The position numbers and the translations under genes were made by a program. A DNA stretch of 62,551 bases from Bdellovibrio sp. Lineage in GTDB: Bacteria > Myxococcota > SpSt-1050. This document shows, in pieces, positions 1-62,551 of the stretch. The DNA is taken from positions 1-62,551 of the forward strand of contig DYEF01000024.1 of NCBI GenBank assembly GCA_020725805.1, in the 5' to 3' direction. The notes beneath the pieces are model-generated. The model made no database searches. It worked only from the letters and a program-made list of their open reading frames with translations, and had not been told where the DNA came from. How positions within the stretch are numbered: position 1 is the first letter of the stretch; the number at the start of each line of letters is the position of its first letter.

Positions 1-23
1 TATATGAAAATCAATGAAGCCGA

Positions 24-61
24 AAAATGTAACATTTTAATTTTGCAGAAATGTAACATTT
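24..61. repeat. Twin palindromes upstream of prkA
   Basis: Two copies of the 13-bp palindrome AAATGTAACATTT sit with centres at 31 and 55, 24 bp apart. The first copy extends to 15 bp (24-38); the second spans 49-61 and runs straight into TTGACG (61-66), a possible -35 element. The repeat spacing and symmetry are typical of a dimeric regulator binding on one face of the helix. No convincing -10 element was found at the right distance, so the promoter itself is unassigned. Confidence 0.45.
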
Positions 62-129
62 TGACGTTGCAGTTACAGGGAATTTTGGAAAAATTTTTCA
101 AAACGTATTGTGTCTTTTTGTTATTGTAT

Positions 130-162
130 TTTGGAAAATAGGTTGGTATATTTTTTTCCAAA
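130..162 (+). promoter_or_regulatory. Possible hairpin abutting the prkA ribosome binding site
   Basis: TTTGGAAAA (130-138) is exactly complementary to TTTTCCAAA (154-162), giving a 9-bp stem with a 15-nt loop. The 3' arm overlaps the first two bases of the Shine-Dalgarno sequence AAGGAGG (161-167). If the stem forms in the mRNA it could limit ribosome access to prkA. It is AT-rich and therefore weak, so the regulatory reading is inference. Confidence 0.3.
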
Positions 163-172
163 GGAGGATTTT

Positions 173-2218
173 ATGCCGGACAGTTTCTTTATAGAAAAAA
201 TAGCAGGTCTTCAGGATAAAAAGGCATTTCAGGAACTTCACTGGGAAGGTACCTTCGAGGAATATCTATCTATTGTAAAGAATAATCCCAGAGTTACACG
301 AACTGCCTTTCAGAGAATATACGATATGATTCTTTCGTACGGCACGAGGGAATACATTGATGCCAGAAAGAAGATTATTCACTACAATTTTTTCGACGGG
401 GAGATCTCGGGCGGAACAGATGCCGTCTTCGGTCTCGATATCCCGCTTATGCAGCTCGTAAATATCTTTAAAAGTGCCGCAAACGGCTACGGGACCGAAA
501 AGAGGATACTTCTTCTTCACGGACCTGTAGGGTGTGCAAAGAGTACCATTGTGAGACTTCTCAAGAAAGGACTCGAGGAATACTCCAAGACGGAGGAAGG
601 GGCACTTTATACATATAGCTGGATTCTTCCGAAAGACAAAGACGGCACTGGGACAGAAGAACATAAATGTCCTATGCACGAAGAGCCTCTCCATCTGATT
701 CCTCCGGAGATAAGACAGAAGGTAATAAAGGAATTAAAACTCGAATCGGGCGATTTCAGGATTCCTGACACGGGGGACCTCTGCCCGTTCTGCAGATTTA
801 TTTTCAGGGACCTCAGTATCAGATACAAGGGAGACCTCGAAAAGGTCTATTCCCATGTCCGCATTAAAAGGCTCATATTGTCCGAAAAAGACCGCATAGG
901 AATAGGTACATTCCAGCCTAAGGATGAAAAGAATCAGGATTCTACTGAACTGACCGGTGACCTCAATTACAGGAAGATTGCGGAATACGGCTCGGATTCC
1001 GACCCGAGGGCATTCAATTTCGACGGCGAATTCAATATCGCCAACAGGGGACTTATCGAATTCATTGAAGTCCTGAAACTGGATGTTGCATTCCTCTATG
1101 ACCTGCTTGGTGCCTCTCAGGAACACAAGATAAAACCCAAGAAATTCCCGCAGACGGATATCGATGAGGTTATTATAGGTCACACAAATGAACCGGAATA
1201 CAAGAAACTTCAGAACAACGAGTTTATGGAGGCCCTAAGAGACAGGACTGTAAAGATCGACATCCCCTATATAACCAAACTTACCGAAGAGATTAAGATC
1301 TATCACAGGGATTACAATGAGGAGAAGATTAAGGGCAAACATATTGCACCGCATACAATAGAAATGGCGGCAATGTGGGCTGTCCTTACGAGACTTGAAG
1401 AGCCCAAACGTTTCAATCTCTCGCTTATGCAGAAACTGAAACTCTATGACGGAAAGACGTTGCCGGGCTTTACGGAGGATGCGGTAAAGGAGCTGAGGCA
1501 TGATATTGTCCGTGAGGGTATGGAAGGCATATCTCCCAGATATGTTCAGGACAAGATATCGAATGCCCTTGTCTCCGACAAAGGCGAAGGGTGTATAAAT
1601 CCGTTTATGGTCCTAAATGAACTCGAAAGCGGACTGAAACACCACTCCCTCATTACAAGCGAGGAACAGAAGAAAAAATACAAGGACCTGCTCAATGAGG
1701 TAAAAAAGGAATACGAGGATACAGTAAAGAACGAGGTCCAGCGTGCCATAGCCGCGGATGAATCGGCAATCTCCAAACTCTGCGCAAACTATATCGATAA
1801 TGTAAAGGCTTACACGCAGAGAGAGAAGATTCATAATAAGTATACTGGACAGGACGAGGAACCCGACGAGAGGCTTATGCGCTCTATAGAAGAGAAGATA
1901 GACATTCCGGAAAGCCGTAAGGATGACTTCAGAAAAGAGATTATGAACTATATCGGTGCCCTTGCACTCGAGGGGAAGCAGTTCGACTATAAATCCAATG
2001 AGAGACTATTCAAGGCACTTGAGCTCAAACTCTTCGAAGACCAGAAGGATACAATCAAATTAACCTCACTGGTCTCTTCGGTGGTCGACAGAGATACTCA
2101 GGAAAAGATAGATATTGTCAAGGCAAGACTTATCAACAACTACGGTTACTGTGAGATATGTGCAACCGACGTCCTTCAGTTTGTGGCATCAATCTTTGCA
2201 AGAGGTGATTCAAAATAG
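173..2218 (+). CDS. prkA: PrkA-type serine protein kinase (AAA domain)
   Basis: This 681-residue protein matches the PrkA family, cytosolic AAA-type serine kinases linked to starvation, sporulation and stress responses. The N-terminal two-thirds is the AAA domain, with the P-loop GPVGCAKS at about residue 117; the usual Gly before the Lys is Ala. The C-terminal part (about 420-680) is the PrkA kinase-like domain. ATG 173 is preferred over upstream in-frame codons because AAGGAGG lies at 161-167. It is first in a tight prkA-yeaH-spoVR array (11-bp and 3-bp gaps), the conserved triad found in many proteobacteria. The family assignment is firm; the substrate is unknown. Confidence 0.95.
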
Positions 2219-2229
2219 GATAATTTATT

Positions 2230-3339
2230 ATGGCACTCGGTATTGAAAGCGACCACAACAGGTTCAGAAAGATTGTCAAGGGTAAGATAAGGGAGAACCT
2301 CCGCAAATTCATAAAGCACAGTGATATGCTCGGGAAAAAGGGTAAGGACATCGTCTCGATTCCTCTGCCCCAGATAGAACTTCCGAGATTCAGACATAAT
2401 CCTCAGTCCGGCGGAGGAGTCGGACAGGGAGACGGCGAGGAAGGGACACCTATCGGGCAGGGAGATGAGGGTCAGGAGGGAAAGGGAAAGGCCGGTAATC
2501 AGCCCGGGGCCCATCTTATGGAGGTCGAACTGACAATCGACGAACTGGCTGATATTCTCGGCGAGGAGTTGCAGCTCCCGAGAATCCAGCCAAGAGGCAA
2601 ACAGAAAATTGAGAGCCTGAGGACAAGGTACAGGAGTATATCGAGAATAGGACCCGAGAGTCTCAGACACTTCAAGAGAACCTACAAGGAGGCACTAAAG
2701 AGACAGATTGCATCAGGAACCTACAGGCTCGACAATCCGGTAATCATACCTGTCAAGGAGGATATCAGGTATAAATCAGGCAAACCGATGAGGACACTCG
2801 AGTCTAATGCCGTAATTTTTTATCTTATGGACATCTCAGGCTCGATGGGAGACGAACAGAAGGATATAGTAAGGATTGAATCCTTCTGGATTGATGCCTG
2901 GCTCAGAAAGCACTATCCCGGTCTCGAGACCAGATATATCGTGCATGATGTCGCCGCAAGGGAGGTCGACAGGGAGGCATTCTTTTCGCTGAGGGAGAGT
3001 GGCGGCACAATGATAAGCAGTGCATATATTCTCCTCGCTGACATCCTCGAAAAGACCTATTCGGCTGATGAATGGAATATATATGCGTTTCACTTCAGCG
3101 ACGGGGAGAACTGGGGTAACGATGACAATAAGGTATGTCTGGAGACACTTTCAGGCAGGATTCTGAATAAAATCAATCTCTTCTGTTATGGTCAGGTGGC
3201 AAGTCATTACGGTGAAGGCGATTTTATAAAGATTCTGGAAGAACACTTCGGGGATACTGAGAATATATCCCTTTCGTTTATTCAGGACCGTGATGCAATC
3301 TATGATTCTATCAAGACATTTCTGGGGAAGGGAAGGTAG
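2230..3339 (+). CDS. yeaH: DUF444 family protein (YeaH/YhbH)
   Basis: The 369-residue protein belongs to the DUF444/UPF0229 family, which almost always travels with prkA and spoVR. The N-terminal third contains a Gly/Gln-rich low-complexity stretch (about residues 60-95). The C-terminal half resembles a von Willebrand A fold, with a metal-site-like DISGS motif at residues 201-205. It is presumably an adaptor for PrkA or SpoVR in a starvation or stress pathway, but no biochemical role is settled. It begins 11 bp after prkA and ends 3 bp before spoVR, so the three are almost certainly cotranscribed. Confidence 0.92.
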   Translation: MALGIESDHNRFRKIVKGKIRENLRKFIKHSDMLGKKGKDIVSIPLPQIELPRFRHNPQSGGGVGQGDGEEGTPIGQGDEGQEGKGKAGNQPGAHLMEVELTIDELADILGEELQLPRIQPRGKQKIESLRTRYRSISRIGPESLRHFKRTYKEALKRQIASGTYRLDNPVIIPVKEDIRYKSGKPMRTLESNAVIFYLMDISGSMGDEQKDIVRIESFWIDAWLRKHYPGLETRYIVHDVAAREVDREAFFSLRESGGTMISSAYILLADILEKTYSADEWNIYAFHFSDGENWGNDDNKVCLETLSGRILNKINLFCYGQVASHYGEGDFIKILEEHFGDTENISLSFIQDRDAIYDSIKTFLGKGR

Positions 3340-3342
3340 AAT

Positions 3343-4818
3343 ATGGCATTGCCCGAAAATCTGAATAAAATCAGAATACAGATTGAAGAATATGCCAGAA
3401 AGTGCGGACTTGATTTCTTCGAGGTAATTTTTGAGCTTCTGCCCTTCGACCAGATCAATATGATAGCTGCATACGGCGGTTTTCCTACCCGTTATCCGCA
3501 CTGGCGGTTCGGTATGGAATATGAGGAACTATCCAAGGGATACTCATACGGGCTGCACAGAATATACGAAATGGTAATAAACAACGACCCCTGTTATGCA
3601 TATCTGCTCGATTCCAACAAGGAAGTTGACCAGAAACTAGTTATGGCACACGTATATGCTCACTGTGATTTCTTCAAGAACAATATCTATTTCAAACATA
3701 CAAACCGGAAGATGATGGACGAATCGGCAAATCATGCAACAAGGATAAAAAAATATATTGACAAATACGGAATAGATACCGTTGAACAGTTTATAGACAT
3801 CTGTCTGAGCATAGACAACCTAATTGATATTCATTCACCGTATATCAGACGACCTGAAAAAGCCGAATTACCGGGCGATACGCAGACACAGAACCGCAAA
3901 TTCCCTGTGAAAAAGGAATATATGTCTCATTACATCAATCCGCGGGAAGAAGAGACGGAGAACAGGGAGAAGGAGAAGAAGGATACCCTCATCAGAAAAG
4001 TCTTTGCACCACAGAGAGATATCCTGAACTTTCTCATTCAGAATGCACCGCTCAAGGAATGGCAGCAGGACGTTCTTTCCATAATAAGGGAGGAGGCATA
4101 CTACTTCGCACCTCAGGGACAGACGAAAATTATGAACGAGGGATGGGCGACATTCTGGCATTCAAGGATAATGACGCAGATGGCATTGAGAGATGATGAA
4201 CTCATCGACTATGCAGACCATCATTCAGGGACAGTGGCGATCCAGCCGGGAGGATTTAATCCTTATAAAATAGGACTGGAACTATTCCGCGACATCGAGG
4301 AGAGATGGAACAAGGGGAGATTCGGACGTGATTATGAAGAATGTCAGGACCTGACCCGCAAGAGAAACTGGGACACAAAACTCAATCAGGGACTAAAGAA
4401 GATATTTGAGGTAAGAAAACTCCATAATGATGTTACTTTTATCGATGAGTTTATGACCGAGGATTTCGCAAGGAGAAACAAACTCTTTACATTTGCCTAC
4501 AATCAGGACAGCAATCAGTATGAGATAAAGAGCCGTCAGTTCGAACAGATTAAAAAACAGCTTCTCTTTATGCTTACGAATATGGGTAATCCGGTGATTT
4601 CTCTCATAGATGATATGTTTGGCAGCAGAAATGAACTTCTGCTTAAACATCATTACGAGGATGTAGAACTTCATTACGAATGGGCAAAAGAGACTCTGAA
4701 GAATATATATTTTATCTGGAAGAGACCGGTTCATCTCTGGACCGTATTCAAGGGGAGAGGAACTCTAATAAGCTTTGACGGAAAGGATTTTTCAGAAAAG
4801 GCTCTTCAGGAGCCCTGA
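3343..4818 (+). CDS. spoVR: SpoVR family protein
   Basis: The 491-residue protein matches the SpoVR/YcgB family across its length, including the conserved N-terminal part with FGMEYEELSKGYSYGL and the MNEGWATFWHSRIM segment, which contains potential metal-binding His and Glu residues. SpoVR is needed for normal spore cortex formation in Bacillus. In non-sporulating bacteria it is a stationary-phase or stress gene of unknown mechanism. It is the last gene of the prkA-yeaH-spoVR operon. It converges with a minus-strand membrane-protein gene ending 4 bp away, and its stop lies beside a possible minus-strand terminator. No spore genes are visible, so a stress role is more likely. Confidence 0.93.
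   Translation: MALPENLNKIRIQIEEYARKCGLDFFEVIFELLPFDQINMIAAYGGFPTRYPHWRFGMEYEELSKGYSYGLHRIYEMVINNDPCYAYLLDSNKEVDQKLVMAHVYAHCDFFKNNIYFKHTNRKMMDESANHATRIKKYIDKYGIDTVEQFIDICLSIDNLIDIHSPYIRRPEKAELPGDTQTQNRKFPVKKEYMSHYINPREEETENREKEKKDTLIRKVFAPQRDILNFLIQNAPLKEWQQDVLSIIREEAYYFAPQGQTKIMNEGWATFWHSRIMTQMALRDDELIDYADHHSGTVAIQPGGFNPYKIGLELFRDIEERWNKGRFGRDYEECQDLTRKRNWDTKLNQGLKKIFEVRKLHNDVTFIDEFMTEDFARRNKLFTFAYNQDSNQYEIKSRQFEQIKKQLLFMLTNMGNPVISLIDDMFGSRNELLLKHHYEDVELHYEWAKETLKNIYFIWKRPVHLWTVFKGRGTLISFDGKDFSEKALQEP
4800..4814 (-). terminator. Possible minus-strand terminator
   Basis: Read on the minus strand, GGCTC-CTGAA-GAGCC forms a 5-bp GC-rich stem with a 5-nt loop, followed by TTTT. It is placed just after the stop of the minus-strand small membrane protein and lies inside the end of spoVR. 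The stem and T-tract are short, so efficiency is doubtful. Confidence 0.4.
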
Positions 4819-4822
4819 ATCT

Positions 4823-5080
4823 CTATTCCTCTTTCTTCTTTTCTCCGATTACTGCAAGTATAAGATTGTAAATCAGGAAAAAACCCATAATTGCGAGGAA
4901 GATTTCGCGGCTTATATTGTATTTGAGTATAAAAAGTGTGCCTCCGCTCTTAATTACATTAAGACCCCAGTAAGTCAGGCCGCCTGTAAAGATTACACCG
5001 AGAATGCCTCCGACCCTTCTGTTTATGCTTCCGGCGATTATGACAATCAGAAGGGCAATAAGAATTATCATTCTGTCCAT
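4823..5080 (-). CDS. Small membrane protein of unknown function
   Basis: The 85-residue protein is not recognised. It has an N-terminal hydrophobic helix (about 4-17), a glycine-rich second helix (about 23-45), a third helix (about 58-78) and a charged EKKKEE tail, so it is probably a three-helix inner-membrane protein. The reading is supported by an AAAGGGG ribosome binding site upstream of its ATG. It lies 16 bp downstream of purA, which suggests cotranscription. Sequence alone gives no function. Confidence 0.6.
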   Translation of the reverse strand: MDRMIILIALLIVIIAGSINRRVGGILGVIFTGGLTYWGLNVIKSGGTLFILKYNISREIFLAIMGFFLIYNLILAVIGEKKKEE

Positions 5081-5096
5081 TTGAAATCCCCTTTAC

Positions 5097-6891
<1,795 letters not shown>

Positions 6892-7049
6892 TTTTATCTC
6901 CGTGACAGAAATGATTTTTCAGAAATAAACAAGTTCATATCCGTTAAAAAAATCACACTATTTTACAAATTATTCAAGCATAAAATATCACAAAAGAACA
7001 AAATTATTTTTTATACTGAAAAGATTTTTGTAATGAAAGTCTGTCCTGC

Positions 7050-7934
7050 TTATCTGATATCCGTTCCGAACGGGGAGAGAAACCAGAATGATAATCCTCT
7101 CTTCTGGATACCGAGCCTTTGCTCCACATCTTCGGAGAGTGAGTCCATCAGCTCTTTGAAAAAAGAGGGGGATTGTCTTCTCGGATATGCAGTTTTGGGA
7201 TCACCGCTCATATCGAGGTCTTTCCAGAGCATTTCCGTAGCATCCTCGATAGAACCGATTTCATCCACAAGACCGTATTCCTTTGCCGCAAGCCCGGTCA
7301 TAATCCTTCCGTCTGCAATTTCCCTGACTTTTTCTACACCGATTTTTCTTGCCCTTGCCACATCCTCGATGAACTGATTATGGATATCCTTTGTTACACC
7401 AAGAAGCATCTCACGTTCTTCCGGTGTCAGTTCCTTGAAGGGAGTCCCCATATCCTTGTATTTCCCGCTCTTGATTGTCTCGACGTCTATCTTCATAAAC
7501 TTGACGAGTTGTTCGACATTTACTGTCTGCATAATTACGCCGATAGAACCTGTGATGGAGCCCGGATTTGCAAAGATTCTGTCTCCGGCAGATGCTATAT
7601 AGTATCCTCCCGATGCCGCCACATTCCCGATAGAGACATATACCTTTTTCTTCTTCGATATCTTCCTTATTTCGCTGTATATCTCCTGTGTAGGACCTAC
7701 GGTCCCTCCGGGTGAATCGACTCTGACGAGAATGCCTTTGATATTTGTATCAGATGAAAATTTCTTCAGATTCTTTAGTATGTTTTTTGAGTCCTCGATA
7801 ATACCTTTTATTTCAATTATACCGATTGCGGGACCCGAAATTATCTTCTCTTTGTCTATCGAAGGGAAGAAGCAACCCGTAGTTCCGAATACAACGGCAA
7901 GCAGTAACAATAGAAAAATTTTTCTGAAACTCAT
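7050..7934 (-). CDS. sppA: Signal peptide peptidase SppA (short form)
   Basis: SppA is a membrane-anchored serine peptidase that degrades cleaved signal peptides using a Ser/Lys dyad. This 294-residue protein corresponds to the short single-domain form. It has an N-terminal hydrophobic anchor ending in a lipobox-like TTGC (Cys21), the nucleophile context GNVAASGGYY (Ser108) and the general-base region SGKYKDMGTPF (Lys158/Lys160). It lies 24 bp downstream of rpsA, which makes cotranscription likely, a pairing also seen in other proteobacteria. Its ribosome binding site is weak. Confidence 0.93.
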   Translation of the reverse strand: MSFRKIFLLLLLAVVFGTTGCFFPSIDKEKIISGPAIGIIEIKGIIEDSKNILKNLKKFSSDTNIKGILVRVDSPGGTVGPTQEIYSEIRKISKKKKVYVSIGNVAASGGYYIASAGDRIFANPGSITGSIGVIMQTVNVEQLVKFMKIDVETIKSGKYKDMGTPFKELTPEEREMLLGVTKDIHNQFIEDVARARKIGVEKVREIADGRIMTGLAAKEYGLVDEIGSIEDATEMLWKDLDMSGDPKTAYPRRQSPSFFKELMDSLSEDVEQRLGIQKRGLSFWFLSPFGTDIR

Positions 7935-7958
7935 CTTATCTTTTCAGCGGTCCCCGGA

Positions 7959-9698
7959 TTATTTGTCTTTCTTGAACTGGTCCAGAATTCCTTCCTGCTT
8001 CAGTATATCACCCAGTTTGCCCTTGCTGTCTTCCTCTTTCTGCTGATACGACTGAAAGTCCTCATCCTCACCGAGTTTTGCAAGTGCCTTCATCGAGAGA
8101 GCAACCTTGCGGTCGTTGTGATTTATATCGATAATCATTACCCTGACTATGTCACCCTCTTTTACAACCTGTTTAGGATTGTCAATCCTCTCCTCTTTCA
8201 TCTCACTGACGTGCAAAAGACCTTCGATACCCGGGATTATCTCGACAAATGCACCAAAGTCGGTAACCTTCACGACCTTTCCCTGAACTTTGGAACCTAC
8301 GGAATATTCATCTGTGAACTGTGTCCACGGGTCGGGTGTAAGCTGCTTTATACCCAGAGAGAATCTCTCGTTTTCCACATCGACATTCAGGACCACTGCC
8401 TCGACATCATCACCCTTCTTATAGATCTCACCCGGATGTTTTACTCTCTGTGACCATGTAAGGTCAGAGATATGTACCAGACCGTCAATCCCCTCATCGA
8501 CACCTATAAAGACACCAAAATCGGTAATATTCTTGATCTTCCCCTTGACCCTTGTGCCTATCGGGAATTTTTCCTTGAGAAGCAGCCACGGATTGGGCTC
8601 TAGCTGTTTCATCCCGAGCGATATTCTCCTGTTTGCCGGGTCAACGTCCAGAACTACTGCCTCTATGATATCCCCGAGATTGAAGTTTTTCAGGGGGTTC
8701 TTGCTCTTCTTGGTCCAGCTGATTTCGCTGACGTGTACAAGCCCTTCCACTCCGGGTTCTATCTCGACAAAGATTCCGTAATCAGGCAGGCTGACAATCT
8801 TCCCTTTGACCCTTGTGCCAATGGAGTATTTTTCGTGTACCTTGAGCCATGGGTCTTCTGTCATCTGTTTGATACCCAAAGAGACCTTTTCGCTCGATTT
8901 GTCATATTTGAGGACTTTGACCTGAACCTCATCTCCTACCTTGAACTGCTCCTCGGGATGATTGATTCTGCCCCATGTAATATCAGAAATATGCAAAAGT
9001 CCGTCCACACCGCCCAGATCAATGAATACTCCGTATTCGGTAATATTCTTTACAATGCCTTTTACAATCTCTCCTTCCTTCAGTTTGGAGAGGGTCTCTT
9101 TTCTGAGTTCCTCGCGTTCCTCTTCCAGAATCTGTCTGCGGGATAATACGATATTCCCTCTCTTCTTGTTGAATTTGATGATTTTGAATTTGGAGGTAGT
9201 ACCAATGAGTTTTTCGAAATTCTTTACCGGTCTCAGGTCGATGTGTGAACCGGGCAGGAATGCCCTGACACCTATATCGACCGAAAGGCCTTTATTTACC
9301 TTGGCAACAATCGTACCCTCAATAGGAGTATTATTCTCGTATGCATAGTTGATATCGTCCCAGACCTTGATTTTGTCGGCCTTCTCCTTTGAAAGAACAA
9401 TAAGGCCCTCATTGTCCTCATACTGCTCGAGCAATACCTCTATTGTATCACCCTCTTTGGGAATCTTGGTACCGAACTCGAGAATATTGATCTTGCCTTC
9501 GGATTTAAGTCCGACATCCACAAGGACAAAGTCTTTCTGAATCTTTACAACTTTACCCTTAATCAGTTCACCTTCCTGAGGACCAGTCTTCTTCTGGTCT
9601 GTCTCTTCAAGCAGTTTGGCAAACGATTCATCTGAATTTCCGATCTTCTTGTCGCTGAAGCTTTCAATCTTACCTACTTCCTTGATCTTCTCTTCCAT
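7959..9698 (-). CDS. rpsA: 30S ribosomal protein S1
   Basis: This 579-residue protein contains six consecutive S1 RNA-binding repeats, the arrangement of full-length bacterial ribosomal protein S1, which helps mRNA dock on the 30S subunit. The last four repeats are the most regular; each carries variants of GVFIDLGGVDGLLHISDITW. The ATG at 9698 is chosen over an in-frame ATG 15 bp upstream because GGAAGG lies 7 nt before it. The leader carries two hairpins and a good promoter, consistent with feedback control of S1. sppA follows closely. Confidence 0.96.
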   Translation of the reverse strand: MEEKIKEVGKIESFSDKKIGNSDESFAKLLEETDQKKTGPQEGELIKGKVVKIQKDFVLVDVGLKSEGKINILEFGTKIPKEGDTIEVLLEQYEDNEGLIVLSKEKADKIKVWDDINYAYENNTPIEGTIVAKVNKGLSVDIGVRAFLPGSHIDLRPVKNFEKLIGTTSKFKIIKFNKKRGNIVLSRRQILEEEREELRKETLSKLKEGEIVKGIVKNITEYGVFIDLGGVDGLLHISDITWGRINHPEEQFKVGDEVQVKVLKYDKSSEKVSLGIKQMTEDPWLKVHEKYSIGTRVKGKIVSLPDYGIFVEIEPGVEGLVHVSEISWTKKSKNPLKNFNLGDIIEAVVLDVDPANRRISLGMKQLEPNPWLLLKEKFPIGTRVKGKIKNITDFGVFIGVDEGIDGLVHISDLTWSQRVKHPGEIYKKGDDVEAVVLNVDVENERFSLGIKQLTPDPWTQFTDEYSVGSKVQGKVVKVTDFGAFVEIIPGIEGLLHVSEMKEERIDNPKQVVKEGDIVRVMIIDINHNDRKVALSMKALAKLGEDEDFQSYQQKEEDSKGKLGDILKQEGILDQFKKDK

Positions 9699-9718
9699 TA
9701 AAAAACCTTCCAAAAATG

Positions 9719-9740
9719 CCCCGACACCGCCCTGTCAGGG
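9719..9740 (-). promoter_or_regulatory. GC-rich hairpin in rpsA leader
   Basis: On the minus strand CCCTGACA pairs with TGTCGGGG (one G-T wobble) around a 6-nt loop GGGCGG. It is followed immediately by CATTTTT and then the GGAAGG ribosome binding site. It could be an S1 autoregulation element or an attenuator, because a short T-run follows the stem. Confidence 0.45.
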
Positions 9741-9760
9741 GTTGTTGAATGTTTAATACA

Positions 9761-9788
9761 GATTCCGGCGCAGGCGGACACCGGAACC
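9761..9788 (-). promoter_or_regulatory. Second hairpin in rpsA leader
   Basis: On the minus strand GGTTCCGG pairs with CCGGAATC (one wobble) over a 12-nt loop. It lies between the rpsA promoter and the GC-rich hairpin. Tandem hairpins in this position resemble the structured leader through which E. coli S1 represses its own synthesis. The comparison is by layout only. Confidence 0.4.
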
Positions 9789-9803
9789 TGAAACGGGCTA
9801 ATC

Positions 9804-9832
9804 TAAATAATACCAAAAGTTCTTTATGTCAA
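9804..9832 (-). promoter_or_regulatory. Promoter of rpsA
   Basis: On the minus strand there is a perfect -35 TTGACA (9827-9832). The -10 is either TATTTA at 17-bp spacing (9804-9809) or a better TATTAT (9807-9812) with an extended TG element at 14-bp spacing. Transcription would start about 100 nt before the rpsA ATG, leaving room for the two leader hairpins. Confidence 0.6.
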
Positions 9833-9858
9833 TATAATTAATCAGGGCCTACTGTGGC

Positions 9859-10293
9859 TCAGAAATCCCTGAGTCTGTTTATAAGGTCCTTACCCTGCCG
9901 GTTACTTTTAACCCTGTCAAGCGATTCCTTGAGAACACTGATAATCTCATCCTCATTAAAAGGCTTTGAAAGAAATCTGAATATATCTCCCCTGCTTACA
10001 GCATTTCTCAGCTCATCGTAATTTACGTTACCGCTTATGAGAATTCTTACGGTATAAGGATGTTCGGTACTCATATTCGAGAAGAAACTTATGCCGCTCA
10101 TAGCATCCAGCAGATAATCACATATTATAATATCAATCTCTTCTTTTTTAAGAATCTCGGTTGCCTCTTCGGCAGATGAGGCCTCCCTTATCTCAAAGTC
10201 TGCGATTTCCGAGTTGTGTATAATATAGGAAAGGACTTTCCTTATCTGTTCTTCATCATCAACAATCAGCAGTCTGATATTCTGAGTATTCAA
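9859..10293 (-). CDS. Response regulator receiver protein
   Basis: The 144-residue protein is a stand-alone CheY-like receiver domain with an acidic pocket (Asp12, Asp13), a phosphoacceptor in IIICDYLLD (Asp59), Ser in the LISGN segment and Lys in FLSKPF. The SRGDIFRFLSKPF motif resembles receivers of the RpfG/HD-GYP type, but no output domain is present. It probably signals through protein contact. The start is a TTG whose last bases overlap the TGA of the PilZ gene upstream, with AAAGGA about 10 nt before it, so translation is coupled. No histidine kinase is nearby. Confidence 0.88.
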   Translation of the reverse strand: MNTQNIRLLIVDDEEQIRKVLSYIIHNSEIADFEIREASSAEEATEILKKEEIDIIICDYLLDAMSGISFFSNMSTEHPYTVRILISGNVNYDELRNAVSRGDIFRFLSKPFNEDEIISVLKESLDRVKSNRQGKDLINRLRDF

Positions 10294-10697
10294 TATACAA
10301 ATCCTTTTCTTATGAGTTCATCGATATATCTTGCGAGCCTCCGTTCGTCATCAAATGAGGTCTCTGTAAACTTTACCCTAATTCCCTTACCGATGTCAAT
10401 TCCAATGACCTCTCCTCTGAGCAGCAGGTCGCCGTCCTCATCTATATCCCTGAGTTTGATATTGACATATTTTCCTTCATCAGGAGGAGTATCTGTTTCA
10501 ACAAATGCGCCCCCGAGACTAATGTTGCCGAAGTATTCCCACCCCTTCTCTTCTGTCTCTATCCCGTCGAGCCACATCTTGACCGCTACACGCGGAGACT
10601 CCCTCCTCTCTCCTCTTCTCCTTTCGATTCTCCTTCTTTCTCTCTCGATGTCCGTCTCTTTTCTTATTCTTCTCTGAATTCTTCTTCTGTCTGCCAT
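10290..10697 (-). CDS. PilZ domain protein
   Basis: From the ATG at 10697 the product has 135 residues. A strongly basic Arg-rich N-terminus (about 1-37) leads into a PilZ domain with the RxxxR-like ERRESPR segment and the downstream GNISLGGAFVET motif (N/DxSxxG), the two signatures that bind cyclic di-GMP. It may relay c-di-GMP to motility, envelope or transcription. An in-frame ATG 30 bp upstream would overlap the preceding gene and lacks a ribosome binding site, so 10697 is preferred, though only a TTAGG lies before it. It is coupled to a receiver gene downstream. A GGDEF protein is encoded at 30.0-31.5 kb. Confidence 0.82.
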   Translation of the reverse strand: MADRRRIQRRIRKETDIERERRRIERRRGERRESPRVAVKMWLDGIETEEKGWEYFGNISLGGAFVETDTPPDEGKYVNIKLRDIDEDGDLLLRGEVIGIDIGKGIRVKFTETSFDDERRLARYIDELIRKGFVY

Positions 10698-10701
10698 AGG
10701 C

Positions 10702-11058
10702 CTAATCCAGTTCTCTATCGAAGTCATTGTTGTGTTTCGGATTGCTCTTGGGTTTTTCGGGAGATATCAGAGATTCAATCTGAGACCTGATTTTGTCGAA
10801 TTTGTCTGAGTCGATTTTGAGGATTTTCTGTCTGGACGTCTTCCCTACTGTAATTTTGATCTTGGATTTCGGAATCTTAAGAAAATCCGACAGAAGGTCA
10901 ATCAGCATCTCGTTTGCGGAATCATCCACCGGAGGTGCTGTAACCTGAACCTTGAGCATATCCCTGTAAAATCCGACAATAGCATTTTTGCTCGCTCTCG
11001 GATGCAGAATTATTCTCAGTAAAATTCCGTCCTTGGTGTTTGAAATATATTCGTTCAT
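10702..11058 (-). CDS. DUF167 family protein (YggU-like)
   Basis: The 118-residue protein carries the DUF167/YggU signature: LHPRASKNAIVG, then VTAPPVDDSANEMLIDLLSDFL and a GKTSRQKILKI segment. The family is small, conserved and of unknown biochemical function. It usually lies next to yggS, yggT or divIVA, as here. Its ATG directly abuts the DivIVA stop codon, with a GGAG ribosome binding site in the end of that gene, so the two are cotranslated. The acidic/Asn-rich tail is unremarkable. Confidence 0.88.
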   Translation of the reverse strand: MNEYISNTKDGILLRIILHPRASKNAIVGFYRDMLKVQVTAPPVDDSANEMLIDLLSDFLKIPKSKIKITVGKTSRQKILKIDSDKFDKIRSQIESLISPEKPKSNPKHNNDFDRELD

Positions 11059-11604
11059 TTATTTCTCCGCATCTTTCTTGACAGTATTATCACTATTCTG
11101 CTGTGTGTTGTACCTTGCCTCGAATATTGTTATATTCGACTCTTTTGATACGTTTTCGTCATCTCTCTGAACAGAGAGAAGTTTCTGGTGTCCTTCGAGC
11201 AGCATCTGGAGTCTGCTTATGAATTCGACTTTCTGTCTTTTTAATTCGGAAATATCCTTCATAAGTTCAGTGACCCTTCTGTTGGCATTGTCGATTATCC
11301 TTTCCGCCTGAAATTCGGCTTTTGAAAGGATGATATCCGCCTCCTTCTTGGCTGCCTCCTTCATCTCGTTTGCAACCTTCTGCGCCGCTATTACTGCCTC
11401 CCTGAGAGAAGACTCCCTCGTCTTATATTCCTCAATCTGATTGGTGAGCTGTTTTATTGTTTCCCTGAGTTCATTGTTTTCCATTAAGAGATTTTCGAAA
11501 TCCCTTGCTACCATAGTAAGAAATGCCTCGACATCCTTTCTGTCATATCCCCTGAAGGCCGTCTTGAATCTGGATTCCCTGATGTCAATAGGGCTAATCT
11601 TCAT
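11059..11604 (-). CDS. DivIVA domain protein
   Basis: This 181-residue protein begins with the conserved DivIVA N-terminal region (PIDIRESRFKTAFRGYDRKDVEAFL), which forms the membrane-binding tip. It continues as a long coiled coil (about 25-150) rich in Glu, Lys and heptad Leu/Ile. DivIVA proteins recognise negative membrane curvature at poles or septa and scaffold division or growth factors. A gene order of yggS then divIVA is conserved in many bacteria. It has an AGGAGG site overlapping the end of yggS. Its partner in this organism is unknown. Confidence 0.9.
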   Translation of the reverse strand: MKISPIDIRESRFKTAFRGYDRKDVEAFLTMVARDFENLLMENNELRETIKQLTNQIEEYKTRESSLREAVIAAQKVANEMKEAAKKEADIILSKAEFQAERIIDNANRRVTELMKDISELKRQKVEFISRLQMLLEGHQKLLSVQRDDENVSKESNITIFEARYNTQQNSDNTVKKDAEK

Positions 11605-11605
11605 T

Positions 11606-12310
11606 TCATCCTCCTCTCTTACGTTCTCCGAATATGGCAGTTCCTATACGAACCATCGTAGCACCTTCTTCAATGGCTGTTTCGTAATCAGAACTCATAC
11701 CCATCGAGAGTTCAGTGAGAACTTCCTTTCCTATATTATTATTAATACAATCTTTGATAAAACGCAAGTTTTTGAAAAATTTTCTTGTTTCTTCTGCATC
11801 AAGAAAAGGCGGGATACACATAAGTCCCTTAATTTTAAGATGTTTGTAATCAAGGGATTTTTTTACAAGTTCTTCTACCCTGTCTTTACTCATACCGGAT
11901 TTACTGCTCTCGTTTCCGATATTGACCTCGACCAGCAATTCAGTAATTCTCTTTTCTTTTTCACTTCGTTTTTCTATCTCATCCAGATGCTCGGTTTTGT
12001 AAACCGTATGGATGAGATATGCCCTGCCTGCGAGATATTTTATTTTATTTGTCTGCAGATGCCCTATATAGTGCCATCTGATATCTTCCGGCAATACTTC
12101 TGCCTTTTTCAGCATCTCCTGAACATAATTCTCCCCGAAATCCCTGATTCCGCAATCATAGGCCAGTCTGATAAGTTCGGGAGGAACCGTCTTGCTTACA
12201 GCAATCAGTCTTACGGTTCCGGGATCTCTTCCGGCCCTCTTGCACGCTTTGATGATATTTTCATTTATTTTATCTATATTATTTCTGATCGTATGCTGTT
12301 CGTTGCTCAT
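11606..12310 (-). CDS. yggS: YggS family PLP homeostasis protein
   Basis: The 234-residue protein is of the YggS/PROSC (COG0325) family. These PLP-binding single-domain TIM barrels buffer pyridoxal phosphate and have no known enzymatic turnover. Visible signatures are RLIAVSKTVPPELIR (the PLP-binding Lys), FGENYVQE, WHYIGHLQTNK, VNIGNESSKSG and LSMGMSSDYETAIEEGATMVRIGTAIFG. The ATG at 12310, with GAGGG upstream, is preferred over a start 51 bp further out. It heads the yggS-divIVA-DUF167-PilZ-receiver operon. Confidence 0.95.
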   Translation of the reverse strand: MSNEQHTIRNNIDKINENIIKACKRAGRDPGTVRLIAVSKTVPPELIRLAYDCGIRDFGENYVQEMLKKAEVLPEDIRWHYIGHLQTNKIKYLAGRAYLIHTVYKTEHLDEIEKRSEKEKRITELLVEVNIGNESSKSGMSKDRVEELVKKSLDYKHLKIKGLMCIPPFLDAEETRKFFKNLRFIKDCINNNIGKEVLTELSMGMSSDYETAIEEGATMVRIGTAIFGERKRGG

Positions 12311-12333
12311 AACGCCCTCATAACAACTAACCC

Positions 12334-12361
12334 AATATAACATAAATTTATTTTTAGGCAA
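12334..12361 (-). promoter_or_regulatory. Promoter of the yggS operon
   Basis: On the minus strand TTGCCT (12356-12361) and TATATT (12334-12339) are separated by 16 bp, and the start would fall about 20 nt before the yggS ATG. It is a reasonable sigma-70 match. Confidence 0.5.
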
Positions 12362-12376
12362 AATTACGGCAAATTG

Positions 12377-12754
12377 CTATAAGGTGATAATACAACGTGC
12401 AAATTCACTGCAGGAATTCTTCTTTGAGCACGATTTGATATTGTCGAACCTCAGTTTATCTTCCGCCTTAAGTGAACCCCTGTATCTTTCACACTGCTTC
12501 ATGCCCTCTTTCTGGGAAATCTTCTTCTTTATTCTGCTCTCAATAAGGATATAATCAAAGTCAGACTGGCCGTTCTTTTCATTCTCGCTTACAAATTTCC
12601 TGAATATTTCAAGTATGTCGTTCTCACACTTCTCGGACATCATCTGCAGTCTTTCGCAGACAGCAGAATCATTTTCGTCTTTTTTGAAGCATCCGTTAAA
12701 AAAGATATGAAAAAGCAATAACAGAATAGTTGTATTAATTACAAAGATTTTCAT
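12377..12754 (-). CDS. Small Cys-rich predicted lipoprotein, unknown function
   Basis: The 125-residue protein has a hydrophobic leader followed by FNGC, which fits a lipoprotein lipobox with Cys22. The mature part is charged and contains five further Cys residues (CERLQMMSEKC, QCERYRG, SCSKKNSC, ARC), suggesting disulfides in the periplasm. I do not recognise a family. Its start overlaps the end of the phosphatase-like gene by 4 bp (ATGA), so the two are translationally coupled and the lipoprotein may assist or anchor that enzyme. Confidence 0.65.
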   Translation of the reverse strand: MKIFVINTTILLLLFHIFFNGCFKKDENDSAVCERLQMMSEKCENDILEIFRKFVSENEKNGQSDFDYILIESRIKKKISQKEGMKQCERYRGSLKAEDKLRFDNIKSCSKKNSCSEFARCIITL

Positions 12755-14391
12755 TTCAGTAAACTGCAGCCGCAGCCCGCTGAATCATCCTGAATTGAGG
12801 CAGAGCTATCCTTGCTAATGTTTATGTCATATCCGTTTGTAATATCTGTCCCGTTGATAATATCCCTGCCGCTTTCTTCGTCTGCTATAAGGATATCATT
12901 GTTTATAATATCGTCGGATATTCTGTCGTCGGCTGAGCTGTCTTCTTCCGTTATGTCAGGTATATCCTCATAGAATCCGGTATCAGTCTGCACAGAGGTA
13001 TCCTGTATATCCATTAAAAAAACATCCGCAGAGGCATCTTTTTCGTCTGTATCCCGGGATATAATATCTGCCGGGATATCAGCTGTAATATCCTCGTATC
13101 CGGCATCAGGTGACAGAATACAGTTCCCCTTCGTTTTGGTAATAGTAAATGAATCCATAATCTTGTTCTGCTGGGGATATGCCGAATATGCCTCATAGGT
13201 GAGAGTTTCATTTCTGATTTTGACAATTATATAGTGATGGTCACCCGAACACTTTGCCCTACCTTTCATTGTCCCGCAGAGAAGTCCCGGGATTGTAAAT
13301 GCACCGGCTCCTCCGGAAACCACGTAAACCGTCCCTTTGTCAAAGCTGTTTGCACCGACCGAACAGGGCTGGTCCGAGCCCGGATTTCCGCTTGTTGCGC
13401 AGGCAGAAGGTTCAAAACGTTCGTACCAGTGATTGTGGCTTGTAAAGACTATATCAACGTGGTGCTTGTCAAATACAGGAACGAATGCCGCATTCTGTTT
13501 TACCTCGTTCGGGACGTGACTGATATCGAAGACAACGTTTTTCGTATATGTCGGATGATGATAATATACAAATTTCCATTTTCTGGGATTGTTTGTAAGT
13601 ACTTCATCGAGCCACTTTGCCTGTTTTTCGAAAGGTATGGAACCATCCTTGAATGTCTGTGTGGAGAGTGAGACAAATATGGCGTTTCCGTAGGTAAAAT
13701 AGTAGTAATCTTCCGTATCACTTCCGAAATTTCCCGCAGAACGGGGAAGTGCAAAAATCTGATTATAATTCGCCGAATCCCCCTGCCCGGGGCCGTCATC
13801 GTGATTGCCTATAGCAGGCATAAACGGTATTTTTGATGCAACTTTCTCTGTCCACCCGAGGAACTTGACCCACTGGTCGATCTGGTCTCCGTCTATAATA
13901 AGGTCTCCGCCGTTTATTGTAAAATCTGGATTATGTGCTGCACACTGGTCGAGTATCTGTGGCCAGTTCTCTCCTCCGCCGAAAGTCGGGTCGGGGCGGT
14001 TGTCTCCCAAATACCCGAAACTGAATTCACCGCACTCATTATTTTCAACAGGGCCTGTCTTAAAACTATTTTCCTTCGAAAACCCGTCCGAATCCGAGCC
14101 CGCAATATAATAGTAGGTTGTATCCGGTTCAAGTCCTGTCAGTATTACCTCGTGAACATAATTTAATGCCCCGTTTGCCTTAAAGGAAGTCCCGTTTGCA
14201 GACATAGTATAATTACCGCTCTTTTTTCCGTATTTTACTAAAGAACCGGTATCAGTATCGGTATTCCAGAGAATTGCAACAGATGTAGCGGTATCCCCTG
14301 TATAGGATAAACGCAGATATTTTGGTGCAGAATACAGAGAAGAGATGTTGAAAAAAAGAAGAAAGGCGAAGAGAAAACAGGATATTTTCAT
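12751..14391 (-). CDS. Secreted purple-acid-phosphatase-like metallophosphoesterase with Cys-x-Cys tail
   Basis: The 546-residue precursor has a signal peptide (about 1-22), an Fn3-like N-terminal domain (about 24-115) and a calcineurin-type phosphoesterase domain. Metal-ligand motifs appear in order: GYLGDNRPD, NGGDLIIDGD, AIGNHDDG, YYHHPTY and TSHNHWYER. This is the arrangement of purple acid phosphatase relatives that hydrolyse phosphate esters outside the cytoplasm. A long Asp/Thr/Ser/Ile-rich linker (about 420-535) follows, and the protein ends in SAGCGCSLLK. The same kind of tail closes the kelch protein at 15.2 kb. A GAGGAG site precedes the ATG. The substrate is unknown. Confidence 0.85.
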   Translation of the reverse strand: MKISCFLFAFLLFFNISSLYSAPKYLRLSYTGDTATSVAILWNTDTDTGSLVKYGKKSGNYTMSANGTSFKANGALNYVHEVILTGLEPDTTYYYIAGSDSDGFSKENSFKTGPVENNECGEFSFGYLGDNRPDPTFGGGENWPQILDQCAAHNPDFTINGGDLIIDGDQIDQWVKFLGWTEKVASKIPFMPAIGNHDDGPGQGDSANYNQIFALPRSAGNFGSDTEDYYYFTYGNAIFVSLSTQTFKDGSIPFEKQAKWLDEVLTNNPRKWKFVYYHHPTYTKNVVFDISHVPNEVKQNAAFVPVFDKHHVDIVFTSHNHWYERFEPSACATSGNPGSDQPCSVGANSFDKGTVYVVSGGAGAFTIPGLLCGTMKGRAKCSGDHHYIIVKIRNETLTYEAYSAYPQQNKIMDSFTITKTKGNCILSPDAGYEDITADIPADIISRDTDEKDASADVFLMDIQDTSVQTDTGFYEDIPDITEEDSSADDRISDDIINNDILIADEESGRDIINGTDITNGYDINISKDSSASIQDDSAGCGCSLLK

Positions 14392-14414
14392 TTAAACTCC
14401 TCTTATAAATCGTT

Positions 14415-14443
14415 ATTTTATGGTTAATACTCAGTTAAGTCAA
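14415..14443 (-). promoter_or_regulatory. Promoter of the phosphoesterase operon
   Basis: On the minus strand TTGACT (14438-14443), a 17-bp spacer and TAAAAT (14415-14420) make a strong sigma-70 promoter about 20 bp before the ATG. It drives the phosphoesterase and the coupled small lipoprotein. Confidence 0.7.
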
Positions 14444-14468
14444 GCAGAAAGCCATATTTTTGCTTGAC
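14439..14468. repeat. Inverted repeat in a divergent intergenic region
   Basis: GTCAAGCA (14439-14446) and TGCTTGAC (14461-14468) are perfect inverted arms around a 14-nt centre. The left arm covers the -35 of the minus-strand promoter and the right arm contains TTGACA on the plus strand. It may simply be two mirrored -35 boxes, or a shared operator. Confidence 0.35.
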
Positions 14469-14527
14469 AATACAATAATCAAGTGAGAAGAGCCTTTATT
14501 ACAGACACAAATTAAGGAGGTGTTCTG

Positions 14528-15097
14528 ATGTTTATGTATAAGGATATTGCCCGTGAGTGGGACAGACTCAATGCACTTTCTCAGGAAGAGGCAAGGGCAC
14601 TTGACGCGACAATAGAAGACGGTGCAAATTCAGCAATAGACCAGTTTAATTATCAGCTGGAAGAGAAACTCTTTAAGGAAGTTCCTGAACTCAATAAACT
14701 CCCAAAGGAAGATAGCGATAAGATTACGAAGGCTATCGGTAACGCCCTTTTCTCGGGCTATCTTATATATGTCTCCTACCAGAACCTTATGAAAATCAAG
14801 AGAAAGCCCAAAGTCGGTATAGTATACAACCCTACCCTGATGAACGAATACAATGATACAATAGTTCCCCAGTCCCCTAATCCCAAGAGCGATGCATTCA
14901 ACAGACTTCTCGACGAAGAGCCTGCCGCCGAGATGCTTATCGACAAGGTTGCGGGAATCGAACTCAATATTCTCAGAAAGATGATGCCATCTATCGAGAA
15001 TCTGACGTTTACTACAGGAGACCTGATAAGGAATACCCTTGCAAGGGCGGTTTTTATCGGTTTTGGTATAGCATTCTCCGAAAATAATCTGAAATAG
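14528..15097 (+). CDS. Conserved-looking soluble protein of unknown function
   Basis: The 189-residue product is not recognised. It has no signal peptide or membrane segment. It appears mostly alpha-helical, with an acidic N-terminal part (residues 1-60) and a C-terminal part containing moderately hydrophobic helices (about 160-185). The start is supported by a very good AAGGAGGTG site 5 nt before the ATG, with a second ATG two codons later. It is transcribed alone, divergently from the phosphoesterase operon. An imperfect stem CAGAATC/GATTCTG (15117-15133) follows the stop but lacks a T-run. Confidence 0.65.
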   Translation: MFMYKDIAREWDRLNALSQEEARALDATIEDGANSAIDQFNYQLEEKLFKEVPELNKLPKEDSDKITKAIGNALFSGYLIYVSYQNLMKIKRKPKVGIVYNPTLMNEYNDTIVPQSPNPKSDAFNRLLDEEPAAEMLIDKVAGIELNILRKMMPSIENLTFTTGDLIRNTLARAVFIGFGIAFSENNLK

Positions 15098-15170
15098 AGT
15101 CTTCTCCCGTCTGATTCAGAATCCGGGATTCTGCCTTAATATCAAAATCAGGTAAAAAAGCAGTTTCTTG

Positions 15171-15199
15171 TTGTAAAAATCCGATTAAGCAAATATTAT
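15171..15199 (+). promoter_or_regulatory. Promoter of the kelch gene
   Basis: TTGTAA (15171-15176), a 17-bp spacer and TATTAT (15194-15199) precede the kelch gene. An alternative TATAAT lies at 15197-15202. Both are acceptable sigma-70 elements. Confidence 0.5.
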
Positions 15200-15220
15200 A
15201 ATGACAGCGGAGGTTAGGCT

Positions 15221-16795
15221 ATGAGAAGAACACTATGTTATATATCCGTTATTATGCTTACCTGTACTTTACTGTACTCACAGGAGAGTCCCAAGATCAA
15301 ACCTGCACAGTCGATGAATACTCCCCGTTCCCATCACGAAGGGCTGTATATCCCGATTGAAGGTGCGTATCTTATTTGTGGCGGAAAGAACGGGAACACG
15401 ACACTTGACACCTGCGAATTCTTTTCAATTCAGAATCTCTCCTGGTCGAGTGGTCCCAAGATGAAGATTGCAAGGAAGAATCCGCCTCTTGCAAATATAT
15501 TTGGTCTCTCGAAACAGGGCTCCGAAAAGGGCTCGGTTCTGATAGTCGGCGGTGAAGACAGTTCAACAAATCCATCAGTCAAGGTCGATTTTTATGACAT
15601 TCAGACCAAGTCTGTTGACGAATTCAGACCTCTTCCGGTTGCACATTCGGGCGGTATTGTCTTCTTCAATCCAACTGAAGAGCCGCTTGTGCTGGCCGTA
15701 ATGATTGGTCCGGGAACGGCAATAACAAAACTCGTTATAGCAAATCAGGATGTAAACTGGGTTCAGTCTGCAAAAAGTCTGAGTTTTACAAGAGACGGAC
15801 ACAGATTTACCTCTCTTCCGGAATACAGAATACTGGTCGTAGGCGGAGGAAGCAAATCACTTGAAATCTACAATTACAAAGATGATACCGTGACGTTATC
15901 AGCAGACCTGCCATCTGATATAAGAGGACATCAGATTATCAATCTCCCAAGCAGCAATATTCTGATAGCAGGCGGAGAAGACGAAAACGGGAATCTTCTC
16001 TCCGAGACATATATATACAATCCTATTTCAAATGAACTTTCTGTATCGGGAAAAATGAATACACCACGTAAAGATTTCAGACTTACACTTCTGCACAACG
16101 GGAAGGTCCTTGCCTCCGGAGGTATCGATAAGGACGGTAAACCTGTATCACAACTCGAATTATATGACCCGTCTGCCGGGTCGTGGAGTAATACTCTGAA
16201 TCTGAACATTGCAAGGGCAAATCATACAGCCGAACTTATCGGTCCTGAGGGTGTTTTGATATGCGGCGGAAATACTGGAGAAAACACCGCAGCAGTCAAG
16301 ACCTGTGAGATATATTCTCCGGAAAAGATCTGTACACCGGGTAGTTTTGCCTGTGACGGAAAATGGATAGTAAAGTGCAACTCTTTCGGTGACGGGACGA
16401 ATAAGACAAATGAATGCGCAGATGGTTGTGTTGACGGGCAGTGTATCGGAGGATGTAAGGAGGGAGAGAGACGATGCAGGGATATCGGCGTAAAGATTAT
16501 TGTGGAAGTATGCAATGCCACGGGCGGCTGGGTACTTCTCGAACAGTGCGAGGAATCCTGCAAGAACGGATATTGCGATGGTCAGATTCCTCCGAAAGAT
16601 ACAGGTATAACGGATACAGGTAAGGACTCATCGGTTACTGACAATAATGTATCTGATGAACAGCAGCCAGACGATACAAATTGGGCAGATACAATCACAG
16701 AAGCAGATGCCGGAGTAATCAGTGATACAGCCGTAAGGGATACAGAATCACAAAGCAATGAGTCTGACGGTTGCAGTTGCAGCCTTGTCGAATAG
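15221..16795 (+). CDS. Secreted kelch-repeat protein with Cys-rich domain and Cys-x-Cys tail
   Basis: The 524-residue precursor starts with a signal peptide ending near LLYSQES. Residues about 30-370 carry repeats of the kelch pattern (for example YLICGGKNGNTTLDTCEFF, ILIAGGEDENG, VLASGGIDKDG, VLICGGNTGEN), predicted to form a beta-propeller. Residues about 370-455 are Cys-rich, with a repeated C-x-x-G-x-x-x-C pattern typical of surface proteins in Myxococcota-like bacteria. A Thr/Asp-rich linker then leads to the terminus SDGCSCSLVE, nearly the same tail as the phosphoesterase at 12.8-14.4 kb. A GGAGG site precedes the ATG. Likely surface or periplasmic; the ligand is unknown. Confidence 0.85.
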   Translation: MRRTLCYISVIMLTCTLLYSQESPKIKPAQSMNTPRSHHEGLYIPIEGAYLICGGKNGNTTLDTCEFFSIQNLSWSSGPKMKIARKNPPLANIFGLSKQGSEKGSVLIVGGEDSSTNPSVKVDFYDIQTKSVDEFRPLPVAHSGGIVFFNPTEEPLVLAVMIGPGTAITKLVIANQDVNWVQSAKSLSFTRDGHRFTSLPEYRILVVGGGSKSLEIYNYKDDTVTLSADLPSDIRGHQIINLPSSNILIAGGEDENGNLLSETYIYNPISNELSVSGKMNTPRKDFRLTLLHNGKVLASGGIDKDGKPVSQLELYDPSAGSWSNTLNLNIARANHTAELIGPEGVLICGGNTGENTAAVKTCEIYSPEKICTPGSFACDGKWIVKCNSFGDGTNKTNECADGCVDGQCIGGCKEGERRCRDIGVKIIVEVCNATGGWVLLEQCEESCKNGYCDGQIPPKDTGITDTGKDSSVTDNNVSDEQQPDDTNWADTITEADAGVISDTAVRDTESQSNESDGCSCSLVE

Positions 16796-16943
16796 CCTTT
16801 CCTGTCCTAGTCAGTAAATCTTATGATGGCAGAAATTCGCCAAAATATGACAAAATTTTCTTAAAATATATCTACAGTTGTGGTTCAAATAGTTCTTGAA
16901 AAAAGTTTCTGATATACTAAAAAGTATAGCAAAGGAGGCTGAT

Positions 16944-18629
16944 ATGAAAATACAGAAGAAAGTAGTTTATATTCCTGTTCTGCTCTCTCTGCTCTTTTTC
17001 CTGATAAAGTGTGGTGCTGATGAAAGCGCATTATATGAAAATTCAGCTCTTACGGATTACGGCAGCAGTTATTATGACTCTTCTTCGGGATATTATGATT
17101 CGGGGTATTACTACGATACCGGCAATATAATAAAGGATTCGGGATATATCGAACCGGAAAAGCCTAATCCCTACGCAGCAGTTCCGCCTATCACCTCAGA
17201 GAAATATCTCTTTATTCTGAATCCGTCAAACAATTCGATTGCCGTAATTGAACCTGAGACATTGAAGGTCTTCTCCGTCAAAGTTGATTTCTCTCCCAAA
17301 AACCTCGTTGTAATTCCGGGTACTGACTATGCCCTCGTACTGGCAGACAAGGCATCAAAGATTGCTATGCTCTCGATTAACAAGGAGAGCACGGAGATTC
17401 TTTCCTTCCCTCTCGGTCAGCAATACAATGACATCTCCGTTTCACCTGACGGCAAATATATTATTGCATTTTACAACGAAATTCTGAGACAGAACAACGA
17501 AATCTATCCGGGTGAAGGCAGAATCAATCTGATTAAGACGGAGGATATATCAGGACTGAAAAACAATCCCAACGAAAAGATATACAAGGAGATTGATGTA
17601 GGGAGAAGAATTACAAATATTTTTTATTCTCTCGAAAGAAATACTGCCTACATTGTTTCCAAGGAGAGAATTTATCTGTTGAGATTCGATGACCCGTTCA
17701 ACGAAAAAGGAAATCAGGAATTCGTCAATATAGACGGCAGTTTTACTGAAAATATCAGAAACCGTCTGTCGGACTCGGTACAGAATTCAGATTATATCGT
17801 CCTGAGATATACCGGAGGGAAGTCTCTTCTGATTGTATCTACCCGTGACCTGAAAACCTACACAATCGATTTTGAAGAAATAATTACCGATATGAAATAT
17901 ACAAAAAATATGGACAGGATAATTCTCTCATTCAGGGATACCGGGAAGGTCAAGATAGTGCCGGTTCCTGACGGGATTTCGGATAATTCTCAGATTAAAG
18001 AGATTAACCTCGGAGAGTTTCTTGCGGGCTCGGTTGAAATATGTGAAAGTCAGACCTACAAGAAAGCCCTGATATATACAAATGCCTATTACAGGGAAGA
18101 AATGATGATTCTGGACCTCAATGATTATTCTTTTGAAAAAATAGACCACAGTTACGAACTTGATAAGGCTATTGATTATATCGTCTGCTCTCCTGATGGC
18201 TACAATACTGTAATAATTCACAAGAAAGGCATAGACCCGAACGAAGACGACCCTACGGAAATCGCCATTAATAATCAGGAAGGCTTCTCTGTCTTCGGGA
18301 TGCTCAAGAAGCAGATAAATACCCAGTTATTGCTGACTTCACAACCAAAGACTGTGACATTTCTTGATGATTCAAGTTATGCAATGATAACCGGAACCAA
18401 TCCTTCAATCAGTGAATACAGGTCTTATATTATTGACCTTTCGAAGTCGATTATTAATGATGAAAATATTCAGTTTTACTCTGACATCGTCTATGCCGGC
18501 TCGATACCGGGGAAAAATATTTTCTATGTACTGCAAAAACACCCTGTTGGCAGAATCTCATTTATATTTATGCCGGGCCAGACAATGAAGACCATTACCG
18601 GCTTCGAACTAAACAGTCTGATTGAATAA
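16944..18629 (+). CDS. Predicted beta-propeller envelope protein (paralogue 1)
   Basis: The ATG at 16944 is chosen because AAAGGAGG precedes it; the product has 561 residues. A hydrophobic leader ends in FLIKCGAD, resembling a lipoprotein signal, although Lys before the Cys is unusual. Next comes a Tyr/Ser/Asp-rich stretch (about residues 30-60, YGSSYYDSSSGYYDSGYYYD), then repeated WD40/YVTN-like segments (for example NNSIAVIEPETLKVFSV, NDISVSPDGKYIIAFY, TNIFYSLERNTAYIVSK) predicted to form a beta-propeller. The same leader-plus-propeller plan is seen in the next gene, 10 bp downstream. It is outside the cytoplasm and of unknown function. Confidence 0.75.
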   Translation: MKIQKKVVYIPVLLSLLFFLIKCGADESALYENSALTDYGSSYYDSSSGYYDSGYYYDTGNIIKDSGYIEPEKPNPYAAVPPITSEKYLFILNPSNNSIAVIEPETLKVFSVKVDFSPKNLVVIPGTDYALVLADKASKIAMLSINKESTEILSFPLGQQYNDISVSPDGKYIIAFYNEILRQNNEIYPGEGRINLIKTEDISGLKNNPNEKIYKEIDVGRRITNIFYSLERNTAYIVSKERIYLLRFDDPFNEKGNQEFVNIDGSFTENIRNRLSDSVQNSDYIVLRYTGGKSLLIVSTRDLKTYTIDFEEIITDMKYTKNMDRIILSFRDTGKVKIVPVPDGISDNSQIKEINLGEFLAGSVEICESQTYKKALIYTNAYYREEMMILDLNDYSFEKIDHSYELDKAIDYIVCSPDGYNTVIIHKKGIDPNEDDPTEIAINNQEGFSVFGMLKKQINTQLLLTSQPKTVTFLDDSSYAMITGTNPSISEYRSYIIDLSKSIINDENIQFYSDIVYAGSIPGKNIFYVLQKHPVGRISFIFMPGQTMKTITGFELNSLIE

Positions 18630-18639
18630 AGGAGGGTTT

Positions 18640-20157
18640 ATGAAAAGAATAATCTTTACGTTAATGTTACTCACAGCAACCTTTTTGATTTCCTGCGGAG
18701 GAATGGATCCGGTCCTTAAGAATACCGGTTTTTCATTAAAAGGTCCGTATATCAGCGAAAACAATATATTTTTCTTCAATACAGCGACAAATTCGGTATT
18801 CAGAGTAAACCCTGAAAACGGGAAGGTGAGCAGATTCGCAATTGATGGCAGAATCTATACAATTCTGGAATCCCTTCTGCCTTCGGTTTATGTCGTTACA
18901 ATTGATGAGGAAAACGGTCAGATGAATCTGGTTCAGTATGATGAAAACGGAAAGGAAAAGAGTTTTGTTAAACTCGGTTCGCCGTTTACTTCATTCGAAC
19001 TATCCGATGATAAAAATTATCTGATAATGAGACATACAGCCGAGAGCGGTAAAGTCGGCGGCAAAAGACCCGCAGTCTTTTTCAAAAATGAAATAGGGAT
19101 TCTGGATCTCAGGACAAATACTCTAAAAAAGACTACTCTGAACTTCTCGATAATGGACAGAAAACTTGTCTTTTCCGACCCCTCTGCACATCTGGCCGCA
19201 ATTCTATGTCAGGAAGGCGTAATTGTTATGGATTACAGATATCCCGAAAAGGCAAAATATGTCTATCTGGACATCAATAAGAAATCACCTGAAATAGACT
19301 ATGCACTTTTCAGCAGGACAGGGAAATATCTCTTTCTGAAAGCGAAGGAGAAAGATGACATTTATTCACTCTCAATCGGCAATGAAAACGAAGACCTTAT
19401 GATAAAGGTCAATGTCCCGTCGAGTCCGTATAAGAGTCTTGTATATATCAGACCTGTTACTCTGAACAATGCGGAAGATACATTCGTGGCACAATATACA
19501 TATCCTGCACACAGGCTGACGATTATGAGTGCTGAATCAAACACAGCATATCAGAATCAGGTTCCGCTCGATTCGGGTTCAAACATCATAGATGTATTTG
19601 AAGAGGGTAAAACACTCTTTGCAGTAGTAGCCAATTACTGGCTCAAATACATAAAAATCGTTTCGGTTTATCCGGTTGCAGAAAGTCTTAAAGAGGAGAT
19701 AAAGATTTTCGCTGATGACTTCATTACCATAGGATATTCATCTCTAAGAGATATTATTCTTCTTCAGTATGAAAAAAGCGGGGTATCAATCAAGCATCTC
19801 CGGCCTCAGATAACCGATAAATCCATCAAAATAAAAACCAATGAGTTTTCATTTAGTCCGTATAACAAATTATTCAAGTACTCGGAAAGATTCAACACCT
19901 TCTTCTTTATCTCGTCTTTTGGCACTGATTCATCAGGTCGTAGCAATTATCAGTTCAATTATATCAATTTTAACAATCAGAATGCAGACTCAACCGATAT
20001 TGATTTTCTGCCTGCCGGCATCTTCAATGCGGGAGAATTATCATTTCTTATCACTCAGAATTCGGAGAACGACACATTTTCGCTCATAAATTTTGGTAAT
20101 GAGGAGAAGGTTATTACATATACCGGATTGAAATACAACGAACTCGCCGGATTCTAA
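18640..20157 (+). CDS. Predicted beta-propeller lipoprotein (paralogue 2)
   Basis: The ATG at 18640 follows an AAAGGAGGG site, giving 505 residues. The leader ends with LISC, a normal lipobox, so the protein should be lipidated at about Cys20. The mature part consists of repeated beta-rich blades (for example NNIFFFNTATNSVFRVNPENGKVSRF, DKNYLIMRHTAESG, RTGKYLFLKAKEKDDIY) without catalytic motifs. It looks like a divergent paralogue of the preceding gene and is in the same operon, 14 bp before a barrel-like gene. The trio may form one envelope complex. No known family was recognised. Confidence 0.75.
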   Translation: MKRIIFTLMLLTATFLISCGGMDPVLKNTGFSLKGPYISENNIFFFNTATNSVFRVNPENGKVSRFAIDGRIYTILESLLPSVYVVTIDEENGQMNLVQYDENGKEKSFVKLGSPFTSFELSDDKNYLIMRHTAESGKVGGKRPAVFFKNEIGILDLRTNTLKKTTLNFSIMDRKLVFSDPSAHLAAILCQEGVIVMDYRYPEKAKYVYLDINKKSPEIDYALFSRTGKYLFLKAKEKDDIYSLSIGNENEDLMIKVNVPSSPYKSLVYIRPVTLNNAEDTFVAQYTYPAHRLTIMSAESNTAYQNQVPLDSGSNIIDVFEEGKTLFAVVANYWLKYIKIVSVYPVAESLKEEIKIFADDFITIGYSSLRDIILLQYEKSGVSIKHLRPQITDKSIKIKTNEFSFSPYNKLFKYSERFNTFFFISSFGTDSSGRSNYQFNYINFNNQNADSTDIDFLPAGIFNAGELSFLITQNSENDTFSLINFGNEEKVITYTGLKYNELAGF

Positions 20158-20171
20158 TTAAGGAGGATTAT

Positions 20172-20846
20172 ATGAAAAGGACAGTTTTTCTTTTACTGAT
20201 ATTTGCACTTGGTAAGAATCTGTATGCATCAACGGAACTTATGGCAGGTTTCAGCTCTGAGATAATTAATGCAAAATCCTTTGATATCTTTTCCGATAAC
20301 GACTGGCTCTTTGGACCTGCTGCAAGAATAGAACAGAATATCATTTCGGGAAAACCACTATACCTCAATCTTTCAGTAAGGGGTGGTTCCTCCTCAAATA
20401 AGATATTTGACGGAATCAAGAGCGAATTCTCCCTGCTCCTGCTGTCTGGCGGCATTTCTTACAGATACAATGCGTTCAGCGATATCGTTTATCTTTACGG
20501 CGGTCTCGGTTTCATATACGGTCTTTCGGATATCAAATTTACGGAGGCAATCGATTCCTATACTGATTCTTCCAATTCTTATGGTGGTACATTCTTTGGC
20601 GGTCTGAGGCTCGATATCCCCAATTCAGTCTTCAGAAGCGAAGGATGGGAGAAACAGCACTGGCACGAACTGGTTACAATCGGGATTGATATACAGGCAG
20701 GATACAGGCTTATGACTCCGCTCTCCTACGATAATCTCAAAAGTTCAAAGAACGAATCCGGCAATGCAAAACAGTACAATGTCAGTCTCGGTGAAACAGG
20801 CATCAGCGGACCATATATTTTAACTTCTGTAGTATTTGTCTTTTAG
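20172..20846 (+). CDS. Predicted outer-membrane beta-barrel protein
   Basis: The 224-residue precursor has a signal peptide ending near LYASTE. Alternating hydrophobic and polar beta strands follow (for example LYLNLSVRGGSS, SLLLLSGGISYRYNAF, IVYLYGGLGFIYGL, GGTFFGGLRLDI), and the chain ends in TSVVFVF with a terminal Phe, the recognition signal of the outer-membrane assembly machinery. The size suits an 8-10-strand barrel. A strong AAGGAGG site lies before the ATG and the spacing to the upstream lipoprotein gene is 14 bp, so it is the last gene of the propeller operon. It overlaps the convergent aminotransferase gene by 4 bp. Confidence 0.72.
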   Translation: MKRTVFLLLIFALGKNLYASTELMAGFSSEIINAKSFDIFSDNDWLFGPAARIEQNIISGKPLYLNLSVRGGSSSNKIFDGIKSEFSLLLLSGGISYRYNAFSDIVYLYGGLGFIYGLSDIKFTEAIDSYTDSSNSYGGTFFGGLRLDIPNSVFRSEGWEKQHWHELVTIGIDIQAGYRLMTPLSYDNLKSSKNESGNAKQYNVSLGETGISGPYILTSVVFVF

Positions 20847-21712
20847 GAAAGAAAGCGGCTTATATTTCTGGCAAATATCTCATAGAGACGGGCTGTAAAA
20901 AGACCGGCCTTCCCGTTACCTATCTTCCTGTTATTTATACTTACAACAGGCTGAATCTCCCTCAGGGTTGATGTAAAAAAGACCTCATCTGCGCTCATAA
21001 GTTCAGCGGGTTTAATTGATTTTTCGGCATATCTGATACCGTTTTCCTTCATAAGTTTCAGAATAACCTTTCTTGTAATACCGTCGAGAATCCCTGCTTC
21101 AAGGGGCGGGGTGTAATATACCCCTTTTTTAACCATAAAGACATTGAAAGTCGTCCCCTCTGCCACATACCCCTGAGGATTGATCATTACTGCCTCTACA
21201 CCACCCTTTTTCATAGCATCGATATGTGCAAGGACGTTATTTAGGTAATTCCCTGATTTGATAAGTGGGTTGAGAGAGTCCTTAAAATTCCTTCTGACTG
21301 ATGCGATGGCCGCCTTTATACATCTTTTGTTTATGTCGGCAGGAGGCGGGTCGAAGTTCTTAACAATTACGAAATAATTGGGTTTAATGGCATAGTCCGG
21401 ATTCATACCTATTTCCCTGCCGATACCCCTTGTAATGACAAGCCTTACGTAGGATTCCCTGTTATTTCCTTTTCTGATGGTATCTCTGATCAGTTTTTCG
21501 ATATATTTGCGGCCTGCCAGCTTAAGTGAGATAAAAGCTGCTGACTTGTAGAGCCTTTCAAGATGCATATCAAATGCAAATATTTTATCCTTGCCGTATG
21601 TCCTTACCACTTCGAATACCGAATCGCCGAACAGAAAACCCCTGTCAAAGACAGAGACAAAAGCATTATTTTTGTGAAATATTCTTCCATTTATATTAAC
21701 AACCGTACTCAT
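20843..21712 (-). CDS. Class IV aminotransferase (branched-chain or D-amino acid type)
   Basis: The 289-residue protein is a fold-type IV PLP enzyme. Landmarks are NNAFVSVFDRGFLFGDSVFEVVRTY at the N-terminus, the PLP Lys in NPLIKSGNYLNNVLA, and AEGTTFNVFMVKKGVYYTPPLEAGILDGITRKVIL. The family includes IlvE, D-alanine transaminase and aminodeoxychorismate lyase, and these cannot be told apart here. It lies 24 bp after a substrate-binding protein gene, so the pair may handle an imported amino acid. A GAGG site precedes the ATG. Confidence 0.9.
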   Translation of the reverse strand: MSTVVNINGRIFHKNNAFVSVFDRGFLFGDSVFEVVRTYGKDKIFAFDMHLERLYKSAAFISLKLAGRKYIEKLIRDTIRKGNNRESYVRLVITRGIGREIGMNPDYAIKPNYFVIVKNFDPPPADINKRCIKAAIASVRRNFKDSLNPLIKSGNYLNNVLAHIDAMKKGGVEAVMINPQGYVAEGTTFNVFMVKKGVYYTPPLEAGILDGITRKVILKLMKENGIRYAEKSIKPAELMSADEVFFTSTLREIQPVVSINNRKIGNGKAGLFTARLYEIFARNISRFLS

Positions 21713-21736
21713 AAAAACCTCTTTTCAGATACAATT

Positions 21737-22675
21737 CTATTTAAAGACCTTAATCGGATACTCGTTATAGGCTGAAAAAGTGAAAATTTCGAGTGCCATA
21801 CTGCATTCGACGCCGATTCGCTTCGCAGTTGTTATATTGAGTGCTATACTTACACTCTCAGGGTCAGCAACGGGAATCAGTCCGGGTTTGATATTCTGTT
21901 TGATAATATCCTGAGCTATCCTTGCGGTCTGCTGTCCTATTGATGTATATTCGGGATTTATCGACAGAAGGGCACCCTCCTTGACCATCTCCTCACCTAT
22001 CCCGAACAGGGATATCTTCTTCTCGAATGCAAATTTTATTATATCTTTGACCACATCTACCGAACTTACGACTGTCGGGTCGGGGAAGAGAAAGATAGCA
22101 TCGACCTTCCCCTGCAATGTCTGAATACCTGATACCACTTCCTCTGTCTCGTCTACAAGGACGGGTACAAGTGTCATCCCGAGTTCTGTTGCCTTCTTGT
22201 TGAGGTCGGTAAATACCGATTTGCTGATTTTGGGATTATATATTACACCAACATTTCTGACATTGGGTGTAACAGATTTAAGGATAGTCAGCTGAGTCTT
22301 CAGAGGGAGCAATACCGATACGCCTGTGATATTATTCCCTGAGAGACCGTATTTGGGATGGTCGGGAACCATACAGAAGATAACGGGGATGTCCTTGACA
22401 TACTTTTTTGCAAGCAGGGAGGCCTCAGGTCCGATTGTAATAATAGCAGACGGCCTTTTCGAATTCAGGACTTCAAAGATCTTCTGTCCCCTGTCCTTAT
22501 CTCCCTTCATATCGAATTCTTCCACCGCAAGCCTGCTTTCAAGAGAAATGCCGGTCAGAACCTTATTGTATGCCTTCAGTGAATCCGACTTTACAACCGC
22601 AATTCCGGCTCCAAAGGACGATACAGAGAAGAATAAACAAATAAAAAATACCAATGAAATACTGATATTTCTCAA
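21737..22675 (-). CDS. ABC-transporter substrate-binding protein (TrpX-like)
   Basis: The 312-residue precursor has a signal peptide (about 1-22) and the two-lobe periplasmic-binding fold of the PF04392 family. Recognisable segments are ITIGPEASLLAKKYVKDIPVIF, LSGNNITGVSVLLPLKTQLTILKSVTPNVRNVGVIYNP and the C-terminal SIGQQTARIAQDIIKQ with TTAKRIGV. Members bind amino acids such as tryptophan or act as sensors. The start is a TTG preceded by AGGAGG at 6-nt spacing. No permease or ATPase gene is adjacent, so the importer is incomplete here or the protein is a stand-alone sensor. The mRNA leader has a possible switch hairpin. Confidence 0.88.
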   Translation of the reverse strand: MRNISISLVFFICLFFSVSSFGAGIAVVKSDSLKAYNKVLTGISLESRLAVEEFDMKGDKDRGQKIFEVLNSKRPSAIITIGPEASLLAKKYVKDIPVIFCMVPDHPKYGLSGNNITGVSVLLPLKTQLTILKSVTPNVRNVGVIYNPKISKSVFTDLNKKATELGMTLVPVLVDETEEVVSGIQTLQGKVDAIFLFPDPTVVSSVDVVKDIIKFAFEKKISLFGIGEEMVKEGALLSINPEYTSIGQQTARIAQDIIKQNIKPGLIPVADPESVSIALNITTAKRIGVECSMALEIFTFSAYNEYPIKVFK

Positions 22676-22691
22676 AGCTGACCTCCTATAT

Positions 22692-22713
22692 AAAAGGAGA
22701 AGTTACTCCTTTT
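22692..22713 (-). promoter_or_regulatory. Possible RBS-switch hairpin in substrate-binding protein leader
   Basis: On the minus strand the leader reads AAAAGGAG, loop TAACTT, CTCCTTTT, then ATAT and the true ribosome binding site AGGAGG before TTG. The 8-bp stem is perfect. Its 3' arm CTCCT can alternatively pair with the AGGAG of the real site. The two pairings are mutually exclusive, which is the logic of a translational switch. It could also be a protein-binding palindrome. Confidence 0.4.
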
Positions 22714-22847
22714 GGCAAGAAAATATATATAACAAAACCCTTATAAAGGCAAACCAAATCAAATTTGCCGTAATAAACCTGATTTTTTAATGAAAATCCG
22801 GTATTATTTATGATATATTGCAACGGAGCAGACGGAGGAAAAGATTT

Positions 22848-23831
22848 ATGCTGGCAGCCTTACTTGAAAGACAAAAGAGCAGGTTGAAAATAAAAGATAT
22901 ACCGGTTCCCAAAACCGGTCCGAATGATGTACTGATAAAAGTAGAGGCCTGTGGTCTATGCAGAACAGATCTGCACATACTTGATGGTGAACTGAATGAG
23001 CCGAAACTTCCTCTGGTTATGGGACATCAGATCGTCGGTATAATTACCGGAAAAGGCAAAAATGTTGAGGGATTCAGGATAGGAGAGAGAGTCGGTGTAC
23101 CCTGGCTCGGGTACAGTTGCGGCAGCTGCAGGTTCTGCAGAACCAAAAGAGAGAACCTCTGCGATGAGGCAGGATATACCGGTTATAATATCGACGGAGG
23201 TTTTGCCGAATATACAAAGGCCGATTACAGATTTATTTTCAGGATACCCAATAAGTTTGACTCGGTATCTGCTGCTCCCCTGCTCTGTGCCGGTCTTATC
23301 GGATTCAGGTCATACAATATGGTAAGAGATGCTGAGAGACTGGGTATATACGGATTCGGTTCGGCAGCACATATTCTGATTCAGATCGCTCTTTATGAGA
23401 AGAAGAGGGTTTTTACATTCTCAAGAAGAGGAGACAGGGATTCAGTAAAATTTGCAAGAAGACTTGGAGCCTACTGGGCCGGATATTCAGATGAAAAACC
23501 TCCCGAAAAACTGGATGCCGCTATTATATTTGCTCCGGCAGGAGAGCTTGTGATATCGGCACTAAAGGCTGTTGACAAAGGCGGCAGTGTCATCTGTGGC
23601 GGTATTCATATGTCAGATATACCCTCATTCCCCTATAAAATCCTGTGGGAAGAACGTATGGTAAAATCGGTTGCAAATCTTACGAAGAATGACGGGGTTG
23701 AATTTTTCAAAGTGGCATCAAAGGTAAATATCAAGACAGAGATAAACCTCTATAATCCTGAAGAACTGAATCAGGCTCTTGATGATCTGAGAAACGGCAG
23801 ATTTAATGGTTCTGCTGTACTGAAGATTTAG
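22848..23831 (+). CDS. Zinc-dependent alcohol dehydrogenase family protein
   Basis: The 327-residue protein (ATG 22848, GGAGG upstream) is a medium-chain dehydrogenase/reductase. The catalytic zinc region shows ACGLCRTDLH and VMGHQIVG (GHQ instead of the common GHE, as in the AdhA-like adh_fam_2 branch). The structural zinc site is the C-x2-C-x2-C-x7-C set in CGSCRFCRTKRENLC. A Rossmann nucleotide-binding motif follows in LGIYGFGSAAHI (about residue 165). It probably oxidises alcohols or reduces aldehydes with NAD(P)H. It is transcribed alone and meets the ammonia-lyase gene head to tail-end with a 4-bp overlap. Confidence 0.92.
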   Translation: MLAALLERQKSRLKIKDIPVPKTGPNDVLIKVEACGLCRTDLHILDGELNEPKLPLVMGHQIVGIITGKGKNVEGFRIGERVGVPWLGYSCGSCRFCRTKRENLCDEAGYTGYNIDGGFAEYTKADYRFIFRIPNKFDSVSAAPLLCAGLIGFRSYNMVRDAERLGIYGFGSAAHILIQIALYEKKRVFTFSRRGDRDSVKFARRLGAYWAGYSDEKPPEKLDAAIIFAPAGELVISALKAVDKGGSVICGGIHMSDIPSFPYKILWEERMVKSVANLTKNDGVEFFKVASKVNIKTEINLYNPEELNQALDDLRNGRFNGSAVLKI

Positions 23832-25360
23832 TAAGTCTTAAGTTCCCCTATTTCACTTTCGACTGCTTCGAGAATCTTCCTGCTTCTGACAAGCTCCATC
23901 ATCTTGTTATGGTCGTTATAGAGCGGCCTGTCTTCCTCGAGATGCTCGACTACTTCCCTTATAGCCCTTCTCGCCGCATCCGAACCTCTCCCCTTTTTGA
24001 AATCCCTGAACTCGAGCGCCTGTGCAGCGGCCATATATTCAATTCCGAGAATACCGTAAGAATTGTCCATTATCTGCCTTGTCTTAAGGGCGGTATTCAT
24101 TCCCATTGAGACGAAATCCTCCTGATCTGCTGCCGCGGGGATTGACTGAATCGATGCCGGCATCGAGAGTATTCTCTGCTCCACAATCATCATATCTGCG
24201 GTGTATTGTGAAAGCATCATCCCTGAAAACATTCCGGCACCCTTTGTCAGAAATGACGGCAGACCTACAGAAAGTGCGGGATTAAGCAGTCTGTTCAGCC
24301 TTCTTTCAGAGAGGACACATACCATCGTTATAGCCGCACCGAGCATATCTACGGGAACGGAAATAGGTGAACCCTGAAAGTTTGCACCGGTCAATACTAC
24401 ATAATCATCTGCAAGGAATATCGGGTTATCTGCAACACCGTTCAATTCCGTTTCAATCTGCTCTCTTGTCCATCTCAGATGGTCTCTTGCCGCACCTATA
24501 ACCTGCGGAGTCGACCTCATCGAATATGCATCCTGAACCTTTACCTTTACTTTCTTGGGGTCGGTCAGGTCAGAGCCTTCGATGACCTTCATAATATTTT
24601 CTGCAGAGGTTACGGCACCCCTGAATCCTCTGAGCCTGTGAAGCCTGACATCATACGGCTTCAGGTTTGCCATCAGTGCCTCGAGGGTCATAGCAGCGGC
24701 TATCTCGGCCTGTTTAAGAAATCTCTCTGCCTCATAGACTATCAGCGAGGAGATACCTGTAATGAGATTTGAACCGTTTATAGCGGCCAGACCGTCTCTT
24801 GCCTTAAGACCCGGTACTGGTATTCCGGCCCTGTCAAGTGCAACCTTTCCGGGCAATCTCTCCCCGTTATAAAATGCCTCTCCCTCTCCCATAAGGAGAA
24901 GTGCAATCTGTGACATAGGTGCGAGGTCCCCGCAGGCACCGACCGAACCTTTTGTACAGACGACGGGAGTAACTCCTTTATTGAGCATATCGACATAGGT
25001 AAGTGTTATCTCCGGTCTGCAGGCCGAATATCCCTGAGCGTGCACATTTATACGGCTGAGCATTGCAGCCCTTACATGCGGGATGGGAACAGGTTCTCCT
25101 ATTCCTGCCGCGTGGTTATATATCAGATATCTCTGAAACTGCTGAATCTGTTCATCATTCAGCACAACACTGACCAGCTCTCCGATGCCGGTATTGACAC
25201 CGTACATAATCTCCTTTTCCTGTATCTTCTTCTCGATGAATGCCCGGCATTTCTTTATCCTTTCAAGTGCGTCCGGGTGCAACTCGACTTTCTCGTTCAG
25301 TACTGCAACCCTGTAAACATCTTCAATTGTGAGACCTTTTCCTGTAATGACTACTGACAT
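23828..25360 (-). CDS. hutH: Histidine/aromatic amino acid ammonia-lyase with Ala-Cys-Gly triad
   Basis: The 510-residue protein belongs to the MIO-dependent ammonia-lyase family. The cofactor-forming triad reads Ala142-Cys143-Gly144 in GSVGACGDLAP; the family norm is Ala-Ser-Gly. The substrate-pocket region NHAAGIGEP keeps the His typical of histidine or tyrosine lyases. YSMRSTPQVIGA and the NPALSVGLPSFL-type helices are also present. The ATG at 25360 has AAGGAGGT 6 nt upstream, while an ATG 6 bp further out is too close to that site. No hutU, hutI or hutG lies nearby, so the physiological substrate is uncertain. Confidence 0.88.
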   Translation of the reverse strand: MSVVITGKGLTIEDVYRVAVLNEKVELHPDALERIKKCRAFIEKKIQEKEIMYGVNTGIGELVSVVLNDEQIQQFQRYLIYNHAAGIGEPVPIPHVRAAMLSRINVHAQGYSACRPEITLTYVDMLNKGVTPVVCTKGSVGACGDLAPMSQIALLLMGEGEAFYNGERLPGKVALDRAGIPVPGLKARDGLAAINGSNLITGISSLIVYEAERFLKQAEIAAAMTLEALMANLKPYDVRLHRLRGFRGAVTSAENIMKVIEGSDLTDPKKVKVKVQDAYSMRSTPQVIGAARDHLRWTREQIETELNGVADNPIFLADDYVVLTGANFQGSPISVPVDMLGAAITMVCVLSERRLNRLLNPALSVGLPSFLTKGAGMFSGMMLSQYTADMMIVEQRILSMPASIQSIPAAADQEDFVSMGMNTALKTRQIMDNSYGILGIEYMAAAQALEFRDFKKGRGSDAARRAIREVVEHLEEDRPLYNDHNKMMELVRSRKILEAVESEIGELKTY

Positions 25361-25392
25361 TCTCATACCTCCTTGATAGGTCAGAATAAATA

Positions 25393-25420
25393 ATTATAAA
25401 TTTTATTCATATACAAGCAA
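25393..25420 (-). promoter_or_regulatory. Promoter of hutH
   Basis: On the minus strand TTGCTT (25415-25420), a 16-bp spacer and a perfect TATAAT (25393-25398) lie just before the hutH ribosome binding site. Confidence 0.55.
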
Positions 25421-25498
25421 AAAAAGACAGAAAATGAAATTTAGTTTCTTTTGCCAGACACAGGGCATAACACGGGGATAAATCAGCCGAAACCGTTT

Positions 25499-25527
25499 TT
25501 GACATAACATAAGGCTTGTGTTAAAGA
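25499..25527 (+). promoter_or_regulatory. Promoter of the TIGR02757-glycosyltransferase-dsbD operon
   Basis: A perfect TTGACA (25499-25504) is followed by a 17-bp spacer and TAAAGA (25522-25527), a weak -10. The transcript would begin about 10 nt before the ATG at 25543. Confidence 0.5.
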
Positions 25528-25542
25528 GATTTTAGTATCTTT

Positions 25543-26385
25543 ATGAACATCAGAAGATTGAGAGACAGACTCGAAGTTTTATATAGAAAATACAACAACA
25601 GGACATTTATTTCAAATGACCCGGTAGAATTTCCGCACAGATATAAAAACCCGGAAGATATCCTGCTGACAGGATTTATCGCGGCACTCTATTCCTACGG
25701 AAAAGTCAATCTTTTCAAGGTTGTTCTGGAGAGGATATTTGCCAATCTCAAAGGTGAACCGGCCTATGTACTCAGGAATTCAACTGACAGTGATATCAGG
25801 GAGTTTTCAAAAGGGAATTATTACAGATTCTATAAAGAAAGTGATACAGAGGTTCTGTTAAGAGTTTTAAGAGATATATTGCGCAGGAAAAGATTACAGG
25901 AATTTTTTGAAAATATATTTGCAGACAAAGATATTATCACGGCTCTGATAGAAATGAGAAAAACTTTCATATCTAAAATTTCAAAAGAAGCAAAACTGTC
26001 GGAAGGCATAAAATTTATGTTCCCGGACCCAACTTCCGGCAGTGCATCCAAAAGACAATTTATGTTTCTCAGGTGGATGGTCAGAAAGGATGAGATTGAT
26101 TTCGGGATTATCAGAAAGTTAAGCCCCTCGGAACTCATCATACCTCTCGACACGCATACTGCAAATATAGGAAGGCTTCTGAAAATGACTGAAAGAAGGA
26201 GCAACGACCTTAAATGTGCAATGGAAATAACCGCTTTTCTCAGGGAGATTGAACCCATAGACCCGGTAAAATATGATTTTGCTCTGGCTCATACAGGAAT
26301 CTCAGGCGGCTGCAGACATATCTACACTGAAGCAATATGTAAAGATTGCATTTTATCAGAATTTTGCAATAATAGGGGTCTATGA
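25543..26385 (+). CDS. TIGR02757 family protein
   Basis: The 280-residue protein matches the TIGR02757 (DUF2400) family of uncharacterised bacterial proteins. Characteristic segments are the N-terminal DPVEFPHRY and IAALYSYG, the central FMFLRWMVRKDEIDFGI, IPLDTHTANIGRLL, and the Cys-rich end GGCRHIYTEAICKDCILSEFC. The arrangement faintly resembles HhH/endonuclease III-like glycosylases, including a terminal Cys cluster that could hold an Fe-S centre, but function is not established. It overlaps the glycosyltransferase gene by 4 bp (ATGA). The ribosome binding site is weak. Confidence 0.88.
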   Translation: MNIRRLRDRLEVLYRKYNNRTFISNDPVEFPHRYKNPEDILLTGFIAALYSYGKVNLFKVVLERIFANLKGEPAYVLRNSTDSDIREFSKGNYYRFYKESDTEVLLRVLRDILRRKRLQEFFENIFADKDIITALIEMRKTFISKISKEAKLSEGIKFMFPDPTSGSASKRQFMFLRWMVRKDEIDFGIIRKLSPSELIIPLDTHTANIGRLLKMTERRSNDLKCAMEITAFLREIEPIDPVKYDFALAHTGISGGCRHIYTEAICKDCILSEFCNNRGL

Positions 26386-27533
26386 AATCAGTCCTTGTAA
26401 TCTCACAGATACTGCCGTTTAAGTCTAACAACGGGGGTTCCACGCAAATCAGGAATCTCCTTATCGCATTGAAGAGGAGAAATATTATCACTGATTTTGT
26501 CTCGTTCAATCTTCCCGAGGCAGATGAAAAATCCTATAATGAAGTAAAGACCTTTCTGAAAAACCATACGAGAAGATATTTTATTATACCTGTAAGACGT
26601 AATTTCAGAAGCCGTTTCTATAAATTTGACCAGATTCTGAACTATTTCTCCGATAAGATGAACAGGCTAATCAGAATGCTTTCGGACTCCGACTACAATG
26701 CAGTATTTGCCGAATTTATATCTATGGGTCATTATCTCCCTGTATTCAGCAACATACCAAAGATAATCAATATTCACGAGCTGAATTTCCTGCGCCAGAT
26801 GAGAGAAAATAATAACAAATATGCTCTTATGGACAGAATTTACCTTCTTCTGGAAACCATCAAATCCGCTTCAGCAGAGATAAAACTTTTAAAAAATTCA
26901 GATGTAATCTGCAGTTACTCTGAGATCGAGACCGAACTGATAAAAATACTGATTCCCGAGAAGGATATAATAAAAATTCCTCTCACAGTTGAGATACCGT
27001 CATATATTAAACCTCCCCGGAAAAGGGAATTTGACTTCGTCTTTCTGGGTAACTTCGAGCATAAGCCGAACAGGGACTCTGCCGAATTCATTCTTGAACA
27101 CAATAAATCTATCATAAAGGACAAAAGACTTCTTTTAGGCGGAAGGAATATTCACCTTCTCAGAAACAAAGATAATCTTCCGCACAATATTGTTCTTGAA
27201 GAAAATATCGAAAATCCTCAGGATTTTTTACAGAAAGCAAGGATTCTTCTCTTCCCGGCTTTTACAGGAGGAGGGGCAAGAGTAAAGATCACAGAGGCAT
27301 TTGCCAACGGAAATCTCATTATCACTACTCCGACAGGTGCGGAAGGACTGAATCCCAACGAAAAGGAAGGAGTCTTTATCTTTACGAAAGAGAAATTTCT
27401 TGGTTCAGGGGCGTACGAAATTGCAGAGAATTTTCTTCAGTATTCACATCTTATTGATCAGAATTTCAAGTATGCTGAATCCTTTCATAATATCGATGCA
27501 TCATTAAAATTCAGGGAGTTTTATATAAAATAA
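26382..27533 (+). CDS. Glycosyltransferase (GT4-like)
   Basis: The 383-residue protein has the GT-B architecture of sugar-nucleotide glycosyltransferases. The N-terminal domain starts with ISQILPFKSNNGGSTQIRNLL. The C-terminal domain has FVFLGNFEHKPNRDSAEFI and the donor-site region LLFPAFTGGGARVKITEAFANGNLIITTPTGAEGL. It probably adds a sugar to a surface polysaccharide or lipid, or to a protein; the acceptor is unknown. It starts within the end of the TIGR02757 gene and its stop overlaps the start of the dsbD gene by one base, so the three are translationally coupled. Confidence 0.85.
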   Translation: MKSVLVISQILPFKSNNGGSTQIRNLLIALKRRNIITDFVSFNLPEADEKSYNEVKTFLKNHTRRYFIIPVRRNFRSRFYKFDQILNYFSDKMNRLIRMLSDSDYNAVFAEFISMGHYLPVFSNIPKIINIHELNFLRQMRENNNKYALMDRIYLLLETIKSASAEIKLLKNSDVICSYSEIETELIKILIPEKDIIKIPLTVEIPSYIKPPRKREFDFVFLGNFEHKPNRDSAEFILEHNKSIIKDKRLLLGGRNIHLLRNKDNLPHNIVLEENIENPQDFLQKARILLFPAFTGGGARVKITEAFANGNLIITTPTGAEGLNPNEKEGVFIFTKEKFLGSGAYEIAENFLQYSHLIDQNFKYAESFHNIDASLKFREFYIK

Positions 27534-28801
27534 TGAAATTAAATAAATATTTTGTTGTATTTTTTTCTCTGCTACTGCTAACAGGCTTTACGGATACTTC
27601 TCTAATATCAGACAAAGGGGTCTTGCAGATTATTATTCTGATGCTGGCAGGAGGCTTTCTTACTGCCTTTACCCCCTGTGTATATCCGCTCATACCTGTA
27701 ACAATAGGGATAATCTCAGAAATCAACAAAAAACAGAATAAATCTCCTTTTCTTATGTCGGTTATATATGCGGCAGGGATTGTGATTACCTATACACTGC
27801 TTGGGATACTTGCCGGTCTTGGTTCATTTACTTTCGGAAATTATATGGGGAATAAGGTCTTTGTCTGGATTCTTTCTGCTATTTTCTTTCTACTCGGACT
27901 ATCGATGACAGGGTTTTATGAAATCAGACTCCCCGGCTTTATAACGGATAAAATTGTTAATATCCGTGGTTCGGGAACTTTATCTGTCTTTGCAATGGGG
28001 CTTGTCGCCGGTTTTGTAGCGGCCCCCTGCACAGGACCGATACTCGCCTCTGCCCTCATTTATATCAGTACCGGAGGTTCTCCTTTTCTGGGAGGAGTCT
28101 ATCTCTTCTTTTATGCGCTGGGTCTCTCGGTAATATTTATTATTGCCGGCAGTTTTTCAGGACTTCTCAAAAAACTACCCAGATCAGGGAGGTGGATGAT
28201 AATAATACGTTCAATATTCGCCATAGCAATTATGGCATATTCGTTCTATCTCCTTGATTCGGTTTATGGGTTTTCGGGGCGACTTAACACCCTTATTTCG
28301 CTTCTTTTTATTGTAGCGGGAATACTCGCGGGAGGTCTGACCAGAGAGGCAGATTTTATGCCTCTTGGCATAAAACTATTGAAACTTGCAGGGGTTTTGC
28401 TTATTTCGGCCGGTATAATTGGCTTTTTCGGAAATTCACAGGATAAGGAAGACAGAATAAACTGGATTGCCAGTTATGAAGAAGGAATAGAAAGAGCAAA
28501 AACAGAGAAGAAACCTGTAATTATAGATTTCTATGCAAACTGGTGTGCTGCCTGCAAGGACATAAAGAAGAAGACATTTCCGGATGACAGAATACAGAAA
28601 GAGTCAGAGAGATTCGTTATGATAATCATAGATGCTACTAATCCTGATGAAAAGACAGCAGAAATCGAGAAGAAATACAGGGTTTCGGGACTTCCGGCAA
28701 TAATTTTTCTTGATTCAGAACAGAATGAGATTGAAAGACTCAGAATAACCGGATTTGTAAATGCCGATGAATTCCTCAGGAGAATGCAGCAGGTAAAATA
28801 G
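27533..28801 (+). CDS. dsbD: DsbD-like thiol:disulfide interchange protein (lacks N-terminal alpha domain)
   Basis: The 422-residue membrane protein carries electrons from cytoplasmic thioredoxin to the periplasm. After a signal-like helix, about eight transmembrane helices form the CcdA/DsbD beta domain, with redox Cys in FTPCVYPLIP and AAPCTGPILA. The C-terminal thioredoxin-like gamma domain has the active site ANWCAACKD. The usual periplasmic alpha domain of about 120 residues is absent, so it is a short variant. It is the last gene of the operon and ends one base before the convergent GTPase gene. Confidence 0.92.
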   Translation: MKLNKYFVVFFSLLLLTGFTDTSLISDKGVLQIIILMLAGGFLTAFTPCVYPLIPVTIGIISEINKKQNKSPFLMSVIYAAGIVITYTLLGILAGLGSFTFGNYMGNKVFVWILSAIFFLLGLSMTGFYEIRLPGFITDKIVNIRGSGTLSVFAMGLVAGFVAAPCTGPILASALIYISTGGSPFLGGVYLFFYALGLSVIFIIAGSFSGLLKKLPRSGRWMIIIRSIFAIAIMAYSFYLLDSVYGFSGRLNTLISLLFIVAGILAGGLTREADFMPLGIKLLKLAGVLLISAGIIGFFGNSQDKEDRINWIASYEEGIERAKTEKKPVIIDFYANWCAACKDIKKKTFPDDRIQKESERFVMIIIDATNPDEKTAEIEKKYRVSGLPAIIFLDSEQNEIERLRITGFVNADEFLRRMQQVK

Positions 28802-29920
28802 TCATTTTGCGTGTCTGAAATTGATGATATCCCCGTCTTTTACAATATAATCCCTCGTTTCGAGTCTCAGCCTGTTCTTCGACTTCAGAACTGACATATA
28901 GTCGGAAGGCAGCCTTCCCCCTGACTCCCCGACCATCATTACAAAATCATTGTATGATACTACCTCGGCCCTGATAAAACCTTTTTCGATATCCGAATGG
29001 ATTCTGCCGGCAGCCTGCTGTGCGTTTGAGCCGTTTTTGACCGTCCAGGCCCTTACCTCATCCTCTCCTACAGTGATAAAGGATATTACACCGAGCAGTT
29101 TGTATGAGCTTTCGATTACCTTGTAAAATGCGGGTTTTTCAATATTCATCTCCTTCAGAAAACCAGCCCTCTCATCAGGAGGAAGCTGTGAAATCTCACT
29201 TTCGACTCTGGCACTCAGGGTGATAACCTCGATGTTCTTTCTGTCTTTGATAAATTCATTTCTGACCCTTTCGGAAATTTTAAGGTTTCCGGCTGAATCC
29301 GTTGTTTCATCGGTATTTACAACAATTAGCTGAGGTTTGATGGAGACAAACTGAAGGTGTCTCATATCAAGGAGTTCCTGCTGAGAAAAATCAAGTTCAC
29401 GAAGTGCCCTGTTCTCAGAAAGGGCTTTCTGACATTTTATAAGAATATCTTTCTCCTTCTGATTTGCCTTTTTCCCCTTTTTCTCACCCTCCTCTATCCT
29501 GGTCAGCCGGTTTTCGACGAGTTCCATATCCATAAGAATCAGTTCGGATTCGAAGACAATAATATCACGCATATAATCAACGGATTCCATAGGGTGTATA
29601 ACGGTCCCTGATTCGAAGGCCCTTACCACATTGACAATGGCATCTGAATCCTTAATCAGTTCGGCTATCTGCCGGTTTCTCTTCGTCTCACCTTTGGCAA
29701 AGCCCATAAAATCAATATATTTGATGGTGGTGTATGTAGTCTTCTGCGGCCTGAAAAGAGTTGAGAGATAATCTATTCTGTCATCAGGCACATTTACAGA
29801 CTTAAAGACAGGTCTGGTGTCTGTCGTAATAACCGGCGAAACCTCTATACCTGCACCGGTTAAGGCATTAAAAAGAGTTGTCTTGCCGGAATTCGAAAGA
29901 CCTGTAATGCTTAGTTCCAT
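28802..29920 (-). CDS. YchF-like Obg-family GTPase/ATPase
   Basis: The 372-residue protein has the YchF layout: P-loop GLSNSGKTTLFNAL, G3 IDFMGFAKG, a coiled-coil insertion (about residues 125-190) and the non-canonical base-specificity motif NTDE that favours ATP in YchF/OLA1. It ends with the DUF933/TGS region including EVRAWTVKNGSNAQQAAGRIHSD and IVKDGDIINFRH. YchF proteins associate with ribosomes and redox stress responses. The P-loop is divergent from the usual LPNVGKS, so this may be a second, specialised copy; no other copy lies in the window. Confidence 0.85.
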   Translation of the reverse strand: MELSITGLSNSGKTTLFNALTGAGIEVSPVITTDTRPVFKSVNVPDDRIDYLSTLFRPQKTTYTTIKYIDFMGFAKGETKRNRQIAELIKDSDAIVNVVRAFESGTVIHPMESVDYMRDIIVFESELILMDMELVENRLTRIEEGEKKGKKANQKEKDILIKCQKALSENRALRELDFSQQELLDMRHLQFVSIKPQLIVVNTDETTDSAGNLKISERVRNEFIKDRKNIEVITLSARVESEISQLPPDERAGFLKEMNIEKPAFYKVIESSYKLLGVISFITVGEDEVRAWTVKNGSNAQQAAGRIHSDIEKGFIRAEVVSYNDFVMMVGESGGRLPSDYMSVLKSKNRLRLETRDYIVKDGDIINFRHAK

Positions 29921-30025
29921 AATTACTCCTTTAATAAGGCAAAATAACCGGTAATCAATATATTCACTTTAAAATCTTTTCAATCAAAATCTTTTATCAG
30001 GAGATTTGTAGAACAGAAAAGAAAT

Positions 30026-31456
30026 TTACTGCTTTTCGCTGAATCTCAGACCGATGTCATTGAGATTACTTGTCTTGTCATCTGAACCGGTTGCAACATT
30101 CACAACATTTCGGGTAGAATTCTTGCCGGCATACATTGCGTTGTCCGCCTTTTCGATAAGTCCGAGCATCGATGTGGAATGCTGGGGATAGACGGCCACA
30201 CCTATACAGACAGTCAGTCTTATATTATAGGACTCCCTGCTCATAAACCTGTGATTCTCCACAGTCTTTCTGATTCTCTCGGCAATTCTGACTGCCTCCT
30301 CGAGTCCGGTCTGGGTCAGAAGGACACAGAATTCATCCCCTCCATACCTGACTGTAAAATCGTGCTCACGTACGCAGTTTCTGATGACTCTTCCGACCTC
30401 AACAAGCAGTTTGGAACCTACCAGATGCCCGTATGTATCGTTTACTTCCTTGAAGTGGTCGAGGTCCATAAAGAGTATTGAAAAGATATTGTTTGATGTC
30501 CCCTTGTTGATTTCTCTCTTGAGAATCTCCTCGAAATAACGGATATTATAAAGGCCCGTCAGTTCATCTATATAGGCCAGACTCTTTATCTCGGAAAACT
30601 GCTGGATATTTACGAATGACGACACAATATTCTTCATAAGGAATTCCGCATCTTTTATTTCACGTGATGAGAATGAGATTCTGTTGTAAAATCTGAACAA
30701 CAGTATGTATCCGAAATTACTAGCATTATGTTTCAGGGGGATGATCATCATAAAACTGATTTTTCTGTAGATCTCCTCAAGTTCTTCCCTGTTATAAAGT
30801 GAAATCTTATCCACTGCGGGAGTATCATAGTTCTTATTGAGGTAATCCTGAATGAATTTCAGGATATTCTGAAGATTATTGGTGTCGATATTTTTATTCG
30901 CCTTGATAATATACTCTGTATCTTCTTCCTTCTTCTGGATAAAGACCCCGCAATCCGACTTGATTATTTCCATAAGAGTCTCAACTGATATCGAATATAT
31001 CTTGTCAGGGTCGATCGTTGAAACAATTCTCTGAGATGCGCTGTAAAGGTCAACGTAGGATTTGAGTTCGATATTTTCCTTGAGGAGATGACGCACCTCA
31101 AGGCATTTTTTTACGGAGAGTTTCAGGGTTTCGGGGTTGACGGGTTTTAAAAGATAATCAAAGGCACCAAGTCTTAATGCCTTTACAGCCGGTTCGACCG
31201 CATTTACGCCGCTGATGACTATAATTGATACAGACTGAAAATTCTTCCTTATTTCCTCAATAAAATCAAGCCCGGACAATCTTCTGGTAAACATATCAGT
31301 AATGACAATATCGTAATCATTCCGCTGCAGAAGTTCGAAGGCTTCAATCGGGTCAGCCGTAGTATCTACAATATTATTGTCAATCTGAAGATATTCGGAA
31401 TAAAGGTCCCTTGCAAACCAGTCTTCATCAACGATTAATATTCGTCCCCTTTCCAT
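30026..31456 (-). CDS. Response regulator diguanylate cyclase (REC-GAF-GGDEF)
   Basis: The 476-residue protein has a receiver domain (about 1-120, phosphoacceptor Asp54, SG and KP motifs), a GAF-like middle (about 135-285) and a GGDEF domain (about 295-455). The active site is intact (RYGGDEF), and the inhibitory I-site RxxD is present as REHD five residues upstream, so product feedback is likely. It should make c-di-GMP on phosphorylation. The PilZ protein at 10.3 kb is a candidate effector. The ATG sits 7 nt after a -10 element and has no ribosome binding site, so the mRNA may be leaderless. Confidence 0.92.
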   Translation of the reverse strand: MERGRILIVDEDWFARDLYSEYLQIDNNIVDTTADPIEAFELLQRNDYDIVITDMFTRRLSGLDFIEEIRKNFQSVSIIVISGVNAVEPAVKALRLGAFDYLLKPVNPETLKLSVKKCLEVRHLLKENIELKSYVDLYSASQRIVSTIDPDKIYSISVETLMEIIKSDCGVFIQKKEEDTEYIIKANKNIDTNNLQNILKFIQDYLNKNYDTPAVDKISLYNREELEEIYRKISFMMIIPLKHNASNFGYILLFRFYNRISFSSREIKDAEFLMKNIVSSFVNIQQFSEIKSLAYIDELTGLYNIRYFEEILKREINKGTSNNIFSILFMDLDHFKEVNDTYGHLVGSKLLVEVGRVIRNCVREHDFTVRYGGDEFCVLLTQTGLEEAVRIAERIRKTVENHRFMSRESYNIRLTVCIGVAVYPQHSTSMLGLIEKADNAMYAGKNSTRNVVNVATGSDDKTSNLNDIGLRFSEKQ

Positions 31457-31463
31457 AGAAAAA

Positions 31464-31492
31464 TATTTATTTCATTTTTGACTATTTGTCAA
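31464..31492 (-). promoter_or_regulatory. Promoter of the REC-GGDEF gene
   Basis: On the minus strand a perfect TTGACA (31487-31492), a 17-bp spacer and TAAATA (31464-31469) place the predicted transcription start at or next to the ATG (31456). Confidence 0.5.
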
Positions 31493-31493
31493 A
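31477..31493. promoter_or_regulatory. Inverted repeat between divergent genes
   Basis: TTTGAC (31477-31482) and GTCAAA (31488-31493) are inverted arms with a 5-nt centre. They overlap the -35 of the diguanylate cyclase promoter and lie 20 bp before the divergent membrane-peptidase gene. The half-sites resemble those of CRP/FNR-type regulators, but the spacing is not the classical one. Confidence 0.3.
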
Positions 31494-31513
31494 GAAATGA
31501 CATATATAATTTT

Positions 31514-33724
31514 ATGAAATTGACCCTCTTAAGTCTGTTCGGAGCATTATTTTTTACAATAATACTTTTATTCCTGCCACTGACAGGTATTCCGTCATAT
31601 GAATCATCGATGGCAGTCAATATCTTTATCCTGCTCTTCTTTATATACCTTTTCCCGAAGCTCAAAAGAATTCATATCATTGAGGATTATGCAGAAACAA
31701 TCTCAGGTGTTTGTTTAACATTGTTTTCTATCCCATTGATAATATTGATTATTTCAGGGTTTTTTAAGGGGTTCTGTCCGGGGCATGACGGATTCGTCTT
31801 TTATTTTGTAATTAATGCCCCCCTGCTCTTTTTGCTTTCATCTATAGGTCTGGTTTATTATAAAATCAGAATCAAACCCTATATGACTTCCCTTTTCTTT
31901 CTCCTGATGATACTTCTTTCTCTCAGCGTAAATTTTTACGAACTGATATTTACCCCTAAAGTTAAGTTTTACAGCATCCTACTCGGCTTCTTCCCGGGAC
32001 CAATCTATGATGAAGATGTATGGCCTGACAGAATTCTCTTTTTGCATAAATCGGCAAGCATCATTATTTCATCTTTTATCTGGCTTTTATTGTACAAAAG
32101 GAATATTTTCAGAACCCTTTTCGCAGTATTGCTGATAATACCTTCCATAATTATTGCCAACTCATTAGGTCCTTATTACCTGTCAGAAAAAAGATTCACT
32201 GATTCATTAGGTGCCGTCTATAATACGAAACATTTTGAGATTCTCTACCCCCCTGACCAGCAATGGTCGGGTTACATAGATATAATTGCCGGACTTCACG
32301 AATATTACTATGAAGAACTGCAGAGAGAACTCAGGACTGAGACAGATATCAGAATACGTTCATATATATTCAGAGACGAAGATGAAAAGAAAGAACTTAC
32401 AGGTGCAGGACGAACACAGATTGCCAAACCCTGGCTAAGGGAGATATATCTTACTCCGGTTTCAGTTACAGACTCCAAACTCAAACACGAAATCTCACAC
32501 ATTATCATCGGAAGTCTGATTGATTCCCCGCTTGGTCTTTACGGCAAATTGAACGGGCTGATACCGAATATGGCTGTTGTGGAAGGAATCTCGGTATCCC
32601 TTGAACCCGAAACCAATATTATGACTCTTTATGACAAGGCTGCTGTTCTTTTGAAAAAGGATAAACTTACATCCTTTGAAAATCTGTTCAATGCAGGCAG
32701 GTTCTATTCCAAAAGCGGTTCGGTTTCCTATTCGGCGTCGGGTGCATTTATAAAGTACCTCATACAGAAATACGGGATTGACCACCTCAAAAGAATTCTT
32801 AAAAATGAAGATTTTGCAGATGTCTACGGCAAAAAAATATCCGAAGTAGAAAAAGAATACCGCAATTTTCTTCAGAATATTGAGATTACACCTCAGAAGG
32901 AATATTATTCTTCTGTATTATACAATGCAAAAGGTCTTATTGAAAAAAGGTGTCCTCACGAAATTGCAAATATAAAGAAAAGGATAATTTCACACAACAG
33001 AAAATCCAATTCAACAGCTGCCTATGAAACAACGAGAATATTATCCGGTTTATGTCTGAGCGACAGCGAAATTATTGCCGAAACTGCAAAGGCCCTCATA
33101 GGTATCAGAAAATTTGATGAGGCGGAGAGGTTTTTGTCAGAGAATATATCAAAAGCAGAAAACTCGTATTACCTGAATCTGTTTTATGATATGCTGTCGG
33201 ATATTTACATATACAAAAGTGAGATTGAAAAGAGCAGAAAAATTACCGAAGACCAGCTTCTTATGATACCTGATTCGGATATCAGGAGAAATTTCGAGAT
33301 AAAGAATTATCTGCATAAAAACAATAAGACAGATTTTATTAAGAAGTTCTTTACAATTGAGAAGGTACCTGCAACTAAAGCGGGAATTCTTACAGAATCC
33401 TTATTGACCTTAAGCGAACCATCAGCAAAATATCTCTTTGGCAGACTGCTCTTTAATGCAATGGATCATGAAAATTGTGCAAAATATTTAATGGAATTTA
33501 TAATTGATTCTGTAAGGGATAATAATATACCCCGAAGTCTGATTATGGAAGCGGCAAATATGCTGCTCATCACCTCGATTTTCAGTAAGAATTACGATAT
33601 AGCCGAAAAGACTATCGGTATTATTGATTCATTACCGGAGAATTACCTGAAAGATTATGATTACCACATGCGCAGATACAACCACATAAAAAAATTCTAT
33701 CTTTACATAAAAAAAGAGGGATAG
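31514..33724 (+). CDS. Membrane-bound gluzincin-type metallopeptidase with TPR-like C-terminus
   Basis: From ATG 31514 the protein has 736 residues. The N-terminal 215 residues form about seven transmembrane helices. A soluble domain follows with HEISH (His325, Glu326, His329) and, 28 residues later, VVEGIS (Glu357). This is the HExxH...E zinc site of gluzincin or peptidase-MA-like proteases. The C-terminal half (about 430-736) is helical and repeat-like, similar to TPR arrays. The site appears intact, so peptidase activity is plausible. No family name was assigned. No good ribosome binding site precedes the ATG. A terminator stem for the convergent lipoprotein gene overlaps its stop. Confidence 0.78.
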   Translation: MKLTLLSLFGALFFTIILLFLPLTGIPSYESSMAVNIFILLFFIYLFPKLKRIHIIEDYAETISGVCLTLFSIPLIILIISGFFKGFCPGHDGFVFYFVINAPLLFLLSSIGLVYYKIRIKPYMTSLFFLLMILLSLSVNFYELIFTPKVKFYSILLGFFPGPIYDEDVWPDRILFLHKSASIIISSFIWLLLYKRNIFRTLFAVLLIIPSIIIANSLGPYYLSEKRFTDSLGAVYNTKHFEILYPPDQQWSGYIDIIAGLHEYYYEELQRELRTETDIRIRSYIFRDEDEKKELTGAGRTQIAKPWLREIYLTPVSVTDSKLKHEISHIIIGSLIDSPLGLYGKLNGLIPNMAVVEGISVSLEPETNIMTLYDKAAVLLKKDKLTSFENLFNAGRFYSKSGSVSYSASGAFIKYLIQKYGIDHLKRILKNEDFADVYGKKISEVEKEYRNFLQNIEITPQKEYYSSVLYNAKGLIEKRCPHEIANIKKRIISHNRKSNSTAAYETTRILSGLCLSDSEIIAETAKALIGIRKFDEAERFLSENISKAENSYYLNLFYDMLSDIYIYKSEIEKSRKITEDQLLMIPDSDIRRNFEIKNYLHKNNKTDFIKKFFTIEKVPATKAGILTESLLTLSEPSAKYLFGRLLFNAMDHENCAKYLMEFIIDSVRDNNIPRSLIMEAANMLLITSIFSKNYDIAEKTIGIIDSLPENYLKDYDYHMRRYNHIKKFYLYIKKEG

Positions 33725-33745
33725 ACCAAAAAATCCTATCCCTCT
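33715..33745 (-). terminator. Strong intrinsic terminator of the small lipoprotein gene
   Basis: AGAGGGATAG (33715-33724) and CTATCCCTCT (33736-33745) form a perfect 10-bp stem with an 11-nt loop. On the minus strand it is followed by a run of T (the A-tract before 33715), so it terminates the 150-residue lipoprotein transcript. The plus strand lacks a T-run. The stem overlaps the stop codon of the membrane peptidase. Confidence 0.85.
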
Positions 33746-33769
33746 GAATTAAATCTGATATGTAATTAA

Positions 33770-34222
33770 TTACTGTTTTGTTACATCGATAGGAATCTCA
33801 CCGAGCTCATCAACTCCCGAGAAAGTCATATTCCCGGTAAGTTTCTTGCCGTCATCAGACCTGTCAAGATTGAAGACAATCTTTATAGGAACATCGGTCT
33901 CATTTACCTTTACTGTATATTCGTTTGTGGTCAGCACGACCTTGCTTATTACGATTTCACCGGTAAAGTTGCTGTCTTTGGTGGGAATATATTTCGCAAG
34001 TGTATCTCCCTCCGGAACTTTTGCCTGATTGATCTCAAACTTGACTGTCCCTTCGAGTTTGTCCTTGTCCTGCTTGGAGATATCTATTGTAATATTCAGA
34101 TATTCCTTGGTCGTCCCCTTGAATACCCCTTTTACATCCTTAAAGACTGCATCCTCCAGCTCATCGCAGGCAAAAAGACAAAAGACAAATGACAGGAATA
34201 CTAATACCAATACCTTTTTCAT
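33770..34222 (-). CDS. Small predicted lipoprotein, unknown function
   Basis: The 150-residue protein has a lipoprotein signal ending in LFAC (Cys19) and a mature domain of alternating beta strands with many Lys, Thr and Asp residues (for example TKEYLNITIDISKQDKDKLEGTV, TGEIVISKVVLTTNEYTVKV). The pattern suggests a small beta-sandwich or barrel-like fold. No family was recognised. It is a single-gene unit with its own promoter, a palindromic operator candidate over the -10 element and a strong terminator, which suggests it is made in quantity and regulated. Confidence 0.75.
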   Translation of the reverse strand: MKKVLVLVFLSFVFCLFACDELEDAVFKDVKGVFKGTTKEYLNITIDISKQDKDKLEGTVKFEINQAKVPEGDTLAKYIPTKDSNFTGEIVISKVVLTTNEYTVKVNETDVPIKIVFNLDRSDDGKKLTGNMTFSGVDELGEIPIDVTKQ

Positions 34223-34244
34223 AACTCCTCCTTGAGTAATATAA

Positions 34245-34261
34245 GGTAAAATTATTTTACC
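34245..34261. promoter_or_regulatory. Palindromic operator candidate over the lipoprotein promoter
   Basis: GGTAAAAT, one T, ATTTTACC is a perfect 17-bp palindrome that covers the -10 element and runs toward the transcription start of the minus-strand lipoprotein gene. A dimeric repressor bound here would block transcription. The regulator is unknown. Confidence 0.5.
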
Positions 34262-34281
34262 ATAAAAATGTCTTTTCGCAA
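34254..34281 (-). promoter_or_regulatory. Promoter of the small lipoprotein gene
   Basis: On the minus strand TTGCGA (34276-34281), a 16-bp spacer and TAAAAT (34254-34259) lie about 30 bp before the ATG, which is preceded by AAGGAGGAG. Confidence 0.55.
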
Positions 34282-34289
34282 CATTTTAT

Positions 34290-34317
34290 TTGATTTTTTA
34301 ATCCATAATGGTAATAA
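34290..34317 (+). promoter_or_regulatory. Possible promoter of GAF-pckA
   Basis: TTGATT (34290-34295), a 16-bp spacer and TAATAA (34312-34317) lie 25 bp before the GAF gene. The -10 match is poor. Confidence 0.35.
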
Positions 34318-34341
34318 ATAAATCTCATTCAGGAGGTCAAG

Positions 34342-34878
34342 ATGAATCATTCAGAAATCGCAAAGCTTTTTCTTAAAAACAAGTATTCAGATAAACTTAA
34401 CGGAAAAACTACTGAGCCGGGCCGAATTTCAGATATGTTTCTTGAGGATTTAATCGAGATTTTGAGGGCTCTTCTCAATACAGAAGCTGCTTCACTCTTC
34501 GCAGTCAATTATAAGACAGAAGAGATTTATGCCGTAAAGTCTGCAGGAGCCGGGACAGAAGACCTCAATAAAATCACAATCAAATTCGGTATAGGGATTG
34601 TCGGTCATACGGTTAAGGAAAAGACCTGTATAATCAGTAACAATCCCGAAAATGATATAAGATTCAACCGCGGTTTTGACAGAAAGACCGGTTTCAAGAC
34701 GAAAAATATTCTGGCCTATCCCGTAATTTACAATCAGGAGGTCTCTGCAATTCTAGAACTCATAAACAAAAATACCGATTTTTCGGAAAACGACAGACAG
34801 ACACTGGATGATATCTTTGCAGGCATCGGAGAACTTTTCAGGATAGCAATAGCAAACAACACTTTTCTAAGGAAATAA
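34342..34878 (+). CDS. GAF domain protein
   Basis: The 178-residue protein is a single GAF domain (about 20-175). It shows the typical EAASLFAVNYKTEEIYAVKSAG start, KFGIGIVGHTVKEKT in the middle and ILAYPVIYNQEVSAILELINK at the end. GAF domains bind small molecules such as cyclic nucleotides, 2-oxoglutarate or haem. No output domain is attached. It lies 9 bp before pckA behind an AGGAGG site, so it is cotranscribed with PEP carboxykinase and may sense a metabolite or nucleotide relevant to that step. That link is inference. Confidence 0.88.
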   Translation: MNHSEIAKLFLKNKYSDKLNGKTTEPGRISDMFLEDLIEILRALLNTEAASLFAVNYKTEEIYAVKSAGAGTEDLNKITIKFGIGIVGHTVKEKTCIISNNPENDIRFNRGFDRKTGFKTKNILAYPVIYNQEVSAILELINKNTDFSENDRQTLDDIFAGIGELFRIAIANNTFLRK

Positions 34879-34887
34879 GGAGTTTAT

Positions 34888-36465
34888 ATGAATCTGAAAG
34901 AATGGCTCAGAGTAAGGGAAATCGGTTCAGAAAGGTATTATCACAATCTCAGTGTTTCTCATCTCATTGAGGCAAGCATTAAAAAAGGTGAAGGTATTCT
35001 CGGGGCAAACGGGACTCTGATTGTGAGGACCGGAGAGAGGACGGGCAGGTCCCCGAATGACAGATTTATTGTCAGGGAAGAGACCAGCGAAAAAAATATT
35101 GAATGGAATAAGATAAATATTGAGACGACCATAGATGTATATGAGCATGTATATAAACGAATAAGGAATCATCTCAGAGGAAAAGAGATATTCGTCTTTG
35201 ACGGATATGTAGGTGCCGATCCGGAATACAGGTTAAAAATAAGAGTCGTTGCAGAACAGGCCTGGCATGCCCTCTTTGCCACAACACTGTTTATCAGGCC
35301 AAAACCTGAGGAAATTGTTGACTTTGAACCGGATTTTACGGTTTATGCCTGCGGGAACCTAAAACTGGAGTCAGAAAAGGACAAAGTAAAATCAAATACC
35401 GCCATTATTCTGAATTTTAAGGAAAGGACCATACTTATATGCGGCTCGAATTACGGCGGTGAGATTAAGAAGAGCATATTTACCGTGATGAACTACTTTA
35501 TGCCGGATAAAAACGTATTCCCTATGCACTGCTCGGCAAATATTGGTGAACGGGGAGATACGGCAATATTCTTCGGACTCTCAGGCACCGGTAAGACTAC
35601 CCTTTCGGCAGACCCTGCAAGGAGACTTATAGGAGACGATGAACACGGATGGAGTGACAAAGGCGTCTTTAATTTTGAAGGCGGCTGCTATGCAAAGGTA
35701 ATAAGACTCAGCAAGGTTTCGGAACCTCTTATTTACAACTCCATCAGATTTGGTTCCATTCTAGAAAATGTGATATATGATGAGAATACACGTATTGTCA
35801 ATTACGATGATGCATCTATAACCGAAAATACAAGAGCCACATATCCTGTTGATTTTATCCCGGGAGTTGTTCTTGAAGGTAAAGGTGACCACCCCGAGAA
35901 TATCTTCTTCCTGACGGCCGATGCCTTCGGAATACTTCCGCCGGTATCGAAGCTTGAACCCGAAATGGCTATGTATCACTTTCTTTCAGGGTATACTGCC
36001 AAAGTAGCCGGGACCGAGGCCGGGATAACAGAACCTCAGGCGACATTCTCAACCTGTTTCGGAGCACCGTTTATGCCGAGAAGCCCATGGGTATATGCGA
36101 AGATGCTCTCCGAAAAGATGAAGAGACATAAGGCCAGCTGCTGGCTTATAAATACAGGATGGAGCGGCGGACCTTACGGCGTAGGCAAAAGAATGAGCAT
36201 TGAACTTACAAGGTCTATTATAAGCGCAGCTCTAGGAGGAAAATTGCAGAATTCGAAATTTATCCGCCTTAATAACCTGAATCTCTTTGTACCTGAAAAG
36301 ATTGAGGGCATCGACAGCAGGCTGCTGATCGCTGAAAACACTTGGTCAGACAAGAATCTTTACAAAGAGAAGATGAAGTCACTGATTGCGATGTTCAATA
36401 AAAACTTCGAGAAATTCAGATCAGGTGCAGACTCTAAGGTAATCGAGGCCGGACCTCATCTCTGA
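34888..36465 (+). CDS. pckA: Phosphoenolpyruvate carboxykinase (ATP)
   Basis: PckA interconverts oxaloacetate plus ATP with PEP, CO2 and ADP, at the start of gluconeogenesis or in anaerobic CO2 fixation. The 525-residue length fits the ATP-dependent family. Signatures are TGRSPNDRFIV, the PEPCK kinase-1a loop GLSGTGKTTLSAD, GDDEHGW and the metal-site segment NFEGGCYAK. AAGG lies 8 nt before the ATG. It is downstream of the GAF gene by 9 bp. Its last 32 bp overlap the convergent hcp gene. Confidence 0.97.
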   Translation: MNLKEWLRVREIGSERYYHNLSVSHLIEASIKKGEGILGANGTLIVRTGERTGRSPNDRFIVREETSEKNIEWNKINIETTIDVYEHVYKRIRNHLRGKEIFVFDGYVGADPEYRLKIRVVAEQAWHALFATTLFIRPKPEEIVDFEPDFTVYACGNLKLESEKDKVKSNTAIILNFKERTILICGSNYGGEIKKSIFTVMNYFMPDKNVFPMHCSANIGERGDTAIFFGLSGTGKTTLSADPARRLIGDDEHGWSDKGVFNFEGGCYAKVIRLSKVSEPLIYNSIRFGSILENVIYDENTRIVNYDDASITENTRATYPVDFIPGVVLEGKGDHPENIFFLTADAFGILPPVSKLEPEMAMYHFLSGYTAKVAGTEAGITEPQATFSTCFGAPFMPRSPWVYAKMLSEKMKRHKASCWLINTGWSGGPYGVGKRMSIELTRSIISAALGGKLQNSKFIRLNNLNLFVPEKIEGIDSRLLIAENTWSDKNLYKEKMKSLIAMFNKNFEKFRSGADSKVIEAGPHL

Positions 36466-38107
36466 TATTTTCTTGCGAATAAATACTCTTCAGATCGCTC
36501 TCGGCACTACTGATACCCGAGATGCCAAATCTGTCTGATAGAATCTTTAGTACATTTTCACTTAGAAATGCCGGCAACGAAGGACCAAGTCTGATATTTT
36601 TTATACCAAGATACAAAAGAGCCAGTAATACAATAACTGCCTTCTGTTCATACCAGGCAATATTATAGACGATAGGCAATTTATTGATATCATCAAGTCC
36701 CAGTATCTCTTTCAGTTTTATAGCCGTTATGGCAAGTGAATATGAATCATTGCACTGCCCCGCATCTATGACTCTCGGAATTCCGCCTGCATCTCCGATA
36801 CCGAGCATATTATATCTATATTTTGCACAACCGGCTGTCAGAATTACTGTATCTTCAGGCAGTTTTTTGGCAAAATCAGTATAATACATTCTTTCCTTCT
36901 GCCGGCCATCGCATCCTGCCATAACTACAAACTTCTTAATCTGTCCGCTTCTTACGGAAGAGAGTATTTTGTCTGCAAGGTTAAATAGTGTATTATGACC
37001 AAAACCGGTCTTTATATACTTACCTTCTTTTTCGTTTGGTCCGGGCAGCGACAATGCCTTATCGATTAAAACTGAGAAGTCCTTTTGGCTTGTACCCTTT
37101 CTATCCGGGATATGAACACATCCGGGATATCCAGCCGTTCCGGTTGTAAACATATTTTCTCTGTATGATTCGTCAGGTTTGACGAGACAGTTTGTTGTAA
37201 AGAGAATTGCCCCCCTGAATTCAGCAAATTCACTTCTCTGGTTGTGCCATGCAGTTCCGAAATTTCCGATAAGATGCTCAAATTTCTTCAGCTCCGGATA
37301 GGAATGAGCCGGAAGCATCTCGCCGTGGGTATAAATATTGATTCCCCTTCCATCAGTCTGTTTCAGTAATTCATACAAATCGAGCAAGTCGTGGCCGCTT
37401 ACGAGTATCGCCGGACCCCGCTTTGTGCCTGTATATACATCGACAGGGACGGGATGACCAAAATGCCGAGTATTTGCCTCATCCAGTAACTGCATTACCT
37501 TCACACCGTATTCACCTGTTTTCATAACGAGAAGAATAAGATTATCCGGATTTTTTTCGGTAATAAGATTGCTCATTGCACTATGCAAAAAAAATGATAT
37601 TTCGGGATTATATCTGCCAAGTACAATTGCGTGATGTGCATATGCAGCCATCCCCTTTAAGCCAAAAAGTATTATATCTTTCAGTGATCTTACATCCTTA
37701 TCATCCGGTATATTTTTCATTTTCAGGTACTCCGATATCATAAGGTCTTTGTCTTCACTAAATGTCATTTCGCATTGATACGGGAGTTTCCCATTTGTAT
37801 CCACATTTAGCCTCTTTTTGATATCATCCCTTATCCCGATACCTTCTTTTATAAGGTCGTATATCCGTTTTTCGTCGAAATTTACATTTGTGATAGTAGA
37901 AAAGAGAGATTCCATGAGAAAAATATCAGCATCTTTTCTGATTATATTTTCATTACCCCCCTTTTCTACCAGAAATGAAATCCCCTTGCATACGTCAATC
38001 AGAATATCCATAAGATTGCTAAGTCCGGGAGATTTCCCGCACACACCTGTCCTTTCACAGCCATAGTTATTAAGTGCTTCCTGACACTGATTGCAGAACA
38101 TACTCAT
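36434..38107 (-). CDS. hcp: Hybrid cluster protein
   Basis: Hcp is a cytoplasmic Fe-S protein that detoxifies nitric oxide or hydroxylamine in anaerobes. The 557 residues include the N-terminal cysteine set Cys5, Cys8, Cys17 and Cys23 (C-x2-C-x8-C-x5-C) of the [4Fe-4S] cluster. Hybrid-cluster ligand regions visible downstream are HGEMLPAHSYPEL, TNCLVKP, TAGYPGCVHI, GCDGRQKER and TAGCAKYRYN. It is the last gene of ygbA-ferredoxin-hcp, with 14 bp before it, and its end overlaps pckA by 32 bp. The operator described upstream of ygbA probably controls it. Confidence 0.96.
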   Translation of the reverse strand: MSMFCNQCQEALNNYGCERTGVCGKSPGLSNLMDILIDVCKGISFLVEKGGNENIIRKDADIFLMESLFSTITNVNFDEKRIYDLIKEGIGIRDDIKKRLNVDTNGKLPYQCEMTFSEDKDLMISEYLKMKNIPDDKDVRSLKDIILFGLKGMAAYAHHAIVLGRYNPEISFFLHSAMSNLITEKNPDNLILLVMKTGEYGVKVMQLLDEANTRHFGHPVPVDVYTGTKRGPAILVSGHDLLDLYELLKQTDGRGINIYTHGEMLPAHSYPELKKFEHLIGNFGTAWHNQRSEFAEFRGAILFTTNCLVKPDESYRENMFTTGTAGYPGCVHIPDRKGTSQKDFSVLIDKALSLPGPNEKEGKYIKTGFGHNTLFNLADKILSSVRSGQIKKFVVMAGCDGRQKERMYYTDFAKKLPEDTVILTAGCAKYRYNMLGIGDAGGIPRVIDAGQCNDSYSLAITAIKLKEILGLDDINKLPIVYNIAWYEQKAVIVLLALLYLGIKNIRLGPSLPAFLSENVLKILSDRFGISGISSAESDLKSIYSQENIRDEVRPRLP

Positions 38108-38121
38108 AAAACCTCCTTTAA

Positions 38122-38946
38122 TTAATGGTTTTTAATCTCGCCGTTTATTGAAATAGTAATGTCTTTAAGTTCAATATCTTTACCTGACCTCTTAAGAGAC
38201 TCTTTTGCAATATGAACAATTCCGAAGCAACAGGGGACTTCCATATGTAACACCGTTATCGATTTTATATTGTTGGATTTTATCACTTCTGAAAACTTTT
38301 CTATATAATCCTCTATAGAATCATCCAGCTTCGGACAAAGAATAATTACCACTTTATCTTTCAAAAAATCAGAATGGAAGTTGGCGTAGGCAAACGGCAC
38401 ACAATCTGCAGCAAGGAGAATATCCGCATTTTCAAAGTAAGGTGCATAAGGACTGACCAGTTTCATCTGGACAGGCCAGTTCGAGAGATAAGAATCAGAT
38501 CTGCTGTTATTTACCGAATCCCTAATCTCATTCCGTTTTATTGAAACTGTCTTTGCAGAAGGACATCCGCTATGATGCAGTGGATGTTCTTCTTTCAGCG
38601 GATTCTCTACTCCCTTTTCCCTGAGATAATCAATTGCTTCATTAAATAATTTGATCTCACCATGTTGCTTTAAGTGTTTCAGATGAGCGATAATTACATT
38701 CTTCCCCTGCTTCACAATATTCTCCATTACCTTTTTCTCATCGTATGGACTGGCTTCTCTTTCAATTACTTCGATAGCGCCGAGAGGACACTCACCGACA
38801 CAGGCTCCGAGTCCGTCACAGAAAAGGTCTGAAATCAGTCGCGCCTTTCCGTCAATTATCTGTAATGCACCTTCTGGACAATTTGGGATACAGTTCCCAC
38901 AACCATTGCAAAGTTTTTCATTAATCTGAATGATCTTCCTTTTCAT
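38122..38946 (-). CDS. Ferredoxin-type electron-transfer protein linked to Hcp
   Basis: The 274-residue protein begins with two ferredoxin motifs: CNGCGNCIPNCP, and CDGLGACVGECP, in which the second Cys is Leu (a three-Cys variant I recall in relatives of this protein). A middle linker and a C-terminal domain follow, with CP, CPK and PCC cysteines (LLAADCVPFAYANFH, IILCPKLDDS, MEVPCCFGIVH). It lies between ygbA and hcp and probably supplies electrons to Hcp. The ATG at 38946 has AGGAGG just upstream and is preferred to an in-frame codon 39 bp earlier. Confidence 0.88.
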   Translation of the reverse strand: MKRKIIQINEKLCNGCGNCIPNCPEGALQIIDGKARLISDLFCDGLGACVGECPLGAIEVIEREASPYDEKKVMENIVKQGKNVIIAHLKHLKQHGEIKLFNEAIDYLREKGVENPLKEEHPLHHSGCPSAKTVSIKRNEIRDSVNNSRSDSYLSNWPVQMKLVSPYAPYFENADILLAADCVPFAYANFHSDFLKDKVVIILCPKLDDSIEDYIEKFSEVIKSNNIKSITVLHMEVPCCFGIVHIAKESLKRSGKDIELKDITISINGEIKNH

Positions 38947-38956
38947 TTTTATCCTC

Positions 38957-39316
38957 CTAAAAAAAATATCTGAATAATAGGTCAAACCTTCCGTGCATTA
39001 TCAGATGTTTACCGGAAAATCTCATCATTTTTTTCATAAATATTCTATGTTCATCCGAATAACATATTAAAGGGCATTTTTTACAGGATGGCTTGGGGTC
39101 ATAAGGACATAAAACCAGTTTGGTAACAGAATAGATAAACTCTTTTTTACATTCAGCACACAAAAATATGCCGCTTAAATCGTAACCTTTAAGTAATCCC
39201 AGCCCTGTAACTTTATCCCTTTTTCTGTCAGAATGAATATTACTGCAATAGACCCTGAAAAAGAGCTTTAATATCTCTATTTCTCTTCTCGATTTGTTTC
39301 CGTCCGGGTTCTTCAT
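38957..39316 (-). CDS. ygbA: YgbA-like nitrosative-stress protein
   Basis: The 119-residue protein matches the nitrous-oxide-stimulated promoter family (PF11756). Its conserved pattern is a Cys-rich series: YCSNIH, FLCAECKKEF, LCPYDPKPSCKKCPLICY, then the C-terminal MRFSGKHLIMHGRFD. E. coli YgbA is an NsrR-controlled gene induced by nitric oxide. The cysteines may hold a metal or Fe-S centre. The ATG at 39316 is preferred because an upstream in-frame TTG is the -35 box of the promoter. It heads the ygbA-ferredoxin-hcp operon. Confidence 0.86.
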   Translation of the reverse strand: MKNPDGNKSRREIEILKLFFRVYCSNIHSDRKRDKVTGLGLLKGYDLSGIFLCAECKKEFIYSVTKLVLCPYDPKPSCKKCPLICYSDEHRIFMKKMMRFSGKHLIMHGRFDLLFRYFF

Positions 39317-39325
39317 TGTACACCT

Positions 39326-39350
39326 TATTAGTAAGGACTCCTTACTAATA
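39326..39350. promoter_or_regulatory. Perfect 25-bp palindromic operator over the ygbA promoter
   Basis: The left arm TATTAGTAAGGA is followed by one C and then its exact 12-base reverse complement. The palindrome covers the -10 box and the predicted transcription start and reaches the ygbA ribosome binding site. This is the ideal place for a dimeric repressor, such as a TetR- or MarR-type or Rrf2-type regulator responding to nitrosative stress. The regulator is not in the window. Confidence 0.85.
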
Positions 39351-39373
39351 CACCTATTCAGACCGGATGTCAA
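39345..39373 (-). promoter_or_regulatory. Promoter of the ygbA-ferredoxin-hcp operon
   Basis: On the minus strand a perfect TTGACA (39368-39373), exactly 17 bp and TATTAG (39345-39350) make a good sigma-70 promoter. Its -10 lies inside the 25-bp palindrome. The untranslated leader would be only about 20 nt. Confidence 0.8.
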
Positions 39374-39436
39374 GATATATCTTTAAATTCGTATCAAATC
39401 AGCCTATTGTCATTTTAGGGTTAAAATCGTTTATTT

Positions 39437-40093
39437 TTATCTGCTTTCTCTGAAGGATGTCACATATTTATGGGCAAGTCTTGTTGGTTCCGGTATCCTG
39501 TAGACCGAACAGTCAAGAGTGTATCTGATTGCAGATTCAAGGTCAATGTAATTTCCTGCCGAAACGAATACAGGATTTGTATTATCTTTTGTTATAAGTA
39601 CTGCACCAACTACCTTGTTTTTATAAATGAGTTCCGAAAAGTTTCCCTTCTTTTTGGCAACAGGCCTGTATTCTCCGACCAGTCTGCTCTTTGCACAACC
39701 TATTGATGGAATCCTGAGTACGGTTCCTATATGTGACGCAAGTCCGAAACCACGCGGATGTGCAATACCCTGTCCGTCACAGAATATTAGAAATATGTCT
39801 TCTTTCACTCTATTAAATGTCCTGAGAACCACGGGCATTTCCCTGAAAGAAAGAAATCCCGGTATATACGGATATTCAACTTCCCCCTTTTTATTGTAAA
39901 TATTAACTACCTCTAATTTTGGAAATGATAAAACCACTATAGAACAATAGATATAAGTATCTTTGTATGATACATCTATTCCTGCAATCAGGCCGCTTTT
40001 TATTTTCAGGGGAAGATGCCTTATCTTTAGAGATAATCTTATCTGTTCATCTCTCCATTTCTCAATTATTTTCTTTGAAATATCTGCACACAT
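39437..40093 (-). CDS. nfi: Endonuclease V (deoxyinosine 3'-endonuclease)
   Basis: The 218-residue protein matches endonuclease V, which nicks DNA next to deaminated adenine. Motifs in order are GLIAGIDVSYKD (catalytic Asp), YIPGFLSFREMP (mismatch-sensing and catalytic Glu region), DGQGIAHPRGFGLASHIG and SIGCAKSRLVGEY. The ATG at 40093 gives the family length; earlier in-frame codons lie further inside nth. The start overlaps the end of nth by 32 bp and no ribosome binding site is obvious, so translation is probably coupled to nth. Two DNA repair enzymes are thus paired. Confidence 0.92.
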   Translation of the reverse strand: MCADISKKIIEKWRDEQIRLSLKIRHLPLKIKSGLIAGIDVSYKDTYIYCSIVVLSFPKLEVVNIYNKKGEVEYPYIPGFLSFREMPVVLRTFNRVKEDIFLIFCDGQGIAHPRGFGLASHIGTVLRIPSIGCAKSRLVGEYRPVAKKKGNFSELIYKNKVVGAVLITKDNTNPVFVSAGNYIDLESAIRYTLDCSVYRIPEPTRLAHKYVTSFRESR

Positions 40094-40700
40094 TTTTAAT
40101 TTCGCATTCTGAACAAAGAGGTTTTCTTGCATTACAAATTTCCCTGCCAAAGAGAATCATTGCGTTTGAAAAACTTATCCAGAATTCTTTCGGAACAATC
40201 TTCATAAGGTCTTCCTCTACCCTGTTTGGGTCATCACTATCCGTAAGTCCGAGCCTCTTCGAAATCCTCAGAACGTGCGTATCTACCACAATCCCGCTAA
40301 TAATTCCAAAACCGTTTCCAAGGACGACATTTGCAGTCTTTCTTCCTATACCGGGTAATTTTACAAGTTCTTCTATGTCCAAAGGTAACTCTCCGTTATA
40401 TTCCTCAACAAGCATTTTGCAGCACTCGATAATGTTCTTGGCCTTGTTGTGATAGAATCCCGTGCTCTTTATGTACTCTTCCAGTTCTTTTATATCTGCT
40501 CTTGCAAAATCAGACGGCGACTTGTATCTTTTAAACAGAGCCGGAGTTACCTTGTTGACCCTTTCATCGGTGCACTGGGCAGACAGAATGGTAGCAATCA
40601 GAAGCTGAAAAGGATTTTCTGACCTGAGTGCAGTAGTGGAACCGGGATATCTTTTTTTAAGAAATTTTATTATTGCCGAAATATTATCTTTGCTTTTCAT
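40062..40700 (-). CDS. nth: Endonuclease III
   Basis: Nth is a bifunctional glycosylase/AP lyase that removes oxidised pyrimidines. The 212 residues match the family length. The N-terminal LLIATILSAQCTDERVNKVTP, the helix-hairpin-helix LPGIGRKTANVVLG with its catalytic Lys region, DTHVLRISKRLGL (catalytic Asp), and the C-x6-C-x2-C-x5-C [4Fe-4S] cluster (CNARKPLCSECEIKNVC) are all present. The ATG at 40700 has a GAAGAAGG site; it overlaps the end of the TPR gene by 17 bp. It forms an operon with lon-like, TPR and nfi genes. Confidence 0.97.
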   Translation of the reverse strand: MKSKDNISAIIKFLKKRYPGSTTALRSENPFQLLIATILSAQCTDERVNKVTPALFKRYKSPSDFARADIKELEEYIKSTGFYHNKAKNIIECCKMLVEEYNGELPLDIEELVKLPGIGRKTANVVLGNGFGIISGIVVDTHVLRISKRLGLTDSDDPNRVEEDLMKIVPKEFWISFSNAMILFGREICNARKPLCSECEIKNVCRYFKENN

Positions 40701-41487
40701 CCTTCTTCTCCGACTCAAGAGCTGTAAGCATTTTATTGACCTCATTTAAGAGGCATATATTGATATTCTCCCTGAGTTCATCTTCGTTCTGGGAAAAGTG
40801 AAGTATATTTCTCCTGTAAATCTTTATTCTGAAATTCTTTTGAGAATTTTCTTCGTAAACTACGAGTCTTGAAAGAGTCAATGGCAATACACCGGATTTA
40901 ATCTCTTCGTCGGAAGGTATATCATCCGAAACGATACTGATATATTTTTTAAATTCTTTCAGCTTTTCGGAAAGATTCTGAAATACAAAATTAACAAGGG
41001 CCTCAAAATGTTCGTTCGACAGATAAATAGGACGCGGATAGTTCTCCGGGTCTGTAAGATTTGCCTTTCTGAGATACTGGTCGGCAAGACTGAAATCGTG
41101 TTTTCTGTCCAGAAGAAGTGCTTTAAGATACAAAGAATCTGCATCTTCCGGATTATTGTTTAGTGCTATATCCGTATGCCTTTCTGCCTTCGTAAAATCG
41201 CAGAGAAGAAAATACATCTTTGCTGCCGCACTATGCGCTTCCGGATTTTTATCGTCAGCATCTATTGCCTTTTTATAGGCATCAAGTGCGCCTTCAATAT
41301 CGGACGTCTCGAAAAGCAGGTCACCCAGCCAGATATATGGCTCGGGATTATATGGAAATTTCCTGATCGTCTCACGTGTTATACTGATTGCTTCATCGAA
41401 TCTATTCTCTTCATAAAGTCTGCTGATCTTCTCATAAAAATTATCAAGTCCTATTTCTTCAACTTCCCTTCTTTTTTTACTTCTCAT
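40684..41487 (-). CDS. TPR protein with degenerate zincin-like domain
   Basis: The 267-residue protein has an N-terminal TPR array (about residues 15-155, with repeats such as PEPYIWLGDLLFETSDIEGALDAYKKAI and ADSLYLKALLLDRKHDFSLADQYLRKA). The C-terminal domain (about 155-260) resembles the zincin_1/DUF1025 metallopeptidase family: FEALVNFVFQNL, VSDDIPSDE, and IKIYRRNIL near the end. The usual HExxH is replaced by LNEVNK, so catalysis is unlikely and the fold may serve binding. It overlaps nth and follows the lon-like gene by 9 bp. Confidence 0.72.
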   Translation of the reverse strand: MRSKKRREVEEIGLDNFYEKISRLYEENRFDEAISITRETIRKFPYNPEPYIWLGDLLFETSDIEGALDAYKKAIDADDKNPEAHSAAAKMYFLLCDFTKAERHTDIALNNNPEDADSLYLKALLLDRKHDFSLADQYLRKANLTDPENYPRPIYLSNEHFEALVNFVFQNLSEKLKEFKKYISIVSDDIPSDEEIKSGVLPLTLSRLVVYEENSQKNFRIKIYRRNILHFSQNEDELRENINICLLNEVNKMLTALESEKKDEKQR

Positions 41488-41496
41488 AAAAGGCTC

Positions 41497-43932
41497 CTAT
41501 TTGAATTCACGCATAATCCTGCTGAAGAATATTAATTTTTCCCTTACTTTTCCGAATAAAGAGTCCTTTGTGTAATCATTACCCTCCTTTGTTCCGGCGT
41601 CTATATTCATAAGTACAGGTATACCTTCTTCTACACGTTCTATTGCATATATATGAAATTCTCCCTTTTTTATGGATTCAATTATTTCATCGCTCAGAAC
41701 CAGATGCCTTATATTCTTTTTTGGTATTATTACCCCCTGTCTGCCTGTAAAACCCCTGTTTTTGACAAGCTCATAGAATCCTTCTATCTTTTCATTAATC
41801 CCTCCTACCGGCTGCACCTCACCCTTCTGTGTCATCGACCCGGTCACTGCAATACCCTGAAATACGGGGACTTCGGCGAGTGCCGAGAGCAATGCATATA
41901 CCTCGGCGATCGATGCGGAATCACCTTCTATCCCTCCGTAGGACTGTTCAAAACAAATACTCGCATTAACCGACAAAGGTATATCATAACCAAACATCTC
42001 CTGAAGATAACCGCTGAGAATCAGAACAGATTTATTGAATATAGGTCCGGAAAGAAACGACTGACGCTCAATGTTGATAATACCCTCCTTTCCTACGGCG
42101 ACATTTACGGTTATCCTTGATGGTTTACCGAAAGAGACATCCGCAAGCTCATATACCGTTAGTCCGTTGATAACTCCTGTTCTGTATCCGTCTGTCTCTA
42201 TTATAACGACATCTTCCTCTATTGCCTTTTCAATATTATCCTTAACAAGGGAATGTCGGCTCTCTCTCTTTTTTACAGTCTCAATAATATCCGATGCCCT
42301 GATTTCGTTATTATGGTTCAGTTCACTTATGAAAGAGGCTTCCCTGAGAAGGTCTGCAATATCCGAAAAAAGGGTTGTCAGTTTATAGGTATCGGATACT
42401 CTGGATACGGAATAACGGATTACTTCAATTATGGCATCATTTTCTATCTTCTTAAGATTTTCTTCCTTTATCGTTCTGAGAATGAAGTTTTTGTATTTTG
42501 ACACGTTCTCCGCATTGAGTTCCATCTCAAGGTCAAACTCGGCCTTGATTTTGAAAATTTTTCTGAAATCCGGGTCGTATTCACAGAGAATCTGATAGAG
42601 GTCTTCATCGCCGATAATAATAGTCTTTACATCCACACTGATCGGTTCCGGTTTCAGTGATGTAGGATTTACATTGATCGGGCCCTCGATATTCTGAATT
42701 TCGAGTTTGCGGTTTTTCAGAGTTCTCTTAAGCATTCTCCATATAAGTGGTTCCTGTATGATATCGTGTGCATTCAGAATAAGAAAACCTCCGTCTGCCC
42801 TCAGCAGAGAGCCACCCTTTATAGACATATGATTGACAGGGGTTCTCTGATTCACGTCCTGAAGAACATCGATAGTACCAAACAATCTTCCGAAAGTAGG
42901 CATAGTCTCGTGCACAACCGGACACTCCTCACTCCCTGAATTGTCAAGAATGAGGTTTACTCTGTATTTGGAAAGGAGCTCATTAATTTTCTGATTCCTC
43001 TCCTCTGCCTCCTCCTCGGGATTCCCTGTAACAACTTCGTCCTTGAATACAGAGATATTATCCAGAAGGTCCGACTTGATTCCCTTCAGAAAATCATTGA
43101 TTTTCTCATTTTTGTATCTCGAAGAAAGTTCTTCGATGTAATTTTCTATATCCTTCTCAACAACCGACCTGTCGAGATTTCTCGACTGTTCCTCAAGGTC
43201 CTTGCTTATCCTGCGCATCTCCTTAACGACCTCATCCAGTTCCTGCTCTTTCTGTCTTATCTTGTCAGCAAGCATTCTGAATTCTTCTTCCTTGAGTTTG
43301 CCGGAATCTACATATTTTGCGAGAGTATTCAGGTCAACAGGTTTTTTCCCCTGAAGGAATGCTATCTGCGGAATATTACCGGTTGGAGTCTCTACTTCTG
43401 TGAGGATAAATCCTTCCTTTCTAAGTTTTTTTGAGAATTCATCGACACGGCTTGCCTGTTTCTTTTCGGCCTTTCTCCTGAGTTTATTACGTTCTCTCGA
43501 ATATTCGGTCCTGTAGAAGAGCTTAGGAATCTTATCCTTCAGGGAATTGACAAACGAATCGATCTCTTTTTTGAATTTATTCCCCATACCGACGGGCAGT
43601 TCAATCAATGCCGGTATATCTGTATTCTTAAAATTATGGACATAACACCGGTCGAGAAGCTTTTTACGAGGTTTTTTTACAGATTTGAGCAAATCCTTTA
43701 CTGTAGAGGTTCTTCCGCTGCCGGAGATACCGCATACAAATATATTGTACCCGGGAGAATCTATGAATATTCCGAGTTTCAGAGACTCAATCGCCCTCTC
43801 CTGTCCTATTATCCCGGGCGAAATAGTTGTGAATTTTTCGGATTCCTCAATCAGTCTTTTTATCTTTGTTTTTACAATTATCTCTTCCGGTTTAAGCTCA
43901 CAGGATTCATACTTGTTGTTAATATCTGACAT
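41497..43932 (-). CDS. Lon-like ATP-dependent protease (LonB/YcbZ type)
   Basis: The 811-residue protein belongs to the Lon-related AAA family (AAA_32 plus C-terminal Lon protease domain), distinct from classical LonA. The P-loop region reads CGISGSGRTST, where Arg replaces the usual Lys, as in this branch. A long coiled-coil insertion lies at about residues 190-330. The protease domain (about 600-780) has the catalytic Ser in EGDSASIAE and Lys in GGINEKIEGFYELV. It degrades misfolded or regulatory proteins. It heads the lon-TPR-nth-nfi unit. Confidence 0.9.
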   Translation of the reverse strand: MSDINNKYESCELKPEEIIVKTKIKRLIEESEKFTTISPGIIGQERAIESLKLGIFIDSPGYNIFVCGISGSGRTSTVKDLLKSVKKPRKKLLDRCYVHNFKNTDIPALIELPVGMGNKFKKEIDSFVNSLKDKIPKLFYRTEYSRERNKLRRKAEKKQASRVDEFSKKLRKEGFILTEVETPTGNIPQIAFLQGKKPVDLNTLAKYVDSGKLKEEEFRMLADKIRQKEQELDEVVKEMRRISKDLEEQSRNLDRSVVEKDIENYIEELSSRYKNEKINDFLKGIKSDLLDNISVFKDEVVTGNPEEEAEERNQKINELLSKYRVNLILDNSGSEECPVVHETMPTFGRLFGTIDVLQDVNQRTPVNHMSIKGGSLLRADGGFLILNAHDIIQEPLIWRMLKRTLKNRKLEIQNIEGPINVNPTSLKPEPISVDVKTIIIGDEDLYQILCEYDPDFRKIFKIKAEFDLEMELNAENVSKYKNFILRTIKEENLKKIENDAIIEVIRYSVSRVSDTYKLTTLFSDIADLLREASFISELNHNNEIRASDIIETVKKRESRHSLVKDNIEKAIEEDVVIIETDGYRTGVINGLTVYELADVSFGKPSRITVNVAVGKEGIINIERQSFLSGPIFNKSVLILSGYLQEMFGYDIPLSVNASICFEQSYGGIEGDSASIAEVYALLSALAEVPVFQGIAVTGSMTQKGEVQPVGGINEKIEGFYELVKNRGFTGRQGVIIPKKNIRHLVLSDEIIESIKKGEFHIYAIERVEEGIPVLMNIDAGTKEGNDYTKDSLFGKVREKLIFFSRIMREFK

Positions 43933-43946
43933 AAAAACTCCTTATT

Positions 43947-44900
43947 TCAGTCATCAAACGGGAATACACAGTTTAAGAGTTTACACTCCCTCGAACAGCC
44001 CCTTATCTCTTCCCTGATAATATCCGCCTCTTCGGAATAGAAGATTTCATCAATCCTTTTCTCTAAAAGATTTCCGGCTGGTCTCAGGTTGAAACAGAGG
44101 AGCAGATTACCTACATTGTCAACACCCACATCGGTTTTACCGGCGTTGCATTCCATCGCATAACTTTTACCGGGGTCCCTGAAATATTCAATCATCGTCA
44201 GAAGCTGTTCTCTGGAATTCCCTATCTGTCTGTATATATCCTTATATGCGATTACCTCTTTTAATGCATTTTCTACCTTCCCGACATTCTTAGGAAAGAG
44301 GGCAAAATCCCTGTACCAATTAGCCCTGTATTCTGTCCCGAATGTATTGAATACTGCCTGAAAGGTTATCCAGAAATTTTCCTGTATAACATATCTTACG
44401 AGTTCAGTTATCTCTTCGGAATTGATTTCCATTATTGTCGGGGAGAGATTAATCGAAGTGTTTCTTGTATGTTTCTTAAAATACATCAGATTCTTTATTA
44501 CCTTATCGAATTCATCTCTTCCTCTTATCAGTCTGTATTTATCCTTATTAAGGGTATCAAGTGAAATATTGATCTCATTCAATCCGATATCGCAGAGAAA
44601 TTCTATATCCTTCTCGGCAAATACCGTTCCGTTAGATGTGATACCCAGATAAAATCCCTTATCCTTGATATATTTCATCAGTTCCTTAAAAAACGGTTTG
44701 ACAGCCGGTTCTCCGCCGGCAATTTTAATGCGGACTTCACCACTTCCAAGCCAGTTGTATATATCGTCTGTTATCTTTTTCCACTCTTCAAGACCGATCT
44801 CTTTCTGAGGTTTTGCCTTCCAGAATTCGCAGTGAATACATCTGAGATTGCAGAGTGAAGTGATAGAGAAATGAATAGTCTTTGGTCTTTCCGCTCTCAT
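43947..44900 (-). CDS. Radical SAM protein (SPASM/twitch-like), second of a pair
   Basis: The 317-residue protein has the radical SAM cluster CNLRCIHC (Cys17, Cys21, Cys24), the SAM-binding KIAGGEPAVKPFF and the SxDT segment in ISLDTLNKDKYR. The C-terminal end has further cysteines (MECNAG, LLLCFNLRP, RGCSRECKLLNC), as in SPASM or twitch domains that hold auxiliary Fe-S clusters. Its start overlaps the preceding radical SAM gene by 4 bp, so the two are made together. The substrate is unknown. No short precursor-peptide gene was seen nearby. Confidence 0.88.
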   Translation of the reverse strand: MRAERPKTIHFSITSLCNLRCIHCEFWKAKPQKEIGLEEWKKITDDIYNWLGSGEVRIKIAGGEPAVKPFFKELMKYIKDKGFYLGITSNGTVFAEKDIEFLCDIGLNEINISLDTLNKDKYRLIRGRDEFDKVIKNLMYFKKHTRNTSINLSPTIMEINSEEITELVRYVIQENFWITFQAVFNTFGTEYRANWYRDFALFPKNVGKVENALKEVIAYKDIYRQIGNSREQLLTMIEYFRDPGKSYAMECNAGKTDVGVDNVGNLLLCFNLRPAGNLLEKRIDEIFYSEEADIIREEIRGCSRECKLLNCVFPFDD

Positions 44901-45850
44901 AAAATAAAATCCTCGCCTGTCAAATCCGTAAATTCCGGCAGCATCGAATTATAACATCTTCCTGTGCAACCGTTTTCGAAGATATCCTTTACTATATTCT
45001 TTGCCTTAGCCGAACCGAGTATTTCAATAAGGCTTTTGTCTTTGATATTCCCGGCAGATAACTCTCTGGCACTCCATACACAACAGGGCATTACCTCTCC
45101 GTCATAGTAAATGTTGACCGTGCTGAAAAATGCCGGGCACCTGAATCTTTTTATTCTTCCCTGATGATAGTCTATCCCCTTCAGCAGGAATCTGCACATG
45201 TTTTCACTAAGATTTTCTGACCTGCATATATATCTGACCGCCTCTTCATATTCAGTCCTGTCTTTTTCCGAAAGGTATAAGGATTCTGCATCATTTACAG
45301 GCCAGAAGAAGAAAGTCGCATTATTCTGTTTTGCAAATTCATATACCTTTATAATCTCACTGACATTTATATTAGTAACAACCATATTGACAAACAGAAG
45401 TACCGATGAGGATTTACCGAGTATTTTCATACCCTTCCCGATATTTTCGAAAGAGTGCGGGACTCCCCTGAGCTTATTGTGGGTTTCACCGATTCCGTCA
45501 ACAGAAAAACTGATTGAATCAAGACCAGCATCTATTAATCTTTTCCAGTTATTATTTACAAGCGAGCCGTTGGTCGTGATATGAGGAGACATTCCAAGGG
45601 TCTTTATAAGGGTTATCAGGTCATAAATCCCTTCATAAAGCAGCGGTTCTCCCCCTGTAAAGGCAACAGTCCTTATACCGGCATTCTGAGCCTCGTTGAT
45701 AATCCTTACGGCGAGTCCAAATGGCATCTCTGCGGTCTTTTTATGAAAATCACAGAAACTGCACCTGTAGTTGCATCTCTCAGTAATCATCAGATTGAGA
45801 ATTTTGGGCCTGAATACTGCAGTATTTTCAAGTAATTCTGATGACTTCAT
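44897..45850 (-). CDS. Radical SAM protein (SPASM-like), first of a pair
   Basis: Also 317 residues, with the cluster CNYRCSFC (Cys26, Cys30, Cys33), the TGGEPLLYEG segment and SFSVDGIGETHNKLRG. The C-terminal part has CPAFFSTVNIYYDGEVMPCCVW and FENGCTGRC, typical of SPASM auxiliary clusters. It is coupled by ATGA to the second gene. The pair resembles tandem radical SAM maturases that act on a shared substrate. No promoter was strong enough to assign, but a 75-bp gap from the ceramidase-like gene suggests its own start. Confidence 0.88.
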   Translation of the reverse strand: MKSSELLENTAVFRPKILNLMITERCNYRCSFCDFHKKTAEMPFGLAVRIINEAQNAGIRTVAFTGGEPLLYEGIYDLITLIKTLGMSPHITTNGSLVNNNWKRLIDAGLDSISFSVDGIGETHNKLRGVPHSFENIGKGMKILGKSSSVLLFVNMVVTNINVSEIIKVYEFAKQNNATFFFWPVNDAESLYLSEKDRTEYEEAVRYICRSENLSENMCRFLLKGIDYHQGRIKRFRCPAFFSTVNIYYDGEVMPCCVWSARELSAGNIKDKSLIEILGSAKAKNIVKDIFENGCTGRCYNSMLPEFTDLTGEDFIL

Positions 45851-45925
45851 CTGATCTCCCTGAGGTGGTCAATATTACAGCAAATATGAAAGATTATAAA
45901 CAAAAAAATAAAAAGCTGAGGTAAT

Positions 45926-47734
45926 CTATTTGCTGTTTAGTTTTCTGATATTTTCAAGCATTATTCCGATCTGTCTGATACCGATGCTTCTGGTTTCCTC
46001 ATAATGCTCTCCGGGAGCAGATTCAAGATACGGATTACTCTCTGATATCTTATAGTCATATTCGGGTACGAGATAGCTTATCGAGTCATTGCACAAAACT
46101 GAAATAAGTTTTATCTTTCCATTCATCAGATCTCGTATATAAGGTCCCTTAGGTGCGTTATTAAGTTCGGGCGGGTACTGATTATCCTGCTGAATTACCG
46201 GTCTCCCGAATGAATACTCGAAAGGCTCTATATATCCGCCCACAGCCAGTTCGGGGAATAATTCGCCCGGCACACTCTGAATCTCAATATCACCTATTCT
46301 GACAAGCGTTACTTCCGTCATAATCTCCACATTGTCAATCCAGCTCTCCTTATTAGGGTCTATCTTCCATTTGGGTCTGTCCCTGAGCCACCCGAGGTCA
46401 AACATCATCCAGAAATATTTATTTTCCAGCGGGATTTTATATTCGATTTTGCCATACTCAATTGCGAGGTTCTGTATATAAGGAGCCTCTTTGGATAATT
46501 CGTATGCCTTTCTTGCCAGATTATAACCAACCTGCCTAATTGCTTTATAAGAATGCATCTGTTCGATAAGCTTGCCGTTATCATCGTACAGATTCATATC
46601 GAGAGGCGTTATCATACCTCCCTGAGCCCCCTGTATGAACATTGCCATACCGCCGGACGGTGGAATACTGCTGCCTTCAGAGATACCGTTCTCGATACCA
46701 TCCCTTAAGTAATGAACCCAGTCAGAACTCAGATAATTGGTAATGCCTCCGAGCATTTCAGGGTGTGAACCCCAGTTTACAACGGTTGCTATTCTTTCTC
46801 TATTTAGCGACTCAAAGACGAGAACCGACATATTATCATCAATTATAAACGGGTCCCTGACATCATTTGCAAGCTGTTCAATCCCCACTCTCTTTGTTAT
46901 TGCCTTTACCCTCCCCTTTTGCATGGATATTCCGGCCTGAATAACGGCATCCGCAACCTTGCCAATAACCTCCCTGAGATATTTCTCGCTGTATCCCGGC
47001 TCATACATAAGACCACCAAACGGGTCCTCAGGCCCCCAGAGTCCCATTGTATCTATACTGGCGTGTGAATGGGAACTCATTACATTTATACCGTCAATAC
47101 GAAGGCCCGGTGCCTTTTGTTTAATTTGGCCTCTTATTCTATCAACGTCGCTCTTGAAAAATCCTACAAAATCGAGGGATACCAGTGCTACGGTTTTACC
47201 ATTATGCCTGACAACAAGTGCACGTGCCCAAATATCATCGTGGACTCCTATCAATGGGGTACTGTTGTTGTAGCCTGCAAGCCAGAATCCCTGAAAAACA
47301 CCGTCACCTTCCGAACCATCTGCATCAGGTCCCTTATAATCCGGCTCATCAGGACATATCCTGTCAGTCCCGCAGTCATAAAAAAATTGTGATTTCCATT
47401 TGCTGGATAATTCCTTCCATTTCTTCTGATTGATTACACCGCAGTTACCCGGCCCGTCAATCCCGGGGCAATACGCATGTTCATCCAGAAGCTCGTTTTT
47501 AACTATTTCGTATTTATCCGGTGTCAGTTTAACTGCTGCCGTACCGACACATAATATACCCTCCTCGTCTGAATCACATTCTGAATGTGGTCCTGTATTC
47601 GTATCCTGCAAAATTGCGTCATTATCTGTTATATCTTTCTGACCCGTATCCGTATCAGAGTAAATAATTTCATTCTCCGTGCAGCAATAGAATACCGCCG
47701 CACATAATAAGAAAAGACCTGCATTCTTCACCAT
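45926..47734 (-). CDS. Predicted lipoprotein with neutral/alkaline ceramidase-like domain
   Basis: The 602-residue precursor (ATG 47734, GGAGG 6 nt upstream) has a lipoprotein-like leader with CC near residue 18 and an Asp/Thr-rich linker (about 20-50, SDTDTGQKDITDNDAILQDT). A neutral ceramidase N-terminal domain (PF04734) follows, with GTAAVKLTP, RALVVRHNGKTVALVSLDFVGF, the catalytic-like SSHSHASIDTMGLWG and NWGSHPEML. Family members hydrolyse the amide bond of ceramides or related lipids. The substrate here is unknown. The surface location and linker match the other secreted proteins of the window. Confidence 0.85.
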   Translation of the reverse strand: MVKNAGLFLLCAAVFYCCTENEIIYSDTDTGQKDITDNDAILQDTNTGPHSECDSDEEGILCVGTAAVKLTPDKYEIVKNELLDEHAYCPGIDGPGNCGVINQKKWKELSSKWKSQFFYDCGTDRICPDEPDYKGPDADGSEGDGVFQGFWLAGYNNSTPLIGVHDDIWARALVVRHNGKTVALVSLDFVGFFKSDVDRIRGQIKQKAPGLRIDGINVMSSHSHASIDTMGLWGPEDPFGGLMYEPGYSEKYLREVIGKVADAVIQAGISMQKGRVKAITKRVGIEQLANDVRDPFIIDDNMSVLVFESLNRERIATVVNWGSHPEMLGGITNYLSSDWVHYLRDGIENGISEGSSIPPSGGMAMFIQGAQGGMITPLDMNLYDDNGKLIEQMHSYKAIRQVGYNLARKAYELSKEAPYIQNLAIEYGKIEYKIPLENKYFWMMFDLGWLRDRPKWKIDPNKESWIDNVEIMTEVTLVRIGDIEIQSVPGELFPELAVGGYIEPFEYSFGRPVIQQDNQYPPELNNAPKGPYIRDLMNGKIKLISVLCNDSISYLVPEYDYKISESNPYLESAPGEHYEETRSIGIRQIGIMLENIRKLNSK

Positions 47735-47753
47735 AACGACCTCCCGGAATACG

Positions 47754-47783
47754 ATATTAGCACAAAATGACACTAAGTAGCAA
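47754..47783 (-). promoter_or_regulatory. Promoter of the ceramidase-like gene
   Basis: On the minus strand TTGCTA (47778-47783), an 18-bp spacer and TAATAT (47754-47759) with an extended TG element lie about 20 bp before the ATG. Confidence 0.45.
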
Positions 47784-47891
47784 ATTAAATATTGATCAGG
47801 CGATAAAATATACTTCTAAAACCAGTTACTTAGTTCTGCTCTTTTGAAATACACAGGAAATCACAATACCTATTATAACATAAAAAACAAT

Positions 47892-47919
47892 TTGACATTT
47901 TCGATAAAAGTATTATATT
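47892..47919 (+). promoter_or_regulatory. Promoter of the rpsU-dnaG-rpoD operon
   Basis: A perfect TTGACA (47892-47897), a 16-bp spacer and TATATT (47914-47919) precede rpsU by about 30 bp. It is one of the best sigma-70 matches in the window. Confidence 0.8.
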
Positions 47920-47949
47920 TATTCGCTCTTATTATAGGAGGCTATTTGA

Positions 47950-48135
47950 ATGCCAGGTGTAAAAGTAAGAGAAGGTGAAAGTTTTGAAAGCGCAATGAGA
48001 AGATTTAAGAAACAGATAGAGAAGGCAGGAATTCTCTCCGAACTTCGTAAAAGAGAACATTACGAAAAGCCAAGCGTAAAGAGAAAGAAAAAGGCAATCG
48101 CTGCAAGAAAAAGGTCTGCCAAGAGGGGCAGATAA
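47950..48135 (+). CDS. rpsU: 30S ribosomal protein S21
   Basis: The 61-residue, very basic protein is ribosomal protein S21, which helps 30S initiation on mRNA. The conserved N-terminus [24 protein letters not shown] and the Lys/Arg-rich tail are intact. An AGGAGG site precedes the ATG. It opens the macromolecular-synthesis operon, 42 bp before dnaG, the classical rpsU-dnaG-rpoD order. No clear terminator separates it from dnaG. Confidence 0.95.
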
Positions 48136-48177
48136 TTTCAGACATAACTAAAATCTGTTCCATCCTTTTTTAGGGAG

Positions 48178-49938
48178 ATGGATTTGGGAAATCGTATCCC
48201 CGAAAATATAATAAATGAGCTGAGGGATAAGTGTGATATCGTGGAGTATATTTCACGTTATGTAACACTTAAGAAAAAAGGCTCGAATTATATGGGACTC
48301 TGCCCCTTTCATAAGGAAAAGACCCCGTCATTCGTTGTAAGCCGCGACAAGAAGATATTTCACTGCTTCGGCTGCGGAGAGGGAGGAAGCCTCTTCAACT
48401 TTTTATCGAAAATCGAGGCAAAATCCTTTTATCAGGTCGTAAAGGAACTCGCGAGGGAAAAGGGAATTACCATTGACACAGATTCAGAACCGGAAGAAGT
48501 GACAGACAGAAGAAACCGCCTCTTCTCGGTATGCTTTGAGGCTATGAAATATTACAACGAAGCGCTCTATTCCGCGGAAGGGGAAAAATGTCTCACTTAT
48601 CTCAGGGACAGAGGGATTACCGAAAATCTGATTATTGAACACAATCTCGGATATTCACCGCAAAACTCGGAACTGCTTTACAACAAATTATTAAAGCTGG
48701 GATTTACACAGGAAGATATACTGGATTCGGGGATATTTTCTAAATCTCAGGGGAAGATACAGGACAGATTTTCAAAGAGACTGATAATCCCTCTGATTGA
48801 TCAGGATAAAAGGACCGTCGGATTTGCAGGCAGAAATCTGGATAACCGGAAGGATACAGCCAAATATATCAACAGCCCGGAATCCCAGATTTATCACAAA
48901 AGTTCGTATCTATATGGTCTCAATATCGCGTCGCGCCATTCACAGAAAAGCAGATACATTATTGTCGTAGAGGGATATTTCGACCTTATTTCGCTCAACA
49001 ACATTAACTTTTTCAATGTCATTGCTACCTGCGGGACTGCCCTCACCCAGTCCCATATAAGACTATTAAGACGTTTTACAAAAGATATCTGCCTGTGTTT
49101 TGACTCGGATAGTGCCGGCAGAGCCGCAGTCTACAAGGCCGCCAGAACCCTTCTTACTTCCGGACTCGGTATTTATGTCATTTCACTTCCTTCGGGAGAT
49201 GACCCTGACTCATTTGCCCGAAAAAACGGTAATAAAGCCTTTTCTGACCTTGTAAAAAACCGTGTACCGTTTATCAATTATCTTGCCGATGACGTCAGAA
49301 AGGCTATAGGGAAAAGACCTCATATGAGGGCTGCCCTTATCAAGAAAATGCTTTCATATATTCAGCTTATGCCTGATATTCTCGAACAGCGGGAGGCAAT
49401 CAGGACAGTATCTGCACAGACCGGAATCGAGGAAGATGTTATTTACAGTTATCTGAGGAATTCGGCCAGAACGTCCGGTCTTTCAACCCCGGCACCTCAG
49501 AGAATTAAACACAAGAGTTATGAGGTATGGCTGGTCGCAATTCTTACCCAGTTTCCCCATCTCACAGAGAATCTTCCGGAAGACTTGCCCGATATTATAG
49601 AATCACCTGATATATCGGCAGTCTACAGGGAGATTCTGTCGGTCTATAAAAAGGATAAGACATCACCTCCGGTAATAAATGACAATACAGTATATTCCGA
49701 GATAACCGAAGTAATAATGAACAAGACCTTTCCGGACAATGAATCTGATGCGTTTTCAATACTGCTCGATTGTCTGCACAGACTACAGATAGACAGGCTT
49801 AAAAAGGAAATCAGAGAGATTGACATGAACATCAGTTCAGCCAAGAAATCCGGAGATGAGAAACTGATTGACAGTCTCATCAAGAAGAAACTTGAATTAT
49901 CAAAATCAATTCAGTTAAGGGAGATAAAGTATGGATAA
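48178..49938 (+). CDS. dnaG: DNA primase
   Basis: DnaG synthesises RNA primers at the replication fork. The 586 residues contain the zinc-binding domain ([11 protein letters not shown]...[10 protein letters not shown]), the TOPRIM core ([22 protein letters not shown]) and a C-terminal helicase-interaction region. GGGAG lies immediately before the ATG at 48178, too close for good initiation; the TTG at 48184 has better spacing and would give the usual MGNRIPE start. It overlaps rpoD by 8 bp, so the two are coupled. Confidence 0.96.
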
Positions 49939-51943
49939 GAAAAAAAACAAGAAGACAGCCAAGGTTTCGGTTCAGAAGGTCAGAAAACCTGAAAGCAGGA
50001 CAACCAAAAAGTCATCAGGCTCCGGTAAAACCGCTCAGAAGAACGTTCAGCACGGGCAGGTAACACACAAAAAGACAGTCCAGGTTCCCAAGACTTCTCA
50101 AAAAACAGAGACTAAAAAGGAATTAAAACCTGCTGCCGCCAGAAAATCAACAGGTGCCGAAATCAAATCCGAAAAGGCTGCAAAACCGCAACATAATATT
50201 GACAATCTCTCCAAAGAGCTTCAGGACCTTATATCACTCGGCAAATCGAAGGGATTTCTGACATACGATGAGGTAAATAATTACCTCCCACCCGATGTGG
50301 CATCAGTTGAACAACTCGATGATGTAATGAGCGTATTCGGTGAACAGGATATCGAAATTGTCGATTCCAGTTCAAACATAAAACTCAAACAGTCATCCAA
50401 GGAAGATGAAGAGGAGGAAGAGGAGGCAGACCTCGAAGAGGGTTTTACAAGAGCCAATGACCCTGTAAGATTATACCTCAGAAAGATGGGATCAGTCGCA
50501 CTTCTTTCCCGCGAAGGCGAAATAGAGATATCCAAGAAGATTGAAAACGGTGAGAAGAAGATTTTCTCAACTATAGCCTCTTTGCCGTTTACGATGAAAG
50601 AGGTCTTTATTATCTGTGACGGTATCCTCAAAAAAAGTCTGAGACTGAAAGACGCAGTTAAGGATTACGATGATGAAGATGTGGAATTCGACGAGGAAGC
50701 GGCAATTCAGCAGATAGCCCAATCGACAAAAAAGCTCAGCAGTCTGAACAAGGACCTGACAAAAGAATTCAAAAACCTCTTCTCGGGGACAGATTCTGTA
50801 GACGAAAAAAGAATAAAGAAGTTTGAAGACATTAGAAACAATATGGCAGAAATGATAGCAGATATCAGACTTACCAAAAAACAGGTTGACAGAATTGTCT
50901 CGATGCTCCTTGAAAACTACAAAAAGATCACGGAAATCGAAAACAGGTACAAAATAATTTCTGATGAAACTGGTGTATGTACCGACGACATCAGAAAACT
51001 GGCCTCAAAACCGAATCTTTTGCTCAAGAAAATAAGAAATAATATCAAGAAATATCCCAAGGAAAATGAGATTAATTCACTCAAAGACCTGATAAAACAG
51101 GAATTGGATCTTCTCTCCGTAATATTCGATACACAGATAAATGAGGCGAATATCAACAGATATATAGCTTTCCTCAATGACCAGTGCAAACTCATTAAAG
51201 AAGGACAGCAGGAGGCCGACGCTGCCAAGACGCAGCTTATAGAATCCAATCTCAGGCTTGTAGTCTCTATCGCAAAGAAATATACCAACAGGGGACTTCA
51301 GTTTCTGGACCTGATTCAGGAAGGTAATATCGGCCTTATGAAGGCAGTGGAAAAATTCGAATACAAACGCGGCTATAAATTTTCAACCTATGCAACGTGG
51401 TGGATAAGACAGGCAATTACAAGGGCAATAGCCGACCAGGCGAGAACGATAAGAATCCCCGTGCATATGATTGAGACCATCAACAAGATTATCCGTACGA
51501 GCAGATACCTCGTACAGGAACTGGGAAGAGAGCCCACGCCGGAGGAGATTGCTGCCAAGATGGAACTGCCGATTGACAAGGTCAGAAAGGTACTGAAAAT
51601 AGCCAAAGAACCATTATCCCTCGAAACACCTATCGGTGAAGAAGAGGATTCGCATCTGGGAGATTTCATAGAGGATAAGCAGGTCCTGAATCCGCAGGAT
51701 TCAATCATCAACGTCAATCTGGTTGAACAGGTAAGAAAGGCGCTCGGAACGCTCACGCCAAGGGAAGAAAAAGTCCTCAGGATGCGCTTTGGTATAGGTG
51801 AAAAGGGAGACCATACCCTAGAGGAGGTCGGAAGAGATTTCGATGTTACAAGGGAACGTATAAGACAGATTGAGGCAAAATCGCTGAGAAAACTCAGACA
51901 TCCCAGCAGGGCAAGACTTCTCAAACCCTTCATCGAACAGTAA
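49931..51943 (+). CDS. rpoD: RNA polymerase primary sigma factor
   Basis: The 670-residue sigma-70 has a Lys/Thr-rich N-terminal extension (about 1-80), region 1.1 (about 85-150), an acidic stretch near [13 protein letters not shown] and region 1.2 ([12 protein letters not shown]). A non-conserved region lies in the middle, then region 2 ([55 protein letters not shown]), regions 3.0-3.1 and the region 4 helix-turn-helix ([28 protein letters not shown]). It is the housekeeping sigma and reads the TTGACA/TATAAT promoters noted across the window. Confidence 0.97.
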
Positions 51944-51950
51944 TAAGCCA

Positions 51951-51979
51951 TTGTTGACTTTTGACAAAACAGGTATTAG
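51951..51979 (+). promoter_or_regulatory. Possible internal promoter before cysE
   Basis: TTGTTG (51951-51956), a 17-bp spacer and TATTAG (51974-51979) lie in the rpoD-cysE gap. Two TTGAC boxes also occur there. Matches are partial, so the call is tentative. Confidence 0.35.
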
Positions 51980-52003
51980 AAATAAGAGTCAGGGAAGTGG
52001 TGT

Positions 52004-52732
52004 ATGAATATATTCAGATTCATAAAAGAGGTCCGCGAGGACATCGATTCGGTATTCTCGAGAGACCCTGCAGCAAGAAATCCTGTTGAAGTACTACTCT
52101 GTTATCCGGGCCTGCACGCTATATGGGCACACAGAATCACACATTATCTCTGGAATAGAAATTTCAGGACTACTGCAAGATTAGTCTCACAGTTCGTAAG
52201 ATTCATTACCGGTATAGAGATTCACCCGGGGGCCAAAATTGGCAGACGGGTATTTATCGACCACGGGATGGGCGTCGTAATCGGTGAGACAGCAGAGATA
52301 GGAGATGACTGCACACTATATCATCAGGTTACACTTGGCGGAACTTCCTGGCGCAAGGAGAAGAGGCACCCTACCCTCGAGGAGAACGTTGTGGTTGGTG
52401 CCGGTGCAGCAATACTCGGGCCCTTCAGGATAGGCAAAAATTCAAAGATAGGAGCCGGTTCGGTAGTTATAAGGGAGGTTCCTCCCGAATCCTCTGTTAT
52501 CGGTGTGCCGGGAAGAACAGTCCACAAAAAGATTACTGATTCAAGATATGATATCGAACACACTGAAATTCCCGACCCCGAGGCAAATGCTATCAGGTGT
52601 CTTGCAGAGCAACTGCGCAAACTTGAAAAGAAGGTTTATAATCTGGAAAAAGCAAAAAAGAACAGGAGAAACCGCAAAAAGGCAAAACTGTTGGTTTTCA
52701 GGGGAGAGGATGAAACCAAATCCGATTCCTGA
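52004..52732 (+). CDS. cysE: Serine O-acetyltransferase
   Basis: CysE makes O-acetylserine from serine and acetyl-CoA for cysteine synthesis. The 242-residue protein has the short EpsC-like N-terminal helices and the left-handed beta-helix built of hexapeptides ([33 protein letters not shown], then [31 protein letters not shown]). The catalytic His lies in FIDHGMG. The C-terminal tail (about 195-242) is long, basic and coiled-coil-like. It is followed 25 bp later by an IscU-type scaffold gene, linking cysteine to Fe-S and thiolation chemistry. Confidence 0.94.
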
Positions 52733-52757
52733 AATCATAATAATGTGAGGTGAGCAT

Positions 52758-53129
52758 ATGTATTCAGAAAAGGTTATGGACCATTTCAGAAATCCCAGAA
52801 ATGTAGGGGAATTACCTGACGCAGATGGCATCGGAGAGGTGGGAAATCCGGCCTGCGGCGACATTATGAAGATATATATCAAGGTCAGAGACAATAAGAT
52901 AGAGGATATAAAGTTCAAGACCTTCGGTTGCGGAGCTGCAATAGCGACAAGTTCAATGGTAACAGAGATGGTAAAGGGAAAGACAATCGAAGAGGCACTC
53001 TCTGTATCGAACCGGCAGGTGGCCGAGGCACTCGACGGGTTACCACCTATTAAAATGCACTGTTCAAATCTCGCCGCTGATGCCCTTCATGCAGCTATCG
53101 AGGATTACAGGAGAAAACATATTAAATAA
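52758..53129 (+). CDS. iscU: Fe-S cluster scaffold protein IscU/NifU N-terminal type
   Basis: The 123-residue protein is the U-type scaffold on which iron-sulfur clusters are assembled. The three cluster ligands are in NPACGD, FGCGAA and MHCSNLA, with the conserved Asp after the first Cys. A GAGGTGA site precedes the ATG. It lies between cysE and mnmA. The partner cysteine desulfurase (IscS/NifS), usually the middle gene of such clusters, is absent here and must be encoded elsewhere. Confidence 0.93.
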   Translation: MYSEKVMDHFRNPRNVGELPDADGIGEVGNPACGDIMKIYIKVRDNKIEDIKFKTFGCGAAIATSSMVTEMVKGKTIEEALSVSNRQVAEALDGLPPIKMHCSNLAADALHAAIEDYRRKHIK

Positions 53130-53155
53130 TCTAATCAAAAACCGCAAGGATAGTC

Positions 53156-54244
53156 TTGGCAGAGAGAAAGAAGACAGTTATTGTAGGAATGAGCGGGGGG
53201 GTTGATTCAAGTGTAGCTGCACTGCTCTTAAAGAAAGATTACAATGTTATCGGTGTTTCACTGCAGGTCTTTGACTATTCAGAATATCAGGATTGTGAAC
53301 TGAAAGGTGTATGCTGTTCACCTGAGGATGTATACGATGCAAGAAAAGTTGCAACGAAGTTGTCAATACCGTTTTATGTCCTTAATTACCGCGAAAAATT
53401 CAACAGACTTGTCATAGACAATTTTATATCTGAATATCTTAATGGCAAAACACCAAATCCCTGTATAATCTGCAATGAGTTTATAAAATTCGGAGAGATG
53501 CTGAATTTTGCCTCTTCTGTCGGTGCTGATTTTGTTGCCACGGGCCATTATGCAAAAATTGAACATAAAGGCTCACTCAGGATTCTGAAAATGGGAAGAG
53601 ACAGACGGAAAGACCAGAGCTACTTTCTATACAGGCTCAGACAGAATCAGCTGGCAAAGATACTCTTCCCTCTTGGTGATATGACAAAGGACGAGGTAAA
53701 GAGAATTGCAAAAGATAATAATCTTGATGTCTATAAGAAGAGAGAATCTCATGAGATATGTTTTGTCCCCGACAGAAATTATTCAGGGTTTATAAGTAAG
53801 AATATAAATGAAGACCTCAGCGGAAGAATAATAAGGTCAGACGGGAAGATACTCGGAAGGCACAAGGGCTTTTACAGATATACAATCGGGCAGAGGCGCG
53901 GGCTCGGTATTTCTTCGGGCAGACCATTATATGTTACCGGAATAAATGCCGCAAAAAGAGAAGTCATTATCGGATATGAGAATGAACTCTACTCCGCTTC
54001 TTTCAGCACACGGAATAACAACTTTATTTATAAAATTGACGATATTGACAAGGCAGATGGTATAAAAGTCAAAATAAGATATCTGTCAGAGCCGAAAGAT
54101 TGCAAGATCAGTTTTACGGATGATGACCTTGTTTCCGTAAATACTTCAGAGCCGTTAAGGGCAGTAACTCCCGGGCAGTCGGCAGTATTTTACATCGGCG
54201 ATATCGTACTGGGAGGCGGCATTATCAGTGAGGTAATTCGTTGA
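53156..54244 (+). CDS. mnmA: tRNA-specific 2-thiouridylase
   Basis: MnmA makes the 2-thio group of s2U34 in tRNA-Glu, Gln and Lys. The 362-residue protein has the PP-loop SGGVDSS near the N-terminus, the catalytic Cys regions NPCIICN and EICFVPDR, and TIGQRRGLGISSGRPLYV. It starts with TTG at 53156, with AAGGA about 6 nt before. Its end overlaps mtaB by 4 bp. It draws sulfur from a cysteine desulfurase, which fits the nearby cysE and iscU genes. Confidence 0.95.
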   Translation: MAERKKTVIVGMSGGVDSSVAALLLKKDYNVIGVSLQVFDYSEYQDCELKGVCCSPEDVYDARKVATKLSIPFYVLNYREKFNRLVIDNFISEYLNGKTPNPCIICNEFIKFGEMLNFASSVGADFVATGHYAKIEHKGSLRILKMGRDRRKDQSYFLYRLRQNQLAKILFPLGDMTKDEVKRIAKDNNLDVYKKRESHEICFVPDRNYSGFISKNINEDLSGRIIRSDGKILGRHKGFYRYTIGQRRGLGISSGRPLYVTGINAAKREVIIGYENELYSASFSTRNNNFIYKIDDIDKADGIKVKIRYLSEPKDCKISFTDDDLVSVNTSEPLRAVTPGQSAVFYIGDIVLGGGIISEVIR

Positions 54245-55467
54245 AGGTATATATTGAGACACTGGGATGTAAGGTCAATTTTGCCGACAGCGCATCTATT
54301 TCATCATACCTTGCTGCAAATGGTTATACTGTTATTACCGAACCGTCAGAGGCAGACCTGTACATTATCAATTCCTGTTCGGTGACACACAGGGCGGAGA
54401 GGGAATGCAGACAACTCGCCAGAAGATTTCACTCGTATAATCCCAGTGCCGGAGTAATTATTACAGGCTGCTCCGTACTATCCGGGACATTCAGAAAAAG
54501 AATCGGCGAGATACACTTTGTAAACCTTGTGAATATAAAGGATATTCCCCAAATACTTGGTCTGCATTTATCCTCGGACATCAGGCCTTATTACAACAGA
54601 AGCAGACCATTTATAAAGATTCAGGAAGGATGTGACAGATTCTGTTCATACTGTATTGTACCCTATCTCAGGGGAAAGCCGCGCAGTGTAGATATAAACA
54701 GTATATTAGCATCAGTAAAAACTGCGGCAGAAAACGGCTTTATGGAAATCGTACTTGTAGGAACACATATAATGCTCTATAAAGACCCTGTAACCGGCAA
54801 AGACATTTACGGACTTTTAGGTGATATAGAAAATATCGAAGGGAAATTCAGAGTAAGGCTCAGTTCGGTTGAACCTTATGGCTTAAATGAAGAAAATATC
54901 AGGAGATTATCTGAGTACAAAAGGCTGTGTGCACACTTCCATATACCTTTACAGAGCGGTTCTGATAAGGTTCTCAATGAAATGGGAAGAGATTACTATG
55001 TTTCGGATTTCAGAAACGTTACCGAATCCATAAAAGAGAGGTTTCCTGAGGCCGCAATAGGTACAGATATTATTACTGGTTTTCCTTCAGAAACAGAAGC
55101 AGATTTCGAAAAGACAGTAGACTTTATCAGTTCTGTTCCTGTAGATTATCTTCACGTATTCAGATTTTCCCCCCGTGAAGGCACAATTGCCGCCTCGATG
55201 AAACAGCTGGCATCACAATCGGAAATCAAGAGACGTTCCGAAATTCTTCTGAAAATTTCATTTGACAAGAGAAGAGATATGCTTAAAAAATATATCGGAA
55301 GAGAAATGGATATATTAATTACAGAAAATTCTGAAAAGGTATCCGGACTTACACATAATTATATAAGGGTCATTTTGAATAAGGGAAATTACGCCAAGGG
55401 ACAACTCTGCCGTGTAAATCTCAAATCTATAAATGAAAACAATACAATTACCGGAGAACCGATATGA
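54241..55467 (+). CDS. mtaB: tRNA N6-threonylcarbamoyladenosine methylthiotransferase (MtaB-like)
   Basis: The 408-residue protein is a methylthiotransferase of the MiaB/MtaB/RimO family. The three N-terminal cluster cysteines are in LGCKVN, NSCSVT and TGCSVL; the radical SAM motif is CDRFCSYC; and a C-terminal TRAM-like region follows. LGCKVNFADS and PFIKIQEGCDRFCSYCIVPYLRG favour MtaB, which makes ms2t6A37, over MiaB. The start is a TTG overlapping the mnmA stop. Its end overlaps rnc by 4 bp, so mnmA-mtaB-rnc are coupled. Confidence 0.92.
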   Translation: MKVYIETLGCKVNFADSASISSYLAANGYTVITEPSEADLYIINSCSVTHRAERECRQLARRFHSYNPSAGVIITGCSVLSGTFRKRIGEIHFVNLVNIKDIPQILGLHLSSDIRPYYNRSRPFIKIQEGCDRFCSYCIVPYLRGKPRSVDINSILASVKTAAENGFMEIVLVGTHIMLYKDPVTGKDIYGLLGDIENIEGKFRVRLSSVEPYGLNEENIRRLSEYKRLCAHFHIPLQSGSDKVLNEMGRDYYVSDFRNVTESIKERFPEAAIGTDIITGFPSETEADFEKTVDFISSVPVDYLHVFRFSPREGTIAASMKQLASQSEIKRRSEILLKISFDKRRDMLKKYIGREMDILITENSEKVSGLTHNYIRVILNKGNYAKGQLCRVNLKSINENNTITGEPI

Positions 55468-56183
55468 AAGATGAATCCTTTGATGAACTCTTAAAGGCAG
55501 CATCAAAGAATATAGGCTACAGATTCAAGAACAAACAGCTGCTTTTAGAGGCGCTTACTCACAAATCGTATGCCAACGAAAACAAACTCAAATATAACAA
55601 CGAGAGACTGGAGTATCTGGGAGATTCAATAATAGATTTTGCTATTGCATATATTCTCTTCAATCAGTTTTCCGGTAGTAATGAGGGTCTTTTATCCCGT
55701 TTCAGGGCTGCCCTTGTAAATGAGAAGGAACTCAGCAAGATAGCAAGAAGAATTCACCTTAATGAATATATCATTCTGGGGAAAGGAGAAAGACTTACGT
55801 CCGGGAGTGATAAGGATTCAATATTAAGTGATGCCTATGAGGCGGTAATTGCCGCCATCTTTCTCGACAGCAATATGAACAATGTGCTCAAAATTGTCAG
55901 AAAACATTTCAAGGACGAACTCGATAATATTACTTCACAGGATATGATGCAGGATTATAAGACTGCAATACTCATATTCTGTCAGGAAAAATACAGGCTT
56001 GCTCCTTCATACGAACTTATCGGGCAGAGCGGTCCGGACCACAATTGTACATTTGAAGTAAGAATTATGATAAACGGTTCCGAGTTCGGAAGGGGAAAAG
56101 GAAAAACCAAGAAAGAGGCCGAACAGCATGCCGCCAGAGAGGCAATATTCAATATTGCCGGAAGCGAATATGAAAAGGAATAA
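55464..56183 (+). CDS. rnc: Ribonuclease III
   Basis: RNase III cleaves double-stranded RNA in rRNA maturation and mRNA decay. The 239-residue protein has the catalytic domain with the signature NERLEYLGDSIIDF and the acidic site in DSILSDAYEAVIAAIFLD. A C-terminal double-stranded RNA-binding domain (about 160-235) includes PSYELIGQSGPDHNCTFEV and GKGKTKKEAEQHAAREAI. A GGAGAACC site lies at the end of mtaB. It overlaps the next radical SAM gene by 14 bp. Confidence 0.95.
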   Translation: MKDESFDELLKAASKNIGYRFKNKQLLLEALTHKSYANENKLKYNNERLEYLGDSIIDFAIAYILFNQFSGSNEGLLSRFRAALVNEKELSKIARRIHLNEYIILGKGERLTSGSDKDSILSDAYEAVIAAIFLDSNMNNVLKIVRKHFKDELDNITSQDMMQDYKTAILIFCQEKYRLAPSYELIGQSGPDHNCTFEVRIMINGSEFGRGKGKTKKEAEQHAAREAIFNIAGSEYEKE

Positions 56184-57000
56184 GAGGAATTTTATAATAC
56201 CTGTCTTTCTCCCGTTTACAGGTTGCACCAACAGGTGTATGTACTGCAATCAGAGAGCATTGCATCCGGAGGCAGAAAATCCCAATCCTGAAATGATAAA
56301 AGAGAAAATATGCAGATATCTGTCAACAATCGGCAGGAAAAAAGAAGATAGCGATATAGAGGTTGCCTTCTATGGAGGGACTTTCACGAATATAAGTAAC
56401 GAAAGACAGAGAGAACTCCTGAATGCCCTTTCGGAATTTATTGAATGCAAGAAGATTGACGGGATAAGATTTTCCACAAGACCTGACAATCTGGATTCTG
56501 CGATGCTCGAATATTATAAAAAATCGGGAGTTACAACAATCGAAATCGGGGCACAGTCTTTCAGAGACGAAGTCCTCAGATTTGTAAGGAGAAATCACTC
56601 CTCGGAGGATATACGGGATTCTGTGATTCTTTTGCAAACCTACGGATTCAGGACATCTCTTCATCTTATGTTCGGACTACCCCTCTCAGGTTATGAAGAT
56701 GACATTTACAGCATAGAGGAGACAATCAGACTCAAACCCGATTTTGTAAGACTACACCCTACTCTCGTACTCAGAGATACCGAACTCGAAACCCTCTATA
56801 AAAGCGGCAGATATGAACCGCTGTCACTGAAAGATACACTCAGGATTCTCAGATACGCCCTCAGACGATTTCGGGAATCGGGAATAAACGTAATCCGTGT
56901 CGGACTTCATAATGATGATAATCTAGTAAATCCCGGCACACTGATAGCCGGCCCCTTTCATCCCTCGCTAAGACAGATCGCAGAGAATTCTTCAGATTAA
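56170..57000 (+). CDS. Elp3-like radical SAM protein, shortened at the C-terminus
   Basis: The 276-residue protein (ATG 56170) has the radical SAM cluster CTNRCMYC (Cys19, Cys23, Cys26) and AFYGGTFTNI, TIEIGAQSF and FRTSLHLMFGLPLSGYEDD, typical of Elp3/HemN-like enzymes commonly found after rnc. It breaks off soon after TLIAGPFHPSLRQ, where relatives continue by several tens of residues, so it looks truncated. No frameshift continuation was found in the downstream sequence. Its end overlaps the convergent Fe-S gene by 9 bp. Function unknown, probably RNA or tRNA related. Confidence 0.82.
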   Translation: MKRNKRNFIIPVFLPFTGCTNRCMYCNQRALHPEAENPNPEMIKEKICRYLSTIGRKKEDSDIEVAFYGGTFTNISNERQRELLNALSEFIECKKIDGIRFSTRPDNLDSAMLEYYKKSGVTTIEIGAQSFRDEVLRFVRRNHSSEDIRDSVILLQTYGFRTSLHLMFGLPLSGYEDDIYSIEETIRLKPDFVRLHPTLVLRDTELETLYKSGRYEPLSLKDTLRILRYALRRFRESGINVIRVGLHNDDNLVNPGTLIAGPFHPSLRQIAENSSD

Positions 57001-58104
57001 TTCTGCAAGGTTTCTCACCTCTGTACTGATTCCGTTTTTTCTGACTATATCGAAAAGCTGCATATAACACCCCGAACAGAGTGTATAGAGTACTTTTTTA
57101 TCTTTCAGGTCACCCAAAAGTCTCTCACCTATCTTTACGGATTTATCATATTCATAAAGGTTAAACACCCCGCCGTATCCGCAGCAACTATCAATAATTC
57201 TGACATTTCTGAATTTTTTTAGCCTTTTATAAAGAGATTTATCATCTGAATTCCTTATATGACAGGGTATATGTAAAGCGATGTTATTCTCACTTAGTGC
57301 AGTCTGAATCCGCTCCAGAATAAAATCCTCAAATGTAAAAATTTTGGCGGACAATTCTTTCCCGTCCTTAACCAGTTCTGCATACTGATGGAACATATAA
57401 GCACAGCTTGCACAGGGTGTAATAATCTTTTCAATCTTTTCTGATGAGAATAATTTAATATTTTCTGACGAAAGTCCCAATGCCTTTTTTCCGTCTCCCG
57501 CGGAATAATTCATCAGTCCGCAGCAGACCTGATTCTCCGGAATATACACATTATACCCTTTGTTCATATAAAAGGCAGAAATACCATTGATTACTTCCGG
57601 ATAAAAAAGAGGAGCGATACAACCAGTAAATACTGCAACATTTTTATCTGCAAGAATATTATTGTACAACACCCTATCTGCACTGATTTTTGGGATATGT
57701 CTTTTAAGATTGAGAAACCGTATTAATCCTCCGCTATTTCTCTCTGTATTCATCAGAGAAGAAATAATCTTCATTTTGGAAAAATCTGTACCCTGCATTG
57801 CCCTGAGAATAAGATATATATTTCTGGCAAGCCCCTCACTCAGTCTCACACTTCTTATCACATTATGTATATCCACATCATTGGGACAGACATCCCGGCA
57901 ACTTCCGCACAGAAGACAATTGTTGAGAAACTTTTTGAATATATCCCTGTTTTTTATTTTATCTATTGTATGAATTCTACCCCTCGGGGAAGAGGATTCC
58001 TCCCTGTCAACAGAATATACAGGACAGACACCAAGACATAGACCGCACCTTACACACTTTTTAAGATTATCATCAATTGTTTTTTGATATCCGGAATCTT
58101 TCAA
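56992..58104 (-). CDS. Glycolate oxidase/lactate utilisation-type iron-sulfur reductase subunit
   Basis: The 370-residue protein has two ferredoxin motifs (CVRCGLCLGVCP and CLLCGSCRDVCP). Two CCG-type domains follow (YIPENQVCCGLMNY, IDSCCGYGGVF), the layout of GlcF, HdrB-like and LutA proteins that carry electrons from a flavin dehydrogenase to the quinone pool or heterodisulfide. No flavin subunit gene is adjacent. The start is a TTG at 58104 with only a distant AGGAAGG site, so the exact start is uncertain. It is the last gene of the dksA-side operon. Confidence 0.85.
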   Translation of the reverse strand: MKDSGYQKTIDDNLKKCVRCGLCLGVCPVYSVDREESSSPRGRIHTIDKIKNRDIFKKFLNNCLLCGSCRDVCPNDVDIHNVIRSVRLSEGLARNIYLILRAMQGTDFSKMKIISSLMNTERNSGGLIRFLNLKRHIPKISADRVLYNNILADKNVAVFTGCIAPLFYPEVINGISAFYMNKGYNVYIPENQVCCGLMNYSAGDGKKALGLSSENIKLFSSEKIEKIITPCASCAYMFHQYAELVKDGKELSAKIFTFEDFILERIQTALSENNIALHIPCHIRNSDDKSLYKRLKKFRNVRIIDSCCGYGGVFNLYEYDKSVKIGERLLGDLKDKKVLYTLCSGCYMQLFDIVRKNGISTEVRNLAELI

Positions 58105-58114
58105 GACAGCTTAT

Positions 58115-58531
58115 TCAGCCTTCCTGTATCTTCTCTCTCTTTTCCTGTTCTTCCTTGCATTTAATACAGAGAGTAGCCACAGGTCTGGCCAGAAGTCTCT
58201 TTACATCGATATCATCACCGCAGGATTCACAGATGCCATAGGTCCCTTCGTCAATCATCTTCAGAGCCTTGATTATCTTATTGAGCAGATACTGTTCCCT
58301 GTCCCTTAGTCTGAGGGTGAGAGACTGATTATATTCAAACGATGCGTGGTCAATCTCGTCAGGAAGGTCATCTTTATCGAATTCGCTTTCGTCCCTCATA
58401 GTATCCTGTGTCTTTTTGATGAGTTCATCTTTCTGCAAAAGAAGCATTTTTCTGATCTTTTCGATCTCACTCTTACGAATCTTTTCGGTATCCTTTTCCT
58501 TGCCTTTTACTGTTACTTTCTTGTTTATCAC
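58115..58531 (-). CDS. dksA: DksA/TraR-type zinc finger transcription factor
   Basis: The 138-residue protein has a coiled-coil hairpin (about 15-95) and the zinc finger CESCGDDI...CIKC (C-x2-C-x17-C-x2-C). DksA binds in the RNA polymerase secondary channel and works with ppGpp to tune rRNA and amino-acid genes. The tip region carries acidic residues (DKDDLPDEID) comparable to the DxxDA motif of E. coli DksA. It starts with GTG, preceded by AAAAGGAG. It lies 63 bp after secG and 10 bp before the Fe-S reductase gene. Confidence 0.88.
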   Translation of the reverse strand: MINKKVTVKGKEKDTEKIRKSEIEKIRKMLLLQKDELIKKTQDTMRDESEFDKDDLPDEIDHASFEYNQSLTLRLRDREQYLLNKIIKALKMIDEGTYGICESCGDDIDVKRLLARPVATLCIKCKEEQEKREKIQEG

Positions 58532-58594
58532 AGGAGTACTCCTTTTAAATAGTTAACTACGTAATTATGATACCACAATAGATAAAAAATATCA

Positions 58595-58990
58595 TTATTT
58601 TTTTTCTTCACTTTCCTCATTGCCCGTTTTTTCAGGACCTGACGAGGCATCTGTCTGAATACTTCCGACATTTACGCCTGCATCCGGAGCCGGCTGGGCA
58701 GATTGCATCTCTTTCTTCTCAATGGCCGTCTTTTTTGTACTGTATTTGGCAAGTGCAGACTCACTCTTTGAACTGAAATATGAGAGGCTTATTGATGTTA
58801 TAACAAATAATGCAGCTGCTATTGCCGTAAGTTTTGCAAGAAAAGACGTTGCACCTGATGCACCGAATACCGTCTGTGAAGAACCACCAAAGGCCGCTCC
58901 CAGTCCGGCACCCTTTCCGCCCTGCAAAAGCACCATAAGTATCAGGAATATCCCGACGATAACGTGAATGATTGTGATAAGAGTAATCAT
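58595..58990 (-). CDS. secG: Preprotein translocase subunit SecG
   Basis: SecG is the small subunit of the SecYEG channel. The 131 residues have two transmembrane helices (about 1-20 and 52-70) around the conserved cytoplasmic loop QGGKGAGLGAAFGGSSQTVFG. The C-terminal extension (about 75-131) is hydrophilic and longer than in E. coli, with Ala/Pro/Ser/Glu-rich sequence. A GGAG site precedes the ATG. It follows tpiA by 14 bp, the classical order in many bacteria. Confidence 0.94.
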   Translation of the reverse strand: MITLITIIHVIVGIFLILMVLLQGGKGAGLGAAFGGSSQTVFGASGATSFLAKLTAIAAALFVITSISLSYFSSKSESALAKYSTKKTAIEKKEMQSAQPAPDAGVNVGSIQTDASSGPEKTGNEESEEKK

Positions 58991-59004
58991 AAAACTGACT
59001 CCTT

Positions 59005-59772
59005 TTAAATTCTGTAATCGATAATTCTTGTAAACTGCTCCGCCTTAAGACTGGCTCCTCCGACGAGTGCACCGTCGATATTTTCCATCTTCATAAGGCT
59101 GTCAATATTATCCGGTTTGACCGAACCTCCGTAAAGAATCCGTATATTTTCGGATATATTTTTGTCCCTGATGCCCGAAATGAGATTTCTGATGAAGAGA
59201 TGCATCTCCTCTGCCTGTTCGGGCGATGCATTTACACCGGTGCCGATTGCCCAGACAGGTTCATAGGCGATTACGAGATTATCGGATCTGAAATTAATCT
59301 CTCTCAGCGCCTCTTCAACCTGTCTCTTGACCACATCAAAATGCCTGTTGTTGTTTCTGTCTTCGATCTTCTCACCGACACAGTACACAGGAATCAGGCC
59401 GTTACTGATGGCCGCCGTTATCTTCTTTCTGAGAAGCTCCTCAGTCTCGAAGAAGTACTTTCTACGCTCCGAATGGCCTATTATCGAGTATGTTGCACCG
59501 CAATCCTTTACCATAAGGGGTGAAACCTCGCCGGTAAATGCACCCTCTTTTTCAAAGTACAGATTCTGTGAACCAACGGATACAAAAGAGGGATTTACAC
59601 TATCTACTGCCGCCATAAGATAGGGAAACGGCGGTGCAATCATAACATCCCTGTCTTCATACTTCTTCTGCGATACAAAATCCGATATAGCCCTGGCAAG
59701 TCTTTTCACTTCTTCGGACGAGAGATACATTTTGAAATTGCCGGCAATAAGGGCCTTTCTTTTCTTTGCCAT
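59005..59772 (-). CDS. tpiA: Triosephosphate isomerase
   Basis: TpiA interconverts dihydroxyacetone phosphate and glyceraldehyde 3-phosphate. The 255-residue protein has the catalytic Lys in GNFKMY, the electrophilic His in IGHSERRK, the catalytic Glu in VIAYEPVWAIGTG and the phosphate loop YGGSV. The ATG is 5 bp after the pgk stop, with GGAGG in the end of pgk. It belongs to the gap-pgk-tpiA-secG operon. Confidence 0.97.
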   Translation of the reverse strand: MAKKRKALIAGNFKMYLSSEEVKRLARAISDFVSQKKYEDRDVMIAPPFPYLMAAVDSVNPSFVSVGSQNLYFEKEGAFTGEVSPLMVKDCGATYSIIGHSERRKYFFETEELLRKKITAAISNGLIPVYCVGEKIEDRNNNRHFDVVKRQVEEALREINFRSDNLVIAYEPVWAIGTGVNASPEQAEEMHLFIRNLISGIRDKNISENIRILYGGSVKPDNIDSLMKMENIDGALVGGASLKAEQFTRIIDYRI

Positions 59773-59777
59773 CAGTA

Positions 59778-60956
59778 TTATTCCTCCAGAATCTTGATGC
59801 CCGGTAATTCTTTACCTTCCATAAATTCGAGAGATGCTCCGCCACCGGTAGATATATGTGTAAACTTTCCTTCGAGCTTCAGTGATTCTATGGCTGTTAC
59901 CGTATCACCGCCGCCTGCAACAGAAACAACCCCTTTAAGTTCAGCAACTGCCTTTACTATCTCAAATGTACCGTTGGCAAACTTCGGATTTTCGAACAAC
60001 CCTGACGGACCGTTAAAGAATATCGTCTTTGCCTTTTTCAGGGCATCAGAGAACTTCCTGATGGTCTTCGGACCGATATCATAGCCTATCATATCATCTT
60101 CTATATTGACAGATGAAGTAGCGACAGGTTCACTGTTTTCATCCTTTGCAACGATGTGGTCTTCGGGAAGGAGTATCTCGGCACCGCTCTTTCTGGCATT
60201 ATCGAGAATCTCTTTTGCCACATCAAGCCTGTCATCCTCGACGAGAGATTTTCCCATTTTATAGCCCTGCGCCTTCAGAAATGTATAGGCCATTGCACCG
60301 CCGATTATGAAAGTATCGACCTTCTTCATAAGATTCGTAATAACACTGATCTTGTCCGAGACCTTTGCACCACCCAGAATGGTAATAAACGGTTTCTCAG
60401 GGCTCAGAAGAACCCTGTCCAGATGCTCAACCTCCTTGAGCATAAGAAAACCTGCGGCTTTTTCCTTTACAAAATGAGCCATACCTTCGGTAGAGGCGTG
60501 CGCCCGGTGTGCCGTCCCGAATGCGTCATTTATATAGACATCGCACAAAGAGGCAAGTTCTTTGGCAAAATTCTCATCATTCGCCTCTTCTTCCTTATGA
60601 AATCTCAGATTTTCAAGAAGCAGAACCTCTCCTTCCTTCATATCAGCGACCAGTTTTTTTACCCCGTCACCTATACAGTCATCCGCCACCTTGATATCTT
60701 TTTTGAGCAGTTCCTTGAGCCTCTCACCGACAGGCATCATTGAATATTTCTGCTCAAAACCGCCCTTTGGTCTTCCCAGATGGCTGGCAAGAATTACCTT
60801 GGCATTCTTTGAAAGCGCATAATTGATTGTGTCAAGTGCCGAGCGTATTCTCTTGTCGTTTTTTACCACACCATCCTTTACCGGCACATTGAAATCTACC
60901 CTGATAAATACTCTCTTACCTCTCAGATCCAGTGTTTCAATTGACCTGATCTTCAT
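59778..60956 (-). CDS. pgk: Phosphoglycerate kinase
   Basis: Pgk forms ATP from 1,3-bisphosphoglycerate. The 392-residue length is normal. The N-terminal VFIRVDFNVPVKDG and SHLGRPKG segments bind 3-phosphoglycerate. The C-terminal nucleotide-binding region includes GGAKVSDKI, FFNGPSGLFE, GGGDTVTA and the terminal HISTGGGASLEFMEGKELPG. Arg codons are almost all AGA/AGG (12 of 14 by my count), unlike the preceding gap gene. GAGGTG precedes the ATG; the distance to the full gap reading frame is 23 bp. Confidence 0.97.
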   Translation of the reverse strand: MKIRSIETLDLRGKRVFIRVDFNVPVKDGVVKNDKRIRSALDTINYALSKNAKVILASHLGRPKGGFEQKYSMMPVGERLKELLKKDIKVADDCIGDGVKKLVADMKEGEVLLLENLRFHKEEEANDENFAKELASLCDVYINDAFGTAHRAHASTEGMAHFVKEKAAGFLMLKEVEHLDRVLLSPEKPFITILGGAKVSDKISVITNLMKKVDTFIIGGAMAYTFLKAQGYKMGKSLVEDDRLDVAKEILDNARKSGAEILLPEDHIVAKDENSEPVATSSVNIEDDMIGYDIGPKTIRKFSDALKKAKTIFFNGPSGLFENPKFANGTFEIVKAVAELKGVVSVAGGGDTVTAIESLKLEGKFTHISTGGGASLEFMEGKELPGIKILEE

Positions 60957-60979
60957 ACTTCACCTCGTTTTTATACAAC

Positions 60980-62053
<1,074 letters not shown>

Positions 62054-62103
62054 TTATTCTATATGGATTTTGATTTAGCAAAGAAAACTTAAACGGGGTA
62101 GTT

Positions 62104-62132
62104 ATGTTATCAAATTGTCAAAAAGTTGTCAA
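62104..62132 (-). promoter_or_regulatory. Promoter of the gap operon
   Basis: On the minus strand a perfect TTGACA (62127-62132), a 17-bp spacer and TAACAT (62104-62109) precede gap by about 75 bp. A second TTGACA lies between these two elements. The direct repeat TTGTCAAA occurs here twice on the plus strand. Confidence 0.65.
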
Positions 62133-62222
62133 ACTTTTAAGAACAATTTAGACGGGGGGATTATTGAAGTTGGTTATTTTATGTGGGGTTAATTTATGCT
62201 ATCTATGTTATGTATAGTAATT

Positions 62223-62242
62223 ATGTGTCCAAATGGACACAT
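62223..62242. repeat. 20-bp palindrome with CAAATG centre
   Basis: ATGTGTCCA, AA, TGGACACAT: two perfect 9-base arms around AA. It has the same design (9-base arms, AA centre, core CAAATG) as two palindromes at 62320-62385, although the outer sequence differs. Confidence 0.6.
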
Positions 62243-62271
62243 CTTCCGACGAAGGTTTGCTTATTTATGTG

Positions 62272-62301
62272 TCACAATGGTCAAAAAATGTGTTATTGTG
62301 A
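62272..62301. repeat. Short inverted repeat
   Basis: TCACAAT (62272-62278) and ATTGTGA (62295-62301) are inverted 7-base arms 16 nt apart, between the palindromes. Confidence 0.4.
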
Positions 62302-62319
62302 GATTGTGAATATATAGCA

Positions 62320-62341
62320 AAAGAGAACAAATGTTCTCTTT
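62320..62341. repeat. Palindrome copy 1 (AAAGAGAACA arms)
   Basis: AAAGAGAACA, AA, TGTTCTCTTT is a palindrome with 10-base arms. A second copy with 9-base arms lies at 62366-62385 in the same orientation. Confidence 0.65.
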
Positions 62342-62343
62342 GT

Positions 62344-62395
62344 TCCGTCGGAGCAAGATCTCTAAAAGAGAACAAATGTTCTCTTCCCCGACGGA
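62344..62395. repeat. Inverted repeat enclosing palindrome copy 2
   Basis: TCCGTCGG (62344-62351) and CCGACGGA (62388-62395) are perfect inverted arms that enclose the second palindrome, so the whole unit could fold as a branched hairpin. Confidence 0.55.
62366..62385. repeat. Palindrome copy 2 (AAGAGAACA arms)
   Basis: AAGAGAACA, AA, TGTTCTCTT repeats the first palindrome 46 bp downstream. Confidence 0.65.
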
Positions 62396-62523
62396 AATTT
62401 GTTGGTTGGACTTTATTACTGCTTCTGGCATGAATACCTTCAGTCCGATGTCGCTACGCTTGATAGGACTTCTGGCGCTGTATGTGTTGTGATGGCATTA
62501 AAAAGCATTGTAAGTGTCCTCTC

Positions 62524-62543
62524 ATTCCTGCGTAGGCAGGAAT
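62524..62543. repeat. REP-like palindrome at the window end
   Basis: ATTCCTGC, loop GTAG, GCAGGAAT is a hairpin of the kind often dispersed as an extragenic palindrome in bacterial genomes. Only one copy is visible here. Confidence 0.5.
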
Positions 62544-62551
62544 CTATTGCA

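Follow-up and report, generated by a model that had tools for sequence, protein, structure and literature searches.

What controls a ygbA-frdX-hcp operon whose promoter lies beneath a long, perfect palindrome? The regulators so far credited with controlling hcp, ygbA and nrf are NsrR, HcpR, NorR or two-component systems. The operon described here lies in a 62,551-nucleotide stretch of DNA from Bdellovibrio sp. (the whole of which is called the window), and a first reading of its letters alone (the sequence-only reading) had suggested a repressor of a class other than NsrR or HcpR. Sequence comparison supports that suggestion: the palindrome very probably serves as the binding site for a MarR-type regulator with four conserved cysteines (MarR hereafter), although its action as a repressor is inferred.

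The palindrome and the ygbA promoter

The elements of the locus, by window position, are:

39326 to 39350, no strand: perfect 25-bp palindrome, proposed MarR operator, conserved in a second genome of the genus (G001) and in distant genomes
39368 to 39373, minus strand: -35 element TTGACA; exact TTGACA recurs at operators of the family
39345 to 39350, minus strand: -10-like element TATTAG, inside one palindrome arm and the same in G001 (L011)
38957 to 39316, minus strand: ygbA, 119 aa, first ATG at 39316 (PF11756, E=2e-13; NF007714 above cut-off)
38122 to 38946, minus strand: frdX-type ferredoxin protein, 274 aa, with two 4Fe-4S motifs and a long C-terminal part
36434 to 38107, minus strand: hcp, hybrid cluster protein/hydroxylamine reductase, 557 aa (PF03063, E=1e-157; NF003658 and TIGR01703 above cut-off)

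The palindrome has the form 12+1+12, with the arms TATTAGTAAGGA and TCCTTACTAATA around a central C, and the profile matches agree with the naming of the three genes as YgbA, a ferredoxin-type protein and Hcp in the sequence-only reading. That reading had also placed the palindrome on the -10 element and start of a TTGACA-17-TATTAG promoter. The minus-strand elements are indeed as described: a 17-nt spacer separates TTGACA (39373-39368) from TATTAG (39350-39345), and the palindrome overlies the -10/start region of the operon's promoter. TATTAG matches TATAAT at only four of six positions, which is why a simple promoter scan missed the promoter. The end of the palindrome is 9 nt from the ygbA ATG (39316-39314). 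One A belongs both to the palindrome and to the AAGG Shine-Dalgarno sequence of ygbA, so that the palindrome does touch the ribosome binding site, as had been proposed. A search for a terminator found none. Around the -35 element there is a second, imperfect palindrome (GATATATC centre, window 39364-39391), which was not seen in the G001 upstream region examined.

Two outcomes would have refuted the earlier interpretation, namely many unrelated copies of the palindrome in the genome or a lack of conservation upstream of ygbA and hcp in relatives, and neither was encountered. Equally perfect palindromes are expected by chance 0.005 times per window and 0.28 times per genome, and the full palindrome is unique in the 3.29-Mb genome even when up to three mismatches are allowed. 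G001 carries TTATTAGTTAGGAATCCTAACTATTAA at the equivalent position ahead of ygbA-frdX-hcp, with an A-to-T change at the same base of both arms. Its promoter, TTGACA-17-TATTAG, is identical to that of the window, as is the gene order (Lon-like protease, TPR, nth, endonuclease V, ygbA, frdX, hcp), with hcp running off the contig end. Exact sites occur once per genome in the window's genome (G000), G001, G195 and G196. The window FrdX is 74% identical to that of G001 and 50% identical to that of G002, a genome of the same order which keeps frdX-ygbA and in which neither the palindrome motif nor a four-cysteine MarR was found.

The joint change of both arms in G001 would also be expected if the palindrome acted as RNA, in a 5′-UTR hairpin controlling translation of ygbA, and folding of the full palindrome does give a hairpin of 11 bp (-12.7 kcal/mol, z=-3.2). 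However, a transcript beginning at the predicted start would lack most of the first arm, and one starting inside that arm folds about as well as its shuffles (z=-1.0). In distant sites the core sequence is retained and the arms are short, and their near-fixed distance to TTGACA is that of a DNA site. A hairpin would be possible only if the whole palindrome were transcribed, which its position in the promoter argues against; we reject it as the main function and consider an RNA role highly improbable.

The regulator and the site at its own promoter

Scanning species genomes for FrdX yielded 80 loci, which were checked for the palindrome motif. The motif was conspicuous in four of them (L016, L017, L024 and L039), each with a MarR-family gene in the cluster; L016 reads motif-marR-ygbA-frdX, and in L039 the order is motif-frdX-marR and then nrfH-nrfA. 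At up to three mismatches the motif is present in all four FrdX loci that have this MarR nearby, versus 1 of the 76 others (Fisher p=3e-6). The window's genome encodes an orthologue of the L016 protein (51% identical) on contig C41:

G000:C41:5621-6274 (L099:5621-6274), minus strand: marR, head of a marR-nrfH-nrfA operon, found by a search with the L016 protein

The only 2-mismatch site in G000, TAGTTTGCATTCCTAACGA, lies 13 bp ahead of this gene, at the marR-nrfHA promoter. It sits over the -10/start of a TTGACA promoter and is degenerate in one half (GCATTCC). The sequence-only reading had proposed looking for a TetR, MarR or Rrf2 gene whose own promoter carries the motif, a description that this gene fits. 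Palindromes thus stand at both the ygbA and the marR promoters in a conserved geometry, from which binding by MarR is inferred. A motif search of G000 for further regulon members returned 14 sites with three mismatches versus 35 matches to a reversed-pattern control, and these sites are left uninterpreted because they do not exceed that control.

Both PF01047 and PF12802 score above cut-off in the G000 protein, and Foldseek matches its AlphaFold2 model to MepR and further MarR structures at a probability of 1.00. A MarR fold of about 145 residues is followed by a region with the pattern CxxC-x16-C-x15-C. All 23 family members that were aligned, the most distant at about 20% identity, have the four cysteines (C152, C155, C172 and C188), and the CxxC/C/C pattern is also present in the further relatives examined, except at L169, where the end of the contig truncates the locus. 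None of the solved structures matched by sequence or by Foldseek covers this region; the mean pLDDT of the model is 83, with lower values in parts of the region, which is therefore modelled with moderate confidence only. Judged by the cysteine pattern, the sensor may be a metal or Fe-S site, in the manner reported for ArnR (PMC12343034) and known of NsrR. That MarR has such a site at its C-terminus, and that it senses NO or nitrite, are inferences, and for an Fe-S cluster reacting with NO the only pointers are the cysteine pattern and the gene context.

Could the palindrome instead be the operator, with a drifted motif, of an N-oxide regulator already known, either NsrR (Rrf2 family) or an HcpR/FNR-type protein? 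In other organisms hcp is under the control of such families (PMC1274295), G000 itself has genes for one clear Rrf2 protein and for three HTH proteins of Crp type, and some Omnitrophota frdX genes lie directly 3′ of an Rrf2 gene. Yet the published boxes match the ygbA promoter poorly, in keeping with the earlier remark that the site is unlike those of NsrR and HcpR. The NsrR box gATGyAT-N5-ATrCATc does not fit, its best match being wrong at 4 of 14 positions, and neither do the HcpR boxes TTGAC-N4-GTCAA and GTAAC-N4-GTTAC, with 3/10 mismatches each (HcpR2 included). The CRP-like HcpR box TGTGA-N6-TCACA has a single 1-mismatch match, at -148, which falls inside the coding region of the upstream gene and is weaker in G001. 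Boxes for FNR/DNR, NnrR and NorR2 gave no convincing match at this promoter (FNR, 2/10 mismatched). Across genomes, moreover, the motif tracks MarR genes and not Rrf2 genes, and we give a drifted site for a known regulator very little credence.

A wider regulator-operator family

To judge from sequence matches, the pairing of MarR with TAGTTAG-N5-CTAACTA sites, often with the core AGGAnTCCT, recurs in Spirochaetota, the window's phylum, Aminicenantes, Deinococcus and alphaproteobacteria. The core [TC][ACT]GGANTCC[AGT][AG] is found within -100 to +60 of marR in 28 of 39 loci, where 0.011 are expected per locus; the count includes many close relatives but represents at least six separate lineages. 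No core was found beside marR in L101, L103, L104, L106 and L135-L138.

A four-cysteine MarR is encoded in 26 of 296 Spirochaetota genomes, and at 22 of these 26 loci frdX, ygbA, hcp, nrfH/nrfA or cytochrome P460 lies within about 1.5 kb of marR. With a consensus derived from other genomes, TAGTTAGN5CTAACTA is matched at two or fewer mismatches in 20 of the 26 loci (reversed control, 0/26). The operator centres differ here (TAGTTAGGAnTCCTAACTA, TAGTTAGAAATCCTAACTA, TAGTTAGTACTACTAACTA and TAGTTGGTACTGCCAACTA), with half-sites and length nearly constant. Of 26 promoters examined in the full family set, 18 carry an exact TTGACA upstream of the operator, at a distance of 24-30 nt. The promoter layout bears on whether MarR might activate at the palindrome, as some MarR proteins are activators. 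However, a site over the -10/start with TTGACA intact in most promoters of the family is in the position of a repressor, and activation seems to us a slim prospect.

Elsewhere in the window's phylum, TAGGAnTCCTA-type sites precede MarR, and protoglobin or cytochrome P460 genes adjoin it. At L115 a protoglobin gene (270-1142) is divergent from marR-P460 and has its own TAGGACTCCTA site at 1234, giving two operators in one divergent region. On the Thermus thermophilus HB27 megaplasmid pTT27 (L106:4527-5543), a cytochrome P460 gene is directly followed by that of a four-cysteine MarR; this cultured thermophile is a possible source of protein for structure work.

Plasmid-borne relatives in Deinococcus, Sphingomonas and Rhizobium have the core at marR and other neighbours, namely peroxidase-related genes, redoxin and an unassigned family. 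These neighbours imply that the signal of the family may be wider than N-oxides. Indeed, MarR might bind the palindrome and mainly sense peroxides, electrophiles or redox state, with the N-oxide genes belonging to a broader response and the cysteines as a Zn site or redox switch instead of an NO-reactive cluster. Catalase, SOD, redoxin or peroxidase-related genes adjoin plasmid-borne MarR relatives, and a CxxC-C-C pattern can bind Zn. Against this, linkage in the window's genus, in Spirochaetota and in other genomes of the window's phylum is consistently to hcp, ygbA, frdX, nrfHA, cytochrome P460 and protoglobin. Primary sensing of such other signals remains possible, but we regard it as unlikely.

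Several further observations concern these neighbourhoods. A family of about 240 aa is repeatedly encoded beside four-cysteine MarR (L102:4793-5536, L105:6026-6742, L108:4663-5379, L101:2822-3589 and L170:2258-3031); the four of these five members that were checked have no Pfam match, and in several loci a TAGGAnTCCTA-type site precedes its gene or marR. Fifty-five Enterobacter plasmid records match the G000 MarR by tblastn only, and the four cysteines are not established for them. Finally, three loci of Omnitrophota type (L018:4560-4991, L019:4590-4985 and L088:4569-4988) have an Rrf2-family gene directly upstream of frdX and lack the MarR operator, and apparently represent another regulator class for the same genes.

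Proposed control and known systems

Our preferred model is that a MarR dimer on the palindrome would cover the -10/start region and block RNA polymerase at ygbA-frdX-hcp, and that through the weaker site MarR would also shut off its own marR-nrfHA operon. Nitrite, NO or a related N-oxide such as hydroxylamine would act on the CxxC-x16-C-x15-C region, which most likely binds a metal or an Fe-S cluster. MarR would then leave the DNA, allowing nitrite reductase and the defences against NO and hydroxylamine to be made. The site over the -10/start, the site at the regulator's own promoter and the small regulon together point to a repressor, and nitrite or NO is inferred as the signal from the targets, which are NrfHA (nitrite to ammonium), Hcp (NO/hydroxylamine handling) and YgbA. 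The best reading of MarR is thus as an autoregulated repressor of N-oxide detoxification and nitrite ammonification, and we think it likely that the model as a whole, from operator through repression of both operons to release by an N-oxide signal, is correct. Its support at the level of sequence covers the operator and its conservation, the regulator, the site at the marR promoter, the gene linkage and the promoter geometry. Binding, repression rather than activation, the cofactor and the signal are inferred, and there are no binding, expression or NO-response data.

We lean, with only modest assurance, towards a broader proposal: that MarR repressors with a C-terminal four-Cys Fe-S/metal domain and TAGTTAG-N5-CTAACTA operators form a widespread N-oxide sensor class of their own. 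In several phyla (Spirochaetota, the window's phylum, Aminicenantes and probably Deinococcota and Alphaproteobacteria), this class would control Hcp/FrdX/YgbA, NrfHA, cytochrome P460 and protoglobin, and would do so independently of NsrR, HcpR and NorR. The open-access literature yielded no paper in which such a MarR or operator is connected with hcp, ygbA, nrf, P460 or protoglobin; the search did not extend to subscription papers or regulon databases, and prior mention is not excluded. The four-cysteine MarR/operator pair appears to be undescribed, and would constitute a new variant of nitrosative-stress repressor regulon, built on a protein family other than the known ones, with binding and NO response inferred. 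Such a system would account for N-oxide control in lineages without known boxes, would provide a predictable regulon for genome annotation, and would place protoglobin and cytochrome P460 under one regulator together with YgbA, which is poorly understood. It also offers, in MarR, a candidate NO sensor of the MarR family that can be tested directly.

Among known systems, the NsrR regulon of enterobacteria (hcp-hcr, ygbA, ytfE, hmp and nrf) is similar in its palindromic operator, its repressor control of hcp, ygbA and nrf, its nearly identical gene set and its cysteine-bearing NO sensor; for MarR, both the repressor control and the NO sensing are inferred. The two differ in protein family (Rrf2 versus MarR) and in operator (gATGyAT-N5-ATrCATc versus TAGTTAG-N5-CTAACTA), and the MarR cysteines are placed C-terminal to the MarR fold. 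HcpR of Desulfovibrio, Clostridium and others shares the targets hcp and frdX and a small regulon with MarR, but is of Crp/FNR type and uses TTGACnnnnGTCAA, GTAACnnnnGTTAC or CRP-like sites (PMC1274295, PMC12750200); the Porphyromonas gingivalis protein is heme-dependent, and its binding of NO leads to hcp transcription (PMC1274295, PMC12750200). CioR and OsbR of Chromobacterium violaceum are MarR-family repressors, as MarR here is proposed to be, and are tied to NO resistance or nitrate respiration. CioR is of GbsR type with one cysteine (C52) and OsbR is MgrA/OspR-like with two (55 and 133) (PMC11837568, PMC8567585); we reject both as relatives, since these cysteines differ from the four-cysteine C-terminus. 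ArnR of Corynebacterium, a MarR/ArsR-like wHTH protein, shares with MarR, as inferred from sequence, a C-terminal cysteine sensor region and the control of nitrate/NO genes. Its three conserved cysteines (179, 193 and 223) contrast with the four (CxxC-C-C) of MarR, it reportedly has no significant homology to known O2/NO regulators (PMC12343034), and the likeness drawn here is one of layout and proposed control. Nevertheless, ArnR is a [4Fe-4S] repressor of narKGHJI and hmp that is released by NO, the same mode of action as is proposed here for MarR.
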